Below are positions 1 through 64,000 of a DNA stretch of 64,000 nt, one piece after another. The stretch is from assembly GCF_007833165.1 (NCBI RefSeq), contig NZ_VOBQ01000006.1:62001-126000 (forward strand), in the 5' to 3' direction. Below the pieces are notes generated by a model, which searched no databases, was not told the DNA's origin, and saw nothing but the letters and a program-made list of their open reading frames with translations. The translations under genes were made by a program, and so were the position numbers. Positions within the stretch are counted from its first letter, which is position 1, and every line of letters begins with the position of its first letter. This DNA comes from Caenimonas sedimenti. GTDB lineage: Bacteria; Pseudomonadota; Gammaproteobacteria; Burkholderiales; Burkholderiaceae_C.

Positions 1-2
1 AG

Positions 3-1172
3 GGCGTGCGCGTCCTGCCGCGCGAACCGGGCGACCGGTACTCGGCGCTGACCGGCAGCGCCATGGACCGGCGCATCGTCGACGAACTGGTCAGCCGCCT
101 GGGCTCCGGCACCCTGATGGCCAGCGCCGTCAACGGCGAACAGGGCTTGTGGGTCGGCTTCAAGATCGAGCAGGACGCCTACTGGATGCTGCTGGACCGC
201 ACGCGGTTCTCGCAGGTGGGCGGCCGGACCTGGCTCGTCTGGCTGATCACGGCCGCCGCCTTGTCGCTGGCCGGGGCGGCTGTCATCGCCCGCCTGATCA
301 ACCGGCCGCTGAAGCAGCTGTCGTTCGCCGCGAGCCGCGTTCGCGATGGCGACTTCGATGCCAGCCGGCTCGACGAGAAGGCCGTGACCAGCGAAATCCG
401 CGAGGTCAACATCGGCTTCAACCGGATGGCCCAGCAGCTCGCCAAGATCGAGCAGGACCGCGCCGTCATGCTCGCCGGCATCTCCCATGACCTGCGCACG
501 CCCCTCGCGCGCCTGCGGCTGGAAACCGAGATGAGCGTGGTCGACGAGGACGCCCGCGCCCACATGGCCGCCGACATCGACCAGCTCGACGCCATCATCG
601 ACAAGTTCCTCGACTACGCCCGGCCGGACCATGCCGAGCTCAAGCCCGTGATGCTGAACGACGTGGTCGAGGCCTGCGTCTATGCGATCCAGGAGCAGAC
701 CGACATCCGCGTCAACCTCGACCTGCCGAAGAACCTGGAAGTGCTGGCCGACGAGGTCGAACTCGCCCGGGTCGTCTCCAACCTGCTGGAAAACGCGCGC
801 CGCTACGGCAAGACGCCCGAGACCGGCATCGCGATCGTCGACGTGGCTGCCCGAGCCAGGAACGAATGGGTGCTGCTGAAGGTGCGCGACCACGGCATGG
901 GCGTCTCACCCGACGCGCTCCCGAACCTGATCAAGCCGTTCTTCCGCGGCGACGCCGCCCGCACCGCCGCCACGGGCGCGGGGCTGGGCCTGGCGATCGT
1001 CGACAAGACGGTGCAACGCATGGGCGGCATCTTCGCGCTGGCCAACACCACCTCGGGCGGGCTCGCGGCGCACATCAAGCTGCAGCGGCCGCGGCCAGTG
1101 CAGCAGGCGGCGGCTGCCTCGGCGAAAGACCAGGCGGACAAGCGTGCCGCGCTGCGCGAAACGGCGGCTTGA
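3..1172 (+). CDS. Sensor histidine kinase (EnvZ-like), 5' truncated by the window edge
   Basis: Inner-membrane histidine kinase whose periplasmic sensor start lies outside the window; the frame is open to base 3. Counting from the GTG at 6, one membrane segment spans about residues 76-97. It is followed by a HAMP linker (about 98-150), a HisKA box with the phosphorylated His at 161 (motif SHDLRTPLARL) and a HATPase_c domain with the N box NLLENARRYG and the G box GAGLGLAIVDKT. The order sensor-TM-HAMP-HisKA-HATPase is that of the EnvZ/OsmY-type family. The C-terminus carries an Ala/Lys-rich tail. A response regulator would be expected just upstream but is not visible, so the stimulus cannot be named. 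Confidence 0.93.
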   Translation, partial: GVRVLPREPGDRYSALTGSAMDRRIVDELVSRLGSGTLMASAVNGEQGLWVGFKIEQDAYWMLLDRTRFSQVGGRTWLVWLITAAALSLAGAAVIARLINRPLKQLSFAASRVRDGDFDASRLDEKAVTSEIREVNIGFNRMAQQLAKIEQDRAVMLAGISHDLRTPLARLRLETEMSVVDEDARAHMAADIDQLDAIIDKFLDYARPDHAELKPVMLNDVVEACVYAIQEQTDIRVNLDLPKNLEVLADEVELARVVSNLLENARRYGKTPETGIAIVDVAARARNEWVLLKVRDHGMGVSPDALPNLIKPFFRGDAARTAATGAGLGLAIVDKTVQRMGGIFALANTTSGGLAAHIKLQRPRPVQQAAAASAKDQADKRAALRETAA

Positions 1173-1182
1173 ATGTGCCTCC

Positions 1183-1266
1183 TGTAGGCTGGGTTGCGCG
1201 GAAGCGCACCTCAGCGTTTCGGGTTCGCCGGGGGGCGCTGGGGTCGCTGCGCGAACCCAGCCTACA
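1183..1266. repeat. Inverted repeat between convergent genes (possible bidirectional terminator)
   Basis: A perfect 13-base arm TGTAGGCTGGGTT at 1183-1195 is repeated inverted at 1254-1266. Further near-complementary GCGC-rich sequence lies inside the arms. It occupies the space between the convergent sensor kinase and ispF. Its right arm supplies the ispF stop codon (TAG at 1264-1262). A role as a shared terminator or a small dispersed element is inferred. Confidence 0.55.
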
Positions 1267-1753
1267 ACTCCCCCAGCAACAGCACAACAGCCCGAGCCTC
1301 GATGCTCTGCCCCATGCCGACCGGGCCGAGCTTCTCAGCCGTCTTGGCTTTCACGTTGACGGCAGCCGGTGCCAGGCCGAGCGCCTGAGCGATTCGCGCA
1401 CGCATGGCATCGATGTGCGGCGCCAGCTTCGGCGCCTGCGCGACGATGGTGCTGTCGATGTTGGAGATGCGCCAACCCTCGGCCTGGACACGCTTGGCCG
1501 CCTCGGCCAGCAGGACGATCGAATCGGCGCCACGGAAGCGCTCATCGGTATCCGGGAAATGACGGCCGATGTCGCCCAGCCCGGCGGCACCCAACAAAGC
1601 GTCCGTGATCGCATGCAGCAGTGCGTCGGCGTCCGAATGCCCCAGCAACCCTCGCTCGTACGGAATCTCGACGCCGCCCAGCAGCAGCTTGCGGCCGGGC
1701 ACGAGGGCGTGTGTGTCCCAGCCCTCGCCCACCCGGATCAGCATGGGGGCCAT
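1262..1753 (-). CDS. ispF: 2-C-methyl-D-erythritol 2,4-cyclodiphosphate synthase
   Basis: Cytosolic MEP-pathway enzyme that cyclises CDP-methylerythritol 2-phosphate to MEcPP with release of CMP. The 163-residue protein has the usual IspF length. It keeps the metal ligands Asp13, His15 (GWDTH, variant of GYDVH) and His47 in the [11 protein letters not shown] motif, plus the C-terminal [12 protein letters not shown] segment. The ATG at 1753 overlaps the ispD stop (TGATG), indicating translational coupling in an ispD-ispF operon. Longer in-frame starts were ignored because they run into ispD. The stop codon lies inside a flanking inverted repeat. Confidence 0.97.
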
Positions 1754-2448
1754 CACCTGCGCCCGCGCAGCACCGCTTCGGCCATGGCGAAGTCTTCCGG
1801 GTACGTCACCTTGAAATTCTGGGCACCCGCTGGCACCAGCAGCGGCTTCAGGCCCATGGCCTCGATCGCGCTGGACTCGTCGGTGATGCTGTTGTCCGCA
1901 CCTTCCAGCGCCTGGCGCAACATGCCGAGGCGGAACATTTGCGGCGTCTGGGCCAGCCACTTGTCGTCGCGCGACAGCGTGCTGGCGACCCGGCCGCCCT
2001 GGTCGATCTTCAGCGTGTCCGCGAGCGGGTGGGCCAGGAGACCGCCGACTTCGTCGTCGGCGCAGGTGTCGATGAGGCGGTTGACGAGCTCCGGCGTGAT
2101 CAGGCAGCGGGCGGCGTCATGCACCAGCACCCAGTCGTGGTCCACGGCACCGGCACGGCGCAGCTCGCGCAGGCCGTTGGCGACGCTGGCGGCGCGCGTG
2201 GCGCCGCCGCAAGGCACGACCAATGCCGAGGTGGTGGGGTTGCGTTCGAAGAAGCCGTCGCCCGGTGCGACCACGACGAGGGTCCGTGCGATCCGCTGTA
2301 CCGCAGCGAATGCCGACAAGGTGTGCCAGATCATGGGCTGGCCGGCCACGCGCTCGTACTGCTTGGGTCCGGCCGTTCCGGCCCGGCTGCCGTTGCCGGC
2401 GCAGGGAATCAGTGCAAAGTACCTGGGGGCGGGGGAGTTGCCGTTCAT
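1753..2448 (-). CDS. ispD: 2-C-methyl-D-erythritol 4-phosphate cytidylyltransferase
   Basis: Transfers CMP from CTP to MEP in isoprenoid precursor synthesis. The 231-residue sequence has the nucleotide-binding start [11 protein letters not shown] followed by PKQY, the VHDAARCL segment, and the TQTPQ-like AQTPQMFR and TDESSAIE motifs of IspD. In the first motif a Cys stands where Ala is usual (PCAG for PAAG), which does not remove a known catalytic Arg or Lys. It is the first gene of the ispDF operon and is transcribed away from mfd across a 100-base divergent region. Confidence 0.97.
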
Positions 2449-2471
2449 GTCGTCCGTCGATTCATTCTATC

Positions 2472-2487
2472 CCCCGTAAAATCGGGG
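2472..2487 (+). promoter_or_regulatory. Candidate mfd -10 element inside a small inverted repeat
   Basis: TAAAAT at 2477-2482 is a good sigma-70 -10 hexamer. It is framed exactly by the inverted arms CCCCG (2472-2476) and CGGGG (2483-2487). No convincing -35 box is seen 16-18 bases upstream. Transcription would start near 2489, just before the hairpin at 2491. Confidence 0.35.
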
Positions 2488-2490
2488 CAC

Positions 2491-2521
2491 CACCCCGCCC
2501 TCTCAAGGCGCGGGGTGTTTT
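2491..2521 (+). terminator. GC-rich hairpin with T4 tail in the mfd leader (attenuator-like)
   Basis: CACCCCGC (2491-2498) pairs with GCGGGGTG (2510-2517). The stem is extended by CCT/AGG with one bulged C, leaving a CTCA loop, and TTTT follows at 2518-2521. It lies between the divergent ispD and mfd genes, so it does not end a known + strand gene. It would form at the 5' end of an mfd transcript starting near 2489. Confidence 0.4.
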
Positions 2522-2548
2522 GCATTTGCGGTCACCGAACGATTGTTG

Positions 2549-5500
2549 ATGGATTTACCCAAGCTTTCCCCCGGCAGGCGAATGACCCTGCCAAGACCCG
2601 TGGGTTCCGCCGACGCGCTGCTCGCGGCGCGGCTGGCCCTGCGCGAGCAGCAGGCGGGACGCCTGACGGCCATCGTCACCGCTGACGCGATCGACGCCCA
2701 GCGCCTGCTGGACGAGATCGGGTTCTTCGCGCCGGACCTGCGCTGCGCCCTCTTCCCGGACTGGGAAACGCTGCCGTACGACCAGTTCTCGCCGCACCAG
2801 GACCTCATCAGCGAGCGCCTCGCCACGCTGTGGCGCATCCTGCAGCGCGAGGCCGATGTCGTGCTGATGCCAGCGAGCACCGCGCTGTACCGCCTGGCGC
2901 CGCCGGCCTTTCTCGCGGGCTACACCTTTCACTTCCGGTTGCAGCAGAAACTGGACGAAGCACGCCTGAAGGCGCAGTTGACGCTGGCCGGCTACAACCA
3001 CGTCACCCAGGTCGTGAGCCCCGGCGAGTACGCGGTGCGCGGCGGGCTGATCGACCTCTTCCCCATGGGCTCACCGGTGCCGTATCGCGTCGACCTGTTC
3101 GACGATGAGGTCGACTCCATCCGCACCTTCGACCCGGACACGCAGCGCAGCCTCTACCCGGTGCCCGAGGTGCGGCTGCTGCCGGGGCGCGAGTTCCCGA
3201 TGGACGACGACGCCCGGGCGCGCTTCCGCAAGCGCTGGCGCGAGCTGCTGGAAGGCGACCCCACCCGCAGCCGCATCTACAAGGACATGGGCAACGGCGT
3301 CGCCACCGCCGGCATCGAGTACTACCTGCCGCTGTTCTTCGAGGACACGGCCACGGTGTTCGATTACCTGGGCGAGCAATCGATGGTGCTGTTGCACGGC
3401 GACCTGGAGCCCGCCTTCCAGCGCTTCTGGCAGGACACGCGCGACCGCTACCGCCTGGTGCAGGGCGACCCGGATCGCCCGGTGCTCCCGCCCGAAGCGC
3501 TGTTCCTGAACGCGGAGCAGTTCTACACGCGCGCCAAGGAGCATGCGCAGGTGGCACTGCGCACCGATGCGCAGGACGTGGCCGAAAGCGCCTGGTTCCA
3601 GAAGCTGCCGGACCTGTCGGTCGTGCGCGGCGCCGAAGACCCGTTGCAGCGCCTGAAGGACCACGCCAAGGCGACGGCGCATCGCGTGCTGGTGCTGGCC
3701 GAAAGCGCGGGCCGGCGCGAAAGCCTGCTCGATTTCCTGCGGGCGAGCCACCTCACGCTGCCGGCCTTCGATTCGCTGGAGGAATTCCAGGCGAGCGACG
3801 AGAAGCTCGGCATCGCCACGGCGCCGCTCGCCAGCGGTTTCGCCTGGGTCGAACAGGCGATCGACCTCGTCACCGAAACGGAGCTGTTCGCCACCACGGC
3901 CACCACGCGCCGCCGCAAGAAGCAGGAACAGGTCAGCGACGTCGAGGCGCTGATCAAGGATCTCTCGGAGCTCAACGTCGGTGACCCGGTGGTTCACGCG
4001 CAGCACGGCATCGGCCGCTACCGCGGCCTGATCAGCATGGACGTCGGCCAGGGCAGCACCGAGTTCCTGCACCTGGAATACGCCGACAAGGCCACGCTCT
4101 ACGTGCCGGTGAGCCAACTGCACCAGATCAGCCGCTATACCGGCGTCGGGGCGGACGAGGCGCCGCTGCACCGGCTGGGCTCGGGCCAATGGGAAAAGGC
4201 CAAGCGCAAGGCGGCCGAGCAAGTGCGGGACACCGCCGCGGAACTGCTGAACCTGTACGCCCGCCGCGCGGCGCGCCAGGGCCATTCGTTCCGCTTCTCC
4301 GCCCAGGACTACGAGACCTTCGCCAACGATTTTGGCTTCGACGAGACGCCGGACCAGAACGCGGCCATCCATGCCGTAATCCAGGACATGGTCTCGCCGC
4401 AACCGATGGACCGGCTGGTCTGCGGCGACGTCGGCTTCGGCAAGACCGAGGTGGCGCTGCGCGCGGCCTTCATCGCCGTCACCGGTGGCAAGCAGGTCGC
4501 TTTTCTGGCGCCGACCACCCTGCTCGCCGAGCAGCACTACCAGACGCTGGTCGACCGCTTCGGCAAGTGGCCGGTGAAGGTGGCGGAGATGAGCCGGTTC
4601 CGCTCCGGCAAGGAGATCACCGCCGCCCTCAAGGGGCTCGCCGACGGCAGCATCGACATCGTCGTCGGCACCCACAAGCTGCTGGCCCAGTCCACCAAGT
4701 TCAAGAACCTGGGCCTCTTGATCATCGATGAAGAGCACCGCTTCGGCGTGCGCCACAAGGAGGCGGTGAAGGCGATGCGGGCCGAGGTCGACGTGCTGAC
4801 GCTCACCGCCACGCCGATCCCGCGCACGCTGGGCATGGCGCTGGAAGGCCTGCGCGACCTGTCGGTGATCGCCACCGCGCCGCAGCGGCGGCTGGCCATC
4901 AAGACCTTCGTGCGCAGCGAGAGCAACGGCGTGATCCGCGAGGCCGTGCTGCGTGAGCTGAAGCGCGGCGGCCAGGTCTACTTCCTGCACAACGAGGTGG
5001 AAACCATCCAGAACCGGCGCGAAGCCCTGGAACGGCTGCTGCCTGAGGCGCGCATCGCGGTGGCGCATGGCCAGATGCCCGAGCGCGAGCTGGAGCGCGT
5101 GATGCGCGAGTTCATCTCGCAGCGCTTCAACGTGCTGCTGTGCTCCACCATCATCGAGACCGGCATCGACGTGCCCACGGCCAACACCATCGTCATGGCC
5201 CGCGCCGACAAGTTCGGCCTGGCGCAGTTGCACCAGTTGCGCGGCCGCGTCGGCCGCAGCCACCACCAGGCGTATGCGTACCTGATGGTGCCCGACGTCG
5301 AGAGCCTCACCAAGCAGGCGGCGCAGCGGCTGGAGGCCATCCAGCAGATGGAGGAACTGGGCTCGGGCTTCTATCTCGCGATGCACGACCTGGAGATCCG
5401 CGGGGCCGGCGAGGTGTTGGGCGAGAACCAGAGCGGCAACATGCTGGAAGTCGGCTTCCAGCTGTACAACGAGATGCTGTCGGAGGCCGTCCGCTCGCTG

Positions 5501-5995
5501 AAGGCCGGCAAGGAGCCCGACCTGCTGTCCCCCCTGTCTGTCACGACAGAGATCAACCTGCATGCGCCCGCGCTGCTGCCCGAGGACTATTGCGGCGACG
5601 TCCACCTGCGGCTGTCGTTCTACAAGAAGCTGGCGACGGCGAAGAACGTCGACCAGATCGACCGCCTGCTGGAGGAGATCGTCGACCGCTTCGGCAAGCT
5701 CCCGCCGCAGGGCCAGACACTGGTCGACGTGCACCGGCTGCGCGTGCTGGCTCGGCCCTACGGCGTGGTCAAGGTGGACGCCGCCCCCACGATGATCCAC
5801 ATCACCTTCAAGCAGAACCCGCCGATCGAGCCGCTCGCCATCATCCAGCTGGTGCAGAAGAACAAGCACATCAAGCTGGCCGGCAACGACAAGCTGCGGG
5901 TCGAGCGCGCGCTGCCCGACCCGAAGGACCGGGCCCAGATGGTGCGGGATGTGCTCAAGTCGCTCGGGCAGCCCAAGGTGGCGGAGCCGGCCTGA
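2549..5995 (+). CDS. mfd: Transcription-repair coupling factor Mfd
   Basis: ATP-dependent DNA translocase that removes RNA polymerase stalled at lesions and recruits UvrA. The 1148-residue length is typical. The order is a UvrB-homology region (about 1-330), an RNA-polymerase-interacting CarD-like domain beginning near 477 (DPVVHAQHGIGRYRG), a translocase core with Walker A GDVGFGKTEVAL near 627, the DEEH box IIDEEHRFG near 726, a second RecA-like domain with RGRVGRS, and the C-terminal UvrA-interaction domain. The ATG at 2549 was preferred to two TTG codons just before it. The stop overlaps the next ATG (TGATG), so the CvpA-CAP gene is probably translationally coupled. Confidence 0.98.
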   Translation: MDLPKLSPGRRMTLPRPVGSADALLAARLALREQQAGRLTAIVTADAIDAQRLLDEIGFFAPDLRCALFPDWETLPYDQFSPHQDLISERLATLWRILQREADVVLMPASTALYRLAPPAFLAGYTFHFRLQQKLDEARLKAQLTLAGYNHVTQVVSPGEYAVRGGLIDLFPMGSPVPYRVDLFDDEVDSIRTFDPDTQRSLYPVPEVRLLPGREFPMDDDARARFRKRWRELLEGDPTRSRIYKDMGNGVATAGIEYYLPLFFEDTATVFDYLGEQSMVLLHGDLEPAFQRFWQDTRDRYRLVQGDPDRPVLPPEALFLNAEQFYTRAKEHAQVALRTDAQDVAESAWFQKLPDLSVVRGAEDPLQRLKDHAKATAHRVLVLAESAGRRESLLDFLRASHLTLPAFDSLEEFQASDEKLGIATAPLASGFAWVEQAIDLVTETELFATTATTRRRKKQEQVSDVEALIKDLSELNVGDPVVHAQHGIGRYRGLISMDVGQGSTEFLHLEYADKATLYVPVSQLHQISRYTGVGADEAPLHRLGSGQWEKAKRKAAEQVRDTAAELLNLYARRAARQGHSFRFSAQDYETFANDFGFDETPDQNAAIHAVIQDMVSPQPMDRLVCGDVGFGKTEVALRAAFIAVTGGKQVAFLAPTTLLAEQHYQTLVDRFGKWPVKVAEMSRFRSGKEITAALKGLADGSIDIVVGTHKLLAQSTKFKNLGLLIIDEEHRFGVRHKEAVKAMRAEVDVLTLTATPIPRTLGMALEGLRDLSVIATAPQRRLAIKTFVRSESNGVIREAVLRELKRGGQVYFLHNEVETIQNRREALERLLPEARIAVAHGQMPERELERVMREFISQRFNVLLCSTIIETGIDVPTANTIVMARADKFGLAQLHQLRGRVGRSHHQAYAYLMVPDVESLTKQAAQRLEAIQQMEELGSGFYLAMHDLEIRGAGEVLGENQSGNMLEVGFQLYNEMLSEAVRSLKAGKEPDLLSPLSVTTEINLHAPALLPEDYCGDVHLRLSFYKKLATAKNVDQIDRLLEEIVDRFGKLPPQGQTLVDVHRLRVLARPYGVVKVDAAPTMIHITFKQNPPIEPLAIIQLVQKNKHIKLAGNDKLRVERALPDPKDRAQMVRDVLKSLGQPKVAEPA

Positions 5996-6924
5996 TGGGT
6001 GTCGCCGATGCCGTCGTCGCGGTGCTCGTCTTGCTGGGCCTGGTGTTTGGCTGGCGCCAGGGGCTGGTGCGCGCCTCCCTGGAACTGCTGGCAGTGGCAG
6101 GCGCCGCGGTCGCCGCGTGGCTGCTGTTCGGCTATGCGGCGTGGTGGCTGACCGACCGGCTGCCGGGGCTGGAAGTGTGGGTCGCCCCTTTGTCCATGAG
6201 CGTGATCTTCATCGCCGTGATGCTGCTCATTGCCGCCAGTGGCCGGCGATTGCTGCGTCGGTGGCCGATGGCCGTGCGCCCGGCCTGGCTCCATCGCGGC
6301 GGCGGGGTGCTGGCCGGCGTGGCCAATGGGCTGCTGCAGGCGGCCGTCGGCATGGCCCTGCTGGGGCCCGCGGCCAAGGCTGGCTGGCTCGCGCCGGCCA
6401 TCAGCCAGGCGTCATCGCCGATCGAGGCGCGCATCGGCCCCGTCTTCGACCCGGCATTGCGCGACATGCGGCACGTGATCAGCCTGCCCGACCGGCCCGA
6501 CGCGACCGTGGCGCTGGACTACCGGTTGCGCGCGGCCACCGTCCGCCCCGATCTCGAGGCGCGCCTGCTGGAACTGGTGAACGCCGAGCGCGCGCGCCAT
6601 GGGCTGGCCGTGCTGATGGCGGACCCGGAACTGTCCCAGGTGGCCCGCGCCCATTCCAGCGACATGTTTGCCCGCGGCTACTTCTCGCACTATGCGCCCG
6701 ATGGTGCGTCCATGGACGACCGCTTGCGCCGCTACCAGGTGCGTTATCGCATCGCCGGCGAGAACCTCGCACTGGCGCGCTCGCTCACGATGGCCCACGA
6801 AGGCCTCATGAAATCGCCCGGCCACCGCGCCAACATCCTGCGGCCGCAGTTCGGCCGGCTGGGCATCGGCGTCCTGGACGGGGGAACGCACGGGTTGATG
6901 GTGACCCAGAATTTCAGGGACTAG
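5995..6924 (+). CDS. CvpA-like membrane domain fused to a CAP (SCP/PR-1) domain, copy 1
   Basis: A 309-residue protein with a CvpA/colicin-V-production-type N-terminal membrane domain (hydrophobic segments up to about residue 125, motif GLVFGWRQGLVRASLELLA) and a C-terminal CAP domain (about 190-309). The CAP domain has VNAERARHGL, the pocket residues His in RAHSSDMF, Glu in AGENLA, and His in SPGHRANIL, as in the YkwD-like family. The CAP part is probably periplasmic. Its role (wall- or ligand-binding) is unknown. The start overlaps the mfd stop. A convergent paralogue begins 16 bases after its stop, and the last 40 residues of the two proteins are almost identical. Confidence 0.85.
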   Translation: MGVADAVVAVLVLLGLVFGWRQGLVRASLELLAVAGAAVAAWLLFGYAAWWLTDRLPGLEVWVAPLSMSVIFIAVMLLIAASGRRLLRRWPMAVRPAWLHRGGGVLAGVANGLLQAAVGMALLGPAAKAGWLAPAISQASSPIEARIGPVFDPALRDMRHVISLPDRPDATVALDYRLRAATVRPDLEARLLELVNAERARHGLAVLMADPELSQVARAHSSDMFARGYFSHYAPDGASMDDRLRRYQVRYRIAGENLALARSLTMAHEGLMKSPGHRANILRPQFGRLGIGVLDGGTHGLMVTQNFRD

Positions 6925-7068
6925 CCGAGCCTCGGACTCTTCAATTGCGGAAGTTCTGCGTGACCATGAGCCCGTCGCGCCCGCCATCGAGCACGCCGAT
7001 GCCCAAGCGGCCGAACTGGGGCCGCAGGATGTTGGCCCGGTGCCCCGGCGACTTCATGAGCCCGTCGT
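6804..7068. repeat. Large imperfect inverted repeat formed by the 3' ends of two CvpA-CAP genes
   Basis: About 115 bases at the 3' end of the + gene (to about 6918) and the same length at the 3' end of the - gene (from about 6953) encode nearly the same CAP C-terminus. They are therefore complementary to each other over most positions, around a spacer of about 35 bases. Boundaries are approximate. Confidence 0.75.
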
Positions 7069-7912
7069 GCGCGATGTTCAGCGTCTGCGCCATCGCCAGG
7101 TTTTCACCGGCCACGAGGTAGCGGACGTTCCGCTGGCGGATGCGGTCACCCAGGCTCTTCTTCTCGGGTGTCACGTGCGAGAAGTAGCCGCGGGCGAACA
7201 TGTCGCGGCTGTGGGCCCGCGCCACTTCCGCGAGTTCGGGGTCGGCCTGCACCGGTTTCAGCCCCGCGCGCTCGCGCTCGGCATTGACCATGGCCAGCAT
7301 GCGGGCCTCCAGGTCGGGCCGGACTTTGGGATCCGCGACGGTGGACTTGAGCGCGATGGTTTCATGCGATTCCGCAGGCACGGTCACCACCTGCATCAGG
7401 CGCCGGACCGCTGGGTCGAAGATGGGCGTGAGCCGGGCCTCCAGCCACTCGGCGGGCGAAGCCAGCGTCGAGGCCAGCGTGCTGGCACGTGTCATCGCCG
7501 CCAGTTGAGCGCCCAGCGGCACGGTGTGCAGGATGAGGGCGGCGACGGTCGCGTTGATCAGGCCGTTGCCCAACCCCGGCAGCAATCCGAAGAAGCGGTT
7601 GATGCCATGGACATGCACCTTGGGCGGCGCGCTGCGCGCGAGTGCAAGCCCGATGCTGCCCAGCAGCAGCCACGTGAACACCAGGATGCCCAGGAAGCTG
7701 AGGGGCAGCGTCCAGGCGGCCAACGTGGGGACCTGCCGCCCCAGCCACGCGGCCGGCGCCTGGTAGAACAGGAACGCCACCACCACGCCCGCGATGAGCA
7801 CCAGCAGGTCGAGGGACGCAATGAGAAAACCGCGCCGCCAGCCGGCAAAGGTGCCCAACAGGATGACGAGCACCAGCAGGACGTCGATCAGCGAGAAAGT
7901 CAGTGGATCCAT
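6941..7912 (-). CDS. CvpA-like membrane domain fused to a CAP domain, copy 2
   Basis: A 323-residue paralogue of the gene at 5995, in the opposite direction. The N-terminal half has CvpA-type hydrophobic segments (LIDVLLVLVILLGTFAGWRRG and following). The C-terminal CAP domain has VNAERERAGL, RAHSRDMFARGYFSH, AGENLAMAQ and SPGHRANILRPQFGR, so the conserved His/Glu/His set is complete. The ATG at 7912 starts directly with the membrane domain; the longer in-frame extension has no such feature. The two copies differ strongly in the membrane half but hardly at the C-terminus. Function unknown. Confidence 0.85.
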   Translation of the reverse strand: MDPLTFSLIDVLLVLVILLGTFAGWRRGFLIASLDLLVLIAGVVVAFLFYQAPAAWLGRQVPTLAAWTLPLSFLGILVFTWLLLGSIGLALARSAPPKVHVHGINRFFGLLPGLGNGLINATVAALILHTVPLGAQLAAMTRASTLASTLASPAEWLEARLTPIFDPAVRRLMQVVTVPAESHETIALKSTVADPKVRPDLEARMLAMVNAERERAGLKPVQADPELAEVARAHSRDMFARGYFSHVTPEKKSLGDRIRQRNVRYLVAGENLAMAQTLNIAHDGLMKSPGHRANILRPQFGRLGIGVLDGGRDGLMVTQNFRN

Positions 7913-8004
7913 GGCCCCGTCAGTGTGGCCGCTGGCGGTTGAGCCTGCCGTCGGACAGCTTCGTCGGCCGGTGTCCGTGCGCGGGATGCGAAAATCAGCC
8001 CGAC

Positions 8005-8730
8005 ATGAGCACACCCCGAGAATTCGCCCCCGGCCTGGTGATCCAGGACATCACCCCGCCCCTGCGGCTGGCCGACTTCCGCCTGATCGCCTTCGACATG
8101 GATTCGACGCTGATCAACATCGAGTGCGTCGACGAGATCGCCGATGCCGCCGGCCGCAAGGAGGAAGTGGCGGCCATCACCGAAGCCGCGATGCGCGGCG
8201 AGATCACCGACTACAAGGACAGCTTGCGCCGGCGCGTGAAGCTGCTGGAAGGCGTGACGGTGGCCGAGATGGAACAGGTCTTCACCGAAAGGCTGCAGCT
8301 CAATCCCGGGGCGGCCGAACTGGTCGCCGCCTGCAAGGCGGCCGGCTTGAAGACGCTGCTGGTTTCCGGCGGCTTCACCTTCTTCACCGACCGCATCCGC
8401 GATCGCCTGGGCATCGACTACACGCGTTCCAACGTGCTGGAGATCCGCTCGGGCCCCAATTGCGGTGAACTCACCGGGCGGATGGTCGACCAGGAGTGGG
8501 GCGACATCTGCGACGGGGAGGAGAAACGGAAGATGCTGCTGGAGACTTGCGCGTTGCTCGGCATCCCTGCGCAACAGGCCATTGCGGTTGGAGATGGTGC
8601 GAACGACCTGCCCATGATGGCTGTCGCCGGATTGTCGGTCGCGTATCACGCCAAGCCCAAGGTGCGGGAGCAGGCGAAAGTGGCGATCAACTCCGGGGGA
8701 CTGGACCGGTTGCTGGAGGTGCTGGCTTAG
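8005..8730 (+). CDS. serB: Phosphoserine phosphatase
   Basis: HAD-superfamily enzyme for the last step of serine synthesis, hydrolysing L-phosphoserine. The 241-residue protein has the catalytic motif I FDMDSTLINIECVDE with nucleophile Asp31 and acid Asp33, motif II LLVSGGFTFF, and motifs III/IV in KVREQ and GDGANDLPMM. It lacks the N-terminal ACT domain of the longer SerB forms. The ATG at 8005 is 9 bases after a GAAAAT hexamer, so the leader is probably very short. The upstream in-frame extension overlaps the divergent CvpA-CAP gene and was rejected. Confidence 0.97.
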   Translation: MSTPREFAPGLVIQDITPPLRLADFRLIAFDMDSTLINIECVDEIADAAGRKEEVAAITEAAMRGEITDYKDSLRRRVKLLEGVTVAEMEQVFTERLQLNPGAAELVAACKAAGLKTLLVSGGFTFFTDRIRDRLGIDYTRSNVLEIRSGPNCGELTGRMVDQEWGDICDGEEKRKMLLETCALLGIPAQQAIAVGDGANDLPMMAVAGLSVAYHAKPKVREQAKVAINSGGLDRLLEVLA

Positions 8731-8772
8731 GGTCTGCGTTCCACGGCACCTGCCGGTCCGCGGTTTTCGGGG

Positions 8773-11484
8773 TTACCCCGGCAACCGCACGGTGAACGTG
8801 GTCCCCGCCCCCACCCGGCTTTCCACGGCGATCGTCCCGCCATGGACTTCAACGGCGTTCTTGACGATCGCCAGCCCAAGACCCGTGCCCTGGATGTCCC
8901 CCACGTTGCTCGCCCGATGGAATGACTCGAAGAGATGCGCAATCTCGTCGGCCGGAATGCCGATGCCCTGGTCCGACACGGTCAGCACGGTTTCCGCACC
9001 ATCCTTCACCGCCTGGAACAGCACCCTGCCCCCCTGCGGCGAATACTTGATCGCATTCGACAGCAGGTTGCCGAAGATGTGGCGCAGCAGCTTCTCGTCG
9101 TACCGGCCGCGGCCCACCCCCGGGCCGCATTCAACGGTCACGGCCGCGGTCGCGTCGGGATGCTGCGCTCGCGCCTCGTCCACGAGCTGCTTGCACAGCC
9201 GCGGGAGGTCCACGTCCGAGGGCTTGAAGTCCAGCATCTGCGCGTCGGCCCGACCGAGCAGCAACACGCGGTCCAGCATGCGCGACATGCGCTGGACCCC
9301 ATGCGCGATGCCGTCCAGCGTTTCCATCCGCTCCTCCGGCGGCAGCCGGTCACCGTAATGGCGCAGCAGTTCTTCCGCGGACAAGATGGCAGCGAGCGGC
9401 GTGCGGAACTCGTGGCTGGTCATCGCCACGAAGCGTGAGCGCAGTTCGTTCAGCGCCCGCTGCTGCTCCAGCGTCTCCAGCATCTCGGCTTCCGAACGCT
9501 TGCGCAGCGTGATGTCCAGGAAGGTCCAGATCACGCCGGAATCGGGGTCGTTGGGGCGCACGCAGCTGCCGCCCATCTGCACCCAGAAGAGCTCGCCGTT
9601 GCGGCGCTTCAGCTGCATCTCGCAGACGTAGGAGCCCGATTCGATCAATGCGGCGCGTGCCTCCACGCCGAAGCGTTCCCAGCTCTCCTGGTCCGGGTGG
9701 ATGTAGTCGGAGCCCTGGCCGATCAGGATCTGCCGCGGGTAACCCAGCATCTGCGCGAACTTCTCGTTCACCCACTCGTGGCGCCGGTTGACCGAGAGCA
9801 CGATGCCCACCAGCGCGTTGTTCAGGATGGCCTCACGCTCGGACATGCTGCGTTGCAGCTGCTCCTCGAGCACCTTGCGGCGCGTGATGTCCATGATGAC
9901 CCAGACGGTGCCCTGGCTCAGGTCGGCCGCGCTCACCGCCTTGCCGGACAGCAGGATCCAGATCTTCGTCCCGTCGAACTGCTGGACGGGCAGTTCCTCG
10001 TGGTACACCTCGCCGCGCGCCGCGCAGGCCGCCACCGCGCCACCGACCCGAAGGTACTGTTCGCGCGACAGGTAGAACGGCTCCATCGACGCGATCTGGT
10101 CGCGGGTGGCGCCGAAGATGTCGAGCATCGCCTTGTTGGCCCAGCGCAGCCGGCCGTTGGCGGTCAGGAACGCGATGCCGACGATGGAGTTCTCCAGGAT
10201 GATCTCGCGCTCCTCCAGCACGGTCTTCAGGCGCGCCTGCGACTCGCTCAGCACCTCGACCATCGCGTGTTCGGCCGCGATGCGCGCCTGCGCCTGCTCC
10301 TTGAAGCGGCGTGCCACGTTGATGCGGTCGGCCAGAGCGAACGAGAGCAGCACCATTTCGAGCGCCGAACCGATCAGGAGCGCGTTGGAGGTCAGCGGGT
10401 GCGAAGGCAGCACACCCGTGTTGTGGAGGAACAGCGCGATCACCCCCAGCAGCAGCACCGACCAGGCTGCCAGGTAGTGCCTGGCGCCACCATGGCCGCG
10501 GCGCAGCGCCAGCACGCCGGACACCACCAGGCCGGCCACGCTGGGCACCGCCAGGGCGGTCACCATCCAGCTGGAGAAGGTGTACGGCAGCAGGAGCGCC
10601 GCCGCCAGCGTCAGGACCCAGCCCCCGACGATCACGCGCAGCACACGGTCCATCACCGGCATGCCCTGCGCGCTGCCCAGGAAGTCGCGCGCGAACTGGA
10701 ACCCGAAGATGGCCGCCAGGCACAGGCCGGCCGGTGGCGAGACGCTGTTCCACCAGACCAGCTCCGGCCAGATGAACTGGTAGCCGAAACCGGTCAGCGC
10801 GGCCTGCGCCGTCGCCATGCCCGCCACGAACAGCACGTAGACCAGGTACAGGCGGTCGCGCACCGCGACGAACAGCAGCAGGTTGTAAAGCAGCAGCCCG
10901 ATCAGCAGGCCGAAGTACAGGCTCAGGACCGCGTAGTTCGCCTGGTCGTGCTCCCACAGGGCCGCGGCGCGCCACAAGCGCAGCGGGGCCGACACGGTGC
11001 CGGCGGATTCGATGCGCAGGTACAACGTCGTCGTCGTGCCGGGTGGCACGCGCACGGGCAGCACGTGGTTGCGATGCGGCACCGCGCGCGCGGCGAACGG
11101 CAGCAGGTCGCCGCCGATCTGGCGCTCGTGGCCGGATGAACCGTCGGGGGAATAGACCTCCAGCCGGTCCAGCGGCGGGTAGCCGAGTTCCAGCAGCCAG
11201 TTCGGGGCACTGCCGGAAGGCGACAACAGGTCCACCTTGAGCCAGATCGCGGAACGGGTCAGGCCGAAGTTGGCGCCCGGCCCCGACACCGGCACGGGGC
11301 GGAAGCGCGCCTGCTGCGCGGGCGCCAGGATGTCCTCGAAAGCCAGTTTGCCGGCAGGGTCCTCCAGCACCTGCAGTGCAGGCGCCAGGTTGTGGCTGGA
11401 GGCCCCACCGACGGCCAGCGGCGCCGCGGCGGCGGCGGCCCATCCGCCCAGCAACAGGCAGCAGGCGAGCAGTCGCCGGATCAC
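8773..11484 (-). CDS. Membrane hybrid sensor kinase: 7TMR-DISM, two PAS, HisKA, HATPase
   Basis: A 903-residue inner-membrane histidine kinase. It has a signal peptide (about 1-20), an extracytoplasmic 7TMR-DISMED2 beta-sandwich (about 35-170), a seven-helix 7TMR-DISM block (about 180-390), a coiled coil, and two PAS domains (about 430-550 and 555-675; each ends in the PAC-like WVIMDITRRK or WTFLDITLRKR). HisKA follows with the phosphorylated His near 690 (TSHEFRTPLAAIL), then HATPase_c (FGNLLSNAIKYSP, GTGLGLAIVKNAVEVHGG). There is no receiver domain. The 7TMR-DISM family is thought to sense carbohydrates or other small ligands. Its start overlaps the stop of the upstream MFS gene (ATGA), so the kinase may sense or report on that carrier's substrate; this is inference. 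Confidence 0.93.
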   Translation of the reverse strand: MIRRLLACCLLLGGWAAAAAAPLAVGGASSHNLAPALQVLEDPAGKLAFEDILAPAQQARFRPVPVSGPGANFGLTRSAIWLKVDLLSPSGSAPNWLLELGYPPLDRLEVYSPDGSSGHERQIGGDLLPFAARAVPHRNHVLPVRVPPGTTTTLYLRIESAGTVSAPLRLWRAAALWEHDQANYAVLSLYFGLLIGLLLYNLLLFVAVRDRLYLVYVLFVAGMATAQAALTGFGYQFIWPELVWWNSVSPPAGLCLAAIFGFQFARDFLGSAQGMPVMDRVLRVIVGGWVLTLAAALLLPYTFSSWMVTALAVPSVAGLVVSGVLALRRGHGGARHYLAAWSVLLLGVIALFLHNTGVLPSHPLTSNALLIGSALEMVLLSFALADRINVARRFKEQAQARIAAEHAMVEVLSESQARLKTVLEEREIILENSIVGIAFLTANGRLRWANKAMLDIFGATRDQIASMEPFYLSREQYLRVGGAVAACAARGEVYHEELPVQQFDGTKIWILLSGKAVSAADLSQGTVWVIMDITRRKVLEEQLQRSMSEREAILNNALVGIVLSVNRRHEWVNEKFAQMLGYPRQILIGQGSDYIHPDQESWERFGVEARAALIESGSYVCEMQLKRRNGELFWVQMGGSCVRPNDPDSGVIWTFLDITLRKRSEAEMLETLEQQRALNELRSRFVAMTSHEFRTPLAAILSAEELLRHYGDRLPPEERMETLDGIAHGVQRMSRMLDRVLLLGRADAQMLDFKPSDVDLPRLCKQLVDEARAQHPDATAAVTVECGPGVGRGRYDEKLLRHIFGNLLSNAIKYSPQGGRVLFQAVKDGAETVLTVSDQGIGIPADEIAHLFESFHRASNVGDIQGTGLGLAIVKNAVEVHGGTIAVESRVGAGTTFTVRLPG

Positions 11485-12737
11485 GCGGCCAGCCGCGCCC
11501 GCCGCGGCCAGGGCACGACCAGTCCCAGCGAACGGGCCCGCAGCAGCAGGAAGCCGACGATGGTCATGTTCAGCAGGTTCCAGGCGATGCCATTGAGGAA
11601 GGCCGCACGGTAGGACCCGGTGAGGTCGAACACCACGCCGGACATCCAGCCGCCCAGCGCCATGCCGAACAGCGTCGCCATCAGGACCGTGCCCGTCCGG
11701 GCGCCGGCTTCCTGCGGGGGGAAGTATTCACGGACGATCAGGGCGTAGGACGGCACGATGCCGCCCTGGAACAGCCCGAACATGCCGGCGACGATGTAAA
11801 GCGAGACCAGCCCGTCGAACGGCAGGAACAGCAGCAGCGCCACGCCCTGCAGCATGGAGCCGAGCAGCAACGTGCGCAGCCCCCCGATGCGGTCGGAGAT
11901 CCAGCCCGAGACCAGCCGGCTCACCACCCCCAGGGCCAGCATCAGCGACAGCATCTCCGCACCCCGCGCCGCCCCGAAACCCAGGTCGCCACAATAGGCG
12001 ACGATGTGCACCTGCGGCATCGACATGGCCACGCAGCACGAAACGCCGGCGACCGACAGCAGGGCCGTCAGCGCGCCCGGCGACATGCCCAGCGGCCGGG
12101 CCGATGCATGCGCGGCTTGCGCCGCCGCCGTCACCGCCGGCTGCAGCGGCGGCCGGCGGCGCAGCACCAGCGCCAGCGGCACCATGCTCGCAAAGCAGAA
12201 CACGCCGATGCCGACATAGGTGTGGCGCCAGCCCACGCTGTCGATGAAGTGCTGGATGATCGGCGGCCAGACCGCCCCGGCCATGTAGTTGCCGCTCATG
12301 CAGATCGCCAGGGCGATGCCCCGGCGGCGGTCGAACCACTGCGCGGTGTCGGCGACCAGCGGGGCGAACGTGGCGGAGGTGCCGAGAAGTCCCACGAAGA
12401 GGCCTTGCGCCAGGCAGAACAGCGCCAGGTTCGGCGCGAGGCCCGCGCCGACGAAGCCGAGGCCCAGGCCGCAGGCGCCGATCAGCACCGGCGCCATGAC
12501 GCCGAACCGGTCCGCCAGCCGCCCCATCAGGATGCCGCCCATGCCGAAGCCGATCATCGTCAGCGTGTAGGGCAGCGACGCGTCGCCGCGGGCCACCCCG
12601 AAATCGGCCTGGATGCGCGGCAACACCACCGTGATCGAATACATGCCCGATCCACCGATGGTCATGAGCAGCAGGGACACGGCAAGCCGGCCCCAGGCAT
12701 AGCCCGATTCGATGTCTTCCGTGGTCCCCCGCCGCAT
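11481..12737 (-). CDS. MFS transporter (OFA/monocarboxylate-like)
   Basis: A 418-residue carrier with about 12 hydrophobic segments and the MFS loop motif GRLADRFG between TM2 and TM3. A central loop (RRRPPLQPA region) separates the two six-helix halves. The C-terminal half has GWISDRIGG as the second loop copy. The general pattern fits the oxalate/formate-antiporter-like group, but the substrate cannot be read from sequence. It is the first gene of a two-gene unit with the 7TMR sensor kinase (4-base overlap). A degenerate ATTGG-type dyad lies just before the start codon. Confidence 0.88.
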   Translation of the reverse strand: MRRGTTEDIESGYAWGRLAVSLLLMTIGGSGMYSITVVLPRIQADFGVARGDASLPYTLTMIGFGMGGILMGRLADRFGVMAPVLIGACGLGLGFVGAGLAPNLALFCLAQGLFVGLLGTSATFAPLVADTAQWFDRRRGIALAICMSGNYMAGAVWPPIIQHFIDSVGWRHTYVGIGVFCFASMVPLALVLRRRPPLQPAVTAAAQAAHASARPLGMSPGALTALLSVAGVSCCVAMSMPQVHIVAYCGDLGFGAARGAEMLSLMLALGVVSRLVSGWISDRIGGLRTLLLGSMLQGVALLLFLPFDGLVSLYIVAGMFGLFQGGIVPSYALIVREYFPPQEAGARTGTVLMATLFGMALGGWMSGVVFDLTGSYRAAFLNGIAWNLLNMTIVGFLLLRARSLGLVVPWPRRARLAA

Positions 12738-12745
12738 GGGGTGCT

Positions 12746-12757
12746 ATTGGATACTAT
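12746..12757. promoter_or_regulatory. Degenerate GntR-type operator candidate
   Basis: ATTGGATACTAT matches its own reverse complement at 8 of 12 positions and resembles the ATTGG-TA-CCAAT half-sites of FCD/GntR regulators. It sits 8 bases upstream of the MFS start codon and within the divergent region shared with the ABC receptor gene. No GntR gene is in the window. Confidence 0.25.
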
Positions 12758-12801
12758 TTGTGGGACGAGGGTCGGATCGCATTTCCTAAGTGCTTTCCAC
12801 A

Positions 12802-12830
12802 CTGACTTTTCCGGCCATGTGGCCTAAGGT
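12802..12830 (+). promoter_or_regulatory. Sigma-70 promoter candidate for the ABC receptor gene
   Basis: CTGACT (12802-12807) and TAAGGT (12825-12830) are separated by 17 bases. The spacer holds a small palindrome GGCCA-TG-TGGCC, which could be an operator. The leader to the ATG at 12863 includes GGAG. Confidence 0.45.
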
Positions 12831-12862
12831 TCGCGTCAGTCGAATGGACGTGGAGCGAGACG

Positions 12863-13993
12863 ATGAAAACAATGGCAATGCTGGCGCGGGCCGTCACGGC
12901 GGCGGTGGCGGTGTGCGGCGCGCAGGCGCTGCAGGCCGCGCAGATCGTGGTGGGGCAGGTCGGGCCGCTCTCGGGGCTGGAGGCGAGCCAGGGCCGGGCC
13001 TATGGCACCGGCATGCAGCTTTACTTCAACGCCGTCAACAAGGCGGGAGGCGTCGGCGGCCACACGTTCACGCTGGTGCGGCGCGACGACGGCGGCCGGC
13101 CCGAGGACACCGTGGCCGGCACCAAGGCCATGCTGGCGGAGGACCGCCCCCTGGTGCTGGCCGGCTATTTCGGCACCAAGAACATCACCGACCTGGTGGC
13201 TTCCGGCCTGCTCGAGAAGGAACGCATCGCCCTCGTGGGCTACCGCACGGCCGAAGTGCGCAGTGAAACCCCGCTGCTGTACAACGTGCGCGCCACCCTG
13301 CGCGACGAGGTCAACAAGCTCACCGAACACCTGGCGACCATCGGCATCACCCGCCTCGGCCTCTTCTACGAGGATGGGCCGGGCGCGCCGGCGCTGCTCG
13401 CCGCAGCCGACGAAGCGGCCAAGAAGGCGCGGGCCTCGATCACCCACAAAGCGGCCTACGAAGGCGGCACGGCGAAAGTGACGCCGGCGGTGGACCTGTT
13501 CCTGAAGAACCCGCCGCAGGCGATCATCATGATTTCCAGCGGGGCGGCCGCTGCCGGCTTCATCGAGCAGTACCGCGGCGCGGGCGGCGCCGCGCAGCTG
13601 TTCGCGCATTCGGGCGCCGACATCGAGCAGCTCTCCAAGCGCCTGGCCGAGGAGCAGATGCAGGGCGTCGCCATCGCGCAGGTCACCCCCAGCCCGTACA
13701 AGGTGGCGAGCCGCCTGGCGAAGGAATTCAACGACCTGGTCACCAAGACGCCCAACCTCGAGGTGCCCGTCAGCTACGCCATGATGGAAGGGTACATCGC
13801 GGCCAAGGTCATCGTGGAGGCCGTGCGCCGCCAGGGCGCGCGCCCCACGCGCGAAGCCATGGCCGCCACGCTCGATGCGATGGACAGCTACGACCTGGGC
13901 GGCTACGCGGTCGGATTCAAGCCCAACGCGCGCTCCGGCTCGCGCTTCGTCGAGCTGTCGATCATCAGCGGCGCCGGCAAGATCCGCCAGTAG
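12863..13993 (+). CDS. ABC transporter substrate-binding protein (branched-chain amino acid type)
   Basis: A 376-residue periplasmic receptor of the Leu/Ile/Val-binding (Peripla_BP_6) fold. A signal peptide ends near residue 28 (ALQAAQIVVG). The mature part starts with the usual VGQVGPLSG and shows the two-lobe pattern with FNAVNKAGGVGG and a C-terminal GGYAVGFKPNARSGSRFVEL. No LivHMGF permease or ATPase genes are adjacent, so it is an orphan receptor, a common situation in Comamonadaceae. The ATG at 12863 has GGAG about ten bases upstream and a good promoter 32 bases before it. Confidence 0.9.
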   Translation: MKTMAMLARAVTAAVAVCGAQALQAAQIVVGQVGPLSGLEASQGRAYGTGMQLYFNAVNKAGGVGGHTFTLVRRDDGGRPEDTVAGTKAMLAEDRPLVLAGYFGTKNITDLVASGLLEKERIALVGYRTAEVRSETPLLYNVRATLRDEVNKLTEHLATIGITRLGLFYEDGPGAPALLAAADEAAKKARASITHKAAYEGGTAKVTPAVDLFLKNPPQAIIMISSGAAAAGFIEQYRGAGGAAQLFAHSGADIEQLSKRLAEEQMQGVAIAQVTPSPYKVASRLAKEFNDLVTKTPNLEVPVSYAMMEGYIAAKVIVEAVRRQGARPTREAMAATLDAMDSYDLGGYAVGFKPNARSGSRFVELSIISGAGKIRQ

Positions 13994-14078
13994 GCCCGCG
14001 ACTACAGGGCGCCTTGCCCGGCGACTACGGCCGGGCCAGCCCGCACGTCCTATGGTGGATCCGCAACAAGGACGCCCC

Positions 14079-14708
14079 ATGCAACGCACTGCGCCGCGCC
14101 ATTTTTCGATGGTCCGGGAATTCCACCTGGCCGATTTCTTCACGCTCGGCAATGCCGCGTGCGGGGTCGGCGCGATCCTGTTCGCCATGCTGTTCATGGC
14201 GCGCGGCGATTTCACGCACTTCTACCTGGCCGCGGTCCTGGCGCCGATCGCTTTCATCTTCGACGTGCTGGACGGCCGCATCGCCCGCGCCCGGCACCAG
14301 CACTCCGCCCTGGGGCGGGAACTCGATTCCCTCTCCGATGTGATCTCCTTCGGCGTTGCGCCGGCCGCCCTGGGCTTTGCCGCGGGCCTGCAAGGGGGGT
14401 GGGATGCCGCTGCGCTCGTCTACTTCGTGTGCTGCGGCGTGAGCCGGCTGGCCCGCTACAACGTGACCGCCGAGCAGCTCGCCGGCGACGAATCCGGCAA
14501 GGTGAAGTATTTCGAAGGCACGCCCATCCCCACCAGCGTGCTGATCACCGGAGTGCTCGCGCTGCTGGCCTGGCAGGACCGGATCGGCAGCAACCTGTGG
14601 GGCGGCGGCATGGACCTGGGCCCGTGGGAGCTGCACCCGCTGGCGCTGCTCTACGTGTTGTCCGGCAGCCTGATGATCAGCAAGACGCTGCGCATCCCGA
14701 AACTCTGA
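14079..14708 (+). CDS. CDP-alcohol phosphatidyltransferase (phosphatidylserine synthase-like)
   Basis: A 209-residue integral-membrane enzyme with the complete CDP-OH-transferase signature DG-x2-AR-x8-G-x3-D-x3-D (DGRIAR ... G ... LDSLSD), seen just after the second hydrophobic segment. Such enzymes condense CDP-diacylglycerol with an alcohol such as serine or glycerol phosphate. The N-terminus (FHLADFFTLGNAACG) resembles PssA-type proteins, so serine is the best guess, but the acceptor is not proven. The start at 14079 is preceded by AAGGA. Longer in-frame starts overlap the receptor gene. Confidence 0.82.
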   Translation: MQRTAPRHFSMVREFHLADFFTLGNAACGVGAILFAMLFMARGDFTHFYLAAVLAPIAFIFDVLDGRIARARHQHSALGRELDSLSDVISFGVAPAALGFAAGLQGGWDAAALVYFVCCGVSRLARYNVTAEQLAGDESGKVKYFEGTPIPTSVLITGVLALLAWQDRIGSNLWGGGMDLGPWELHPLALLYVLSGSLMISKTLRIPKL

Positions 14709-14730
14709 CCCGCCGCGGGGAACGGCGCGG

Positions 14731-15426
14731 CTAGCGGCGTGGCGTTTCGGCGTCGTCGTCGGTGCCGGGGCGGGTGTTCTCGAAGCCCGGCGGGACGGAA
14801 TCGGTGGGATGGGCCAGCGCCGCGTCGCGAATGGCGAACAGGGCCTGCAGGTCCTGGTCGAGATCGTCGGCTTCCTTCGCGGGCGTCAGTTGCCGGGCCT
14901 CGGCCTCCATCGGATCCTGCGTGGGGGCGAAGGACAGCGGCGATTCCTGCGCCGGTTCGATGGCCGCGGGCGCCGAGCTGATCCAGACCTTCGGATCGGG
15001 CATCGCCGATTTCTGCGGCGTGACGTAGCCCTCGAACTGCCAGCCGACGCTCAGCAACCACTCGGAGGCCCGGGTGTCGAAACGCGCCATTTCACGGTCG
15101 AAGCTGTCCTGGAAGGCGAACACGTACGCGAGCAGGCGGTCATGGCCCTGCTTCACGACAAAGCTCACGTGCAGGCCGGCCCGGCCGGTCTGGCTGGTGG
15201 TCGAGAGCATGCGCAGGTCGATCCAGTCCGACGGGATGCCGTGCTTGCGCATCGTGTCGCGCAGGATCACCTGCACCAGTTCCCGCCGCTGCGTGTTGCG
15301 CGAGGCGGTCGAATCGTCCTCGTCCGTGTTCTCGCTCTCGCGGAACTGCGTCGAGGCGGGCGTGCTGTGGGGCTCGCCCGGTTCCTTGTCCTTGCCGTTG
15401 CCGAAGATGCGCTTGATGAGACCCAT
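14731..15426 (-). CDS. Conserved hypothetical protein with acidic, disordered ends
   Basis: Not recognised as a named family. A 231-residue soluble protein with a short basic start (MGLIKRIFGNG), a low-complexity Ser/Thr/Asp/Glu stretch (about 15-45), a compact middle part (about 48-140: LVQVILRDTMRKHGIPSDW to LLSVGWQFEGYV), and a disordered Pro/Glu/Asp-rich tail. It has no signal peptide or membrane segment. It follows the FHA gene by 14 bases in the same direction, which suggests that the two work together, possibly as an FHA partner through the Thr/Ser-rich segment (inference). Confidence 0.75.
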   Translation of the reverse strand: MGLIKRIFGNGKDKEPGEPHSTPASTQFRESENTDEDDSTASRNTQRRELVQVILRDTMRKHGIPSDWIDLRMLSTTSQTGRAGLHVSFVVKQGHDRLLAYVFAFQDSFDREMARFDTRASEWLLSVGWQFEGYVTPQKSAMPDPKVWISSAPAAIEPAQESPLSFAPTQDPMEAEARQLTPAKEADDLDQDLQALFAIRDAALAHPTDSVPPGFENTRPGTDDDAETPRR

Positions 15427-15440
15427 GGCGGGATTGTGCG

Positions 15441-16064
15441 TTATTCCCTCAGCAGGAACTTCATCTGCGTGCCCGCGAGATCCAGCACGTCCTGGTCGGC
15501 GAGCTGCACGGGCTCGTCGCCGATCGGCCGGCCGTTCAGGGTGGGCACGTTGCTGCCGGCCAGGTGCGCCACGAAGTAGCCGGTGCGCCGGTGCGACACC
15601 GAGACCACCGTCACGCCGGGCTTGCCGAAGGTCGTGACCGCCTTCACCACGGGCACCTCCAGCCCGGCGGAGGAGCCCGTCATCACCTGGAACCTGGCGT
15701 TCACCGGCTGCGCCGCCGCGTGGCTTTCCAGCGTCATCGCCGAGGTCTCGCCGAAGGAGCTGGGCTGCTCCGAGGCCTGCAGGTACTTGATGCGGAACGG
15801 GCCGATGGCGATCACGTCGCCGTCGTGCAGCCGGGTCCGGCTCTTGACCATGTGGTCATTGACGTAGGTGCCGTTGGTGCTGCCCTTGTCCTCGAGGAAC
15901 ACGTCGGCCACGCCGACCAGGTCGAAAGTGCAATGCGTGCCGCTCACCACCAGGGTGTCGAGCACGATGTCGTTCTCCGGCCTGCGCCCCAGGGTCGTCC
16001 GGTCCTTGTGCAGGTAGACGTGCTTGACCTCGACCCCTTCGACCATCGCAATGAGTTGCGGCAT
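15441..16064 (-). CDS. Protein with two FHA domains
   Basis: A 207-residue cytosolic phosphothreonine-binding protein. FHA domain 1 (about 20-95) has GR at 26-27, S41-x2-H44 and N64-G65 (GSTNGTYVND), all the residues expected for phosphopeptide contact. FHA domain 2 (about 118-205) is more divergent (FGKPGV, SVSHRRTGYF, LNGRPIGD). Tandem FHA proteins often act in Ser/Thr kinase or type VI secretion regulation, but no kinase or phosphatase gene is near. It lies between the DUF2721 gene (43 bases upstream) and the hypothetical gene (14 bases downstream), all in one direction. Confidence 0.88.
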   Translation of the reverse strand: MPQLIAMVEGVEVKHVYLHKDRTTLGRRPENDIVLDTLVVSGTHCTFDLVGVADVFLEDKGSTNGTYVNDHMVKSRTRLHDGDVIAIGPFRIKYLQASEQPSSFGETSAMTLESHAAAQPVNARFQVMTGSSAGLEVPVVKAVTTFGKPGVTVVSVSHRRTGYFVAHLAGSNVPTLNGRPIGDEPVQLADQDVLDLAGTQMKFLLRE

Positions 16065-16107
16065 CCCCAGCTCCCCATGACCGCGCGGCGCGGCCTGCGC
16101 AGGGATG

Positions 16108-16557
16108 CTACCGCCGCGTCACCTGGAAGTCGAGCAGCCGCGTGGCCAGCACTGTTTCCGCCAGGAAACAAAGCAGGGCCAGCAGGAACGCCACCACCCC
16201 CGCGAGGAAACCGCCCAGCGCCCAGCGCGTGACCTGCAAGGCGGAGGTCTCGCCCAGGAACAGCACGATGATGGTCAGGCCGATCAGGAAGGCGCAGCTG
16301 GTCAGCAGCGCGATGCAGCCATTGGCGAGCCGGCCGCGCAGCCGCAGCTGTTCGAGTTCGCGCGCGTGGCGGTCGAGAGCTGCCGCATCCTCGGTCGCGC
16401 GGGCGCGGTCCTCGACCAGGCGGGCCCGGTCGATGATGCGTGCGAGCCGGCCGGCCACGGCGCCGATCATGCCGGAAACCGCGGTGAGGAGGAACACGGG
16501 CGCCACGGCCAACTGGATGCCGTGGACGACGGCGGCGCTGTCGATGGGGAATGCCAT
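16108..16557 (-). CDS. DUF2721 family membrane protein
   Basis: A 149-residue membrane protein with a first hydrophobic segment near 12-35 (GIQLAVAPVFLLTAVSGMIG), a charged helical loop (RLARIIDRARLVEDRARATED) and two further membrane segments. The pattern IQLAVAPVFLL ... RLARIIDRAR matches the DUF2721 family, whose role is unknown. The ATG at 16557 was chosen over one 33 bases upstream because family members begin right before the first membrane segment. Likely first gene of a DUF2721-FHA-hypothetical unit. Confidence 0.82.
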   Translation of the reverse strand: MAFPIDSAAVVHGIQLAVAPVFLLTAVSGMIGAVAGRLARIIDRARLVEDRARATEDAAALDRHARELEQLRLRGRLANGCIALLTSCAFLIGLTIIVLFLGETSALQVTRWALGGFLAGVVAFLLALLCFLAETVLATRLLDFQVTRR

Positions 16558-16589
16558 GGCGGCGATGATACGCAGCGCGGCCCGGCGCA

Positions 16590-16618
16590 TTGACGCGCGG
16601 CCGCTGCGGGCCTACGCT
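16590..16618 (+). promoter_or_regulatory. Sigma-70 promoter of the uspA-like gene
   Basis: TTGACG (16590-16595) and TACGCT (16613-16618) are spaced by exactly 17 bases. A start near 16625 would give a leader of about 30 bases with GGAGG before the ATG at 16655. This is one of the best canonical promoters in the window. Confidence 0.6.
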
Positions 16619-16654
16619 GGGCCACCCGCGACTCGCGGCGAGCCGGAGGCTTCC

Positions 16655-17095
16655 ATGTTCAAGCACATCCTGCTGGCCACCGACGGCTCCGCCGCCTGCG
16701 ACCAGGCCACCCGCACCGCCATCGGGCTGGCGCGCACCCACGGCGCGCGGCTGACCGCCCTCTATGTGGTGGACCCCTACCCCTACCTGGGCATCGGCCA
16801 GGCCAATCCGCTGGGCTTCCAGGCCTACATCGCCGCGGCACACGCCCATGCCGGCAAGGCCCTGGGCCGGGCCGCCGAACTGTGCGACGACGGCGGCCCG
16901 CCGGTCGCCATGGAAACCCGCATCGTGGAGGAAGCGACGTCCGCCCACGGCATCGCCCAGACGGCGCGGGACGAAAAGGCCGACCTGATCGTGATCGGAT
17001 CGCACGGCCATGGCGCGCTGCGCAAGATCATGCTGGGCAGCGTGACCACGCGCGTCTTGGCCGAGGCGATCGTGCCCGTGCTCGTGGTGCGCTGA
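16655..17095 (+). CDS. Universal stress protein, UspA family
   Basis: A 146-residue single-domain cytosolic Usp. It begins with the strand-loop FKHILLATDGSAACDQA and carries the ATP-binding signature G-x2-G-x9-G-S (GSHGHGALRKIMLGSV) near the C-terminus, so it belongs to the nucleotide-binding subgroup. The GGAGG Shine-Dalgarno sequence (in agccggaggc) is well placed for the ATG at 16655. The upstream in-frame extension is antisense to the DUF2721 gene and was discarded. It has its own promoter. Confidence 0.95.
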   Translation: MFKHILLATDGSAACDQATRTAIGLARTHGARLTALYVVDPYPYLGIGQANPLGFQAYIAAAHAHAGKALGRAAELCDDGGPPVAMETRIVEEATSAHGIAQTARDEKADLIVIGSHGHGALRKIMLGSVTTRVLAEAIVPVLVVR

Positions 17096-17151
17096 GCGCG
17101 CGAACCCCTTCGCCGGCGGCACGCCGGCCTGCATGCGACACTGCGCGCCGC

Positions 17152-18378
17152 ATGAATGGATCGACCTTTCCCGCGCCCCGCCCCATGGCGGTCGCCTTCG
17201 CCGGCCTGGTCGCCCTGGCCGTCGCCATGGGCATCGGCCGCTTCGCCTTCACCCCCCTGCTTCCGCTCATGCTGGCGGAGCGCTCCCTGGACCTCTCCGG
17301 CGCCAGCCTGCTGGCCAGCGCGAACTACTTCGGTTACCTGCTGGGCGCCCTGGCCTGCACCTTCCAGCCCTGGTTCGCGCGGCGGCTCGGGTGGTCGGTC
17401 CAGGTCAACGGGCCTGCCTTGGTTCGGCGTGGCCTGGTGGCCACCGCCCTGCTCACGCTGGGCATGGCGTTGCACCTGCCGGCTCTCTGGCCCTGGCTGC
17501 GCTTCGCGGCGGGTGTGGCCAGCGCCGTCGTCTTCCTGTACACGACGGGCTGGTGCCTGGAACAGCTGGGGCGCCAGCAGCGCCCGGAGATGGGCGCGCT
17601 GATCTATACCGGCCCGGGCGCGGGCATCGTGGCGAGCGGCCTGGTCGCCACCGTGCTGCTGGCCCTGCATGTCCCGGCGATGGCGGGCTGGCTGGCGTTC
17701 GGCGCGCTGGCGGCGCTGTTGACCGCGCTGGTCTGGAAGATTCTCGATCCGCGAATGGCGATGACCGCAACGCCGGCCGCGGCCACCGTGGCTGCGCCGG
17801 CGCAGCAGGTGGGCACCCTCCCGGAAGTCTCGCTGCTCACCGTCGCTTATGGCATCGCGGGGCTGGGCTACATCATCACGGCGACCTTCCTGCCGGTGAT
17901 CGCGCGCCAGGCCTTGCCGGGCTCGCCCTGGCTCGACCTGTTCTGGCCGCTCTTCGGCCTGGCCGTGATCGCCGGCGCGCTCCTGGCGTCGCGCATCAGG
18001 CGCGCCGGGGACCTCCGGATGCGCCTCGCCGCCTGCTATGCCATCCAGGCCGCCGGCGTAGCCGCCAGCCTGGTGAGCCCAACGCTGGCGGGCTTCGCCA
18101 TCGGCAGCCTGCTGCTGGGTCTGCCCTTCACCGCCATCACCTTTTTCGGCATGCAGGAGGCGCGCCGGCTGCGCCCCGCCGGGCCGACCAGCCTGATGGG
18201 CGCCATGACCGCGGCTTACGGGCTGGGGCAGATCGCCGGCCCGCCGCTGGCGGCCTGGCTGGTCGCGCGTGCCACCCATGCGGCGGCGGGTTTCGAACTG
18301 TCGTTGTGGATCGCCAGCGGCTCCCTGGCCCTGGGCGCGGCGATCTACCTGGGTCTGGCGCGCCGCTATCCGGTTTAG
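17152..18378 (+). CDS. MFS transporter, YbfB/YjiJ family
   Basis: A 408-residue transporter with 12 predicted membrane helices. The first helix carries AVAMGIGRFAFTPLLPLM, the hallmark of the YbfB/YjiJ (MFS_4) group (GxGRFxxTPLLP). Substrates of this group are not well known. Its end overlaps the end of the convergent M23 gene by 4 bases. The start at 17152 is chosen because the protein then begins just before the first helix; no strong Shine-Dalgarno sequence is present. Confidence 0.9.
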   Translation: MNGSTFPAPRPMAVAFAGLVALAVAMGIGRFAFTPLLPLMLAERSLDLSGASLLASANYFGYLLGALACTFQPWFARRLGWSVQVNGPALVRRGLVATALLTLGMALHLPALWPWLRFAAGVASAVVFLYTTGWCLEQLGRQQRPEMGALIYTGPGAGIVASGLVATVLLALHVPAMAGWLAFGALAALLTALVWKILDPRMAMTATPAAATVAAPAQQVGTLPEVSLLTVAYGIAGLGYIITATFLPVIARQALPGSPWLDLFWPLFGLAVIAGALLASRIRRAGDLRMRLAACYAIQAAGVAASLVSPTLAGFAIGSLLLGLPFTAITFFGMQEARRLRPAGPTSLMGAMTAAYGLGQIAGPPLAAWLVARATHAAAGFELSLWIASGSLALGAAIYLGLARRYPV

Positions 18379-19085
18379 CGGGAAGCCACCACCTCCGCGG
18401 GCGCCGCAAGACGCAGCGCCGGATACGGATTCACCGGGTCGCCCTGCCACCAGTTGCGTTGGGGTCCCAGCTTGAACACCGCGAAGTGCAGGTGCGGCAC
18501 CTTCGGATCCGCGTTACCGGTGCTGCCGACGGTGCCGAGCAGCGTGCCGCGCTGTACCTCCATGCCTTCCTTCAGGCCGGGCGCATAGGCGTCCAGGTGC
18601 GCGTAGTAGTAGGCCAGGCGGCCATCCGCATCGAACAGGTAGATGGTGAGACCGCCCGGCTTGCTGGTGAACAGCTTGGCGATCCGCCCGTTGTCCACCG
18701 CGACGACGGGGGTGCCGGCGGGTGCTGCGATGTCGATGGCTTCGTGCGTGCGCGAGCCACGGCCTTGCTCGTAGGTGTCGTGCAAGGCGGCGGGCGGGAT
18801 GCCGGCGACGGGGACCATCAGCGAACGCGCCACCAGGAAGCGGGCGCCTTCGAGATCGCCAGGGTCGCCGTCGAATCGGGGGGCCGCCAGGGCCGGCGCC
18901 GCACCCATCTGTGCGGTCGGCGGACTGCTGGGAGCTTGCGGTGCTGGCACAGCAGCTGCTGGCGCAGGTGCCTGCGCCACCTCCACCTGCGCCGGCGGGA
19001 TCACCACCGTGCGCACCGGTTCGCGCCCGCAGCCGGCCAGCACGGCGGCGGCCGCGAGACAGATCAGGCCGGCTGCGCGGTTCAC
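18375..19085 (-). CDS. M23 family metallopeptidase-like lipoprotein (LytM/NlpD type)
   Basis: A 236-residue protein that begins at a GTG overlapping the stop of the L,D-transpeptidase gene (GTGA). The lipoprotein signal ends in the lipobox LAGC. It is followed by a Pro/Ala linker and an M23 domain (about 110-225) with the H-x3-D zinc-ligand pair (RTHEAIDIAAPAGTPV) and the terminal HLHF motif. The conserved features suggest that it is an active or activator-type peptidoglycan endopeptidase anchored to a membrane. Coupling to the YkuD gene points to a common wall-remodelling role. Confidence 0.88.
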   Translation of the reverse strand: MNRAAGLICLAAAAVLAGCGREPVRTVVIPPAQVEVAQAPAPAAAVPAPQAPSSPPTAQMGAAPALAAPRFDGDPGDLEGARFLVARSLMVPVAGIPPAALHDTYEQGRGSRTHEAIDIAAPAGTPVVAVDNGRIAKLFTSKPGGLTIYLFDADGRLAYYYAHLDAYAPGLKEGMEVQRGTLLGTVGSTGNADPKVPHLHFAVFKLGPQRNWWQGDPVNPYPALRLAAPAEVVASR

Positions 19086-20131
19086 GATTGCACGTCGACC
19101 GCCATGCCCTTGCTCACCACGGCGGCCACGCGGGACACGTCCCAGTTGGTCAGGCGCACGCAGCCGCTCGTGACGGCTCGCGCCATCTGCGAAGGCTCGG
19201 AGGTGCCATGGATGCCCCAATGCTGCTTGCTCAGGCCCAGCCACGCTACGCCGACCGGGCTGTTCGGGCCGGGCGGCAGCTTCACCTTCTCGGTGGCCTT
19301 GGGATTGCGCAGCAGGCTGGGGTCGTAGCTGAAGTCGGGATTCATCACCTTGCTGATGATCGTCAGCCCGCCGGGCAGGAGCGGGTTCTGTTCATCACCA
19401 AAGCTGACGGGGAAGGCCCCCACGACCTTGTTGCCCGCATCCAGGAGGTAGAGCATGCTGTCCGACTTGTCGATCCGCAGGCTGGTCACGCCGGCGGGCT
19501 GCGGTTGGGTCTTGAGCACGTCCGGCACCACCACCAGTTGGCCCGCGGCGATCGGCCTGTCCTTGTTGAGGGCGGCCAGCAGCTTTGGGCTGGTGTGAAA
19601 ACGCTCGCCCATCGCTTCCGCCAGGCTCTGGAACCCCAGGGCCGGCAGCCTGGATTGCATCACCGGGTCCGGCGGCAGGGGCGCGTACGGTCCAGCCACG
19701 TCCTCCGGCGTGAGGAGATAGGTGGCGAACACCGGCGCCTGCGGCTGTGCCAGCGCCTGCCAGGTCGCATCGTCCAGCGTGCCCGTGGTCGCCAGCCCGC
19801 GCGCCAGCTGGAAGGCCTGCAACGCGCGCTTCATGTTGCCGCCGAAGTGGCCGTCGATCTCGCCGGGCGAGAACCAGGCGCGATCGAGCATCACCTGCGC
19901 CCGCAGCACCGCCACGCCCCTCGCCCCTTCGGCGAGCACAGGCATCGCCGTGTCGGCATTGAGCTGGTTCATGTGCAGGGTGGCGTCCTGCGGGAACGCG
20001 GCAGGCACGACGGACGCCGGCTTCGCAGCCGCGGCACGAGACGGCGCCTTCGCCTGGGCCAGGGGCTGGCACAGTGCGGCGGCGAGCGCGAGGCCCAGGG
20101 GAAAGATCGAGGGAATTCGCTGGTGGTTCAT
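19082..20131 (-). CDS. L,D-transpeptidase (YkuD domain) with peptidoglycan-binding region
   Basis: A 349-residue exported protein with a signal peptide (about 1-27), a PG_binding_1-like helical region (about 65-130: LRAQVMLDRAWFSPGEIDG to GTLDDATWQAL), a LysM-like stretch (LLAALNKDRPIAAGQLVVVP) and a C-terminal YkuD catalytic domain. The domain has His308 (HWGIHGT) and the SGCVR motif with nucleophile Cys324. It forms 3-3 cross-links or attaches proteins to peptidoglycan. It is the first gene of an operon with the M23 lipoprotein. Confidence 0.93.
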   Translation of the reverse strand: MNHQRIPSIFPLGLALAAALCQPLAQAKAPSRAAAAKPASVVPAAFPQDATLHMNQLNADTAMPVLAEGARGVAVLRAQVMLDRAWFSPGEIDGHFGGNMKRALQAFQLARGLATTGTLDDATWQALAQPQAPVFATYLLTPEDVAGPYAPLPPDPVMQSRLPALGFQSLAEAMGERFHTSPKLLAALNKDRPIAAGQLVVVPDVLKTQPQPAGVTSLRIDKSDSMLYLLDAGNKVVGAFPVSFGDEQNPLLPGGLTIISKVMNPDFSYDPSLLRNPKATEKVKLPPGPNSPVGVAWLGLSKQHWGIHGTSEPSQMARAVTSGCVRLTNWDVSRVAAVVSKGMAVDVQS

Positions 20132-20203
20132 GCCCCACCGTAGCGCGCCGCCACACCCGGCGTTGTAGTCGCGCGGCGATGGGCCCGGTAGTCGAATTCT
20201 TCG

Positions 20204-20791
20204 TCAGGCCGCCTGCGCGGCATCGATGTGGTACAGCCCCCAGGGGCAGAGCCCGAAGCGCTCGCTGACGGGCTTGGCCGCCATGTCGGGGAACTTGTCG
20301 GCTTCGTACACGGCCCACAGCGGGCCCAGGCCGCCCAGGGGCAAAGGCTTGCCATCGAGTTGCGTGGCCACGATGAAGCGGTACTTGCGGGCGTCGGCCA
20401 GCGAGATCGTGGGTGCATAGCCGTCGATGGCGCGCATCGCGACCTTGACGTTGTCACCGGTCACGCCGGCGGCCTTCAGCACGTCGGCCAGCAGCGGGCC
20501 GCGCAGCGTGTGCTGCTTGTTGTCGTACTCCAGCGTCGGCTTGATCGTGATGGCCGGGAGCGCCGCGAGCGCCGCGAAATCGAACGCATGGGCCTTCGCG
20601 AAGCTGAGCTTCTGCTTCGCCATCAGCTGGTCGAGCACGGGATCGAACGGGCCGCGGTTGCCCTTGTCGACCGCGCCGGTCACGGTCAGCAGGGCCGGCC
20701 CCTTGAGGCTGGCGGCGGCGTTGCCCTGCGCGAGCACCGGCGCGGCGGCGGCGCCCAGGGCGGTGGCGATGAAATGGCGCTTTCTGATCAT
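20204..20791 (-). CDS. Exported molybdopterin-oxidoreductase-like domain protein
   Basis: A 195-residue exported protein. A signal peptide (about 1-22, MIRKRHFIATALGAAAAPVLAQ) is followed by one domain resembling the sulfite-oxidase-type molybdopterin-binding fold in its second half (GPLLADVLKAAGV, AIDGYAPTISLADARKYRFIVA, GPLWAVYEADKFPD). The only Cys in the mature chain is near the C-terminus (GLCPWG), so the Mo-ligating Cys of the true enzymes is absent. It is probably not a classic molybdoenzyme. It follows the transglutaminase gene in the same direction after a 34-base gap. Confidence 0.72.
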   Translation of the reverse strand: MIRKRHFIATALGAAAAPVLAQGNAAASLKGPALLTVTGAVDKGNRGPFDPVLDQLMAKQKLSFAKAHAFDFAALAALPAITIKPTLEYDNKQHTLRGPLLADVLKAAGVTGDNVKVAMRAIDGYAPTISLADARKYRFIVATQLDGKPLPLGGLGPLWAVYEADKFPDMAAKPVSERFGLCPWGLYHIDAAQAA

Positions 20792-20825
20792 GGCGTGGCT
20801 CCTCGTCGTTGTTCGAAGGCCGGCA

Positions 20826-21521
20826 TCATAGGCGGGGCGCGGACTCCTTCGCAACATCGGCAAGGAAGTCACCCGCAGCGAGGCTTCCAGTGGTGGCGCT
20901 TCCCTGCAGCCAACGCGGGTACACCCGGCGGAATTCCTCCAGCAGCAGGTCCAGCGGCACGTCGTCGAAGCTGCCATGCTGCCGCAGGTACTCCATGTGG
21001 CGCTGGCCCGATTTGTCGAAGGGGTGGTAGATGGAGTCACTGATCCCGTCGAACTCCAGCGGCAGCAGGCCGAAGCGGTCGCACAGCTCGATGTTGAAGG
21101 CCGGCGTGGCCTTGCGCCAGGCGCCGTCCAGCCAGATTTCGGTGTAGCCGTGCCAGACGAAGACATCGGTGTTCATCGACTCCCGCATGCGCGCGGTGGA
21201 CAGGTGGTTGCGCACGTCGGCGAAGCCGACGCGAGCGGGGATGCCGGCGGCGCGGCACGCGGCCGCCAGCAGCGCCGCTTTGGGCACGCACCAGCCGTAC
21301 CCGTTCGCCAGGACCGTGCTGGCTTTCATGCCGTGCGGCTCCAGGTCCACGCGGTAGGGGTCATAGCGGAAGCCGTCGCGCACGGCGTAGTAAAGGCGGA
21401 CTGCACGTTCGCGGTCCGTGCCCTCGCCGGCGTGCTCCGAGGCAAAGGCAAGCACCGCCGGATGGCTCGCGTCGACCAGTTCGGCGGGGGCGAGGCAGTC
21501 TTGCGGATTCGGCTCTTGCAT
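20826..21521 (-). CDS. Transglutaminase-like protein
   Basis: A 231-residue cytosolic protein of the transglutaminase-like superfamily. It has the nucleophile Cys78 (NGYGWCVPKAALLAA) and His124 (VWHGYTEIWLDG). Where the usual third residue Asp would follow, the sequence reads KATPAFN, so the classic Asp is replaced; this is seen in a subfamily with the later motif PLEFDG-DS, also present here. It may be a protease or amidase rather than a cross-linker. It is the last gene of a tight run GST-SDR-hydratase-transglutaminase, 5 bases after the hydratase stop. Confidence 0.82.
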   Translation of the reverse strand: MQEPNPQDCLAPAELVDASHPAVLAFASEHAGEGTDRERAVRLYYAVRDGFRYDPYRVDLEPHGMKASTVLANGYGWCVPKAALLAAACRAAGIPARVGFADVRNHLSTARMRESMNTDVFVWHGYTEIWLDGAWRKATPAFNIELCDRFGLLPLEFDGISDSIYHPFDKSGQRHMEYLRQHGSFDDVPLDLLLEEFRRVYPRWLQGSATTGSLAAGDFLADVAKESAPRL

Positions 21522-21526
21522 GGGAT

Positions 21527-22315
21527 TCAATCGGTGAAGCGGACGTGCAGGGAAGGCAGCGGTGCGTCGAACTCGGCCGACCAGCGCTCCCCGGGAGCGA
21601 CCGGCCAGGCATCCGTCCAAGTGCCGGTGGTGACGACGTCGCCGGGCTGCAGGTCGGTCGCGCCGGGGCAGTCGCGCAGCGCCCGCAGGAAATGCAGCAG
21701 CGCGTGCAGCGGGCCATCGAGCACGTTCGCGCCCGCGCCGGTGTCGATGCTGTCACCGTCGCGCCGCAGCGTGACGCGCGCCGTGGCGAGCTCGCGGTCG
21801 AAAGCTTCGCCGCCGGACGGCAACGCGGACACCGGCACCTGGCGGCCGACCAGCAGCCGCGCATGCAGGGCGCCGTCGGCCACGGTATCGGCCGCGCTGA
21901 ACTTCCAGCCGGCGCAATGCGACTGCACGATCTCGAAGCCGGGCGCGATCCAGGCGACGCTCGCCAGCAGGTCGTCCAGCGACGCGCGTGCCGGCGGCGT
22001 ACGGGCCATCCCGAAGACGCACTCCGGTTCCAGGCGCGGCTGGCTGGTCGCCCGCAGCGAAACCGTGCCCTCGCCGTCGCAGAACGCCAGCGTGGTGTCC
22101 CAGACCGTGCCCCAGATCGGCCCGTACACGCCGTAGCGCGGCCAGATCGTCCGGTTGGTGAAGCCCACCTTGTAGCCGCGCGGCTGCTCGCCGCGCGCCA
22201 TGCGCAATTGCCGGACGCTGAGGGCGCGTTCGTAGGCGAGCGGCACCTCCAGGCCGCAGCCATCCGTCCACAAGGTGGCGTCGTCGTAGTGGCGCAGCAA
22301 TTCTTCCGGCGTCAT
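21527..22315 (-). CDS. Fumarylacetoacetase-fold hydratase/decarboxylase family protein
   Basis: A 262-residue enzyme of the 2-keto-4-pentenoate hydratase (MhpD)/oxalocrotonate decarboxylase group. Its recognisable parts are GYKVGFTNR near residue 50, the metal-site segment LEPECVFGMAR, and the late GDVVTTGTWTDAWPV. The usual role is hydration or decarboxylation in meta-cleavage degradation of aromatics. No ring-cleavage dioxygenase is nearby, so the pathway is not known. Its ATG overlaps the SDR stop (ATGA). Confidence 0.85.
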   Translation of the reverse strand: MTPEELLRHYDDATLWTDGCGLEVPLAYERALSVRQLRMARGEQPRGYKVGFTNRTIWPRYGVYGPIWGTVWDTTLAFCDGEGTVSLRATSQPRLEPECVFGMARTPPARASLDDLLASVAWIAPGFEIVQSHCAGWKFSAADTVADGALHARLLVGRQVPVSALPSGGEAFDRELATARVTLRRDGDSIDTGAGANVLDGPLHALLHFLRALRDCPGATDLQPGDVVTTGTWTDAWPVAPGERWSAEFDAPLPSLHVRFTD

Positions 22316-23112
22316 TTCGTCCCCGGCGTCCCCGCAATCTGCGGCGCCCGACCGCCCAGGTGCATGCCGCTGTCCAGCAGCAGCAGCTCGCCCGTGGTCG
22401 TCTTCGCGCCGGTCACCAGCCAGACGATCGCTTCCGCCACGTCTTCGGGTGAAGACGGACGCGCGAGCGGCGCGATCTTCTCGTAGTTCGCGGCCAGCTT
22501 TTCGGCGCCTTCCTGGCCGATGCCCTTGATGAACCAGGGGCTGGTGATGAGGCCGGGGCAGACGGCATTGACGCGGATCTCCGGCGCCAGCGTGCGTGCC
22601 AGATGCAGCGTCATCGAATTCAGCGCGCCCTTGGAAGCGATGTAGGGCACCGAGGAACCGATCCCCAGCGAGCCCGCGATGGACGACACGTTCACGACGC
22701 AGCCGCGCGCGGCCTTCAGGTGCTCCACGGCGGCGCGCACCATCTGGAAGCTGCCGATGGTGTTGACGGCGTAGATGCGCTGGAAGGCTTCCACGTCGAG
22801 CGCGTCCCAGCCGGCGGCGGCTCCGAACACCGAGACGCCGGCGTTGTTGACCAGGGCGTCCACCCGCTCCCAGCGGCCGACAGCGGCCTGCACGATGGCG
22901 CGGCAGTCGGCGTCTTCGGCGACGCTGCCGCGCACCAGCACGGTTTCGGCGCCCGCCGCTTCGCACGCGGCCTGGGTCGCGCGGGCTTCCGTTTCGCTCT
23001 TCGAGTAGTTGACGGCGACGTTCCAGCCGCGCTGGGCCAACAGCAGCGCGGTCGCCGCGCCCACGCCGGTGGCCGAGCCGGTGACGATGGCGACGGGCCG
23101 GCTGGCTGTCAC
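22312..23112 (-). CDS. Short-chain dehydrogenase/reductase
   Basis: A 266-residue classical SDR with the cofactor motif VTGSATGVGAATA (TG-x3-G-x-G), the NNAG motif (VNNAGVS), the catalytic Ser in SSIAGSLG and Y-x3-K (PYIASKGAL). The loop Arg/Ser pattern after the first Gly motif (NYSKSE) fits NADP(H) preference. It is similar to 3-oxoacyl-ACP reductase FabG, but genomic context suggests a catabolic role. It is coupled by 4-base overlaps to the GST upstream and the hydratase downstream. Confidence 0.93.
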   Translation of the reverse strand: MTASRPVAIVTGSATGVGAATALLLAQRGWNVAVNYSKSETEARATQAACEAAGAETVLVRGSVAEDADCRAIVQAAVGRWERVDALVNNAGVSVFGAAAGWDALDVEAFQRIYAVNTIGSFQMVRAAVEHLKAARGCVVNVSSIAGSLGIGSSVPYIASKGALNSMTLHLARTLAPEIRVNAVCPGLITSPWFIKGIGQEGAEKLAANYEKIAPLARPSSPEDVAEAIVWLVTGAKTTTGELLLLDSGMHLGGRAPQIAGTPGTK

Positions 23113-23753
23113 AGCTTCGCCTGCGCCGCCTTGCGATCAGCGACGACTTTCTGGGCGGAAGGACGCTCGCCGATGAACTTGACGTACGCGCGGTGGTCGA
23201 TGCCGCCGGCGGCCAGCAGGTCCTCGCCGAAGCTCGCCTTGCTGGCCATCGCCACCAGCGGCAAGTTGTTGAAGGCGGAGCAGTCCGCCAGGGTGAAGGT
23301 GTCGCCGGCGACGTACGGCGAGAACTTCGCCAGCCGGCGGAAACCGGCGATCTTGCTTTCCAGTTCCTTTCGGACCGAGGCCAGCCGCGATTCGCTCAAC
23401 GCCGGTCCACCGAAGAACGCGGAGTTGTAGAGCTGGCGCGCCGCGATCTCCAGGTGCCAGTCGATGAAAGTCGCGATCTCGCGCACCTTGGCCGCGGCGA
23501 ACGGGTCCGCGGGCAGCAGCGCCGGCACGGGATGCACCGCTTCGAGGTAGTCGACGATGACCTGGCTCTCGCACAGCCCGCCCTGCGGCGTCTTCAGGAA
23601 CGGGATCTTGCCCAGCGGCGACACGCTGAGCACGGCTTCATCGGTGCTCTTGGTCGGCGTGTCGGCCTCCTCGAACGCCAGCCCCTTCTCGAGCAGCGCG
23701 AGCTTGACCTTGTTGTAGTAGTTGCTGATGGGCGAGCCGTGAAGGACGAGCAT
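23109..23753 (-). CDS. Glutathione S-transferase family protein
   Basis: A 214-residue cytosolic GST. It has an N-terminal thioredoxin-like domain (LHGSPISNYYNKVKLALLEKG, with Ser/Asn near the glutathione site, cis-Pro in GKIPFL and the ES pair in LCESQVI) and an all-helical C-terminal domain (about 90-205). It is the first gene of a four-gene operon whose members overlap by 4 bases, which points to a glutathione-dependent step in degradation of an electrophilic or aromatic compound (inference). Confidence 0.92.
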   Translation of the reverse strand: MLVLHGSPISNYYNKVKLALLEKGLAFEEADTPTKSTDEAVLSVSPLGKIPFLKTPQGGLCESQVIVDYLEAVHPVPALLPADPFAAAKVREIATFIDWHLEIAARQLYNSAFFGGPALSESRLASVRKELESKIAGFRRLAKFSPYVAGDTFTLADCSAFNNLPLVAMASKASFGEDLLAAGGIDHRAYVKFIGERPSAQKVVADRKAAQAKL

Positions 23754-23803
23754 GGGACTCCTGCGATGAAGGGATTCCCACCGACTTTACGCGCCTCGCG
23801 CGG

Positions 23804-23823
23804 CCGGGGGCTGCCGCCCCCGG
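23804..23823 (-). terminator. Strong GC hairpin (terminator candidate)
   Basis: CCGGGGGC (23804-23811) pairs perfectly with GCCCCCGG (23816-23823) around a TGCC loop. It lies 7 bases after the stop of the small exported protein gene on the minus strand. No T-run follows. Confidence 0.4.
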
Positions 23824-23830
23824 GACAGTG

Positions 23831-24304
23831 CTACTTACGGATGACGGGGTTGTCGGGCAGCAGGGGTTGCGCGCAGGTCGGGTACTGCGCGCGCAACTCC
23901 TCCAGGCGCGTGCGCTCTTCCTGCGCGAACGGGCGGGCCGCGCGGTCCATCCCGCTTTCCATGTCGGTGTGCGCGCGCGTGGCCGCCGCCATCGCGCCGA
24001 GCTGGGCACCGCAGGCGTCCGCCGGGCGCTGCCCCGCGGCACGCGCCTTGAAGCTGCATTCGGAGAACGCGCTCTGCTTGGCCTCCTTGTCGGCCCGCAG
24101 TTCCGCCAGCCGCGTGGACGACCCCACCTGCTGCGTCGCCGCGATGCGGCGCGCCGCGGTGGCGTCCTGGATCGCTTGCGCCTTTGCCTTGATCTCGTCC
24201 TGCTGGGCGGGCGGCAGGCACTGAACGTTGAAGTGCACGGGCTGCGCAAGCGCCGCGACCGGACACATGGCGAGAACGAGCGCGACTTGAACGAACGACT
24301 TCAC
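23831..24304 (-). CDS. Small exported hypothetical protein
   Basis: Not recognised. A 157-residue protein with a clear signal peptide (MKSFVQVALVLAMCPVAALAQ) and a mature part that is Ala/Arg/Glu-rich and mostly helical, with four Cys that could form two disulfides. An N-terminal QCLPPAQQDEIKAKAQA stretch and the long charged helix suggest a periplasmic coiled-coil protein. It is followed by a strong hairpin and separated from its neighbours, so it is probably a monocistronic gene. Confidence 0.7.
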   Translation of the reverse strand: MKSFVQVALVLAMCPVAALAQPVHFNVQCLPPAQQDEIKAKAQAIQDATAARRIAATQQVGSSTRLAELRADKEAKQSAFSECSFKARAAGQRPADACGAQLGAMAAATRAHTDMESGMDRAARPFAQEERTRLEELRAQYPTCAQPLLPDNPVIRK

Positions 24305-24351
24305 GGGACGATCCCTCCTTCAAAGGCGAGGGATTCTACTGGCTCAGCGGC

Positions 24352-25326
24352 TCAATCCAGCTTGGCGCCCGACTCCTTGACCACCTTGGCCCACTTCGTC
24401 GTCTCGGCCTGGGTGAACGTGGCCAGCGCCTCGGGCGTGCCGGCGCCCGGCTCCAGGCCGAGGCCCGCCAGCTTCTCCTTCACGTCCGGCAGGTTCAGCG
24501 CACGAATGGTTTCGGCGTTGATCTTCATCTGCACGTCGCGCGGCACGCCGGGCGAGCCATAAAGGGCGAACCACGACGTCGCCTCGAACCCCGGCAGGCC
24601 CGACTCGGCGATGGTCGGGATGTTGGGCGCGGCCGGCGACCGGTTGGCGCTGGTGACCGCGATGGCCTTGAGCTCGCCCGACTTGACCAGCGGCAGGGCC
24701 GAGGGCATGTTGTCGAAGATCATCTGGATGCGGCCGCCCAGCAGGTCGGGAATGGCCTGCGCGCGGCCCTTGTAGGGCACGTGCGTCATCTTGACGCCGG
24801 CCAGGGTGTTGAACAGTTCGCCCGAGAGATGGATCGACGTGCCGCTGCCGGAGGACCCGAAGTTCAAGGGCTGCTTTTTCGCCAGCTCGATCAGCTCCTT
24901 CACGCTGGATGCCGGCACGTTCTTGTTGACCACCAGCAGGTTGGGCGTGGCCGCCAGGAAGGTGATGGGCGTGAAGTCCTTCAGGTTGTTGTACGGCATC
25001 TTGTCGTACAGCGAAGGATTGATGGCGTGCGTGCCGACCGTGCCGATGACCAGCGTGTGGCCGTCACCCGCGGCCTTGGCAACGAAGTCGGCCCCGATGT
25101 TGCCGCCCGCGCCCGGCTTGTTGTCGACCGTGATCGGCTGGCCGAGCCCGGCCCACTTCTCGGCCAGGACGCGTGCCAGCGTGTCCGGTGCGCCGCCGGG
25201 CGGGAAGGTCACGACGATGCGGATGGGCTTGGTGGGCCAGGCCGCGGCTGGCGCCTGGGCCTGCGCCGCGCCGGCGAGCAGGACGGTGGACAGGGCGGCG
25301 AGGGCGAAGCGGCGCGAGCGGTGCAT
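24352..25326 (-). CDS. Bug/TctC family tripartite tricarboxylate transporter receptor (orphan)
   Basis: A 324-residue periplasmic solute receptor with signal peptide (about 1-24), the opening WPTKPIRIVVTFPPGGAPDTLAR and the loop KPGAGGNIGADFVAKA, both hallmarks of the Bug fold in which backbone amides bind a carboxylate. There is no tctA/tctB next to it. The Bug family is greatly expanded in Burkholderiales. The ATG at 25326 starts at the basic signal (MHRSRRFALAAL); the upstream extension has no signal-like sequence. Confidence 0.92.
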   Translation of the reverse strand: MHRSRRFALAALSTVLLAGAAQAQAPAAAWPTKPIRIVVTFPPGGAPDTLARVLAEKWAGLGQPITVDNKPGAGGNIGADFVAKAAGDGHTLVIGTVGTHAINPSLYDKMPYNNLKDFTPITFLAATPNLLVVNKNVPASSVKELIELAKKQPLNFGSSGSGTSIHLSGELFNTLAGVKMTHVPYKGRAQAIPDLLGGRIQMIFDNMPSALPLVKSGELKAIAVTSANRSPAAPNIPTIAESGLPGFEATSWFALYGSPGVPRDVQMKINAETIRALNLPDVKEKLAGLGLEPGAGTPEALATFTQAETTKWAKVVKESGAKLD

Positions 25327-25455
25327 GGAAACTCCAGGAATGGATCGTTGGGTTGGCATGCAATCATTCTGCGGGCGGGCGTGCCGCCTGCAAATACTCC
25401 TCTGCCCTAGGAAGCGCGCGCCGACCGCGCTGCAGAACACCGTTACGCTTGCCCC

Positions 25456-26055
25456 ATGTCACCAGCCCTGCCGTTGCCCAGCCCCGAAGAAGTCGCGCTG
25501 TTCGAACCCTTCGAACGCCTCGCGCTCGACCGCATCACCGTGGTCGCGATGGAGGCGCAAGCGCGCCAAGCCGCCGCCCACCTGATGACGGCGCGCGCCT
25601 GGGGCTTCGACACGGAATCGAAGCCCACCTTCGCGGTGGGCGAGGCTTCCGAGGGCCCCCACACGGTCCAGTTGGCGCTGGCCGATCATGCCTACGTCTT
25701 CCAGCTGCACGACCAGGGCTGCCGGGAAGAGGTGGCCGCGCTGCTGGCCCAGCCGGACGTCGTCAAGGCCGGCTTCGGCCTGGGCGACGACACACGACGC
25801 ATCGCGCACAAGCTGGGTGTGGAGCCGCAGAACGTGCTCGATCTCGACACCGTCCTGCGGCAGCGCGGCTACCGCCGGCAGATGGGCATCAAGGCGGCGG
25901 TGGCGGTGCTGTTCGGCCGGCGCTTCCTGAAGTCGAAGAAGCAGACGACGTCGAACTGGGCGAACCGCCAGCTGACGGATGCGCAGGTGCTCTACGCGGC
26001 CAACGACGCCTGGGCCGCGCTGCGCGTGCACCACGCCCTCACTGGATCATCTTGA
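25456..26055 (+). CDS. 3'-5' exonuclease of the RNase D/DEDD type
   Basis: A 199-residue cytosolic nuclease-like protein covering only the DEDD exonuclease domain. Motif I is WGFDTESK (D-x-E), motif II is GFGLGDDTRR, and motif III has the terminal Asp in YAANDAWAAL. There are no HRDC domains, unlike full RNase D. It probably trims RNA or DNA 3' ends. A TACGCT hexamer at 25444-25449 is only 6 bases from the ATG, suggesting a leaderless mRNA. Its last 17 bases overlap the convergent PBP1A gene. Confidence 0.88.
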   Translation: MSPALPLPSPEEVALFEPFERLALDRITVVAMEAQARQAAAHLMTARAWGFDTESKPTFAVGEASEGPHTVQLALADHAYVFQLHDQGCREEVAALLAQPDVVKAGFGLGDDTRRIAHKLGVEPQNVLDLDTVLRQRGYRRQMGIKAAVAVLFGRRFLKSKKQTTSNWANRQLTDAQVLYAANDAWAALRVHHALTGSS

Positions 26056-28069
26056 ACAACCGGCCCAGCAGGTCGTTCACGACTTCCTGCACGGGGTCGA
26101 TGCCCTGCTCGGGCTCGCGCGGCTTCGGCCGCGGGCGCGGGATGTCGAACTCGGCCCGCCCATCCACGGCGCGCACGCGCAGCGCCTGCTGGAAGAAGTC
26201 CCCCACCATCGGCAACGCGCTGCGAGCGCCCTGCCCCCAGTCTCCCATCGTGACGCGGTTGTCGTTGAAGCCGACCCACGCGCCGCTCACCAGGTGCGGG
26301 TGCATCATGATGAACCAGCCGTCGCTGTTGTCCTGCGTGGTGCCGGTCTTGCCGGCGACGTCGGCCTGGATGCCGTAGCGGGAACGGATCGAGACGCCGG
26401 TCCCTTCATCGACGACGCCGCGCATCACGTTCACCAGCTGCAGGGCCTTGCCGCGCTGCATCACCTGCTCGGGCGGCTTGGTGATGAACACGGCGAGCGT
26501 GCGCCCCTTGCGGTCCTCGATGTGCGTCACCAGCGTCGGCTCGATATAGCGGCCATTGTTCGCGAGGCTGGCATAGGCAGCCACCATCTCGCGCAGCGTG
26601 ACCGGGCTGGTGCCCAGCGCGAGCGAGGGCACGGCGTCGAGCTTGCTTTCGCGCACGCCGAGCGCATAGGCCAGCTCGGCCACCCGCGCCGGGCCGACCC
26701 GCTGCATCAGCTGCGCGGTGATCGAGTTGCGCGACTGCACGAGTCCGTCGCGCAGCGTCATGGGCATGCCGGTGGGCGGCGTCGCGTCCTTCGGGCTCCA
26801 GACCGCGCCGCCGCGCTCCTGGATGGCGACCGGCTCGTCCACGAAGGTGAAGTCCGGGTCCATGCCCTGTTCGAAGGCCACGCCGTAGACGAACGGCTTG
26901 AAGGTGGAGCCGGGCTGGCGCCGCGCCTGGTTGACGCGGTCGAACTGCTCGGTGGCGAAGTCGCGGCTGCCCACCCAGGCCTTCACATGGCCGTTGCGCG
27001 GGTCCACCGACAGGAAGCCGGCCTGCAGCGCCATGGGCTCCTGCCCCTTGGCGCGCCGCCGGTCGGCCAGCGACTGCAGTTGCTGGATCTGCCGCGCCAC
27101 CGCCTGGTTGGCCGCCTTCTGCAGGCGCGTGTCGATGGTGGTCCGCACCACGAGGCCGTCGGAATGGATGTCGTATTCCTCCCTGTCGGCCCAGGCGATC
27201 AGCCACTTGCGAAGGTGCTGCGCCACGTGCGGCGCCAGGCCCAGCGGCTGCTCCTGCCGCTCGAAGTCCAGCCGCATCGGCCGCGCGGCCAGCAGCTCGG
27301 CCCGTTCCGCGTCCAGCTTGCCGTGCTTCACCATCTGCGCCAGGACGGTGTTGCGCCGGGCGCGCGCGCGGTCCGGCGCAAGCACCGGGTTGTAGTAGCT
27401 CGTGCCCTTGAGCATGCCGATCAGCGTGGCGCTTTCCAGCACGTCGAGGCGCGAGGACGGCTTGTCGAAATAGGTGCGGGCCGCCATCTCGATGCCGAAG
27501 GCGTTGTACAGGAAGGGCACCGTGTTGAGGTAGGTCTCGAGGATCTCCTGCTTGGAGTAGATCGACTCGATCTTCAATGCGGTGATGGCTTCCTTCGCCT
27601 TCCGGTTCAGGGTGGGTGCGCGGCCGATCTCCTCGGGGTAGAGGTTGCGGGCGAGCTGCTGCGTGATGGTGGAGCCGCCCTGCCGGTTGCCCTTGAGCGT
27701 CTGCCACGCGGCCGACAGCGTGCGCCGCAGGTCGATGCCGTGGTGGTCGTAGAAGCGGTGGTCCTCCGTCGCGATCAGCGCCTGCAGCACCGGCGGCGCG
27801 ATCTCGTCGAGCTTCACCCATTGGCGGTTGATGCGCTTGTATTCCGCCAGGACCACGCCGTCGGCCGACATGACCACCGACGGGTCCTCGCTTTTCGCCT
27901 TGCGCAGGTCCGAAATGCCGGGCGTGAGCGGGATCAGCACCAGGGCGTAGAGCAGCAAGGCGCCGGGCAGGACCAGCGCGGCCCGCCAGGGGTGGCGGCG
28001 AATGAGGCCAAGCAGGCGCTGCCACTGGACGGCGGACCATGCGGCGGCGCGGGCGAAAGCCGGGTGCAT
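26039..28069 (-). CDS. Penicillin-binding protein 1A-type transglycosylase/transpeptidase
   Basis: A 676-residue bifunctional class A PBP anchored by one N-terminal membrane segment (about 29-48). The GT51 domain has the catalytic Glu102 (ATEDHRFYDHHGID) and GGSTITQQLARN (131-142). The transpeptidase domain has S388-TF-K391, S446-R-N448 and K574-TG. The N- and C-termini are shorter than in E. coli PBP1A (about 850), and no OB-like insertion is obvious, which places it near the PbpC/PBP1a-like group of beta-proteobacteria. It may act with the wall genes at 18.4-20.1 kb. Confidence 0.95.
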   Translation of the reverse strand: MHPAFARAAAWSAVQWQRLLGLIRRHPWRAALVLPGALLLYALVLIPLTPGISDLRKAKSEDPSVVMSADGVVLAEYKRINRQWVKLDEIAPPVLQALIATEDHRFYDHHGIDLRRTLSAAWQTLKGNRQGGSTITQQLARNLYPEEIGRAPTLNRKAKEAITALKIESIYSKQEILETYLNTVPFLYNAFGIEMAARTYFDKPSSRLDVLESATLIGMLKGTSYYNPVLAPDRARARRNTVLAQMVKHGKLDAERAELLAARPMRLDFERQEQPLGLAPHVAQHLRKWLIAWADREEYDIHSDGLVVRTTIDTRLQKAANQAVARQIQQLQSLADRRRAKGQEPMALQAGFLSVDPRNGHVKAWVGSRDFATEQFDRVNQARRQPGSTFKPFVYGVAFEQGMDPDFTFVDEPVAIQERGGAVWSPKDATPPTGMPMTLRDGLVQSRNSITAQLMQRVGPARVAELAYALGVRESKLDAVPSLALGTSPVTLREMVAAYASLANNGRYIEPTLVTHIEDRKGRTLAVFITKPPEQVMQRGKALQLVNVMRGVVDEGTGVSIRSRYGIQADVAGKTGTTQDNSDGWFIMMHPHLVSGAWVGFNDNRVTMGDWGQGARSALPMVGDFFQQALRVRAVDGRAEFDIPRPRPKPREPEQGIDPVQEVVNDLLGRLFKMIQ

Positions 28070-28137
28070 GGCGCGACTGTAGAGCCGGACGCTGACTTTC
28101 GCTGTAGGACAGCTGCGCCTCGCATTTCCTGGCCACC

Positions 28138-28166
28138 TTGCAGGCCGCCACAGCGCGCGCTAAGGT
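28138..28166 (+). promoter_or_regulatory. Promoter for a leaderless aldo/keto reductase mRNA
   Basis: TTGCAG (28138-28143) and TAAGGT (28161-28166) have a 17-base spacer. The ATG at 28172 follows the -10 by only 5 bases, so the start of transcription should fall on or next to the start codon. No Shine-Dalgarno sequence can be present. Confidence 0.5.
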
Positions 28167-28171
28167 GCGCC

Positions 28172-28990
28172 ATGCTCACCCGGACGATCCCCAGCGATGG
28201 CACGCCTCTGCCGGTCATCGGTTGCGGGACCTGGCTGGGTTTCGACATCGGGCAACGCCCCGCCGAGCGGCCGGCCCGGGCGGAAGTCCTGGAGGCGCTG
28301 TTCGCCGGCGGCGGACGGGTGGTGGACAGCTCGCCCATGTATGGCTCGGCGGAGGAAGTGGTTGGCAGCCTCCTGGAAACGAACCCCGCGCGGTCGCAGG
28401 CCTTCATCGCCACCAAGGTCTGGACCACCGGCCGCGAAGCCGGCATCGCGCAGATGGAACGGTCGATCCGGTTGCTGCGCGCCTCCCGCATCGACCTGAT
28501 GCAGGTCCACAACCTGGTCGACTGGCGCACCCACCTGGAGACCTTGCGCGAGTGGAAGGCCCAGGGCCGCATCGGCTACATCGGCATCAGCCACTACACG
28601 GAATCCGCCTATCCGGAACTCGAGCAGGTGATGCACGCCGCGCCGTGGGACTTCGTGCAGTTCAACTACTCGATGGCGCACCCAGGCGCAGCGCAACGCC
28701 TGCTGCCGCTGGCCGCGGAACGCGGCATCGCCGTCCTGATCAACTTGCCGTTCGGCGGCGGGAAGATGCTGAAGTCGCTGCGCGAGAAACCTTTGCCCGG
28801 CTGGGCCGCCGGCATCGGCTGCACGACGTGGAGCCAGGTGCTGCTGAAATTCGTGCTGGCACAGCCGGCGGTGACTTGCGTCATCCCGGGCACGTCCGAT
28901 CCGGGACACATGCGCTTGAACGCGCTGGCAGGCGAAGGTGTGATCCCTGGCCCGGAATTCTGGACACCGGACAAGCTCCCCGTGGTGTGA
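28172..28990 (+). CDS. Aldo/keto reductase
   Basis: A 272-residue NAD(P)H-dependent oxidoreductase with TIM-barrel AKR fold. The catalytic tetrad is visible as Asp52, Tyr57 (VVDSSPMYG), Lys82 (IATKVW) and His113 (LMQVHN). The later segment IGYIGISHYTE and the cofactor part VIPGTSDPGHM are typical. Its exact substrate is unknown. It appears to be transcribed leaderless from a promoter directly before the ATG. The upstream part of this long open frame is antisense to the PBP1A gene. Confidence 0.92.
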   Translation: MLTRTIPSDGTPLPVIGCGTWLGFDIGQRPAERPARAEVLEALFAGGGRVVDSSPMYGSAEEVVGSLLETNPARSQAFIATKVWTTGREAGIAQMERSIRLLRASRIDLMQVHNLVDWRTHLETLREWKAQGRIGYIGISHYTESAYPELEQVMHAAPWDFVQFNYSMAHPGAAQRLLPLAAERGIAVLINLPFGGGKMLKSLREKPLPGWAAGIGCTTWSQVLLKFVLAQPAVTCVIPGTSDPGHMRLNALAGEGVIPGPEFWTPDKLPVV

Positions 28991-29005
28991 ACCGCGGCCG
29001 GTGTC

Positions 29006-31060
29006 CTACTGGATCCGCACGGTCAGGACCGCATCGCGCACGGCCACGTGCAGCAACCCGTCCTTGCCGATCGCCAGGCCATGGACGATCCCGAGCGATC
29101 CCGGCAACGGCCCCGGCGTGACGGCGAAGCTGCCGCGCTGGCCGAAGGCGATCGACGCGTTCCCTTCAGGCGTCACCCGCCACACCACCTCTTCGTCCGC
29201 GACGTAGACATTGCCTGCGGCGTCGGCGGCGATGTGGGTCGGCCTCTGGAACGGGCCGCCGCGCAACAGCGGCGTCGCCTTGCCGCCCGAGAGCCGGGTC
29301 AGGTTCGTGCCGAGCAGCACGTGGATGTCGCCATTGGCCGACGTCGTGACCGCCCGGTGCCCCCGCCCGCCCAAGCCGTCGATCCCGGGACGCGGCGGCC
29401 CGAGATCGGCGGCGGGCAAGGCCACCTCCACCGCCCGAGTGGCGACATCCAGCCGGACCAGGTCGCCGGTGCGCACATTCAGGAAATGAATCGTCGTGCC
29501 GTCACTGGACACCGTCAGGGACCCCGGGGTGATGTCGGCCGTGCGGGTCTGCGGCCATTCGGCCACTGTCGTGACGGTGCCGCCCGCACTGACGCGGAGG
29601 ATGGAGCCGCCCTGGGGCTCGGCCCCGAAGATGCCGCCAAATGACGGATTGGCCACATAGGCGTTGCCGGCCGCGTCCATGGCCATGCCCAGCACGTCAC
29701 GGCGGTATTCGGAGGAGTAGACCGCAACCGGCAGCCGGCCGCTGGCCTGTCCCTGCGCGTCGATCATGACGAAACCGGCTGTGCCATCCCACGACTCCCG
29801 CCGGGTTCCGGAATACACGACGGTGGCGCCCAGCGGGTCGACACCGAGCTGGAGCGGGTCCCCGAAGGGCAGCGGGTCACGCGGCGGTGGGCCCGCGAAA
29901 GCGAAAGTCGCATACGGGTTGGCCGCCTGGGTTGAGCGGGAGCTGCCGGGCGCGGGCAGACGCAAGACGCCCCCTGCGTGCGTCGCGAGCAGATCGCCAT
30001 CGATCGCGAATGCAATGCCTGCGCGTTGGCCCCGCAGGTCCAGCCGCTGCCACACGGGGAAGGTCTGCACGTAGTCCGCCGCGCTGATCGAGCGGATGAA
30101 GCCGGTGCCGCCATCCACCACCTGCATGTCGCGGCCAATTGCCGTGATCGCGTCCGGGTGGATGAAGCGGGCCTCGGCCGGATCGCCGTCACGCGCGATC
30201 GGGTCGCCGGCGGAACCCAGCGTGGTGACCACCCCCTCGGGCGAAATCTTCCGGACGGTGTGGCGGTCCGGCTGGGTGGCGTAGATGCTGCCGGTCGCGC
30301 TGACCGCGATGTCGCCAAAGCGGGAGAACCGCGCCTGCGTTCCGGAGCCGTCCTGATCACCGGACACGCCGTCGATCCCGGCCAGGAGAGCAAGGCCCGC
30401 GGCCTCCGTCCAGCGATACACGCCGCCTCGGCCCGCGAGGTAAAGGCCACCGCCCGGTGCAGCGACCATGCCTTCGACCTCCGAGATGCCGGCCAGCGTG
30501 ACCGCGGAGCCGTCAGGCGCAATCCGGCGCACGAAGCCCTGGTCTTCGACGTAGACGACCCCGTCCGCCAGGGCGATGTCGTTCGGTGACGCGAAGCGCA
30601 CGATCTCGGCGTAACCATCGACCCGGCGCCGGTCGCCCGCGCGGCCGGCCCACGTTCTGACAAAGCCGTCGGTGCCGATCTGCCGGATCGTGCCGTTGCC
30701 TGTGTCGGCGACGTAGATCACCCCGGACGCATCGATGGCGAGGTCCGCCGGATGATCGAAGCGCGCTTCCAGCATGGGGCCGTCCTGGGCTCCCATGACG
30801 GGGAGCGCAGCCGGCCCCGCCCGCAAACTCAAGGTTCCGGCCAGGGGTGGCTGTGGCGCGGGTGCGGGCGACGGAGGGGGGACGGGAGCCGGTGCAGGTG
30901 CTGGCACAGGCGCTGGCGCTGGCGCAGGATCTGGTGCTGGCGTGGGGGATTCCGCGCCTCCGCCCCCGCCGCATCCCGCGGCCGCACCAACCAGGACCGC
31001 GACGGCCCAATACTGCCTCCAGGCGGTCGAACGATGCGCCGCTGCTGTCTGGACTTTCAT
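29006..31060 (-). CDS. NHL/beta-propeller-type lipoprotein
   Basis: A 684-residue exported lipoprotein. A signal peptide ends at AAAGC, then a Gly5 run and a Pro/Ala-rich linker (about 35 residues of PAP repeats) lead to repeats resembling NHL propeller blades, for example ADLAIDASGVIYVADTGN, NDIALADGVVYVEDQG, THIAADAAGNVYVADEE. The blades cover roughly residues 85-680 and probably form one or more six-bladed propellers that bind protein or sugar. The start at 31060 was chosen because GGAAG precedes it by 4 bases; two ATGs upstream in frame lack one. The PAP DNA is a low-complexity stretch, not a functional repeat array. Confidence 0.82.
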   Translation of the reverse strand: MKVQTAAAHRSTAWRQYWAVAVLVGAAAGCGGGGGAESPTPAPDPAPAPAPVPAPAPAPVPPPSPAPAPQPPLAGTLSLRAGPAALPVMGAQDGPMLEARFDHPADLAIDASGVIYVADTGNGTIRQIGTDGFVRTWAGRAGDRRRVDGYAEIVRFASPNDIALADGVVYVEDQGFVRRIAPDGSAVTLAGISEVEGMVAAPGGGLYLAGRGGVYRWTEAAGLALLAGIDGVSGDQDGSGTQARFSRFGDIAVSATGSIYATQPDRHTVRKISPEGVVTTLGSAGDPIARDGDPAEARFIHPDAITAIGRDMQVVDGGTGFIRSISAADYVQTFPVWQRLDLRGQRAGIAFAIDGDLLATHAGGVLRLPAPGSSRSTQAANPYATFAFAGPPPRDPLPFGDPLQLGVDPLGATVVYSGTRRESWDGTAGFVMIDAQGQASGRLPVAVYSSEYRRDVLGMAMDAAGNAYVANPSFGGIFGAEPQGGSILRVSAGGTVTTVAEWPQTRTADITPGSLTVSSDGTTIHFLNVRTGDLVRLDVATRAVEVALPAADLGPPRPGIDGLGGRGHRAVTTSANGDIHVLLGTNLTRLSGGKATPLLRGGPFQRPTHIAADAAGNVYVADEEVVWRVTPEGNASIAFGQRGSFAVTPGPLPGSLGIVHGLAIGKDGLLHVAVRDAVLTVRIQ

Positions 31061-31177
31061 GAAACTTCCCATGGCGGATGCGAGTGACAAGCCATCATCC
31101 CGTCCGCTTCCGCCTTCCGGGCCGGTGCAGGGATTTCTTTACCAACCGTTGCCGTGCGGAAACCTGCCCGTGGCGGA

Positions 31178-31543
31178 TCAGCCACCCGCCCGCTTGGCCG
31201 CATGCCCCTGCTGGACCAGCAGCGCGACGATCTTGTCCGCGTGATCCCCCTGCACTTCGATCAGACCATCCTTGACCGTCCCGCCGGACCCGCAAGCCGC
31301 CTTCAACTCCTGCGCCAGCTTGACCAGGGCAGCCCCATCGAGCGCCAATCCGCGCACCACGGTGACCGCCTTGCCGCCCCGGCCCTTGGTTTCACGCCAC
31401 ACGCGCACGGTGCCGTCGCCCACGGCCGCCGCCTTCGCGGCCTGCTTGCAGACGCACTGCACCACCGGGCGGCGGCAGGTGGGGCACATCCGCCCCGCTT
31501 CGGTGGAATAGACGAGGCCGCCGGTGGCCGGCCGCGGCTTCAC
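31178..31543 (-). CDS. Translation initiation factor SUI1/YciH-like protein
   Basis: A 121-residue cytosolic protein. It has an N-terminal CPTC...CVC zinc-ribbon-like segment (about 19-33) and a C-terminal SUI1/eIF1 domain (about 47-121: GGKAVTVVRGL, SGGTVKDGLIEVQGDH). The E. coli relative YciH is a stress-related translation factor. The start is a GTG at 31543 that overlaps the GST stop (GTGA), so translation is coupled. An internal ATG at 31489 would remove residues before the zinc ribbon and is the alternative. Confidence 0.82.
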   Translation of the reverse strand: MKPRPATGGLVYSTEAGRMCPTCRRPVVQCVCKQAAKAAAVGDGTVRVWRETKGRGGKAVTVVRGLALDGAALVKLAQELKAACGSGGTVKDGLIEVQGDHADKIVALLVQQGHAAKRAGG

Positions 31544-32226
31544 AGGCCGAGGCGCGCGTTCTGCGGGAACAGCGCCTGGCGGGCCTGGTCGTCGAATTCC
31601 TGCTTGAAGGCGAAGCGCTCCTTCAAGGCTTCGGCGCGCTGCGCCGCGGGCCGTGCGTTGATGGCGTCGAGATGGCGCTTCACGTTGGGGAGGAGCGCCC
31701 ACGCTTCCGGCCCCATCGCCCGCGGGATCATGCGCGCCCAGCCCCACACCGCCATGTCCACCAGCGTGTACGTGTCGCCCACCATCCATTCCCGGCCGGC
31801 CAGGCGCTCGTCCACCAGTTTCCAGTGGCGCTCGGCCTCGAAGCTGTAGCGGTTCACCGCGTATTCCTTGGGCTCGGGCGCGAAGTGCTTGAAATGCACC
31901 GCCTGTCCGCAATAGGGGCCAATGCCGGTCGCGACGAACATCAGCCATGAATGCATGTCCGCCCGCGCTTGCGGCGCGTTGGCGGGCAGGAACAGGCCCG
32001 TCTTTTCCGCCAGGTAAAGCAGGATCGCATTGCTGTCGAAGACCTTCACGTCGCCGTCGGTCAGCGCCGGCGTCTTGGCGTTCGGGTTGATCGCCCGGAA
32101 GGCCTCGCCGTGCTGCTCGCCCTTGCGGGTGTCGATGGCGACAACTTCGTAAGAAAGTCCCGCTTCCTCGAGAAACAAGGCGACTTTCAGCGGGTTGGGG
32201 GACGGATGGAAGTAAAGCTTGAGCAT
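31540..32226 (-). CDS. Glutathione S-transferase family protein
   Basis: A 228-residue GST unlike the one at 23.1 kb. It has an N-terminal thioredoxin-like domain with PSPNPLKVALFLEEAG, NPNAKTPAL (cis-Pro) and the DSNAILLYLAE segment of the glutathione site, and a C-terminal helical domain with a long GRE-WMVGDTYTLVDMA motif. It resembles the YghU/YfcG-like or Ure2-like group more than the classical theta type. It is coupled by overlap to the SUI1-like gene. Peroxide or disulfide reduction is a possible role. Confidence 0.9.
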   Translation of the reverse strand: MLKLYFHPSPNPLKVALFLEEAGLSYEVVAIDTRKGEQHGEAFRAINPNAKTPALTDGDVKVFDSNAILLYLAEKTGLFLPANAPQARADMHSWLMFVATGIGPYCGQAVHFKHFAPEPKEYAVNRYSFEAERHWKLVDERLAGREWMVGDTYTLVDMAVWGWARMIPRAMGPEAWALLPNVKRHLDAINARPAAQRAEALKERFAFKQEFDDQARQALFPQNARLGL

Positions 32227-32305
32227 GATGCCGATTCTAGGAAGGAAAGCAGGAGCCCGCCGCGCCTGTTCCCCTATATTGCGCATGTTGTCCCGGAGAT
32301 TCCCG

Positions 32306-35047
32306 ATGCCCAGTTTCACCGGTAGCGCCCCGTTGCGCGCTGCCACCCTCGCCGCGCTGATGGCGCTGCTCGCCGCATGCGGCGGCGGCTCCGGAGGCGC
32401 CGCGCCCGAAGCCGCGGCCTTGACCGCCGCCCCTGCCATTTCCGGCTTCACCGACCAGATCATCGTCAAGCCGGCCAACGCGGCGCTGGTGGCGGCCTAT
32501 GAGTCCCGGGCCGCGGAATTCGCGCAATCGCTGAGCGGCGATGCGGGGATGCGGCTCACCGCCGTGCGCCAGACCCACGCCGGCGGCCACGTGCTGGCCC
32601 TGCCCGCGCAACTGCCGGCGGCGCAGGTGGCGGACATCGCCAGCCGGTTGCGCCAGCGCACGGACGTCGAATACGCCGAACCGGACACCTTGCTGCAGGC
32701 CACCGTCATCCCCAACGACGCCCAGTTCAACCAGCTCTGGCACCTGCGCGAGCCCGCCGTGGCGGCGGGCGGCATCAACGCAGTGGATGCATGGGATCTG
32801 ACGACGGGCGATCCCAACCTGGTCGTGGCCGTGGTGGACACCGGTGTCCTGCGCCATCGCGACTTCGGCGGCCGGGTGATCGCGGGGTATGACTTCATCA
32901 GCAACGCCGCCATCGGCAACGACGGCAACGGGCGCGACGCGGACGCCGTCGATGCCGGCGACTGGCTCACGGCCAGCGAAGCCGCGGCGCTCGAGCGCAC
33001 GCCGCGCGCCAGTTCCTGGCATGGCACGCACGTGGCGGGCACGATCGCCGCGGCCGGCAACAACGGCCAGGGCGTGGCCGGCGTCAACTGGCGATCGAAG
33101 ATCCTGCCGGTCCGCGTGCTGGGCAAGGGCGGCGGCTACCTCTCCGACATTTCCGACGGCATCGCCTGGGCGGCCGGCGTGACGGTGAGCGGCACCCCGG
33201 CCAACACCACGCCGGCGCGCGTCATCAACCTGAGCCTGGGTGGCGCAGGGTCGTGCTCGCAGACCACCCAATCGGCCATCAACGCCGCCGTCGGGCGCGG
33301 CGCCGTCGTCGTCGTGGCCGCGGGCAACGAAGGCATCAACGCCTTCAGCTCGCAGCCCGCCAATTGCGCAAACGTCATTTCGGTGGCCGCGGTCGGCTCG
33401 GCGGGGCAGCGCGCCTCCTACTCCAATTTCGGCAGCACCGTCACCATTGCCGCGCCGGGCGGCGACCCGCAGCGCGACTCCGGCGTGCTCTCGCTGGGCG
33501 ACGCCGGCGAACGCGCGGCGCTGAACGACGGCTCGGTGCTCGCCTCCTATGGCACCAGCATGGCCGCACCGCACGTGGCGGGCGTGGTCTCGCTCATCCT
33601 TTCGGTGAATCCCGCGCTGTCCCCCGCCGAGGTGAAGGCCCTGCTGCAGTCGACGGCGCGCGCGTTCCCCACCGGCACGGGCCGCGACTGCACCACCGCC
33701 CTGTGCGGCGCCGGCATCGTCAACGCCGGTTCCGCGGTCCGCGCCGCCGCCAACGTGCCGGCGGCGACGGGTGTGGCGGCCGCGATCCCGCAATCCGGCG
33801 TCTGGTGGAACCCGGCCGAGAACGGCCGCGGCTATGTCATCGAGATCCGGGACGGCAAGCTCAATTTCGGCGCCTACCTGTACGACCCCAATGGCCGCGC
33901 CACCTGGGTGTCCTCGGGGCCGGCCGCCATGCAATCGGCCACCCGGTACACCGGCACCCTCGATGCTTACGCGGGCGGGCAGACCCTGACCGGGCCCTAC
34001 AAGCCGGCCGCCCAGCGCGGCGTGCTGGGGAACGTGACGCTCGAGTTCACCGGGCAAGCGACCGCCACGCTCACGTGGCCGGGGGGCACGGTGCGGCTGG
34101 AGCGCTTCCGCTTCGGCAGCACCGCGCCCGCCACGACTTTCGCGCCAGAAGCCGGCGTGTGGTGGAACCCCCAGGAGTCCGGCCGCGGCTGGTCGATGGA
34201 AGTGCAGAACGGCGTGCTGGCGCTCACCGGCTTCATGTATGACGATGCCGGCAACCCGGCCTGGCATCTTGCCGTCGGGCCGATGTCGTCGGCCACCACG
34301 TTCAGCGGCAACTTCATCCAGTATGCGAATGGCCAGACGCTGACCGGTGCCTACAAGCCGGCCTCCGTGGCGAACGCCAACGCCGGCTCCGTGAGCGTGC
34401 GCTTCATCGACACGGCGAATGCGGTGCTCACGCTGCCCGACGGGCGCCAGATCACGCTGGAGAAGTTCCGGATCGGCGGCGCCGCGCCGGGCGTCACGAT
34501 GCCGCTGAACCAGGTGCTGACGGCGCGGCTGGTGGGCGTGTGGAGCCTGACCTACCGCATCGTGTCCGAATGGACCGACACCTTCCTGTTCAACGAGGTG
34601 CGCGAAAGTGCCACCTACCCTGGTGAATACAACGTGTGGGGCATCAACCAGTACGACTCGCTGGCCGTCGGTGGCTGGGACCCGGAGCTCGGCCAGTACA
34701 CGATCTACGCGCCCGGTTTCGAATTCGATGACTTCTATGTCGTCGACCTGCCGACCATGAACACCATGAGCGGCTGCTACTACCTGGTCTTCCGCAACCC
34801 GACCCAGGTGAGCGAGTGCTACCCGCTCGCGGGCAACAAGACCCAGGAGATCGCGCCGCTGGACATCGTGTCGCTCCAGCCTTACCGCTCCACGCTCCCC
34901 GCCACGGCGCGCGCGACGGCGCTGGCGCGCGAAAGCGCGCAGGCAGGCACCAAGGCGGCGCCGCTGGCCAAAGCCCCGGTGCTCGCCCGCAAGCCGGAAG
35001 TGGATGCGCTGATCCGGGCCGTGGAGGCGCGGCGAGCCGCGCGTTAG
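32306..35047 (+). CDS. Secreted subtilisin-family (S8) serine protease lipoprotein with duplicated C-terminal module
   Basis: A 913-residue exported protein. The signal peptide has lipobox LLAAC (Cys25). A pro-region (about 45-135) ends in the usual YAEPD, and the S8 domain (about 140-480) has the complete triad Asp178 (VVDTG), His239 (HGTHVAGT) and Ser418 (GTSMAAPHVAG) and oxyanion Asn341. Two copies of a beta-rich module follow (about 498-600 and 615-730), each beginning GVWWNP-x2-x-GRG and ending in a RLERFRFG-like strand. The C-terminal 180 residues are unique. GGAGA lies 7 bases before the ATG; TATATT at 32275-32280 may be the -10. Confidence 0.93.
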   Translation: MPSFTGSAPLRAATLAALMALLAACGGGSGGAAPEAAALTAAPAISGFTDQIIVKPANAALVAAYESRAAEFAQSLSGDAGMRLTAVRQTHAGGHVLALPAQLPAAQVADIASRLRQRTDVEYAEPDTLLQATVIPNDAQFNQLWHLREPAVAAGGINAVDAWDLTTGDPNLVVAVVDTGVLRHRDFGGRVIAGYDFISNAAIGNDGNGRDADAVDAGDWLTASEAAALERTPRASSWHGTHVAGTIAAAGNNGQGVAGVNWRSKILPVRVLGKGGGYLSDISDGIAWAAGVTVSGTPANTTPARVINLSLGGAGSCSQTTQSAINAAVGRGAVVVVAAGNEGINAFSSQPANCANVISVAAVGSAGQRASYSNFGSTVTIAAPGGDPQRDSGVLSLGDAGERAALNDGSVLASYGTSMAAPHVAGVVSLILSVNPALSPAEVKALLQSTARAFPTGTGRDCTTALCGAGIVNAGSAVRAAANVPAATGVAAAIPQSGVWWNPAENGRGYVIEIRDGKLNFGAYLYDPNGRATWVSSGPAAMQSATRYTGTLDAYAGGQTLTGPYKPAAQRGVLGNVTLEFTGQATATLTWPGGTVRLERFRFGSTAPATTFAPEAGVWWNPQESGRGWSMEVQNGVLALTGFMYDDAGNPAWHLAVGPMSSATTFSGNFIQYANGQTLTGAYKPASVANANAGSVSVRFIDTANAVLTLPDGRQITLEKFRIGGAAPGVTMPLNQVLTARLVGVWSLTYRIVSEWTDTFLFNEVRESATYPGEYNVWGINQYDSLAVGGWDPELGQYTIYAPGFEFDDFYVVDLPTMNTMSGCYYLVFRNPTQVSECYPLAGNKTQEIAPLDIVSLQPYRSTLPATARATALARESAQAGTKAAPLAKAPVLARKPEVDALIRAVEARRAAR

Positions 35048-35061
35048 CCGCAGAAAGTCAG

Positions 35062-35080
35062 GGGCCTGTCTGACAGGCCC
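35062..35080 (+). terminator. Hairpin after the subtilisin-type protease gene
   Basis: GGGCCTGT (35062-35069) and ACAGGCCC (35073-35080) form a perfect 8-base-pair stem with a CTG loop, 15 bases after the protease stop. No U-tract follows. Confidence 0.45.
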
Positions 35081-35108
35081 GCTGGCTCAGCGTTGTTACG
35101 GTAGGGGC

Positions 35109-36371
35109 ATGGGCCCCACTTTCTGGACCGCCGTCTTCCTGGGCACGATCGCCTTGCTGATCGGCATCATCTGGTCGATCCGCCGCCACCGCTCCCCCGT
35201 GCTGCAGGTGGAGTGCGACGCGCCCATCGACACGCTGGTCGACTCGCTCGCCGGCCTCACGCTCGGCACGCCGGTGCCCGGCAATTCAGTGCAGGTGCTG
35301 GAGAACGGCGCGTTCTTCGACGTGCTGATCGGACGCATCGCGGCGGCGAAGGCGACGGTGCACTTCGAGACCTTCCTGTGGAAGGAGGGCAAGCTGGGCC
35401 AGCGCCTGGCCGATGCGTTCGCCGAGCGCGCCAGGGCCGGCGTCAAGGTCCGGGTGCTGCTGGACGCCCAGGGCTCCAAGAAGATCGGCATCGAGGCGAC
35501 GCACAAGATGCGTGCCGCCGGCTGCCGGCTGGAGTTCTTCCACAAGCGCTCGGTCTACACCATCGGCATCCTGAACGACCGCGACCACCGCAAGCTGTGC
35601 GTGATCGATGGGCGCGAGGCCTTCGTCGGCGGCCACTGCATCGTGGACGACTGGCTGGGCAACGCCGAGGACGGCCAGCATTTCTCGGACGTGAGCGTCT
35701 GGATCCACGGGCCCGCCGTGCACAGCGTGCAATCCGCCTTCAGCGAGAACTGGGGTGGCGAGACCGGCGAAATCTTCCTGGGCGACGACTGCTTCCCCAA
35801 GCTGGAGGCAGCGGGCGAAGCCACCATCCACGCCGTCTTCGTCAAGCCCGAGAGCTCGGCGCCGGCAGTGAAGATCCTGCACCACACGGCGATCTGCCTG
35901 GCGCGCAAGCGCATCTGGATCCAGAACCCCTACTTCATCCCGGAGCCGGAGGCCATCGAAGCGTTCGGCGCCGCCGTGAAACGCGGGGTCGACGTCCGGG
36001 TGCTGATGCCGGCCACCAGCGGCTCCGACAGTCCCATGGTCCAGCACGCGGGCCATCGCAATTTCGAGAAGATGCTCGAGTGCGGCGTCCGCCTGTTCGA
36101 GTACCCGCACACGCTGCTGCACCAGAAGGTGATGACCATCGACGGCGTCTGGAGCGCCGTGGGTTCGACCAACTTCGACGACCGCTCGTTCGACACCAAC
36201 GACGAGATCACGCTCGCCATCCTGCATCCGCCGCTCGCCGTGGAGCTGGACGCGATCTTCGAGAAGTACGTCGCCCGGGCCGAGGAAATCCAGCTGGACA
36301 AGTGGCGCAAACGCCCGTGGCGCGAGAAGGTGCTCGCGCACGCGGCCTACGCCATCAACGAACTGCTGTAG
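35109..36371 (+). CDS. Cardiolipin synthase-like phospholipase D family protein
   Basis: A 420-residue inner-membrane enzyme with one N-terminal membrane segment (about 5-23) and two PLD catalytic motifs: H160-R-K162-x4-D167 and H338-Q-K340-x4-D345, followed by GSTNFDDRSF. This is the ClsB/ClsC-like short layout, with one membrane segment rather than two. The enzyme probably joins phosphatidylglycerol or related lipids. TACGGT at 35097-35102 is 6 bases before the ATG, so the mRNA is probably leaderless. It forms a possible lipid-related run with the hydrolase gene 24 bases downstream. Confidence 0.9.
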   Translation: MGPTFWTAVFLGTIALLIGIIWSIRRHRSPVLQVECDAPIDTLVDSLAGLTLGTPVPGNSVQVLENGAFFDVLIGRIAAAKATVHFETFLWKEGKLGQRLADAFAERARAGVKVRVLLDAQGSKKIGIEATHKMRAAGCRLEFFHKRSVYTIGILNDRDHRKLCVIDGREAFVGGHCIVDDWLGNAEDGQHFSDVSVWIHGPAVHSVQSAFSENWGGETGEIFLGDDCFPKLEAAGEATIHAVFVKPESSAPAVKILHHTAICLARKRIWIQNPYFIPEPEAIEAFGAAVKRGVDVRVLMPATSGSDSPMVQHAGHRNFEKMLECGVRLFEYPHTLLHQKVMTIDGVWSAVGSTNFDDRSFDTNDEITLAILHPPLAVELDAIFEKYVARAEEIQLDKWRKRPWREKVLAHAAYAINELL

Positions 36372-36395
36372 CGGCCGCTGACGCAAAATCGCGCG

Positions 36396-37235
36396 GTGTC
36401 TTCGCCACTGCACCCTGAAGCGCGCCGCGTTCTCGCGCTCGCCACCCGCATCGAAACGCCGTGTGCCGACGGTGCTTTGGTCTGGCATGCCTGGGGCGAC
36501 GGCGAGCCCCTGGTCCTGCTGCATGGCGGCAGCGGCAGCTGGACGCATTGGCTGCGCAACGTCGAAGCGCTGGCCGCGGCCGGCCGACGCGTGCTCGCCC
36601 CGGACCTGCCGGGCAGCGGCGAGTCGGCCTTGCCGGCGGGCGCGGCGGATGCCGATGACCTGGTCGATCCGCTGGCCGCCAGCCTGCGCGAGGTGGCGGG
36701 CGACGGTCCGCACGACATCGTGGGCTTCTCGTTCGGCGGCCTCACCGCCGGCCTGCTGGCGCAGCGGTATCACGGCCTGGTCCGAAAGCTCGTCCTGGTG
36801 GGTGTGCCGGGCCTGGGTGTTCGCGGCGAACGGCTGAAGCTGCGCACCTGGCGCGACGAAGCGGATGCGGCCGCGCGCGAAGCCGTGCACCGGCACAACC
36901 TCGGCGTGCTGATGCTGCACCGGCCGGAATCCATCGATGCACTGGCGCTGGCCTTGCACGCGGCGAACCTGTCACGGGACCGCATGCGCAGCCGCCGGCT
37001 CGCACTGACCGACATCCTGGCGCGCGCCCTGCCCACCCTCGCTTGCGAGCGGCACGCGATCTTCGGTGCCCAGGATGCGCTGTACGCCGATTTCTGGCCC
37101 GGCATCCAGCGGCTGTTCGCCGCCGACCCGGGCTTCGGCGAACTGGTCTTCATCCCCGGCGCCGGGCACTGGGTGCAGTTCGAGGAGGCCGCGGCTTTCA
37201 ACACGGAATTGCTGCGGCTGCTGAAAAAGCGGTGA
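36396..37235 (+). CDS. Alpha/beta hydrolase
   Basis: A 279-residue cytosolic hydrolase with the nucleophile elbow GFSFGG (Ser112), the acid Asp227 (GAQDALY) and His258 (GAGHWVQF), plus the oxyanion motif HGGSGSW. Substrate is not known (ester, lactone or C-C bond). The GTG at 36396 is preceded by CAAAAT 6 bases earlier, like other leaderless starts in the window. Closely follows the cardiolipin-synthase-like gene. Confidence 0.9.
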   Translation: MSSPLHPEARRVLALATRIETPCADGALVWHAWGDGEPLVLLHGGSGSWTHWLRNVEALAAAGRRVLAPDLPGSGESALPAGAADADDLVDPLAASLREVAGDGPHDIVGFSFGGLTAGLLAQRYHGLVRKLVLVGVPGLGVRGERLKLRTWRDEADAAAREAVHRHNLGVLMLHRPESIDALALALHAANLSRDRMRSRRLALTDILARALPTLACERHAIFGAQDALYADFWPGIQRLFAADPGFGELVFIPGAGHWVQFEEAAAFNTELLRLLKKR

Positions 37236-37267
37236 CTTCCATCACATCTTTCCCGTGACAAGCTGCG

Positions 37268-37296
37268 TTTGCGCGCGACCGGCCACTCCCTAGACT
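37268..37296 (+). promoter_or_regulatory. Sigma-70 promoter candidate of the LuxR-type gene
   Basis: TTTGCG (37268-37273) and TAGACT (37291-37296) with a 17-base spacer. The ATG at 37325 has AAGAAGG about 9 bases upstream. Confidence 0.4.
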
Positions 37297-37324
37297 GTGT
37301 CCATCAGTAAGAAGGGCAGTGCTC

Positions 37325-37981
37325 ATGGACGCCAACGGGAAGCTCGAGACGGATTTTGCCTGGCGCGTGCTGGAGGAGATCGACTATGGCTTGATCCTCG
37401 TCAGCCCCGCCGGCACGCTGCAGCACGCCAACCACCTCGCGCGCCATGAGCTGGCCCGCAACCGGTTCCTGGGCGTCGAGGCGGGCAGCATCGTCGGCCA
37501 GACACCCCTCCAGACCGAGGAGCTGCTGCGTGGCGTGCGCTCCGCGTCGCTCGGCCGGCGCCAGATGCTCACGCTGCGCAACGGCCCGCAGGCCCTCCCC
37601 GTCGCCTGTGTCCCGCTGTCCCACCCCCAGGCCGGCGAGTCGGCATCGGTCCTGCTGATGCTGGCCCGGCAGTCCGGCACCCAGAACCTCGCCATCACCT
37701 TTTTCGCCCGAACGCACGGACTGAGCCCGGCCGAGCAGTCGGTGCTGCGGCTGCTGTGCGACGGAATGGACGTCCAGGAAATCGCGCAGGCCCACCGGGT
37801 CTCCGAGAACACGGTGCGGACGCAGGTGCGCTCGCTGCGGGACAAGACCGGCATCAACAGCATGCGGCTGCTGGTGCAGCGCGTCGCGGCACTGCCGCCG
37901 GTGGTCCCCATGAGCCTGGCGCCCGCGGCGCCGCCCACGATGCAAACGGAAGTCTCACCGCCGGAGGCCGTGGCCTGCTGA
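37325..37981 (+). CDS. LuxR-type transcriptional regulator
   Basis: A 218-residue regulator with a C-terminal GerE/LuxR helix-turn-helix (about 132-190: GLSPAEQSVLRLLCDGMDVQEIAQ, then SENTVRTQVRSLRDKTG). The N-terminal half (about 10-120) looks like a degenerate PAS-type fold (DYGLILVSPAGTLQHANHLA). It has no receiver domain. The ATG at 37325 is preferred over the GTG at 37319 because its spacing to AAGAAGG is better. It stands between the hydrolase and the cyclase-AAA gene; what it regulates is not known. A strong GC hairpin follows 25 bases after its stop. Confidence 0.88.
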   Translation: MDANGKLETDFAWRVLEEIDYGLILVSPAGTLQHANHLARHELARNRFLGVEAGSIVGQTPLQTEELLRGVRSASLGRRQMLTLRNGPQALPVACVPLSHPQAGESASVLLMLARQSGTQNLAITFFARTHGLSPAEQSVLRLLCDGMDVQEIAQAHRVSENTVRTQVRSLRDKTGINSMRLLVQRVAALPPVVPMSLAPAAPPTMQTEVSPPEAVAC

Positions 37982-38005
37982 ACGACTAGCCCCGAATCCG
38001 TCCAG

Positions 38006-38041
38006 CCCGGTGGTGGCGGCACAACAGTGCCGCCCGCCGGG
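38006..38041 (+). terminator. Long GC hairpin after the LuxR-type gene
   Basis: GGCGGCAC (38015-38022) pairs with GTGCCGCC (38027-38034) around AACA. The stem is extended by CCCGG (38006-38010) and CCGGG (38037-38041) with a small asymmetric bulge. No T-tract follows, so factor-independent termination is not certain. Confidence 0.4.
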
Positions 38042-38088
38042 TCGCGTGCGTTCGCGGCACCGGCCGGGAGGTCGTGCAGAATCGCCGC

Positions 38089-41000
38089 ATGATTCCCGCC
38101 CCTGCCGCAGGCGACGAGGGGCCCGGCTCTGCCAGCGGCGGCCAGCGGCGCTACGTGACAGTCCTGTTTTCCGACGTCTCCGGCTCCTCCGAGCATGCGG
38201 AGCGCCTCGAAGCCGAAGACTATTCCGAACTGCTCGCGCAGTTCCGCCGCTTCGCCCGCGAGGTCATCCCCCGCCACGGCGGCAGCGTGGCGCGGCTGCA
38301 GGGCGACGGCCTGCTGGCGATCTTCGGCCACCTGGAACCGCGCGAAGACGACGGCCGCCGCGCGACCGAAGCCGCCCTCGAACTGCACGACGCCGTGGCG
38401 CAACTGCGCGCCGGCAGCGGCCCGACGGCCACCACCTTGCAGCTGCATTCCGGGATCCATGCCGGCCTGGTGCTGGTGATCGAAGGCGACATCGAACGCG
38501 GCCGCTTCGACGTGGTCGGCGAGGTGCCGAACACCGCCTCGCGCCTGTGCGCGCTGGCCGCCACGGGCCAGATCCTCGTCAGCGAGGAAACGCTGGGGCC
38601 GCAGGCGCACTTCTTCAACGCTTCGACGCTGCGCCGGCTGGTGATCCGCGGCCGCGCCGAGCCCCTCAACGTGTTGCGCATCGACGGGCGGGCCTCGGTG
38701 GAACGGCGCTTCGACGCGGCCAGCCGCCGCGGCGTGCTGCCTTTCGTGGGGCGCAAGGCGGCGCTGGCGGAATTGCTGGCGGCCGCCGAGCGGGCCCGCC
38801 GGGGTGAATCGCCGCTGGTGGTCGTGAGCGGCGAGCCCGGCATCGGCAAGACGCGCCTGGTCGAGGAATTCCAGCGCCGGCTGGAGCCGGACGCCTTTCA
38901 CGTCCTGCAGGGCTACTGCGAAAGCTACCTGGGTGCGGAGCCGCTGCAGCCGTTCATGCAGTGGATCCGCGGCGCCCTTGGCCGGCAGGCGCCCCTCACC
39001 GACGACGAAGCGCTCTCGCCGGCCGCGCAGGCGCTGCTGGGCGGCGCGGGCACCCGGGCGTCACCACATCCGGTGCTCCTGGTCACGGCGATCATCGAAT
39101 TGATCGGCATGCTGGCGCGGCAGCACACCCTGGTGCTGGTGCTGGACGACTGGCAATGGGCCGACGACGCCAGCCGGCAGGCGCTGGAAACGCTGCTGGC
39201 GCGCCAGATGCCGGTGCTGGTGATCGTGGCGACCCGCCCGAGCAAGGAAGCGGACCCGGGGCTGGCCGATGCCCGCACGCTCCTGCTGCAACCGTTCGAC
39301 GCGGTCGACAGCGCCGACGCCATCGCGGCCTGGCTGCCCTCGGTCGAGCCTTTCGTCACCCAGGAGATCGTGCGCCAGTCCGGCGGCTCGCCGCTCTTCA
39401 TCGAAGAGCTGTGCCACGCGGCGGCGCAGGGCGATTTTCATGCGACGGCGCGGCGGGCCAGTGCGGCGTGGATCAATGCGCTGGTCGCGTCCCGCCTGTC
39501 GCGCTTGCCGGAGGCGCAGGCCGAGGTGCTGCGCGCGGCCTCCGTCGCGGGCAACGTGTTTCCCGACTGGTTGCTCGAACGCATGGTCGGCGAGGATGCC
39601 GCGGCACCGCTGCTGCAGGCGCTCTCGGCCACCGATTTCCTGGTCGCGGCCGGCCAGCCGGGCATGCTGCGCTTCAAGCACCTGCTCACGCGCGATGCGG
39701 TCTACGGCACGGTCCACCCGGCGCGGCGCCGTGCGCTGCACCTGCGCGTCGGCCAGGTGCTCGAGGAAGTCGGCAACCAGGACGCGTTCGAGTGGCTGGA
39801 GGCCCTCTCCTATCACTACGACGCCGCCGGCGTCAGCGACAAGGCCGCGCAGTACGCCGAGGCCGCCGGCGACAAGGCGCTGGCCGCCATGGCGACCGAC
39901 CGGGCACGCGTGCACTACCTGACCGCGCTGCGATCGCTCGACGCCTTGCCGCAATTGACGCGGCCTCTCAAGGTGCGCTGGTGCGCCCTGGCGCAGAAGC
40001 TGGGCCAGGCCTGCGTCTTCGACCCGCTGGACGTGACCGAGGGTTCGCTGATGTTCGAGCGGGCCGCCCGGCTGGCGCGCGAGACCGGTGACCAGAACGC
40101 GATCGCGCGCGCCGAATACTGGCTGGGCTACGTCAACTACGGCCGCGGCCGCCCGCGCGTCTCGGTGCAGCACTGCGAAACTGCCCTCACCCATGCACTG
40201 GTGAGTGAAGACCTGAAGCTGGTCGCCCAGGTCGAGGCCACGCTGGGCCAGGCGCTGGCCTCGGCCGGCCGCTACGACCGGGCGCTGCCGTTGCTGACGC
40301 GCGCGGTGGAGAGCAAGCGGCAGCAGAGCCGCCCCGGCAGCGGCACGGCCGTGGGCTCCGCGTACACGCTGGCCCGCATCGCCTACACGCTGGGCGACCT
40401 GGGCCGCTTCGACGAGGCCCACGCGACCTTCGCGGAAGCGCAGCGGCTGCTCGGCGACAAGGAGCACTCGGTGGGCGCCTCGGTGCTGGAACTCGTGTGC
40501 GCGGTGCACCTGTGGCAAGGCCGCTGGGAGGAGGCGCGGCGCGCGGGCATCGAAGGCAGCGAGATCGCGCTGCGCTGCCGCAGCCGCTACCTCGTCGCCA
40601 TGGGGCGCGCGCTGGCTGCGTGCGGCGGCTGGGCGCTGCAGGAGGACCCGGCGTCGCTGCAGGTGCTGCGCGAAGCGACGCAGTGGATCGAGGAACGCGG
40701 CGGCGCGGTTTCGACGTCGCTCAACCACGGCTGGCTGCTGGTCGCCACCGTGCGGCTGGGGCTGGAGCAGGAGGCGCGCCAGCATGCCGTCAACCTGTTC
40801 CGGCGCGCACGCGCGGAAGACCGGCACGGCCAGGCGATGGGCTGCCGCTCGCTGGCCCGCCTGGCCGCCGCGCACGGCGACGTGCCGCGCGCGCTGCACT
40901 ATCTCGCGCTGGCCGACCGCGCCGCGGCCGTGCGCGATTCACCGCGCGAGCGCGCCGTGACGCAGCTGGTGCGTGCCGAGCTGGCCCCGATGCTGGGCCG

Positions 41001-41154
41001 CGCGGCGGATGCCGCGCCCCTGGCGAGCTCCGCCGCCGAAGCGTTCGAATCCATGGCGATGCAGTTCCACCTGGAGCGCGCCCGCAAGGTGCTGCGCGGC
41101 GAATTCACGGGATCTGCTGGATCGCCTTCGCCAGCTTCGCCGCCAACAGCTTGA
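38089..41154 (+). CDS. Class III nucleotide cyclase-AAA ATPase-TPR regulatory protein
   Basis: A 1021-residue cytosolic protein. The class III cyclase domain (about 20-195) has metal Asp29 (FSDVSGSS), Asp73 (GDGLLA) and the Asn148/Arg152 pair (PNTASRL). A AAA/STAND ATPase (about 215-480) has Walker A GEPGIGKT at 248-255 and Walker B LVLVLDDWQWAD near 347. The rest is TPR-like helices (about 520-1000). This is the CyaB/SARP-related architecture used in signal-responsive regulation; whether it makes cAMP is not proven. CAGAAT sits 6 bases before the ATG (leaderless). Its last 50 bases overlap the 3' end of the convergent heme-enzyme fusion gene, which it might control (inference). Confidence 0.9.
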   Translation: MIPAPAAGDEGPGSASGGQRRYVTVLFSDVSGSSEHAERLEAEDYSELLAQFRRFAREVIPRHGGSVARLQGDGLLAIFGHLEPREDDGRRATEAALELHDAVAQLRAGSGPTATTLQLHSGIHAGLVLVIEGDIERGRFDVVGEVPNTASRLCALAATGQILVSEETLGPQAHFFNASTLRRLVIRGRAEPLNVLRIDGRASVERRFDAASRRGVLPFVGRKAALAELLAAAERARRGESPLVVVSGEPGIGKTRLVEEFQRRLEPDAFHVLQGYCESYLGAEPLQPFMQWIRGALGRQAPLTDDEALSPAAQALLGGAGTRASPHPVLLVTAIIELIGMLARQHTLVLVLDDWQWADDASRQALETLLARQMPVLVIVATRPSKEADPGLADARTLLLQPFDAVDSADAIAAWLPSVEPFVTQEIVRQSGGSPLFIEELCHAAAQGDFHATARRASAAWINALVASRLSRLPEAQAEVLRAASVAGNVFPDWLLERMVGEDAAAPLLQALSATDFLVAAGQPGMLRFKHLLTRDAVYGTVHPARRRALHLRVGQVLEEVGNQDAFEWLEALSYHYDAAGVSDKAAQYAEAAGDKALAAMATDRARVHYLTALRSLDALPQLTRPLKVRWCALAQKLGQACVFDPLDVTEGSLMFERAARLARETGDQNAIARAEYWLGYVNYGRGRPRVSVQHCETALTHALVSEDLKLVAQVEATLGQALASAGRYDRALPLLTRAVESKRQQSRPGSGTAVGSAYTLARIAYTLGDLGRFDEAHATFAEAQRLLGDKEHSVGASVLELVCAVHLWQGRWEEARRAGIEGSEIALRCRSRYLVAMGRALAACGGWALQEDPASLQVLREATQWIEERGGAVSTSLNHGWLLVATVRLGLEQEARQHAVNLFRRARAEDRHGQAMGCRSLARLAAAHGDVPRALHYLALADRAAAVRDSPRERAVTQLVRAELAPMLGRAADAAPLASSAAEAFESMAMQFHLERARKVLRGEFTGSAGSPSPASPPTA

Positions 41155-44100
41155 AGCCGGCGTTGGTCGGGTGCAGGTCGTTCGCCCAGGCGAGGTCCGC
41201 ATCCGCGTCGTCGGGCCACGCGGCCTTCAGCGTGCCACGCAGGTCCACGTGGATCACCTTCAGGCCGTCGACCTTGCCGTCGAGCTTCGCCAGCACTTCG
41301 TCATTGAGCTGGTCGATCAGATGCTTCATGCAGCCGGCCGCCGCAGCCATCACCGCTGGATCGCCCAGGTTGTAGTCCTGCTCCTCGAACGGCTGGCGCA
41401 GCCAGCGGCCGAACTCCATGGCCCCGCGCGGCAACGGGTGGTCGTAGCCGTGCACCAGCACCGGCAGCCGGCGGCCGACCCGGGTGAATTCGGCCTCGAT
41501 GGACCGCAGCACCCGCAGATAGGAATCCATCAGCATGTCGATGTGCGCCTTGACCAGCAACGGGTCGAGCTTGGGCAGCGGATGCGCTGCGGTGCGCCGC
41601 ACGATCATCTGTTTCAGCGCCGCTTCGGTGGAGTCGTTACCGCCCCCGGACAGCAGGACGGCCTTGGGCTTGCGCAGTTGCAGCTCGTTGGCGATGAACT
41701 GGCGGAACGGCCCCGGCTTCGCGGCCATGGTGGCGATGCGCGGCCACTGCTCCCAGTTGCAGAAGCGCCGGCTCAGCTGGTAGTTGTGCTGGCTTTCCAG
41801 GCAATCGCGCAGGTCGCTGCCCAGGTCGATGCCGAGCCGGTAGTCCAGCCATGAGTCGCCCCAGGCCAGCACCGTCGCGCCGTTGGCGGCGGGCAGGTCG
41901 GCGCGGGCCTGGGTGAAGCGGTCCATCAGTTCCTGCAGTTCGTCGCGCAGGTCGACCGCGTCCAGCAGCTTCTCCTTCAGCTCGTCGAAGAAGGAGGGTT
42001 CCGGGGGCTTCGGCGGCGGCGGGGCGGGCGGCGGCACCCAGCCGGAATCACCCTCGATCTGGAAGGTGAGCGGCGCCGCGCCCTGGCGCAGCAGCTCGGG
42101 CCGCGTCAAGAGCGCGGTCAACGTGCCCAGCATCGCGCCGATACCTGCCTCGTGGCCGGGGCAGGCGTGCAGCGGTCCGCGCTGCGCACCCGTTCCACGC
42201 TGGCCGCCGAACATCAGGCGGCCGTCGGCAATCCCTTCGGCCAGCGACTGCTGCGTGCCGGAGACCTTGCCGAGCACGACGACATCGCCCGCCTTCACTT
42301 CCTCGTTGCCGATGGTGTGCGCCTCACTCACCTGACGCCAACCCACGGGAGGCATCGGCCGCATGCGCGCCGCGTCGGCCAGCGCGCCGGCGACGAAGGC
42401 GTCGGCCGTGGCGTAGTCATGGTGGCCGGCGAGTTCGGCGCGCAACGCGCCGAAGCGGCCGGTGCGCTGCCACTCGCGCAGCACGTTCAGCACGGCGCCG
42501 ATGGTGGTGGGGCTGAAGCCCATGATCACGCCGATCATGGTGCGCGCCGCGAAGCCGTCGCGGTCACGCAGCGGGTGCTCCAGCGCGGCCTTGGCGATGG
42601 GCGCGGGCGTGTGGCCGTCGCGCATGGTCGGCAGGTGCTCGCGATGCGCCGCGACGAAGGCGAGCATGGCCTCCTCCAGCGCCTTGCCGTGCTGCTGGCC
42701 CAACGCTTCGGCGGTCTTGCCGGGATTCGGCTGGAAGAAGTAGCGCGAGGGCGCGGCGAAGTGGCCGGGGTACAAGGGCGGCTGGCCGGGCTGCCAGCCC
42801 GCGTCGCTGCCGCGGCGCAGTGGCGCACCTTCGGTGTCCTTCAGGCCGAACCAGTCCTCGATCAGGCAGGCCACGACGTGCTCGACGACTTCGCGGGCCT
42901 CGAAGCCGACCTCGAAGCGCGCATCGCGCACTTCCACCGACTTGCGCCTGGCCTCTTCGACGATGGCGTCGATCTTGGCGTTGGCGGCGGCCTTGGCCAC
43001 CTCGAAGACGCCGCGCTTGTCCAGCGCGGCGACGGCGGCGTTGATGGGGTCGGCCTGCTCCTCGTAGGCCGGCCCGGCATCGAGCCCCAGGAAGATCTCG
43101 CCGAAGCTGGAGCGCATCCGCTTCATGTGGCCGCAGACGCTGTACTGCCCTTCGGGGTTGTGCAGCACCTTGAGCATGCGGTCGCGGTCGGCGACGAGCA
43201 CGCCGTAGGCCGTGCGCAGCACACCGCCGTGGTTCTCGCGGATCGCGGCCCAGATCGAAGCCGCGTCCAGCCGGTCGACGCTGTCCGGGTCTTCCATCGC
43301 CGCCTTCCAGCCGTCCAGCGTGTTGGCCGCCTGCAGCCGCGCGATGAGCGCTTCTCCCCGCGCGGCGTCCCAGGGCACCGGGGGCCGCGCACCGGCGGCG
43401 CGCGCCGCCTTGGCCGAGAGGTCATCCAGCACCTGCACCGAAGGCGCGAGCAGGTACATGCCCCATTCCAGCTGGGTCAGCGGCTGCGGTGCGTCGAACA
43501 GCACCGAAGCGGCTTCCAGTTCGACGTGGAAGGTGTGGTCCTTGTGCTCGAAGCGGAAGTAGCGCGCCTGGCCGCTTTCCCCAACCCCCACGATCGGACA
43601 GACCTGGGCAGACGAACTGCCGGTGCTGTTGCCCCCCACCAGCCAGCGCTGCACGATCTCGAACTGTTCGCCGATGTCGGCGTTGTAGGCCATGAACAGC
43701 AAGCCGCGGTCGGCGTCGCGGTCCCCCTCGCCGGGCGCGCGCAGCGGGCCGTAAGGCAGGCTGCGCCGCATCAGGCGCGGCAGGCGGCCGGCATCCTGCG
43801 GGTCGGCGCGCGGGTGGGCGCGGCGGATGTGCGCGTGCAGCGGGCACAACTGGCCGCCGGGGTCGGGTTCGTAGTCGAAGCGGTTGCGCTCGTTGCGCTC
43901 CAGGATCTGCGGCGCCACCATCGGCATGCCGTCGCGCGAGCGCCCCATCAGCTTGCCGTAGACGATCTCGGTGTACTCCGACGGGTCGCCGCCCAGGGCC
44001 TTGGCCATCTCCATGGCGGTTTGGGCCACCGCGCGCTCCAGCCGGCTCGCGAACTGCCGGTACTTGCGCATCACCAGGAAGCTGCCGTTGGCGAGCCAGG

Positions 44101-45784
44101 CCAGGCGCGGATCCTTCTCGGGGTCGGCCGGCACATCCTGCGCGTTCGGGTGGCCCTGGATGATCTCGCCCAGATGGATGCGGTTGCGGTCCCAGGAGTC
44201 GCCCTCGACGTCGGGCTGGCCATCGCCGTCGGCGTAACCGAAATGCTCGATCGGGACGTCACGGCCCGCATGCTTGCGCAGGTTGCGGCGCAGCGACTGG
44301 ATGGCCAGGATGCGCGTGCCGCGGGCGATGCCTTGCAGCGCCGCCACCTCGTCGCGCAGCGGGTGATGAAGCTCAAAGTAGTCGAGCGCACGCTCCTGGG
44401 CCGCCGTCGCGCGGCATCGCAATTGCAGCACGGCATGGACGCCGTCGAGTTCGGCGGTGATGACCTCGTGCGGCCGCTGGTCGAGCGTGATGAACCGGCC
44501 CGGCAGCCGCCAGCGCCGCGGATGGTTGTGGCGCACGTCGCCCAGCTGGCCGGCGCGCGCCGCCATGCCCTGGCGGAACTCCTCCGGGAACAGCGCCAGC
44601 TCGTCTTCCGTCAGCCCGGCCACCCGCAGGCCCGCCAGCGTGAGCGCGACGTTGCGGAAGACGATGCCCGGGCCCGCGATGTGCCGGTCGGCATCCTTGG
44701 TCACCGCGCCATGGGCCCAGGCGAAGAAGCGGCTCGCCGCCGCCGCGTCGTCGAACGCCAGCAGCAGCACCAGGCCATGCGTGATCTCTTCGTAGGGTCG
44801 CAGGATGCCGCCCTGGATCTGCGCGCGGTGCACCGCCGGGACCGGCGCGCCGTCGGGCGCCGGCTGCTCGGGCCGGCGCAGTTCGGCGTCGCCATGCGAA
44901 TCAGGGAACAACCAGTCCAGCTGGCGGGCGAACCGCGTGCGCGCCTCCGCCAGCGGCGCCTGCGCCAGCCTGGCGTCGCGCATGTGCACGAACTCCAGCA
45001 GCAGTTGCAGGCTGGCGCGCCGCAGGAAGTCGCCGTCGACGGTGCCGGGGCGGTAAAGGTCCGTCAGCCGGTACAGCACGGCCAGGCCCTGCAGCCCGGT
45101 CCGCACGCGTTCGCGCACCATGCGGATGTCACCCGGGTAGGCCACCTGCGGGTCGTCCGGCAGCGTGTCGATGCCCTGCACCAGGCGCGACACCTGTTCC
45201 TCGGCCGACGGCAGGACGGCATGCATGGTGTGGCGTTCGCGCTCCTCCAGCGACTGCGCGCCCGAACGGGCCCGCATGCGCTCCACCCGGCGGTGGTACA
45301 GCACGTCGCGCGCCGTGAATTCGGGGGGGCCGTAGAAGAAGCCGGTCTCGCGCTGCACGCTGCGCGCCCACGCGGCCCACTGCCGGTAGGTGCTGCCCCA
45401 GGCCGGCACGTAGCCCTCGGTGTCGAAAAAGATCAGGTCGAGCAGCGTGCCGACCTTGTCCCAGAGCACGCGGATGTACGACTCCCAGCTGCCGTCGAAA
45501 GTGACCGAGAGCAGCACCATGTCGCGGCCTTCGAGCTCGAACACGGCGACCCGAACCGACTGGATGACACCCACGCGTTCCACCGAGTCGGACAGCAGGC
45601 GTGCCGGGGAATATTCATGCGAGGCGGTGCGGGCGCCGTGCAGGGCCTCGAGCACGCGCTTGATCCGGGTCTTGTAGGTGACCGACTCCATCGAGTCGAC
45701 GAAGCCGGTCTTGACGGGCGCCAGCAGGGTCAGGTCGGAACTGCCCCCCAGGCTGCGGCCCTTGATGATGACGTCGCGTTGCAC
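41105..45784 (-). CDS. Fusion protein: uncharacterised N-domain, DyP peroxidase, P450-like domain, SGNH hydrolase
   Basis: A 1559-residue protein. Residues 1-300 match no family I recognise. About 310-770 is a DyP-type peroxidase with the distal motif GYADG (516-520, Asp519), heme-ligand His652 in HIRRAHPR, a distal RRSLPYG and the class C/D-like FMAYNADIGEQFE. About 855-1245 is P450-like: the I-helix reads GFSPTT (1089-1094), the ExxR helix is changed to DAAR (1137-1140), and the Cys-ligand segment is HACPG (Cys1208) after an insertion. A proline linker leads to an SGNH hydrolase (1300-1559) with GDSW (Ser1311), GGND (1381-1384) and NDLHPTNAG (His1538). The GTG start has GAGGAG upstream. There is no signal peptide. 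It follows an S1P-lyase-like gene by 86 bases. The overall reaction is unknown. Confidence 0.85.
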   Translation of the reverse strand: MQRDVIIKGRSLGGSSDLTLLAPVKTGFVDSMESVTYKTRIKRVLEALHGARTASHEYSPARLLSDSVERVGVIQSVRVAVFELEGRDMVLLSVTFDGSWESYIRVLWDKVGTLLDLIFFDTEGYVPAWGSTYRQWAAWARSVQRETGFFYGPPEFTARDVLYHRRVERMRARSGAQSLEERERHTMHAVLPSAEEQVSRLVQGIDTLPDDPQVAYPGDIRMVRERVRTGLQGLAVLYRLTDLYRPGTVDGDFLRRASLQLLLEFVHMRDARLAQAPLAEARTRFARQLDWLFPDSHGDAELRRPEQPAPDGAPVPAVHRAQIQGGILRPYEEITHGLVLLLAFDDAAAASRFFAWAHGAVTKDADRHIAGPGIVFRNVALTLAGLRVAGLTEDELALFPEEFRQGMAARAGQLGDVRHNHPRRWRLPGRFITLDQRPHEVITAELDGVHAVLQLRCRATAAQERALDYFELHHPLRDEVAALQGIARGTRILAIQSLRRNLRKHAGRDVPIEHFGYADGDGQPDVEGDSWDRNRIHLGEIIQGHPNAQDVPADPEKDPRLAWLANGSFLVMRKYRQFASRLERAVAQTAMEMAKALGGDPSEYTEIVYGKLMGRSRDGMPMVAPQILERNERNRFDYEPDPGGQLCPLHAHIRRAHPRADPQDAGRLPRLMRRSLPYGPLRAPGEGDRDADRGLLFMAYNADIGEQFEIVQRWLVGGNSTGSSSAQVCPIVGVGESGQARYFRFEHKDHTFHVELEAASVLFDAPQPLTQLEWGMYLLAPSVQVLDDLSAKAARAAGARPPVPWDAARGEALIARLQAANTLDGWKAAMEDPDSVDRLDAASIWAAIRENHGGVLRTAYGVLVADRDRMLKVLHNPEGQYSVCGHMKRMRSSFGEIFLGLDAGPAYEEQADPINAAVAALDKRGVFEVAKAAANAKIDAIVEEARRKSVEVRDARFEVGFEAREVVEHVVACLIEDWFGLKDTEGAPLRRGSDAGWQPGQPPLYPGHFAAPSRYFFQPNPGKTAEALGQQHGKALEEAMLAFVAAHREHLPTMRDGHTPAPIAKAALEHPLRDRDGFAARTMIGVIMGFSPTTIGAVLNVLREWQRTGRFGALRAELAGHHDYATADAFVAGALADAARMRPMPPVGWRQVSEAHTIGNEEVKAGDVVVLGKVSGTQQSLAEGIADGRLMFGGQRGTGAQRGPLHACPGHEAGIGAMLGTLTALLTRPELLRQGAAPLTFQIEGDSGWVPPPAPPPPKPPEPSFFDELKEKLLDAVDLRDELQELMDRFTQARADLPAANGATVLAWGDSWLDYRLGIDLGSDLRDCLESQHNYQLSRRFCNWEQWPRIATMAAKPGPFRQFIANELQLRKPKAVLLSGGGNDSTEAALKQMIVRRTAAHPLPKLDPLLVKAHIDMLMDSYLRVLRSIEAEFTRVGRRLPVLVHGYDHPLPRGAMEFGRWLRQPFEEQDYNLGDPAVMAAAAGCMKHLIDQLNDEVLAKLDGKVDGLKVIHVDLRGTLKAAWPDDADADLAWANDLHPTNAGFKLLAAKLAKAIQQIP

Positions 45785-45870
45785 GGTACTGCTCCTCGGG
45801 GTCGAGGACGCATCGTGCCCGCGACGGCGCGCGGCGTCATCCTATCAATGGAGGATGTTCCGGGATTCCC

Positions 45871-47310
45871 CTAGCCCCGGCGCTGCTTCCACGCGACGTA
45901 CCAACCCGCGACCTTCTGCGCCACGGCATCGACGACGCCGGCTGCCGGCGGCGCCGCATGCAAGTCCAGTTTCTGGCCACCCGCACGGTACATCTGGAGG
46001 AAGAGATCCAGCACCTTGTCCTTCACCATGCCCCGCAGCGGCACGTGGCTCATCATCCCGTAGGTGGCCGCGCTGCCGCTGCGCGCCAGCGACGGATCGG
46101 CCTTGACCACGGCCACCGCTTCGCGCAGATCGTGCAGGTAGGCGCCGACCACGCCGTCGTGCGCCGCCGTCACCATCGCGTGGAGGCCGTCGGGTTGCTG
46201 CAGGCGGTTCACCGTCCAGCCCTTCGCGTCGAGCTGGTCGCCGACGGCGAAGATGTTCACGGCGCGGTCGCGGGCACCGTAGGCCAGCAGCGGCCCGCTG
46301 GGGTCGCCCAGCACCTGCAGCTCTGGGATCGCCGCGATGCCGTCCCGCATGGCGCCGAAAGCTTGCATCGTTCGGGCGGCCAGCTCGCGATAGCCCGCCT
46401 CGCCGAAATGCTGCATCGCGGCCCACGCCGCCGCGTAGGCGCCGCCCGGGCGCGTGCCCAGCAGCGCGGGCGAGGCGAACACGCCGCCCGGCCAGTCCTG
46501 GTAGACGAACATCTGGTGGCGCAACAGCTCCAGGCTGCGGTAGGTGATGGTGGAGGCGCCCTTGGCCGCGAAGCCGTACTTGTGGATGTCGGCGGAGATC
46601 GAGGTGACGCCCGGCACGCGGTAGTCCCAGGCGGGCAGGGCCCGGCCATTCATCTCCATGAAGGGCAGGATGAAGCCGCCCACGCAGGCATCGACGTGCA
46701 TGGGCACGCCGCGCGCCGCGGCGATGGCGCCCATGGCTTCGATCGGGTCGATGGTGCCGTGCGGATACTCCGGGGCTGAGCCCAGAACCAGCACCGTCTG
46801 CCGGTTGACCAACCCCGGCAGTTGCGCGACATCCGCGCGCAGGCTGGCGTCCAGCGGCAGCAGCCGGGGCCGCACGCCGAAGTATTCCGCTGCCTTGAAC
46901 CAGGCCACGTGCGCGGTCACCGGCAGCACCATCTCCGGCTTCTTCACGCCGCGCTGCGCGAGCGCCATGTCGCGATAGGTCTTCACGGCCAGCAGGCAGC
47001 TCTCGGTCCCGCCGGAGGTGACGACGCCGCAAGTCTCCGGCGGCCCATGCAGCAGGCCGGCCAGCACGGAGATGATCTCCGTCTCCATCCGTTTCAGGCT
47101 CTGGAAGGCGGTGGGATTCAGGCCGTTGGCGGACTGGAACGACTGCCAGGCCTGGCCCAGGAATTCATCGTGCGCGTCGTCCAGCCAATAGACGAGGCTC
47201 CACAGGCGGTTGGACTTGTAGTCGGGGTCGCCTTCCGCGAACGCGCGCAGGGCCTGCAGCACCTCCTCGCGCGGGCGCCCTTGCGGCGGCAAAGCCGCAT
47301 GTCCGTTCAC
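45871..47310 (-). CDS. PLP-dependent lyase/decarboxylase, sphingosine-1-phosphate-lyase-like
   Basis: A 479-residue fold-type I PLP enzyme. It has SGGTES (99-104), the stacking His134, Asp207 (HVDACVGGF) and Schiff-base Lys244 in SADIHKYGFAAKG. The DIHKYG motif and the HVDACVGGF context are those of the S1P-lyase/group II decarboxylase clade, which cleaves phosphorylated long-chain amino alcohols or decarboxylates amino acids. Bacterial homologues are soluble and lack the eukaryotic membrane anchor. It is coupled to the DedA gene (4-base overlap) and precedes the DyP-P450 fusion, suggesting a membrane-lipid theme (inference). Confidence 0.85.
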   Translation of the reverse strand: MNGHAALPPQGRPREEVLQALRAFAEGDPDYKSNRLWSLVYWLDDAHDEFLGQAWQSFQSANGLNPTAFQSLKRMETEIISVLAGLLHGPPETCGVVTSGGTESCLLAVKTYRDMALAQRGVKKPEMVLPVTAHVAWFKAAEYFGVRPRLLPLDASLRADVAQLPGLVNRQTVLVLGSAPEYPHGTIDPIEAMGAIAAARGVPMHVDACVGGFILPFMEMNGRALPAWDYRVPGVTSISADIHKYGFAAKGASTITYRSLELLRHQMFVYQDWPGGVFASPALLGTRPGGAYAAAWAAMQHFGEAGYRELAARTMQAFGAMRDGIAAIPELQVLGDPSGPLLAYGARDRAVNIFAVGDQLDAKGWTVNRLQQPDGLHAMVTAAHDGVVGAYLHDLREAVAVVKADPSLARSGSAATYGMMSHVPLRGMVKDKVLDLFLQMYRAGGQKLDLHAAPPAAGVVDAVAQKVAGWYVAWKQRRG

Positions 47311-47927
47311 GCGGACGGCCTCGCCCGCGTGCGGCGCCAGCGTGCCGCGGCCCAGACCAGCAGCGCCAGCACGACGACCGCGCCCACCAGCACGCCCTGG
47401 AACTGGCCGACCAGCGCCATGATCTCCTGCCAGCGCCCGCCCACGTAGCGCACGCCGTACACCAGCAGCGGCAGTTCCACGACCGCGGCCAGCCCGTCAT
47501 ACAGGAACAGGTGGCGGTACGGCATCTTCAGCGAACCGGCGGCGAAGAACAGCGCCGTGCGCACGCCGGGCATGAAGCGCACCACGAAGATGTAGGCGGG
47601 CCCATAGCGCCGCATCGTGTCCTGCGTGGCGGCCAGCCGCGCGGGCGAGATCACGCGCCCCGCCCACCGGTGCGCCAGCAGGCGCGTGCCGAAGCGATGG
47701 CCCCAGTGGAACACCAGCGCATCACCCCCGATGAGACCGAACCAGGCGACCACCATCAGCGGCACCGGTTCCATCACGCCCTGGAGCGTGAGAGCCGCGG
47801 CCGCGAGCAGCAAGATGTCCTCGTTGATCGGCGCGCCAATGCCGCAGCTGAACAGCAGCGCGAAGAGCAGCGCGTAGGCGGGGAAGCCGGAGAGCGACTG
47901 GAGGAATGCGAGCGCGGAGTCGAACAT
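47307..47927 (-). CDS. DedA family membrane protein
   Basis: A 206-residue inner-membrane protein of the DedA/VTT family with the conserved acidic residues in the first re-entrant region (INEDILLL) and the later FVVRFMPGVRTALFF motif (F-x3-R-x2-P-x2-R). Some members flip polyprenyl phosphate or phosphatidylethanolamine. The C-terminus is basic. It is the first gene of the DedA-lyase-fusion run; the 116 bases upstream are shared with the divergent tctCBA operon. Confidence 0.9.
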   Translation of the reverse strand: MFDSALAFLQSLSGFPAYALLFALLFSCGIGAPINEDILLLAAAALTLQGVMEPVPLMVVAWFGLIGGDALVFHWGHRFGTRLLAHRWAGRVISPARLAATQDTMRRYGPAYIFVVRFMPGVRTALFFAAGSLKMPYRHLFLYDGLAAVVELPLLVYGVRYVGGRWQEIMALVGQFQGVLVGAVVVLALLVWAAARWRRTRARPSA

Positions 47928-48010
47928 GGCGTGGACGGGAATGTTAGCCGTGCGACTGCAGGCGGGTTTCCCCCTAATGGCTTGAAACGGCCGGAGCGGC
48001 TAGATTCGAG

Positions 48011-48027
48011 AAGTTGTACGACAACTT
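48011..48027. promoter_or_regulatory. Perfect 7-base-arm palindrome: GntR/FCD-type operator candidate
   Basis: AAGTTGT (48011-48017), ACG, ACAACTT (48021-48027) is a perfect dyad with TTGT-N3-ACAA at its core, like known GntR-family operators. TAGATT at 48001-48006 could be the -10 with a start near 48012, so a bound regulator would block transcription of tctCBA. The regulator gene is not in the window. Confidence 0.55.
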
Positions 48028-48043
48028 ACAGGAGCACCCCGTC

Positions 48044-49027
48044 ATGTCCCGCCCCAGCCGCCGTTCCCTCCTCGCCGCCGCACTCACCGGCCTCGCGCTC
48101 ACCGCGGTGACGCTGCCCGCGGCTGCGCAGAACTATCCCAGTCGCCCGATCCAGCTGATCGTGCCGTGGGGCGCCGGCGGCGGCACCGACGCGACGGCCC
48201 GCATCATCGGCAGCCTGCTGGAGAAAGACCTCGGCCAGCCGGTCAACGTCGTCAACCGCACCGGCGGCAGCGGCGTCGTGGGCCACGCGGCCATCGCCTC
48301 CGCCCCGCCCGACGGCTACACCATCGGCCTGGCGACCGTCGAAATCGGCATGATGCATTGGCAGGGCCTGACGGAACTGACCGGCGCTTCGTACACCCCG
48401 ATCGGCCTGGTGAACGCGGACCCCGCCGGCATCCAGGTGCGCGCCGACGCCCCCTACAAGACCGTGCAGGAACTGCTGGCGGCCATCAAGGCGAGCCCGG
48501 GCAAGCTCAAGGCCTCGGGCACCGGCCAGGGGGGGATCTGGCACCTGGCCATCGCCGGGCTGCTGCGCGACCAGAAGATCGATCCGGCGGCCGTGCCCTG
48601 GGTCCCGAGCAATGGTGCCGCGCCCGGCCTGCAGGACATGGTGGCCGGTGGCGTGGACATCGCGCCCGTCTCGCTGCCCGAGGCGCGGTCGCTGATCGAT
48701 GCCGGCAAGGTGAAGAGCCTGGCCATCATGAACGACAAGCCGGCGGCGCTGTACCCGAACGTGCCGACGCTGAAGTCGGCCATCGGCAGCGACTGGACGA
48801 TGGCCGCCTGGCGCGGCATCGTCGCGCCCAAGGGCATCCCCAACGACGTGCGCGACAAGCTGGCCGCGGCCATCCGGAAGGTGGCCAACAGCAAGGAATA
48901 CACCGACTTCATGGCCAGCCGCGGGTTCGGCGTGGTCTATGCGGGCCCGGAAGACTTCGGCAAGTTCATGGCCAAGTCCGACACCGAACTCGGTGCGACG
49001 ATGAAGGCTGTGGGGATCGCGAAATAG
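48044..49027 (+). CDS. tctC: Tripartite tricarboxylate transporter receptor TctC
   Basis: A 327-residue periplasmic receptor with a signal peptide (about 1-30, RRSLLAAALTGLALTAVTLPAAAQ), the Bug-type opening YPSRPIQLIVPWGAGGGTDATAR and a NRTGGSGVVGHAAI loop. Unlike the orphan at 24.4 kb it is followed by tctB and tctA, so it should deliver a carboxylate to them. The ATG at 48044 follows GGAG; the longer start overlaps the operator palindrome. A palindromic repeat separates it from tctB. Confidence 0.94.
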   Translation: MSRPSRRSLLAAALTGLALTAVTLPAAAQNYPSRPIQLIVPWGAGGGTDATARIIGSLLEKDLGQPVNVVNRTGGSGVVGHAAIASAPPDGYTIGLATVEIGMMHWQGLTELTGASYTPIGLVNADPAGIQVRADAPYKTVQELLAAIKASPGKLKASGTGQGGIWHLAIAGLLRDQKIDPAAVPWVPSNGAAPGLQDMVAGGVDIAPVSLPEARSLIDAGKVKSLAIMNDKPAALYPNVPTLKSAIGSDWTMAAWRGIVAPKGIPNDVRDKLAAAIRKVANSKEYTDFMASRGFGVVYAGPEDFGKFMAKSDTELGATMKAVGIAK

Positions 49028-49034
49028 ACGCCTT

Positions 49035-49115
49035 GTCATCCCCGCGCAGGCGGGGATCCAGGGTACTGAAAGATGGAAGGCGGGAGCCCTGGATTCCCGC
49101 CTCCGCTGGAATGAC
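49035..49115. repeat. Dispersed palindromic repeat, copy 1
   Basis: Inverted arms of about 29 bases: GTCATCCCCGCGCAGGCGGG and onward (49035-49063), and its near-complement ending GGAATGAC (49087-49115), with a 23-base centre. It lies between tctC and tctB. Copy 2 is at 61207. The arms match the widespread GTCATYCCCGCGNNNGCGGG type of repeat. Confidence 0.8.
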
Positions 49116-49121
49116 GAACTT

Positions 49122-49595
49122 GTGAAACTCAACGACGCGGTTTTCGGGCTGCTGCTGCTGGCCCTGGGCGGGCTCGTGCTCTTCGCGGTGCAGGGCTTCC
49201 CGAAGATCCCGGGGCAGCCGGTAGGGCCGGCGCTGTTCCCCGGCATCATCGCCATCGGGCTGTGCGTTGCCGGAGCTGGCCTGGTGGTGAAGGGCTGGGT
49301 CCAGCGTGGATCGCAGCCCTGGATCGAGTTGGAAGACTGGGTGCGTTCGCGCCGTCACGTCGCTGCACTGGCGGTGTTGCTGGGCTCGATCGTGTTCTAC
49401 ATCGCGGCGGCGAACTGGCTGGGCTTCCTGCCGGTCGCCGTGATCGTCCTGACCGCGCTGATGGCCACGCTGGGCGTGGGGCTGCCGCGGGCGCTGCTGA
49501 TCGCCGTCATCGCGACGCTGCTGATCCACTTCGCTTTCTACAAGCTGCTGCGCGTGCCCCTGCCCTGGGGCGTGCTGAAGAACTTCGCGTGGTGA
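49122..49595 (+). CDS. tctB: TTT transporter small membrane subunit TctB
   Basis: A 157-residue inner-membrane protein with four hydrophobic segments and the conserved VGPALFPGIIAIGL region typical of TctB. It works with TctA and the TctC receptor. The start is GTG at 49122, just after a palindromic repeat; no strong Shine-Dalgarno sequence is visible, so translation may be weaker or coupled in another way. The tctA ATG follows after 4 bases. Confidence 0.9.
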   Translation: MKLNDAVFGLLLLALGGLVLFAVQGFPKIPGQPVGPALFPGIIAIGLCVAGAGLVVKGWVQRGSQPWIELEDWVRSRRHVAALAVLLGSIVFYIAAANWLGFLPVAVIVLTALMATLGVGLPRALLIAVIATLLIHFAFYKLLRVPLPWGVLKNFAW

Positions 49596-49599
49596 CCTG

Positions 49600-51090
49600 A
49601 TGTGGACCGCACTCGTCCAGGCGTTCGGCATGGTGTTCGAGCCGGTGACGCTGATGGCCATCGTCGGCGCCTCGCTGTTCGGCCTGTTCGTCGGCGCCGT
49701 GCCCGGCCTCACCGCCACGATGGCGACGGCGCTGCTGGTGCCCGTGACCTTCTTCATGCCGCCCATCCCCGCCATCGCCACCATGGTGACGGCGACGGCC
49801 ATGGCCATCTTCTCCGGCGACATCCCCGGCTGCCTGCTGCGCATCCCCGGGACGCCGGCGTCGGCGGCCTATACCGACGAAGCCTTCGCCATGACGCGCA
49901 AGGGCGAAGCGGAGATCGCGCTGGGCGCGGGCCTCGTCTTCTCGGCCGTCGGCGGCCTGTTCGGCACCGTCGTGCTGATCGTTGCAGCGCCCGCCCTGGC
50001 GAACTTCGCGCTGAACTTCAGCTCGTTCGAGTACTTCTGGCTCGTGCTGCTGGGTCTCACCTGCGCGGTCTTCATCACCTCCAGCAACCCGCTCAAGGGC
50101 ATCGTGATGCTGCTGCTGGGCCTGCTGGTGGCCTGTGTGGGCCTGGGCAACCCCGCAGGCTTCCCGCGCTTCACCTTCGGCAACGCGGAGATGACCGGCG
50201 GCATCGGCATGATCCCGATGATGATCGGCATGTTCGCCATCTCGGAGGTGATCCGCTACGTGGTGGACACCAGTCCACCGGCGGAACTGGTGGTCGAGAA
50301 GGTCGGTAACGTGATGCGCGGCCAGTGGGAACTGGCGAAAAAGTATCCCAAGCAGATCCTGCGCGGCAGCGTGCTGGGCACCGCGGTGGGCGCCCTGCCC
50401 GGCGCCGGCGCCGACATCGCGGCCTGGATGTCGTACGCGATGAGCAAGAAGTTCAGCAAGGAGCCGGAGAAGTTCGGCACCGGGCACGTGGAAGGCATCG
50501 TGGAATCGGGCTCCGCCAACAACAGCGCGCTGGCCGGCGCGTGGATCCCCGCCCTGGTGTTCGGCATCCCCGGCGACTCGATCACGGCCATCGTGATCGG
50601 CGTGCTGTACATGAAGAACATGAACCCGGGGCCGACGCTGTTCACCACGAACCCGCAAAACATCTACGCGGTGTTCATCCTCTTCATCCTGGCCAACATC
50701 ATCATGGTGCCGCTGGGCATCCTGTGCATCAAGGTGTCCAAGCGCATCCTGAAGGTGCCACGCAACGTGCTGATGCCGCTGATCCTGCTGTTCTGCCTGG
50801 TGGGGACTTTCGCGATCAACAACTCGATGTTCGACGTCGGCGTGATGCTGGTGGCGGGCGTCATCGCCTACCTGCTGGAAGCGAACAAGTTCCCGATCGC
50901 ACCGGCCATCCTGGGCGTGGTGCTGGGTGGGATGCTGGAGGAGAACTTCATCACCTCGATGATCAAGTCCAACGGCAACTACACCGGCTTCGTTTCGCGG
51001 CCGATCGCCGCGGGGCTGGCGGTGATCACGGTGCTGGTGTGGGTGGTGCCGCCGGTGTTGCGGTGGTGGCGCGGGCGGCGCGCGGTCTGA
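49600..51090 (+). CDS. tctA: TTT transporter large membrane subunit TctA
   Basis: A 496-residue polytopic protein (12 predicted helices), the usual TctA length. It has family motifs GAVPGLTATM, IPGTPASAA, the GALPGAGADIAAWMSY loop and VFGIPGDSITAI. It imports a di- or tricarboxylate with the TctC receptor using an ion gradient. It is the last gene of tctCBA. No TctDE two-component regulator is nearby; the operator before tctC suggests a GntR-type control instead. Confidence 0.95.
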   Translation: MWTALVQAFGMVFEPVTLMAIVGASLFGLFVGAVPGLTATMATALLVPVTFFMPPIPAIATMVTATAMAIFSGDIPGCLLRIPGTPASAAYTDEAFAMTRKGEAEIALGAGLVFSAVGGLFGTVVLIVAAPALANFALNFSSFEYFWLVLLGLTCAVFITSSNPLKGIVMLLLGLLVACVGLGNPAGFPRFTFGNAEMTGGIGMIPMMIGMFAISEVIRYVVDTSPPAELVVEKVGNVMRGQWELAKKYPKQILRGSVLGTAVGALPGAGADIAAWMSYAMSKKFSKEPEKFGTGHVEGIVESGSANNSALAGAWIPALVFGIPGDSITAIVIGVLYMKNMNPGPTLFTTNPQNIYAVFILFILANIIMVPLGILCIKVSKRILKVPRNVLMPLILLFCLVGTFAINNSMFDVGVMLVAGVIAYLLEANKFPIAPAILGVVLGGMLEENFITSMIKSNGNYTGFVSRPIAAGLAVITVLVWVVPPVLRWWRGRRAV

Positions 51091-51143
51091 ACCCCTGATC
51101 CCTCCTGCCGTTTTCGGGCGGCTGGCTGGATAGACTGGTTGGC

Positions 51144-51614
51144 ATGAATACGACCGAAGCCGCCACCGAATCCGAACTGGAAGGCCTGCGGCGCCTGAAC
51201 AGGCGCTTCATCCACAACTTCGTGACCAACGACGTGGCCTCGCACGACGCCATCCTGCATGCGTCGTTCCGGGCCCTGTATCCAGGCGGCGTGCACATCG
51301 ACCGGCAGGCGTACTTGAGGTCGTGGAGGACTGGCTTCGATCCGGCCGCCATTCCGTACTGGGACATGCGCGACCAACGCATCACGGTGGCGGGGGACAC
51401 CGCGCTGGTGGGTGCGACCAACAAGTGGATTCGCGTACGTGACGGCATCGAATCGACCGGCATGACGTGCTACACCGATACCTACATCCGCACGCCGCAT
51501 GGCTGGCTGTGCGTGCTCGCGCAGCTCACCCCCGTGACACCGGAGAACCACCCGGGTGACGACACCATCGTCGTCAAATACTTGCGAGGCGTCCTCCAGG
51601 ACGCATCAGCCTAG
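51144..51614 (+). CDS. SnoaL/NTF2-like protein
   Basis: A 156-residue cytosolic protein with the NTF2-like cone fold, seen as an N-terminal helix pair (LRRLNRRFIHNFVTNDVASHD), the loop FRALYPGGVHIDR and the strands DTALVGATNKWIRV, TDTYIRTPHGWLCVLAQLT. It may be a small enzyme or a binding domain; no clear catalytic pair can be named. TAGACT at 51131-51136 lies 7 bases before the ATG, suggesting a leaderless mRNA. Its stop codon (TAG) lies in the terminal CTAG of an inverted-repeat element. Confidence 0.8.
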   Translation: MNTTEAATESELEGLRRLNRRFIHNFVTNDVASHDAILHASFRALYPGGVHIDRQAYLRSWRTGFDPAAIPYWDMRDQRITVAGDTALVGATNKWIRVRDGIESTGMTCYTDTYIRTPHGWLCVLAQLTPVTPENHPGDDTIVVKYLRGVLQDASA

Positions 51615-51783
51615 GAGCCTGGGCGGCAGAGAAACGGGCCTGCGCCGGCACCTGAATCAGCGCCAGGCCAGGCGCGGCTGACGCGGTGTGCTTCCGCACA
51701 TCAGGAGGCCGTAACGACGCCTGGCGCCGATTCAGGTACCGGCCCGGAGGGTTGGGCCGTTTCTCTGCCGCCCAGGCTCCTAG
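51611..51783. repeat. 173-base structured inverted-repeat element between two convergent genes
   Basis: The outermost 27 bases (CTAGGAGCCTGGGCGGCAGA and onward, 51611-51637) are repeated perfectly inverted at 51757-51783. An inner arm pair (51644-51668 and about 51719-51743) differs at only two positions, and a small GTGTG-CTTC-CGCAC hairpin lies in the centre. The terminal CTAG at each end provides the TAG stop codon of both flanking genes. It may be a small mobile element, an RNA element or a bidirectional terminator. Confidence 0.75.
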
Positions 51784-52832
51784 CCAGGCAATGCCACGTC
51801 CAGCTTCTCCGCCCACGGCTTGAGCGCGGGCAGGATGCTCGCATGCAGCACCACGCCCTGCTCGCGCTGCTCCCGCGCCAGCGCATCGCCCTTCTCGCCC
51901 GGCAGGCGCACCGCCTGGCCGGTACGTGCGGGCCGCGAGGCATGACACAGGTCGACCACGGCCCCCGTCTGCCGTTCGAAAGCAGCCAGCCCCGCGAAGC
52001 GCGCCGGGTCGATGACCTGGAGGAACACGGTCGCGCCCCAGCCCTCGCGTGCATCGGCGCGGCCATGGCCGGTGAGCCCGCCGGTCAACGCCTCCACCAG
52101 CAACGACAGCCCATAGCCCTTGTGGCCGGAGTCCAGCCCGCCCAGCGGCAGGATGGTGCCCTTGGGATCGGCGAACAGCACCGCCGGATCGTCCGAGGGC
52201 TGGCCATGGCCGTCGATCACCCAGGGCGCCGGCAAGCGGCCCTTCTCCTGGTGCACGCGGTTCGTCAGGCCGTTGGTGGTGGCGGAGGTGGAGATGTCCA
52301 CGACCACCGGCGCCGCGCCCGTGGGCCAGCCCGCCGAGATGGGGTTGGGCGTGAACACCGGGTCCAGCCCGCCGAAGGGGGCGACGCTGGCGTTGTTGGG
52401 ATCGGAGCAGGCCAGCAACAGCACCAGGCCTTCGCGGGCGGCGCGGGCGTGATAGCTCGCGAGGCTGGCGATGTGGTGGCTGCGCCGGATCACCACCGTG
52501 CCGGTGCCGAGAGTTCGCGCTCGTTCCGTGGCCGCGGCCATGGCCTGCAGCACCAGCCACGGGCCCGGCAGGCGCCGGCCGTCCCAGGTCAGCGCCGCGG
52601 GCGCATCGTTGACGACTTCGGGATCGCCTTCGACCCGCATGGAGCCGGACTCGATCTCCTTCAGGTAGCCCGGCAGCTGCGCCAGCCCGTGGGTGGTGTG
52701 GCCTTGCAGGTCCCCTTCGACGAGGATGTCGGCGACAGCAGCGGCCTTGTCCGCGGGCATCCGGGCCGCCACCAGCAACTGCTGGGCGAAATCGATCAAG
52801 GAGGCTGCGGAATGGCGAGGCGGCTGTGTCAT
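51780..52832 (-). CDS. Ldh2/malate-L-sulfolactate dehydrogenase family protein
   Basis: A 350-residue NAD(P)-dependent dehydrogenase. It has the family features GDLQGHTTHGLAQLP (His near the active site), RRSHHIASLASYHARAA, SDPNNASVAPFGG and PLGGLDSGHKGYGLSLLVE. Relatives oxidise malate, lactate, sulfolactate or ureidoglycolate; the exact substrate is open. The ATG at 52832 is used because the six extra residues upstream have no support. Its stop lies in the right end of the inverted-repeat element. Confidence 0.9.
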   Translation of the reverse strand: MTQPPRHSAASLIDFAQQLLVAARMPADKAAAVADILVEGDLQGHTTHGLAQLPGYLKEIESGSMRVEGDPEVVNDAPAALTWDGRRLPGPWLVLQAMAAATERARTLGTGTVVIRRSHHIASLASYHARAAREGLVLLLACSDPNNASVAPFGGLDPVFTPNPISAGWPTGAAPVVVDISTSATTNGLTNRVHQEKGRLPAPWVIDGHGQPSDDPAVLFADPKGTILPLGGLDSGHKGYGLSLLVEALTGGLTGHGRADAREGWGATVFLQVIDPARFAGLAAFERQTGAVVDLCHASRPARTGQAVRLPGEKGDALAREQREQGVVLHASILPALKPWAEKLDVALPG

Positions 52833-52944
52833 GGCCGCAATATATGACACCCGGCACCGCTCAGGATTTCGGGTTCAGGCCTACACACGGCTGTCGCAGC
52901 GCGCCCTACCCTTGCTGATCCAACAGCAGCATGGAGAGACAAGC

Positions 52945-53166
52945 ATGGCCCAACCCTCTCAGGACCAACCCGACCGCATCGATACGAACGACAAGGCGAA
53001 GTGCGAATCGTGGGCGCGCAAGCTCAACGTGACGCAGGAACAGCTGCGCGAAGCGATCGGCGCGGTGGGCGACAACGCCAGCGACGTCGAGCTGCATCTC
53101 AAGGGCACGCGCAGCACCACCAACGACGACAAGATGGAGAAGGCGACCGGCTCGAAGGAACGCTAA
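52945..53166 (+). CDS. DUF3606 domain protein
   Basis: A 73-residue small protein matching DUF3606 (DKAKCESWARKLNVTQEQLREAIGAVGDNASDVELHL), a family found widely in proteobacteria with unknown function; the fold is probably three helices. The C-terminus is charged and likely disordered. AGAGACAAGC precedes the ATG. Its stop overlaps the stop of the convergent NYN gene by 4 bases. Confidence 0.85.
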   Translation: MAQPSQDQPDRIDTNDKAKCESWARKLNVTQEQLREAIGAVGDNASDVELHLKGTRSTTNDDKMEKATGSKER

Positions 53167-53702
53167 TCGGCCGCGGGTTCGGCGGCCGCGCTGCCGAGCA
53201 GGCTCTCGTAGTACCGGAACTCGTGGCAGCTCTTCGCCCAGTGCCGGTTGGTCGACTTGCGCGTGCCGACACCGACCAGCATGCGGCCGGCGGCCCGGAT
53301 CTTGTGCGCCACCGGCATGAAGTCGCTGTCCCCCGCGACGATGACGACCGTGGCGATGTGGGGATGCCGCGCGATGTCCTCGGCGGCGTCGAGCGCGAGC
53401 CGGATGTCGGCGCCGTTCTTGGCGGCGGCTCCCGGTGGGAACAGCTGGAGCAGCTCCATGCTGTTCTGCAGCAGGGCGTCGCGGTAGCGCCCGAAGAACT
53501 GCCAGTTGCAATACGCCCGGTTGATGGCGATGGACCCGAAGGTGGCCGCCAGGTCGACGATGGCCTGCACGTCGACCAGCGGCTCCTGCAGCTTGAAGCG
53601 GCGGTCCGCCAGCCCGTACGAGCCCGGCTCCTTCTCCTCGCAGAGCGCGGCGTGCAGGTTCTCGAAGTCCCAATAGACGGCGACGGTTCCGGCCACCGTC
53701 AC
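53163..53702 (-). CDS. NYN domain (PIN-like) ribonuclease family protein
   Basis: A 179-residue cytosolic protein of the NYN/LabA-like family. The acidic metal-site residues are in AVYWDFENLHAAL (Asp, Asn), DIRLALDAAED and GDSDFMPVAHKIRAAG. NYN proteins are PIN-related RNases. The GTG start overlaps the stop of the tungstate-receptor-like gene (GTGA), so translation is coupled. It is the last gene of a PhyH-receptor-NYN run. The target RNA is unknown. Confidence 0.88.
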   Translation of the reverse strand: MTVAGTVAVYWDFENLHAALCEEKEPGSYGLADRRFKLQEPLVDVQAIVDLAATFGSIAINRAYCNWQFFGRYRDALLQNSMELLQLFPPGAAAKNGADIRLALDAAEDIARHPHIATVVIVAGDSDFMPVAHKIRAAGRMLVGVGTRKSTNRHWAKSCHEFRYYESLLGSAAAEPAAD

Positions 53703-54544
53703 GGCTTCCCCGCCTTCGGATAGAAGAGCTGGTTGCCGGCCACCCGGTGCGCCGCGATCGCGGCCTGGGCCGGCGCGCTGAGCAACCACTGGGTGAATTT
53801 CTGCAGGTCGCGTGCGCGCTGGGCCTCTTCGGCCTTTTGCGCGTCGGTCTTCGCGCGAGTCGACTTGGGCAGCGTGACCGGCACCACGGAAAACCCGACG
53901 ACCAGTTGCGGATCCCCCTCGACCAGCGGCACCAGCTCGCCCCGGCTGCGGAAAGCGGCCCAGGTGGCCTTGTCGGTCAAGGTGTAGCCGAAGGCCGTGG
54001 CGGCGATGTCGAGCGCGCGAGTCATACCGCAGCCGCAGTCGCGGTGGCTGCCGCCCTTGGGCCGCTTCATGCCGGCGCGCAGCCACAGGCGCTGCTCGAA
54101 CAGGTGGGTGAGGCTCTGGTCGCCGCGCGAGATGAAGAGCGCGCCCGCCGTGTCCAGCTTCTTGAAGCCGGCCACGGCGTCCTTGCCACGCGCGCCCGTG
54201 GCGTCCGACTTCGGCCCGACCAGCAGGAACTCGCTGAACATCAGCGGGACGCGCTTGCCCGCAGTGCCTTGCGCGTTCAGCTTGTCCAGTTCCGGCCAGT
54301 CGTCTTCGACGAGCAGCATGTCCGCTTCGCCGCGCCGGGCCAGGTCCAGCACTTGGGCGGCCGTGCCCGCCGCGATCTGCACGTCGATCCCGCTGGCCTG
54401 CTTGAACCGGGGCAGCAGCTGGGCGAGCACGCCCGAGTTCTCGATGGCCGCCGTGGTTGCCAGGTGGATGACCCGGGCGGACGCCGGCGCGGCCAGCACC
54501 AGGGCCAGCAGCCCGGCGGCCAGGACGCGCAATGCGATGCTCAT
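53699..54544 (-). CDS. TupA-like (tungstate/molybdate type) substrate-binding protein
   Basis: A 281-residue periplasmic protein with a signal peptide (about 1-23) and a PBP2 fold resembling TupA: LATTAAIENSGVLAQLLPRF, GTAAQVLDLARRGEADMLLVED, FSEFLLVGPKSD. A loop with two close Cys (SHRDCGCGMTR) replaces the usual GMGATL part. No permease or ATPase genes are adjacent, so it is an orphan receptor or has another role. It is coupled to the NYN gene. Confidence 0.85.
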   Translation of the reverse strand: MSIALRVLAAGLLALVLAAPASARVIHLATTAAIENSGVLAQLLPRFKQASGIDVQIAAGTAAQVLDLARRGEADMLLVEDDWPELDKLNAQGTAGKRVPLMFSEFLLVGPKSDATGARGKDAVAGFKKLDTAGALFISRGDQSLTHLFEQRLWLRAGMKRPKGGSHRDCGCGMTRALDIAATAFGYTLTDKATWAAFRSRGELVPLVEGDPQLVVGFSVVPVTLPKSTRAKTDAQKAEEAQRARDLQKFTQWLLSAPAQAAIAAHRVAGNQLFYPKAGKP

Positions 54545-54553
54545 GCCCGCATC

Positions 54554-55420
54554 TTAGGCCCGCGGGCCGCTGCCGACCACGTTCACGTAGCCCTCGCGCA
54601 GCACCTTGGTCGGGTGCGACGCCGTCACATGGCCCATGAAGGGCGGCATGATCTCGTAGCCCAGCAGGGTCTGCAGCCGCGGCGACATCTGCCGAACGAT
54701 CGCCGGCGGCACGCCGTGGTAGAAATTCTCCTGGGTCCGGGCCCAGGGCTCGCAGTACTGGTTGGAGAAGGCCAGCCGGGGCGCCTGGCTGCGGTTGGCG
54801 CCCCCGCGGTGCATCAGCGTGCCGTGGAAGACGATGCAGGCGCCGGCCGGCATGATCACCGGCTGCAATTGGCTTTCCAGCTCACGCGGCATGTCGGCAT
54901 CATGGTCGCGGCCGTCGTATCCGCCGGCGATGCGCTCGTCGCTCCAGCGGTGGCTGCCGGGGATCACTTCCGTGCAGCCGTTCTCGGCAGTGAAGGCATC
55001 CACCGCCACGATGGTGCTGATGCTGATCGAGGGCCGCGGACGCGGGATGGGATAGAACGAGTCGTCGTAGTGGATGGGCTGCGGCGTCTCCCCAGGATGG
55101 ATGCAGATGGCCTGGCTGGCAGTCAGCAGGTAGCCAGGGCGCAGCAGCGTGTCGAGGATGGCCATGACCCGCGCGTCCTCGGCGATCTCCTCGAACACCC
55201 GGCCCCGCCCCACCAGCGTGTAGACGCGCTCGGTCTTGAAGCCCTCGAAGTTGTTGCGGCCGGCATGCGTGTCCAGGTGCGGCGCCAGGCCCGCGCGCAC
55301 GCGGGCCAGCATGGACGCATCGAGGAAGTCCGGAATGATGGCGTAGCCATCCGCCTCCAGCGCCTGGAGGTAGGGGGCCACGCCGGGAGCCGCCGGCTTG
55401 GCTGCGGTGTCTGCTTGCAT
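54554..55420 (-). CDS. Phytanoyl-CoA dioxygenase (PhyH) family protein
   Basis: A 288-residue Fe(II)/2-oxoglutarate oxygenase with the HxD...H facial triad His117, Asp119 (QPIHYDD) and His204 (GTLMHRGG) and the oxoglutarate-binding Arg210. It is related to PhyH and ectoine-hydroxylase-like enzymes; the substrate is unknown. It precedes the TupA-like gene by 9 bases and is divergent from the DEAD-box helicase gene. The metal set is intact, so it should be catalytically active. Confidence 0.9.
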   Translation of the reverse strand: MQADTAAKPAAPGVAPYLQALEADGYAIIPDFLDASMLARVRAGLAPHLDTHAGRNNFEGFKTERVYTLVGRGRVFEEIAEDARVMAILDTLLRPGYLLTASQAICIHPGETPQPIHYDDSFYPIPRPRPSISISTIVAVDAFTAENGCTEVIPGSHRWSDERIAGGYDGRDHDADMPRELESQLQPVIMPAGACIVFHGTLMHRGGANRSQAPRLAFSNQYCEPWARTQENFYHGVPPAIVRQMSPRLQTLLGYEIMPPFMGHVTASHPTKVLREGYVNVVGSGPRA

Positions 55421-55482
55421 GGCGCGAGTTTACGCAGCCTGCGCAGCCATGGCACATGGCTGCGCGTGCTAGCCTCCCGCTC

Positions 55483-56757
55483 GTGCCATTCACCCGTCTC
55501 GGACTTTCCCCCCCGCTTGCGCTCGCCGCGCAGCAGCTCGGCTTTGCCGCCCCCACCCCGGTGCAGCAGGAAGCCATCCCGCCCATCCTGCGTGGCGCCG
55601 ACCTGCTGGGCGAGGCGCCCACCGGTTCCGGCAAGACGGCCGCCTACGCCCTCCCCCTGCTGCAGCGGCTGCAGGAAGGCCGTCAGTTCACACCGCGCCG
55701 GGTGCGCGCGCTGCTGCTCGTGCCCACCCGCGAACTCGCCGCCCAGGTGGGTGAAGTGCTGCGCAGCCTGGCGGAAGGCCTGCACCCATCGCTGAAGACG
55801 GCCATCGTCTTCGGTGGCGTCTCCATCAACCCGCAGATGCTGGCGCTGCGCGGCGGCGCCGACGTGGTGGTGGCCACGCCCGGCCGGCTGCTCGACCTGG
55901 TGGACAGCAACGCGCTGCGCCTGGGCGCTGTGGCCACGCTGGTGCTGGACGAAGCCGACCGCCTGCTCGACCTGGGTTTCGCCGACGAGCTGCGCCGTGT
56001 GCTGGCATTGCTGCCCGCGGAGCGCCAGAACCTGTTCTTCTCCGCCACCTTCCCGCCGGATGTCCAGGCGCTGGCCGACACCCTGCTGCGGGACCCGGTG
56101 CGCGTCCAGATCGCCGCCGCAGAAGGGAACGCGCCCGTCATCGCGCAACAGGCCATCGCCGTCGATCCGGCCCGGCGCACCGAGCTCCTGCGTCACCTGA
56201 TCAAGACGAACGGCTGGCGCCAGACGCTGGTGTTCGTGGCCACGCAGTACGCGGCCGAACACGTGGCCGAAAAGCTCTACAAGAAGGGGCTCTACGCCAC
56301 CGCGTTCCACGGCGACCTGAGTCAGGGCGCGCGCAAGACCGTGCTGGCCGAATTCAAGGCGAAGCGCTGGGACGTGCTGGTCACCACCGACCTGGCCGCC
56401 CGCGGCATCGACATCCCGCAGATGCCGGTGGTGGTGAACTACGACCTGCCCCGCTCCGCCGTCCAGTACGTGCACCGCATCGGCCGCACCGGCCGCGCCG
56501 GTGCCAGCGGGGTGGCCGTGAGTTTCGTGAGCGCGGAGACGGAGGCGCATTTCCGGCTGATCGAGAAGCGGCAGGGGCTCAGCCTGCCGCGCGAGGAAGT
56601 GCCCGGCTTCGAACCCGCGCAGCGCCCGGAAGGCGAAGCGCTTCGCACGCCGCCCGGAGCGACCGACGGCAGCGGCGGCATCAAGGGCAAGCGGCCAAGC
56701 AAGAAGGACAAGCTGCGGGCGGCCGCGGCGCGCAACGCCACTGGTGCCAAGCCATGA
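55483..56757 (+). CDS. DEAD-box RNA helicase
   Basis: A 424-residue cytosolic RNA helicase. It carries the Q-motif region (GFAAPTPVQQEAI), Walker A APTGSGKT, PTRELAAQ, the DEAD box VLDEADRL, SATFPP, and the second-domain motifs FVATQYAAE, TTDLAARGIDIP and HRIGRTGRAG. The C-terminus is a short basic tail. A GTG start at 55483 was chosen because it gives the normal family opening (PFTRLGLSPPL) and has TAGCCT 7 bases before it; an in-frame ATG 27 bases earlier is the alternative. It is coupled to the RNB gene by 4 bases. Confidence 0.93.
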   Translation: MPFTRLGLSPPLALAAQQLGFAAPTPVQQEAIPPILRGADLLGEAPTGSGKTAAYALPLLQRLQEGRQFTPRRVRALLLVPTRELAAQVGEVLRSLAEGLHPSLKTAIVFGGVSINPQMLALRGGADVVVATPGRLLDLVDSNALRLGAVATLVLDEADRLLDLGFADELRRVLALLPAERQNLFFSATFPPDVQALADTLLRDPVRVQIAAAEGNAPVIAQQAIAVDPARRTELLRHLIKTNGWRQTLVFVATQYAAEHVAEKLYKKGLYATAFHGDLSQGARKTVLAEFKAKRWDVLVTTDLAARGIDIPQMPVVVNYDLPRSAVQYVHRIGRTGRAGASGVAVSFVSAETEAHFRLIEKRQGLSLPREEVPGFEPAQRPEGEALRTPPGATDGSGGIKGKRPSKKDKLRAAAARNATGAKP

Positions 56758-58205
56758 CCGCCGACGAGCTGTACCTGTATGCGGTGGAGGCGATGCGAAC
56801 GCGCGGCCTGCTGCCCGTGTTCGCGCCGCCCGCGCTGCAGGAGGCCGAAGCCGCGCGGCACGCGGGGCTGGAGCGCGGCCCCGCGATCCGCGACCTGCGT
56901 CACCTCGCCTGGTTCTCCATCGACAACGACGACACGCAGGACCTCGACCAGTTGAGCGTGGCCGAGACGCTGCCCGGCGGCGCGGCCCGGCTGATGGTGG
57001 CCGTTGCCGATGTCGACGCGAAGGTCCGCACTGGCGGTGCCGTGGACGCGCACGCGGGGACCAACACAACTTCGGTGTACACCGCGGCCGGCGTGTTTCC
57101 GATGCTGCCGGAGACCCTGTCCACCGACGCCACATCGCTGCACGAGGGGCAGGAGCGCCTGGCGGTCGTGGTCGACATGCGGGTGCAGGCCGACGGCACG
57201 GTCTCCGAATCGGAGGTGTACCGCGCCACCGTGCTTAATCGCGCCAAGCTCACCTACGCCGCCGTCGCCGCCTGGCTGGACGGCGCCGGCACGGCCCCGC
57301 CCCAACTCACCGCCGTGGCCGGCCTCGAAGACCAGCTGCGCCTGCACGACCTGCTGGCCGGCCGCCTGCGCCAATGGCGCAACGGCCGCGGCGCGCTGAA
57401 CGTGCAAACCGTCTCGGCGCGGCCGGTCTTCCAGGACGGGCAACTGGTCGACCTGCGCTCCGACACGAAGAACCGCGCCAAGGACCTGATCGCCGACCTG
57501 ATGATCGCGGCGAACGGCGCGACGGCGCGCTACCTGGTGCAGCAGGGCTTTCCGTCGCTGCGCCGCTTCCTGCAGGCGCCGCGCCGCTGGGACCGGATCG
57601 TCGCGCTGGCGGCGAGCCACCGCGTCCAACTCCCCGCAGCGCCCGACGCGCTGGCGCTCGACCGCTTCCTGCGCGAACGGCGGCAAGCTGACCCCTCGGG
57701 CTTCGCCGACCTGTCGCTCGCGGTCGTGAAGATGCTGGGCGCAGGCGAGTACTCGGCTGCAGCCGCCGGCGCGTCGGGCCTGCCGCACTTCGGGCTGGCC
57801 GTGAACGACTACGCCCACTCCACGGCACCGAACCGGCGTTTCCCGGACCTCGTCACGCAGCGCCTGCTGAAGGCGGCCATCGCCGGCAACGCAGCACCCT
57901 ATTCCGCCGAAGAGCTGACTGCGATCGCGAAGCACTGCACGCTGCAGGAAGACAACGCCAACAAGGTCGAGCGCCAGGTGCTGAAAGCGGCCGGCGCCTA
58001 CCTGCTGCACCACCGCATCGGCGAGCGGTTCGACGCGCTGGTCACCGGGGCCGCGCCCAAGGGCACCTTCGTCCGCATTCACAGCCCTTTGCTGGAAGGA
58101 CGCGTCGTGCGCGGTTTCGAGGGCCTGGATGTGGGGGACGCGGTCAACGTGCGCCTGGTGGCTGTCGACGCCGCCCAGGGCTTCATCGACTTCGAGCGGG
58201 CCTGA
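56754..58205 (+). CDS. RNB-domain exoribonuclease (short RNase II/R-like)
   Basis: A 483-residue protein of the RNB family lacking the N-terminal cold-shock domains of RNase II. The active-site segment is SIDNDDTQDLDQ (Asp57, Asp63, Asp65); the fourth Asp of RNase II is replaced by Gln66, as seen in a subfamily of bacterial homologues. The second motif is YAHSTAPNRRFPDLVTQR. A C-terminal S1-like OB region (about 415-480) is short. Coupling to the DEAD-box helicase (ATGA) suggests an RNA-degrading pair. Its last 23 bases overlap the convergent HD-GYP gene. Confidence 0.88.
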   Translation: MTADELYLYAVEAMRTRGLLPVFAPPALQEAEAARHAGLERGPAIRDLRHLAWFSIDNDDTQDLDQLSVAETLPGGAARLMVAVADVDAKVRTGGAVDAHAGTNTTSVYTAAGVFPMLPETLSTDATSLHEGQERLAVVVDMRVQADGTVSESEVYRATVLNRAKLTYAAVAAWLDGAGTAPPQLTAVAGLEDQLRLHDLLAGRLRQWRNGRGALNVQTVSARPVFQDGQLVDLRSDTKNRAKDLIADLMIAANGATARYLVQQGFPSLRRFLQAPRRWDRIVALAASHRVQLPAAPDALALDRFLRERRQADPSGFADLSLAVVKMLGAGEYSAAAAGASGLPHFGLAVNDYAHSTAPNRRFPDLVTQRLLKAAIAGNAAPYSAEELTAIAKHCTLQEDNANKVERQVLKAAGAYLLHHRIGERFDALVTGAAPKGTFVRIHSPLLEGRVVRGFEGLDVGDAVNVRLVAVDAAQGFIDFERA

Positions 58206-59967
58206 GCGCCTCGGCTTCGACGTCTACCTCGTCGATCTGTTCCGGCTTGAGGTGCTGGGCGGCGTATTCCTTGTACACGCCCGACTCCAGGAACAGCTTG
58301 AAGAGATCCGGGTCGATGTGGTTGTCCTTGACCATGAACTGCATGATCCGGATCGATTCCGACAAAGTCTTGGGCGGCTTGTAGGGCCGGTCGGCCGCCG
58401 TCAGCGCCTCGAAGATGTCGGCGATGGCCATCACGCGCGCCGGCACCGACATCTCTTCGCGCTTCAGCCCGCGCGGGTAGCCGGTGCCATCCATCTTCTC
58501 GTGGTGCCCGCCTGCGTATTCGGGCACGCGGCGCAGGTGGCGCGGCCAGGGCAGCGATTCCAGCATCACGATGGTCTGCGCCATGTGCTCGTTGATCTTG
58601 TAGCGGTCCTCCTCGGTCAGCGTGCCGCGGCCGATCGACAGGTTGTAGACCTCGCCCAGGTTGAACTCGCGCTCCGGCGCCTTCAGGTTGAAGCCCCACA
58701 GGTTGCCTGGCGCGGAGAGCCGCAGGCCCTCGCGCGGGCTCACGTGGTCGTAGCGGTCTTCCAGCAGCTTTTCTTCCACCGGCAGCGGCCGCTCGGGAAT
58801 CTCGTCGCGCCGCCTCTGCTCGGCGTACGAGATGCCGATGCGGTTGGACAGCGTTCGCGTCCAGGTGCGCTCGGCGATCTGCTGGAGCCGCTCGATCTTG
58901 GCCGGCGCCATGAACTCTCCGCCGACGTTGCACTCCCCGACGAAAGCGAACTCCTCGTCGAGCGTCGCGATCTCGGCTTCGTAGGCCGCCTGCAGTTCGG
59001 CCGAGTCGCCGCCCGCCAGCTTGCCCTTCAGCAGCTTGATCTCCGCGTCGCGCTTGAGCACCTCGAAACGCATCCGCACCTCATGGATGCGGTCGTAGAT
59101 GGCCTCCAGCTTGGTCGCCTTGTCGACGATGTGCTCGGGCGTGGTGATCTTGCCGCAGTCGTGCAACCAGCACGCCACGCGCAATTCGTACCACTCGGCC
59201 TCGGTGAGGTTGAAGTCCTTGAACGGCCCGTCCTCGGCCTCGCACGCTGCGCGCACCAGCATCTCGGTGAGCAAAGGCACGCGCTGGCAGTGGCCGCCGG
59301 TGTAGGGGGACTTGGTGTCGATCGCCGCGGCGATCAGCGAGATGAAGGAATCGAGCAGCAGCTTCAGCTCTTCGATCAGCAGCCGGTTGTCGATGGACAC
59401 GGCGGCTTGCGAGGCCAACGCCTGCACCATCGGCAGGATGCCTGCGGCGAACGGCACCACGTGGCCGGAGGCATCCTTGGCGTTGATCAACTGCAGCACG
59501 CCGATGACGAAGCCGTTGTGGTTCATCAGCGGTACCGTCAGGAACGAGCGGCAGCGGTAGCCGGTACGCCGGTCGAATTCCTGCGTGCCCGAGAAGTCGA
59601 ATTCGTCCGTTTCCGAATAGGCGTCGGCAACGTTGATCAATTCGCCGGTATGCGCGCAGTGCGAGGCCACGTTGCGCATGTTCGGCTCGCCCTTCTCGGT
59701 GAAGAGCTGCACCGGCGGAAAGCTGATCTCCACGCCGCTGGTGCCTCCCATCGCCAGGCCCAGCGTGTCGTTGCGCAGGATCTGGAACTGCAGTTCCTTG
59801 CCCTTGCTCTTCAGGTAGAGCGTGCCCGCGTCGGCGTTGGTGAACGCCTTGGCTTCGAGCAGGATGCGCTCGCGCAGGCGAGCCGGGTCGCGCTCGGCCG
59901 ACAAGGCGATGCCGATGTCGATCAGCTGCCGGTAGGCGTCGGCGGGCCGGTCCTGCGCAGTCTCCAT
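58183..59967 (-). CDS. GAF domain-HD-GYP cyclic-di-GMP phosphodiesterase-like protein
   Basis: A 594-residue cytosolic signalling protein. A GAF domain (about 12-195) is followed by an HD-GYP domain whose HD pair is His269-Asp270 (CWLHDCGK) and whose GYP motif is in HHEKMDGTGYPRG (488-500). About 155 residues (about 288-446) are inserted between these parts, with a coiled-coil charged helix and a conserved-looking C-terminal part. HD-GYP enzymes hydrolyse c-di-GMP to GMP. The insertion marks a subfamily; its role is unknown. Confidence 0.9.
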   Translation of the reverse strand: METAQDRPADAYRQLIDIGIALSAERDPARLRERILLEAKAFTNADAGTLYLKSKGKELQFQILRNDTLGLAMGGTSGVEISFPPVQLFTEKGEPNMRNVASHCAHTGELINVADAYSETDEFDFSGTQEFDRRTGYRCRSFLTVPLMNHNGFVIGVLQLINAKDASGHVVPFAAGILPMVQALASQAAVSIDNRLLIEELKLLLDSFISLIAAAIDTKSPYTGGHCQRVPLLTEMLVRAACEAEDGPFKDFNLTEAEWYELRVACWLHDCGKITTPEHIVDKATKLEAIYDRIHEVRMRFEVLKRDAEIKLLKGKLAGGDSAELQAAYEAEIATLDEEFAFVGECNVGGEFMAPAKIERLQQIAERTWTRTLSNRIGISYAEQRRRDEIPERPLPVEEKLLEDRYDHVSPREGLRLSAPGNLWGFNLKAPEREFNLGEVYNLSIGRGTLTEEDRYKINEHMAQTIVMLESLPWPRHLRRVPEYAGGHHEKMDGTGYPRGLKREEMSVPARVMAIADIFEALTAADRPYKPPKTLSESIRIMQFMVKDNHIDPDLFKLFLESGVYKEYAAQHLKPEQIDEVDVEAEALRPARSR

Positions 59968-60058
59968 GCGTTCATGCTACCTCTGCCGGACGCCGAGCGG
60001 GCCCGCGTGTAACGGCCGAGTCGGCACAGACGGGCTGAGCCGCGATGACAGGCGATGG

Positions 60059-60271
60059 TCAACGCTGCCGCAAGGGCTCCAACAGGTGCTTCAACCCGTT
60101 GTGGTCGATCTCCAGCATCAAGGCCAGCAACTGGCCCAGTTCACCACGCGGAAAGCCTTCCCGCGCGAACCAGGCCAGGTAGTTGCCCGGCAGGTCCGCC
60201 AGCACGCGGCCCTTGTACTTGCCATACGGCATCTCACGGGTGACGAGCAGTTGCAGGAGCTGGGGGTCCAT
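60059..60271 (-). CDS. DUF3820 family protein
   Basis: A 70-residue protein of the DUF3820 type: MPYGKYKGRVLADLPGNYLAWFAREGFPRGELGQ. This small family occurs widely in proteobacteria and is often annotated as a quorum-sensing-regulated factor, but the function is not established. The ATG at 60271 is preceded by GGGGAAG at a good distance; the longer ATG is not. It is divergent from the ECF41 sigma gene. Confidence 0.85.
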   Translation of the reverse strand: MDPQLLQLLVTREMPYGKYKGRVLADLPGNYLAWFAREGFPRGELGQLLALMLEIDHNGLKHLLEPLRQR

Positions 60272-60292
60272 GGCGAAATCTTCCCCTATTCT

Positions 60293-60319
60293 GGTCACAA
60301 ACCCCCGGCCTCGCCCGTC
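60293..60319 (+). promoter_or_regulatory. ECF41-type promoter before the sigma-factor gene itself
   Basis: GGTCACA (60293-60299) and CGTC (60316-60319) with a 16-base spacer match the known ECF41 target motif TGTCACA...CGTC in 10 of 11 bases. The spacing is identical to that of the second site at 61275. It would start transcription just before the ATG at 60329, so the sigma factor probably controls itself. Confidence 0.65.
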
Positions 60320-60328
60320 TAGTCATTC

Positions 60329-61204
60329 ATGAGCCCGATCGCCGCCCCCACCGAGCCCTTCCGCAGTCTCCGCCCGCGCCTGTTCGGCATCGCCTACCGC
60401 ATGCTGGGCGTGCGCGCCGATGCCGAGGACGTGCTGCAGGACGCCTGGCTGCGCTGGAGCGCGGCCGAACACGCCGCCTTGCAGTCCGCCGAAGCCTGGC
60501 TGGTCACGGTGGTGACGCGGCTGGCGATCGACCGGCTGCGCGCCGCCAAGACCGAGCGCGAGGCCTACATCGGCTGGTGGCTGCCCGAGCCGATCGTCGA
60601 GGTGGACGAGCGCACGCCGGAAACGGCGGCCGAGCTGGCCAGCGACCTCTCGGTCGCCTTCCTGCACATGCTGGAGCGCCTGGGGCCGGAGGAGCGCGCG
60701 GCCTTCCTGCTGCGCCAGGTGTTCGACTATGACTATGGCGAGATCGCCGCCATCATGGACAAGAGCGAAGCCGCGGTGCGGCAAATGGTGCACCGGGCGC
60801 AGGAACGCGTGCGCGCGGAGCGGCCGCGCTTCGAAGTCCCGCGCGAGACGCACCGGCAGTTGCTGGAGAAGTTCATGCGCGCCGCGCAGAGCGGTCAGCG
60901 GGAAGCGATTCGAGCCCTGCTCGCCGAGAATGCCGAGGCCATCGGCGATGGCGGAGGCAAGGTGGCCTCGGTGCTCACCGGCCTGCACGGCGCGGAGCGC
61001 GTGACCAACCTGTATTGGGCGAATCACCTGAACCTGGGCGACCGCCTCACCTACCGCATGGCGACCATCAACGGCGAGCCGGGCTTGCTGCGCTATGTGG
61101 ATGGCCAGCTCGAGTCCGCGCAAACCATGGTGACGGATGGGGAGCGCATCGTGAGCATCTACGTGGTCAGGAATCCGGACAAGCTGGCGAATATCGGCAC
61201 GTAG
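60329..61204 (+). CDS. ECF sigma factor, ECF41 (SigJ-like) family
   Basis: A 291-residue sigma factor with region 2 (LFGIAYRMLGVRADAEDVLQDAWLR), region 4 (LGPEERAAFLLRQVFDYDYGEIA with the helix EAAVRQMVHRAQERV) and a SnoaL-like C-terminal extension. It carries the three ECF41 signature motifs: WLPEP (84-88) in the linker, DGGGK (207-211) and NPDKL (282-286). ECF41 sigma factors have no separate anti-sigma protein; the C-terminal domain controls activity. The partner gene of the family (carboxymuconolactone decarboxylase-type) is directly downstream. Its own start has a matching promoter. Confidence 0.95.
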   Translation: MSPIAAPTEPFRSLRPRLFGIAYRMLGVRADAEDVLQDAWLRWSAAEHAALQSAEAWLVTVVTRLAIDRLRAAKTEREAYIGWWLPEPIVEVDERTPETAAELASDLSVAFLHMLERLGPEERAAFLLRQVFDYDYGEIAAIMDKSEAAVRQMVHRAQERVRAERPRFEVPRETHRQLLEKFMRAAQSGQREAIRALLAENAEAIGDGGGKVASVLTGLHGAERVTNLYWANHLNLGDRLTYRMATINGEPGLLRYVDGQLESAQTMVTDGERIVSIYVVRNPDKLANIGT

Positions 61205-61206
61205 TC

Positions 61207-61266
61207 GTCATCCCCGCGAAGGCGGGGATCCAGGGCGCCCTGGATTGCCGCCTTCGCGGGAATGAC
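61207..61266. repeat. Dispersed palindromic repeat, copy 2
   Basis: Two 29-base arms (61207-61235 and 61238-61266) that begin GTCATCCCCGCGAAGGCGGG and end in the complement CGCGGGAATGAC, separated by CG. The only clear differences are two mismatches. It begins 3 bases after the sigma gene stop, so it may act as terminator between the sigma gene and its target promoter. Copy 1 is at 49035. Confidence 0.85.
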
Positions 61267-61274
61267 AAACCAGC

Positions 61275-61301
61275 TGTCACAAACGCGCCAGCTGCCCCGT
61301 C
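61275..61301 (+). promoter_or_regulatory. ECF41-type target promoter
   Basis: TGTCACA (61275-61281) and CGTC (61298-61301) with a 16-base spacer are a perfect match to the described ECF41 promoter motif. The spacer starts AAC and ends CCC, as in the copy before the sigma gene. It lies 46 bases before the GTG of the decarboxylase-type gene. Confidence 0.75.
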
Positions 61302-61346
61302 TTGAAGAGGAAGAATCCCCCACTCCTCAAGAAAAGGAAATTTGCC

Positions 61347-61805
61347 GTGAGCCAGAAGCCCCGCCTCAACTACCACGCCCTCGCCCCCAAGGCCTCCAAG
61401 GCCCTGGCCCAGCTCTCCTACGCCACGACCATCGACCGGCGCCTGAAGGAACTGGTGAACCTGCGCATCAGCCAGATCAACGGCTGCGCCTTCTGCATCG
61501 ACATGCACTGGGCCGACCTGGTCAAGCAGGGCATGGACCCGCGGCACCTGAACGCCATCGCAGGCTGGCGCGAGGCGCACCGCTTCTTCGGCGAGAAGGA
61601 ACGCGCCGCGCTGAACTGGGCCGAGGCCGTCAACGCCCTGCCGCACCGCGTGCCTAGCGATGCCGACTTCGAAGAGATGCAGAAGCACTTCAGCGACACC
61701 GAGATCGCCGAGATCACCTTCATCGTGGGCGCGATCCGCGCCTGGAACATGCTGAACGCCAGCTTCCACATGCCCGTGCCCGAGGCGCCGTTCTCGGCGG
61801 GCTGA
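61347..61805 (+). CDS. Carboxymuconolactone decarboxylase/AhpD-like protein (ECF41 target)
   Basis: A 152-residue protein of the CMD/AhpD family. Its C-x2-C redox pair and following His lie in NGCAFCIDMHWADL, as in AhpD-type peroxidase-like proteins. The N-terminal KASKALAQLSYATTIDRRLKELVNLRISQ is typical. The start is a GTG at 61347 with AAGGAAA before it. Upstream starts (TTG 61302) would lie inside the expected promoter. This is the expected genomic partner of ECF41 sigma factors, likely in response to oxidative or envelope stress, though the inducer is not known. Confidence 0.92.
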   Translation: MSQKPRLNYHALAPKASKALAQLSYATTIDRRLKELVNLRISQINGCAFCIDMHWADLVKQGMDPRHLNAIAGWREAHRFFGEKERAALNWAEAVNALPHRVPSDADFEEMQKHFSDTEIAEITFIVGAIRAWNMLNASFHMPVPEAPFSAG

Positions 61806-61811
61806 CCCGCC

Positions 61812-61829
61812 CCAGGGAAAAAGCCCTGG
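61812..61829. terminator. Small hairpin after the ECF41 target gene
   Basis: CCAGGG (61812-61817) and CCCTGG (61824-61829) around AAAAAG, 6 bases after the decarboxylase-type gene. No T-tract; weak. Confidence 0.25.
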
Positions 61830-61863
61830 ACAGCGCCGGGGAGTTGCGACCCAATCGGGCCGA

Positions 61864-62871
61864 ATGACGCAACCGGTGATTCCCAGCCGCCTGTCCGACC
61901 TGTTCGGCCTGCAGGTCCCCATCATCCTGGCGCCCATGGCCTACGTGGCGGGCGGCGCCCTGGTGTCCGCCTGCGCCCGCGCCGGCGCGCTCGGCCTGGT
62001 GGGCGGCGGCTACGGCGAGCTCGACTGGCTGCGGCGCGAGTTCGCCCTGGCCACTGCCGCCGGGCCGCGCGAGCGCATCGGCTGCGGCTTCATCACCTGG
62101 AAGCTGGCCGACGACGCCTCCGCGCTCGATTGGGTGCTGGAGCACCGCCCTGCGGCGGTGATGCTCTCGTTCGGCGACCCCGCGCCCTACGCGCAACGCA
62201 TCCGCGCCGCCAAGGTCCCTCTCATCTGCCAGGTGCAGCGGCTGGAACAGGTGCCCATGTGCCTGGAAGCCGGCGCCCGGGTGATCGTGGCGCAAGGCAG
62301 CGAAGCCGGCGGCCACGGCATGAACACGCTGCATGGCCGCGCGTCGATGGCTTTCGTGCCCGAACTCAGTGACTGGTTGCGCCAGCACGCGCCCGACACC
62401 GTGCTGGTGGCCGCCGGTGGCATTGCCGATGGCCGCACCATGCTGGCCGCGCGGGTACTCGGCGCCGACGGAGTGCTCATGGGCTCGCGCTTCTGGGCCA
62501 CGCAGGAATGCCTGGCCCCGGCGGCCGCCAAGGATGTCGCGGTGCAAGCCAGCGGCGACAGCACGGCCCGCAGCCCGGTCTTCGACATCCTGCGCCAGAA
62601 GGACTGGCCCGCGCCGTACGACTTCCGCGTGATCCGCAACGACTTGCACCGCGCCTGGGAGGACCGCATCGGTGACCTGCGGCGGGCGCCTGAGCGGGTT
62701 CGCGCGGACTTCGAAGCCGGCGTGCGCGCGCTCGACTACGCGCGTGCGAACGTCACCGTGGGCGAGGCGGTCGGCCTGATTGCCGACTACCCGCCGGCCG
62801 AGCAACTCATCGCACGACTGAAAGACGACTATGAAGCACAGCTCCAACGCCTGGGCACCCTGGCACCGTAG
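61864..62871 (+). CDS. Nitronate monooxygenase (2-nitropropane dioxygenase-type) family protein
   Basis: A 335-residue FMN-dependent TIM-barrel enzyme with PMAYVAGGALVSACARAGALGLVGGG, the glycine-rich FMN phosphate loop AAGGIADGRTMLAA and the His-containing segment GSEAGGHG. Relatives oxidise nitronates or act as enoyl-ACP-type reductases. It follows the ECF41 target gene by 58 bases and may be co-transcribed with it. The 3' end overlaps the next gene by 41 bases. Confidence 0.9.
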   Translation: MTQPVIPSRLSDLFGLQVPIILAPMAYVAGGALVSACARAGALGLVGGGYGELDWLRREFALATAAGPRERIGCGFITWKLADDASALDWVLEHRPAAVMLSFGDPAPYAQRIRAAKVPLICQVQRLEQVPMCLEAGARVIVAQGSEAGGHGMNTLHGRASMAFVPELSDWLRQHAPDTVLVAAGGIADGRTMLAARVLGADGVLMGSRFWATQECLAPAAAKDVAVQASGDSTARSPVFDILRQKDWPAPYDFRVIRNDLHRAWEDRIGDLRRAPERVRADFEAGVRALDYARANVTVGEAVGLIADYPPAEQLIARLKDDYEAQLQRLGTLAP

Positions 62872-63295
62872 CGCCACCCTCGGGGCCACCCTGGCCTTGC
62901 TGCTCGCCGGCGGCGCGGCCACGGCGGCCACCACGCAGATCAAGGGAGCCGAGATCCTGGCACATGCCTGCGGCAAGGTCGGGGTGAAGCAGATGGGCCT
63001 GCTGAATCAGGGCAAGATGGACGAAGCCAACGCCCTGGTCACCCCCGAGCTGCGCCCCCAATGGGAAAAAGCGTCCGCGGCCGAGCGGGCCATGGTGGGC
63101 ACCATGGTCAAAGCCGTGTCGCCCACCGAGGCGGACTACTCGGCATCGATCAGGACGCATGGCGTGCTGACCATCGACGGGACCGCGGCAACGCTGAAGG
63201 TGGAGAAGAAGACCACCAGCGGCTCCGGCAGCAGCACGACGACCATGACGCAGAAGTTCCGGATCACCGGCGCGGATTGCCTAGTGGACCGCTAG
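62831..63295 (+). CDS. Small exported hypothetical protein
   Basis: Not recognised. A 154-residue protein with a signal peptide (about 1-32; hydrophobic part LGATLALLLAGGAATA) and a mature domain of about 120 residues with ILAHACGKVGVKQMGLLNQGKMDEAN and a Thr/Ser-rich strand pair (KKTTSGSGSSTTTMTQKF). The arrangement suggests a small periplasmic alpha+beta domain (NTF2- or lipocalin-like guess only). The ATG at 62831 lies 41 bases inside the nitronate monooxygenase gene; no other start would keep the signal peptide. Confidence 0.72.
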   Translation: MKHSSNAWAPWHRSATLGATLALLLAGGAATAATTQIKGAEILAHACGKVGVKQMGLLNQGKMDEANALVTPELRPQWEKASAAERAMVGTMVKAVSPTEADYSASIRTHGVLTIDGTAATLKVEKKTTSGSGSSTTTMTQKFRITGADCLVDR

Positions 63296-63319
63296 CGGCT
63301 TCGGAGCAGCCGGGCCACA

Positions 63320-64000
63320 TCACCGCTCGGTGATGTAGTGCTGCATGGTCACCGTCTCGCCCTCGCGCAGGAACTCCCGCAGCCGCGCCTCCAGCTCCTG
63401 GTCAGCCAGCGTGGAGCGCGCCCGCTGGTGCAGGTAGTCGGCCCACGACGCGACGATGAAGCGCTCGACGAAACGCGACGAATCGCCCAGGTCGCGATAG
63501 AGCCGCCAGATGGTCGCGCCGTCGCGCCGGCGGGAGGCGCGCAGTTGGGCCGCCGCGTGGACGAACTCCTCGGCCTCGCCGTCACGGATGCGATAGCCGA
63601 GCTCCACGGCCACTGGCCCGTCGTCCGGATGCGGTTCATCCTTGATGAACAACTCCTCCCACACCGCGCCCGGCGTCACCTCGGGCGCGTCGCCCATGCG
63701 CAGTGGAAACGAGCGAGCCAGGAAAATGCCGCCGACCATGACCACCGCCGCCATCGACAAGGTGATGGGGACGCCCGCGACACCCGAAACCGCGCCCCAG
63801 AACGCCGAGCCGATGGCGAACGAGCCCAGCGCGCTCACCGTGTGCAGCGCCACCGCGCGCGAGCGCACCCAGGGCGGCGCGCTCGATTGCGTGGCCGTGT
63901 TGAAGGTGGCCATGACCGACATCCAGGCCGCTCCGCCAATGGCGAGCACCGTGAAGACGATGATCGGCAGGCGGACGAACGCCGCGACCAGCATGGCAGC
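63320..64000 (-). CDS. MFS transporter, EntS-like, with C-terminal ABM-type domain (truncated by the window edge)
   Basis: The C-terminal 226 residues of a larger transporter, open to base 64000. The first part has three or four hydrophobic segments with the MFS_3/EntS-type loop FNTATQSSAPPWVRSRAVALHTV. The last 100 residues form a soluble domain with EPHPDDGPVAVELGYRIRDGE and a dimeric alpha/beta-barrel-like (ABM) pattern, as in the DUF894 group of exporters. The substrate is unknown. The N-terminal half lies beyond the window. Confidence 0.85.
   Translation of the reverse strand, partial: AAMLVAAFVRLPIIVFTVLAIGGAAWMSVMATFNTATQSSAPPWVRSRAVALHTVSALGSFAIGSAFWGAVSGVAGVPITLSMAAVVMVGGIFLARSFPLRMGDAPEVTPGAVWEELFIKDEPHPDDGPVAVELGYRIRDGEAEEFVHAAAQLRASRRRDGATIWRLYRDLGDSSRFVERFIVASWADYLHQRARSTLADQELEARLREFLREGETVTMQHYITER

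Follow-up and report, generated by a model that had tools for sequence, protein, structure and literature searches.

A bacterial protein combining a DyP-type peroxidase, a divergent P450-fold domain and an SGNH hydrolase, encoded next to a cyclase-AAA-TPR gene

Results

Gene locus and domain order

The window, i.e. the entire 64,000-nucleotide stretch of Caenimonas sedimenti DNA analysed here, harbors on its minus strand an open reading frame with a GTG start at position 45784, a stop codon at 41105-41107 and 0 internal stops. The assigned start agrees with the ORF starts of relatives (e.g. L100, L102, L103 and L106; alignment A5). From the N- to the C-terminus the single chain comprises an X domain, a DyP-type peroxidase, a P450-fold domain and an SGNH hydrolase (Table 1). 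An earlier note on this DNA had placed three catalytic families in one frame, and the DyP, P450 and SGNH parts were each recovered with their motifs at the residues it had named, namely GYADG (516-520), HIRRAHPR (652-659), GFSPTT (1089-1094), HACPG (1206-1210, with Cys1208), GDSW (1309-1312), GGND (1381-1384) and NDLHP (1535-1539); its domain list overlooked the fourth, N-terminal domain. A second GDSW is found at residue 528, within the DyP part.

Table 1. Features of the enzyme locus (window positions; residue numbers refer to the enzyme).
Feature	Position	Strand	Details	Basis
X-DyP-P450-SGNH gene	41105..45784	-	1559 aa, GTG start	open frame read in window
X domain	44870..45784	-	residues ~1-305	same ORF in 47/50 DyP-P450 genes
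DyP-type peroxidase domain	43385..44830	-	~319-800; Asp519, His652, Arg673	phmmer, Pfam, conservation
P450-fold domain	42050..43372	-	~805-1245; I helix GFSPTT 1089-1094, K helix D1137-A-A-R1140, heme Cys1208	AlphaFold2, Foldseek, VIA, conservation
SGNH hydrolase domain	41108..41917	-	~1290-1559; Ser1311, GGND 1381-1384, His1538	conservation, Pfam, relatives
Cyclase-AAA-TPR protein	38074..41154	+	1026 aa	Pfam Guanylate_cyc 9e-16, AAA_16 6e-32, TPR_12
LuxR-type regulator, possible further partner	37319..37981	+		GerE 7e-9
Sphingosine-1-phosphate lyase homologue	45871..47310	-		phmmer 4.4e-111 to 5eud

Relatives and their architectures

The homologue search gave 36 matches, two of them DyP alone, and the neighbourhoods taken from DyP matches comprised 12 regions, the window's own and those of eleven other loci. 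In a plasmid search with 17 records, all except the best (H1) span the DyP part only, as judged by match ranges. Fifty distinct DyP-P450 genes were counted after L095, L096, L097, L099, L100, L112, L113, L114 and L117 had been dropped as repeats; L094, which is truncated within its P450, and the split loci stand outside the 50, L118-L122 were left out of the architecture map, and loci belonging to the same bacterial family do not count as independent.

Six of the 50 loci, including the window's own, carry the DyP-P450-SGNH fusion. Two full-length relatives are fused at 51% and 42% identity to the window protein, and further fusions are L067, L106, the Bradyrhizobium retamae homologue, and L111, the last with its start cut off by a contig end; L120, with an open frame of 1599 aa, may be another fused copy. 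SGNH or X are separate ORFs in some relatives, as might be expected if a sequencing or assembly error had joined separate genes, but the same fusion in five further genomes, one of them a Bradyrhizobium, and the uninterrupted frame of the window protein rule out the joining error that the earlier note had considered and reduce its probability to practically nil.

In five of the 50 loci SGNH is a separate adjoining gene, in nine, as in L107 of Variovorax soli, a patatin-like lipase gene lies directly upstream and SGNH is missing, and in 30 neither is found nearby, three of these being cut by contig ends (L064, L082, L098). The five split operons are arranged as P450-X / DyP / patatin and also contain the cyclase gene; in two of them DyP and patatin are fused. 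In the tree, the loci with patatin fall into two parts and those with SGNH into another; the change counts there are upper guides because the "none" labels are partly due to the same three contig-end cases.

X domain and DyP domain

For the three genes outside the majority arrangement, X is carried by an adjoining ORF (L066 and L102) or its region is cut (L111). The first ~150 residues of X are predicted to form a ferredoxin-like beta-alpha-beta-beta-alpha unit (AlphaFold2, pLDDT 75.3). The X model matches dimeric alpha/beta barrels weakly (best Z 6.5), while a profile search of X against the PDB gave no match at E<=1 and Foldseek with the model nothing at E<=0.001.

The DyP part matches a solved peroxidase in phmmer (E=2.2e-25), with an ancestral D-type DyP among the next best. 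Pfam Dyp_perox_C lies above its cut-off in the window protein (2.3e-8) and TIGR01413 reaches 80.2 bits, under its cut-off of 100.5. The heme-site residues of DyPs are the proximal His, the distal Arg and the distal Asp of GxxDG; among relatives they are conserved in 49/49, 49/49 and 48/49 sequences, respectively, and all three are present in the window protein. The domain thus has the same Asp, His and Arg as usual DyP-type peroxidases, but is flanked here by the X domain and the P450. DyPs are H2O2-dependent peroxidases, and they are not known as fatty-acid dioxygenases, which counts against the acyl-oxidation reading discussed below.

P450-fold domain

The AlphaFold2 model of the middle part (pLDDT 91.8) superposes on solved P450s with a VIA Z of 31.2 and an rmsd of 2.6 over 344, and all 50 Foldseek matches listed are P450s. 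Pfam p450 gave no match at E<=1 in the window protein; the split relative L028 passes it (1.9e-11), and the DyP-P450 family profile aligns to L028 with 97.4% probability. Model, Foldseek, VIA and profile alignment together rule out a chance motif match, so that the P450-like nature proposed for this part holds by fold and family profile even though Pfam p450 is silent on the window protein itself.

Within the heme-thiolate loop FG...HxCxG the F, G, H, C and G are each found in 50/50 sequences. The ExxR motif is unconserved: the window protein has D-A-A-R, and the Arg position is R in just 6/50. As ExxR is lost while the fold and the cysteine loop are present, the middle domain is, on its predicted fold and that loop, a divergent P450. 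The I-helix acid position is Pro in 48/50 and the Thr is kept in 48/50; the acid-alcohol pair is usual in O2-using P450s and is not definitional. CYP152 and CYP74, P450s that use peroxide or hydroperoxide, also depart from the usual acid, but here Pro takes its place with Thr retained, and the likeness is one by residue only. Neither family is among the 50 structural matches listed for the model, which excludes nothing. CYP157 enzymes, actinobacterial stand-alone P450s, share the unconserved ExxR with the window-protein P450. Because CYP157 P450s have been reported to lack EXXR (according to a title cited in PMC3990721), its absence is not decisive against a P450.

A first ferredoxin scan, for the motif in ORFs of 100-450 aa, returned 26 matches, by eye nearly all out-of-frame ORFs. 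A second scan, restricted to ORFs of 50-450 codons that passed a filter for coding-like codon bias and lay no more than 6 kb away (or up to where the stretch ends), detected no 2Fe-2S motif at the 50 loci; its sole match was a 4Fe-type motif in L062.

SGNH domain

All 11 fused or adjacent SGNH copies have the Ser, the GGND and the His. The Asp position of DxxH is D in 4/11 and N in 7/11, followed by D or E in 11/11; the window copy has Asn at this expected catalytic Asp, a point against the hydrolase step proposed below. Pfam Lipase_GDSL_2 on the window protein stays below threshold (E=0.009, 17 bits against a cut-off of 32.9), whereas the stand-alone relative L016 passes it; of four adjacent-gene copies, two give sub-threshold GDSL matches and two none. 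When SGNH was searched as a profile against the PDB, 3 matches came up, all weak; the best has E 0.32, and two are GDSL/carboxylesterase.

Neighbouring genes

The cyclase-AAA-TPR gene is convergent with the enzyme gene and overlaps it by 50 bp. A homologue lies within 5.5 kb of 49 of the 50 DyP-P450 genes, two of these neighbours (L076, L090) being visible in part only, at the stretch edge, 4.8 and 5.5 kb away; the 50th locus stops at a contig end. In the window's own genome only one of ten cyclase matches aligns over the full length. The cyclase domain is similar to PycC (4.4e-14), with both metal aspartates in 52/53 sequences, and TIGR03903 (TOMM kinase/cyclase) matches it at 1.1e-51, far under the cut-off score.

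Of the other 49 loci, 12 have LuxR homologues, as does L094, a raw count given how common LuxR genes are. Upstream neighbours vary from locus to locus. In the window the sphingosine-1-phosphate lyase homologue lies 86 bp upstream of the enzyme gene on the same strand, a local feature outside the conserved module; the sphingolipid pathway that it suggests is not supported, since the other stretches, reaching up to ~9 kb from the enzyme gene, contain no relative of it at E<=1e-8. In a limited check for other types of lipase, covering nine neighbours at eight lipase-free loci, Pfam gave AlkB-like, AAA_33, CoA-transferase, CHAT/LCAT, RecQ, PFK, amidohydrolase and DUF7092, with one unmatched; the LCAT-like neighbour occurs in L085.

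Discussion

Proposed function and alternatives

The occurrence of these parts both fused and split, together with a conserved neighbourhood, intact DyP residues and the cysteine and fold of the P450, establishes the module as such. Our tentative reading, held at somewhat below even probability, is that of a signal-regulated, peroxide-driven enzyme with two predicted hemes that oxidises acyl-type substrates, together with an exchangeable lipase. A cyclase-AAA-TPR signalling protein would be paired with the X-DyP-P450 di-heme oxidase, and an acyl hydrolase (SGNH or patatin), present in 20/50 loci, would free or de-esterify the acyl substrate. With H2O2, the DyP heme may oxidise this substrate or yield a hydroperoxide or radical, and the P450 may be a peroxygenase or hydroperoxide rearrangase and not an O2/NADPH monooxygenase; the cyclase-AAA-TPR protein would regulate the process. 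The missing I-helix acid, with no redox partner in view, suggests peroxide use by the P450. On the other hand the P450 retains its I-helix Thr and a canonical Cys loop, and it may therefore still use O2 with the help of a redox partner whose gene lies elsewhere. That a hydrolase frees the fatty acid first, as the earlier note had supposed, is indirectly supported by patatin, an unrelated lipase that stands at the place of SGNH in 9/50 loci and in the five split operons; the 30/50 loci with neither nearby speak against such a step throughout, and the hydrolase is therefore not obligatory.

DyP and P450 could instead tailor a natural product, oxidising a dedicated small molecule or acyl chain that the hydrolase releases, with the cyclase-AAA-TPR protein as pathway regulator. 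P450BioI heads the best 50 structural matches, which include several natural-product P450s as well as unrelated bacterial ones, within Z 3 of one another, and the LuxR-type regulators close by would fit such a pathway; the nine neighbours classified by Pfam, a small sample, include no PKS or NRPS, and the upstream genes differ between loci, which leaves tailoring unlikely. The constancy of the cyclase gene as a partner, its similarity to PycC and its conserved metal aspartates would also suit a cyclase-effector style of lipid damage or defence, in which stress sensed by the cyclase-AAA-TPR protein would turn the enzyme on the membrane lipids of its own cell; patatins, moreover, serve as phospholipase effectors in known systems. 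PADLOC is without a match in the window enzyme and two patatin proteins, Pfam reports no cyclic-nucleotide receptor domain in the window enzyme, and the majority of loci show no lipase nearby, so this explanation, too, has a low probability. The enzyme might also use H2O2 to break down or detoxify aromatic or ester substrates, with SGNH as esterase. This would agree with the broad substrate range of DyPs, a family found on bulky dyes (PMC4420034, excerpt), and with the occurrence of the module in genera such as Variovorax and Bradyrhizobium. It is nevertheless improbable: patatin in the place of SGNH suits acyl lipids better than aryl esters, and no secretion signal is apparent by eye at the enzyme N-terminus.

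Comparison with known systems

No description of an enzyme with this domain order was found in the open-access literature, in line with the earlier note. The catalytic domains are all from known superfamilies; the novelty is their combination. Fungal Ppo and linoleate diol synthases (DOX-P450, CYP6001 and relatives) have the same order, a peroxidase-type heme domain followed by a P450, but their dioxygenase domain is a member of the peroxidase-cyclooxygenase superfamily, whereas the peroxidase of the window protein is a DyP and a cyclooxygenase-type domain is absent. The DyP superfamily arose independently of the cyclooxygenase-like superfamily of fungal diol synthases (PMC4420034, excerpt), and the Ppo analogy drawn earlier is thus a functional likeness only, not shared descent of the peroxidase parts. 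The P450 partners of the fungal fusions are described as self-sufficient and acting on hydroperoxides, and the available part of that source mentions neither an X domain nor a hydrolase or cyclase partner (PMC13049297). Oomycete CYP5619 fusions likewise join a heme peroxidase/dioxygenase and a P450 on one chain, but there the P450 is N-terminal with EXXR kept and the CXG loop degenerate (PMC5919972, excerpt); the window P450 is C-terminal to DyP, has an intact Cys loop and has lost ExxR. Likeness to Pycsar and TOMM kinase/cyclase proteins is limited to the neighbouring cyclase, and the genes scanned yielded neither a TOMM gene nor any known Pycsar effector.

A more specific version of the acyl-oxidation reading, for which an oxylipin product is the hypothesis, would be a bacterial signal-controlled oxylipin-type pathway built from parts unrelated to cyclooxygenase or lipoxygenase: a lipase would free acyl chains, DyP would make an oxidised or hydroperoxide intermediate, and the fused, redox-partner-free P450 would rearrange it, with the cyclase-AAA-TPR switch adjoining and all enzyme steps on one chain in the window protein. 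So complete a pathway seems rather doubtful.

The locus represents a conserved bacterial module for which no description was found, with two predicted heme chemistries per chain, a lipase that can be exchanged and, in nearly every case, a signalling gene close by. If the peroxide-driven lipid reading is true, bacteria would have convergently invented a peroxidase-plus-P450 lipid pathway, and the module would provide a self-contained biocatalyst and a novel type of lipid signalling linked to a cyclase.

Domain architecture of the window protein

The enzyme gene is a single reading frame of 1559 residues free of internal stops, in which every motif named in the earlier note is found at its position. 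The three parts recognised there, a DyP-type heme peroxidase (DyP), a P450-like domain and an SGNH hydrolase, are all in frame, and a fourth, the N-terminal domain X, has to be added. A proline-rich linker, read by eye, precedes the SGNH domain. Two further genes follow directly upstream on the same strand and are possibly cotranscribed with the enzyme gene; relatives of them were not found in the fetched stretches of the other loci.

Features of the window and of related loci (L, fetched loci with relatives)
Locus	Position	Strand	Feature
Window	GTG 45784 to stop 41105-41107	minus	X-DyP-P450-SGNH gene
Window protein	residues about 1-305		X
Window protein	residues 319-800		DyP
Window protein	residues 805-1245		P450-like
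Window protein	residues 1290-1559		SGNH
Window	38074-41154		cyclase-AAA-TPR gene, constant partner of DyP-P450 genes
Window	45871-47310	minus	sphingosine-1-phosphate lyase homologue
Window	47307-47927	minus	DedA-type membrane protein (by eye)
Window	37319-37981	plus	LuxR-type regulator
L024	6240-10256		DyP joined directly to patatin-like phospholipase
L027	4616-12712		DyP joined directly to patatin-like phospholipase
L085	7732-13392		CoA-transferase and CHAT/LCAT-like protein adjoining lipase-free DyP-P450 gene
L118	8989-14315		region with an 809-residue gene similar to DyP and to some of the P450 (Sphingopyxis plasmid pDB-1)

The middle domain is a divergent P450

Pfam p450 gave no match in the window protein at E≤1, so that the P450-like nature of the middle part, on which the earlier note had made its reading depend, required further evidence. 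A profile of 22 relatives matched mainly P450s in the PDB, although weakly (best E 0.0079). The AlphaFold2 model of the domain, calculated from an alignment of the window protein with named relatives, has a mean pLDDT of 91.8 and retrieved 1634 chains at E≤0.001 in Foldseek, with P450s making up 50 of 50 among the matches listed. Structural alignment to P450BioI yields a Z-score of 31.2 and an rmsd of 2.6 over 344 residues, other P450s following close behind. In the model, GFSPTT sits mid-way along the longest helix (281-314, residues 1075-1108), D1137-A-A-R1140 lies in helix 338-347 at the K position, and Cys1208 (model 414) immediately precedes helix 417-432. The split relative L028 carries a Pfam-verified P450 (1.9e-11), which shares GFxPT with the window family but retains ExxR (EALR); its alignment to the family profile has a probability of 97.4%. 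By the fold match of the model and this profile link, the middle domain is assigned as a divergent P450, and the earlier reading is upheld. Across 50 relatives the Cys, the FG pair and HxC show no variation; Pro occupies the I-helix acid position in 48, the Thr is retained in 48, and ExxR is not conserved.

DyP, SGNH and X domains

The window protein matches solved DyP peroxidases with a best E of 2.2e-25 (phmmer) and exceeds the Pfam Dyp_perox_C cut-off; NCBIfam TIGR01413 scores 80.2 bits, below its cut-off of 100.5. The proximal His and the distal Arg, which we take to be Arg673 from the spacing in the Bjerkandera enzyme, are conserved in 49/49 relatives, the distal Asp in 48/49.

Lipase_GDSL_2 reaches 17 bits on the window protein against a cut-off of 32.9; two of four scanned adjacent-gene SGNH copies have sub-threshold GDSL matches and two have none. 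L016, a stand-alone relative, exceeds the cut-off with 35.4 bits. The Ser, GGND and His are present without exception in the 11 copies that are fused or adjacent. Seven of these copies, the window's included, have Asn where an Asp would be expected three residues ahead of the His, a caveat on the predicted catalytic triad.

For X, a profile search of the PDB found no relative, and AlphaFold2 gives a model of no more than fair confidence (pLDDT 75.3). Over the first 150 residues this model is similar to dimeric alpha/beta barrel proteins, with a best Z of 6.5, a level reached by common arrangements; a role in dimerisation or related to heme is a guess. X shares the reading frame with DyP-P450 in 47 of the 50 distinct DyP-P450 genes and occupies an adjacent or overlapping frame in L066 and L102; L111 begins at a contig end.

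Distribution and gene arrangements

Among 399 genomes of the same bacterial family 36 matches were obtained at E≤1e-20, two being DyP alone and one truncated at a contig end. The protein is rare in the wider order (3 of 300 genomes) and phylum (2 of 398) when searched for with the P450 profile at 1e-15, the window's own genome included in each. Scanning of named genomes yielded 23 loci, including Variovorax, Xenophilus, Schlegelella, Rubrivivax, three named Bradyrhizobium species and a Pseudomonadales MAG. Nine repeat loci were dropped to leave the 50 distinct genes.

SGNH is fused in six of these (window, L062, L065, L067, L106, L111) and encoded by an adjacent gene in five (L063, L066, L102, L103, L104); in nine the gene immediately upstream, in the same orientation, is patatin-like, and in 30 neither is seen, including three (L064, L082, L098) that run to the end of a contig. 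Five separate loci show the split order P450-X / DyP / patatin, DyP and patatin being fused in two of them (L024, L027), and in L028 a P450 gene adjoins an X-DyP gene. Split and fused P450s match profile to profile at 97.5%. The corresponding X match is weak (hhalign E 0.0013, 18% probability), with direct HMM matches in L031 (1.6e-4) and L030 (7e-4); in L028, X was identified by eye alone.

In the L024 and L027 fusions the patatin-like part has long hydrophobic stretches in its middle, seen by eye. The LCAT part in L085 might be another acyl-handling partner. The 809-residue gene of L118, from which X appears to be missing, immediately follows a Tn3 transposase, and an AAA ATPase gene faces it in convergent orientation; this Sphingopyxis plasmid relative, the one annotated relative looked at, is labelled "Dyp-type peroxidase domain-containing protein".

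In the tree, rooted at the midpoint only, the SGNH-bearing genes belong to a single set of 15 with strong support, within which fused and separate forms interchange; SGNH is undetected in four members, including the contig-end cases L064 and L098. Patatin-bearing genes occupy two separate places, and 22 members of a large set of 24 have no detected lipase. Bradyrhizobium sequences nest within sets whose members come mostly from the bacterial family of the window, a pattern that suggests gene transfer.

The cyclase-AAA-TPR partner

At 49 of the 50 genes a cyclase-AAA-TPR homologue is encoded no more than 5.5 kb away; the remaining locus, L098, breaks off where its contig ends. The distance is at most 150 bp in 39 of the 49; among the other ten, an SGNH gene intervenes in four, and in L076 and L090 the cyclase is seen only partly, at the stretch edge. 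In most loci the enzyme and cyclase genes converge, but they run in the same direction in two Bradyrhizobium loci and in split operons, for example L024. The gene is present at each of the six split loci; L026 and L029, the two loci where DyP but not P450 was found, are without it (L029 has a weak X match). Of ten places matching the cyclase in the window's genome only this gene matches over the full length, so that abundance does not explain the adjacency. LuxR-type regulator homologues occur near the module in 12 of 49 other loci, counted at module loci only, and in L094.

Of 53 cyclase sequences, 52 retain both presumed metal aspartates, 40 the presumed transition-state Asn and 41 the presumed transition-state Arg. 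The positions which we take to specify the base, usually Lys/Asp, are mostly Arg/Glu in the window gene and its homologues, which leaves the nucleotide made uncertain and hints at an unusual product or an altered activity.

Comparison with known fusions and proposed mechanism

Fungal Ppo/LDS dioxygenase-P450 fusions and oomycete CYP5619 P450-peroxidase fusions, as described in PMC4420034 and PMC5919972, differ from the window protein in the peroxidase or in domain order. Searches of the open-access literature, PMC4420034 included, yielded no description of proteins combining DyP with a P450, as a fusion, or with patatin or adenylate cyclase. As coverage was of open-access sources, this absence is provisional.

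A simple oxylipin pathway, of which the earlier note had offered the product as a guess, is opposed by two points: we know of no DyP acting as a fatty-acid dioxygenase, and in 30 of the 50 loci no lipase is seen beside the DyP-P450 gene. The analysis shows which parts are present and that they are conserved and linked. Beyond this, we propose that both hemes may run on peroxide, given a P450 that lacks the I-helix acid, the absence of any fused reductase or ferredoxin, and a search of coding-like reading frames within 6 kb at the 50 loci that found no 2Fe-2S motif. In this the P450 would resemble P450s that use hydroperoxides, among them the self-sufficient ones described as partners of dioxygenases in fungi (PMC13049297). 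The swap of two unrelated acyl hydrolases, SGNH and patatin, suggests that the substrate bears an acyl ester.
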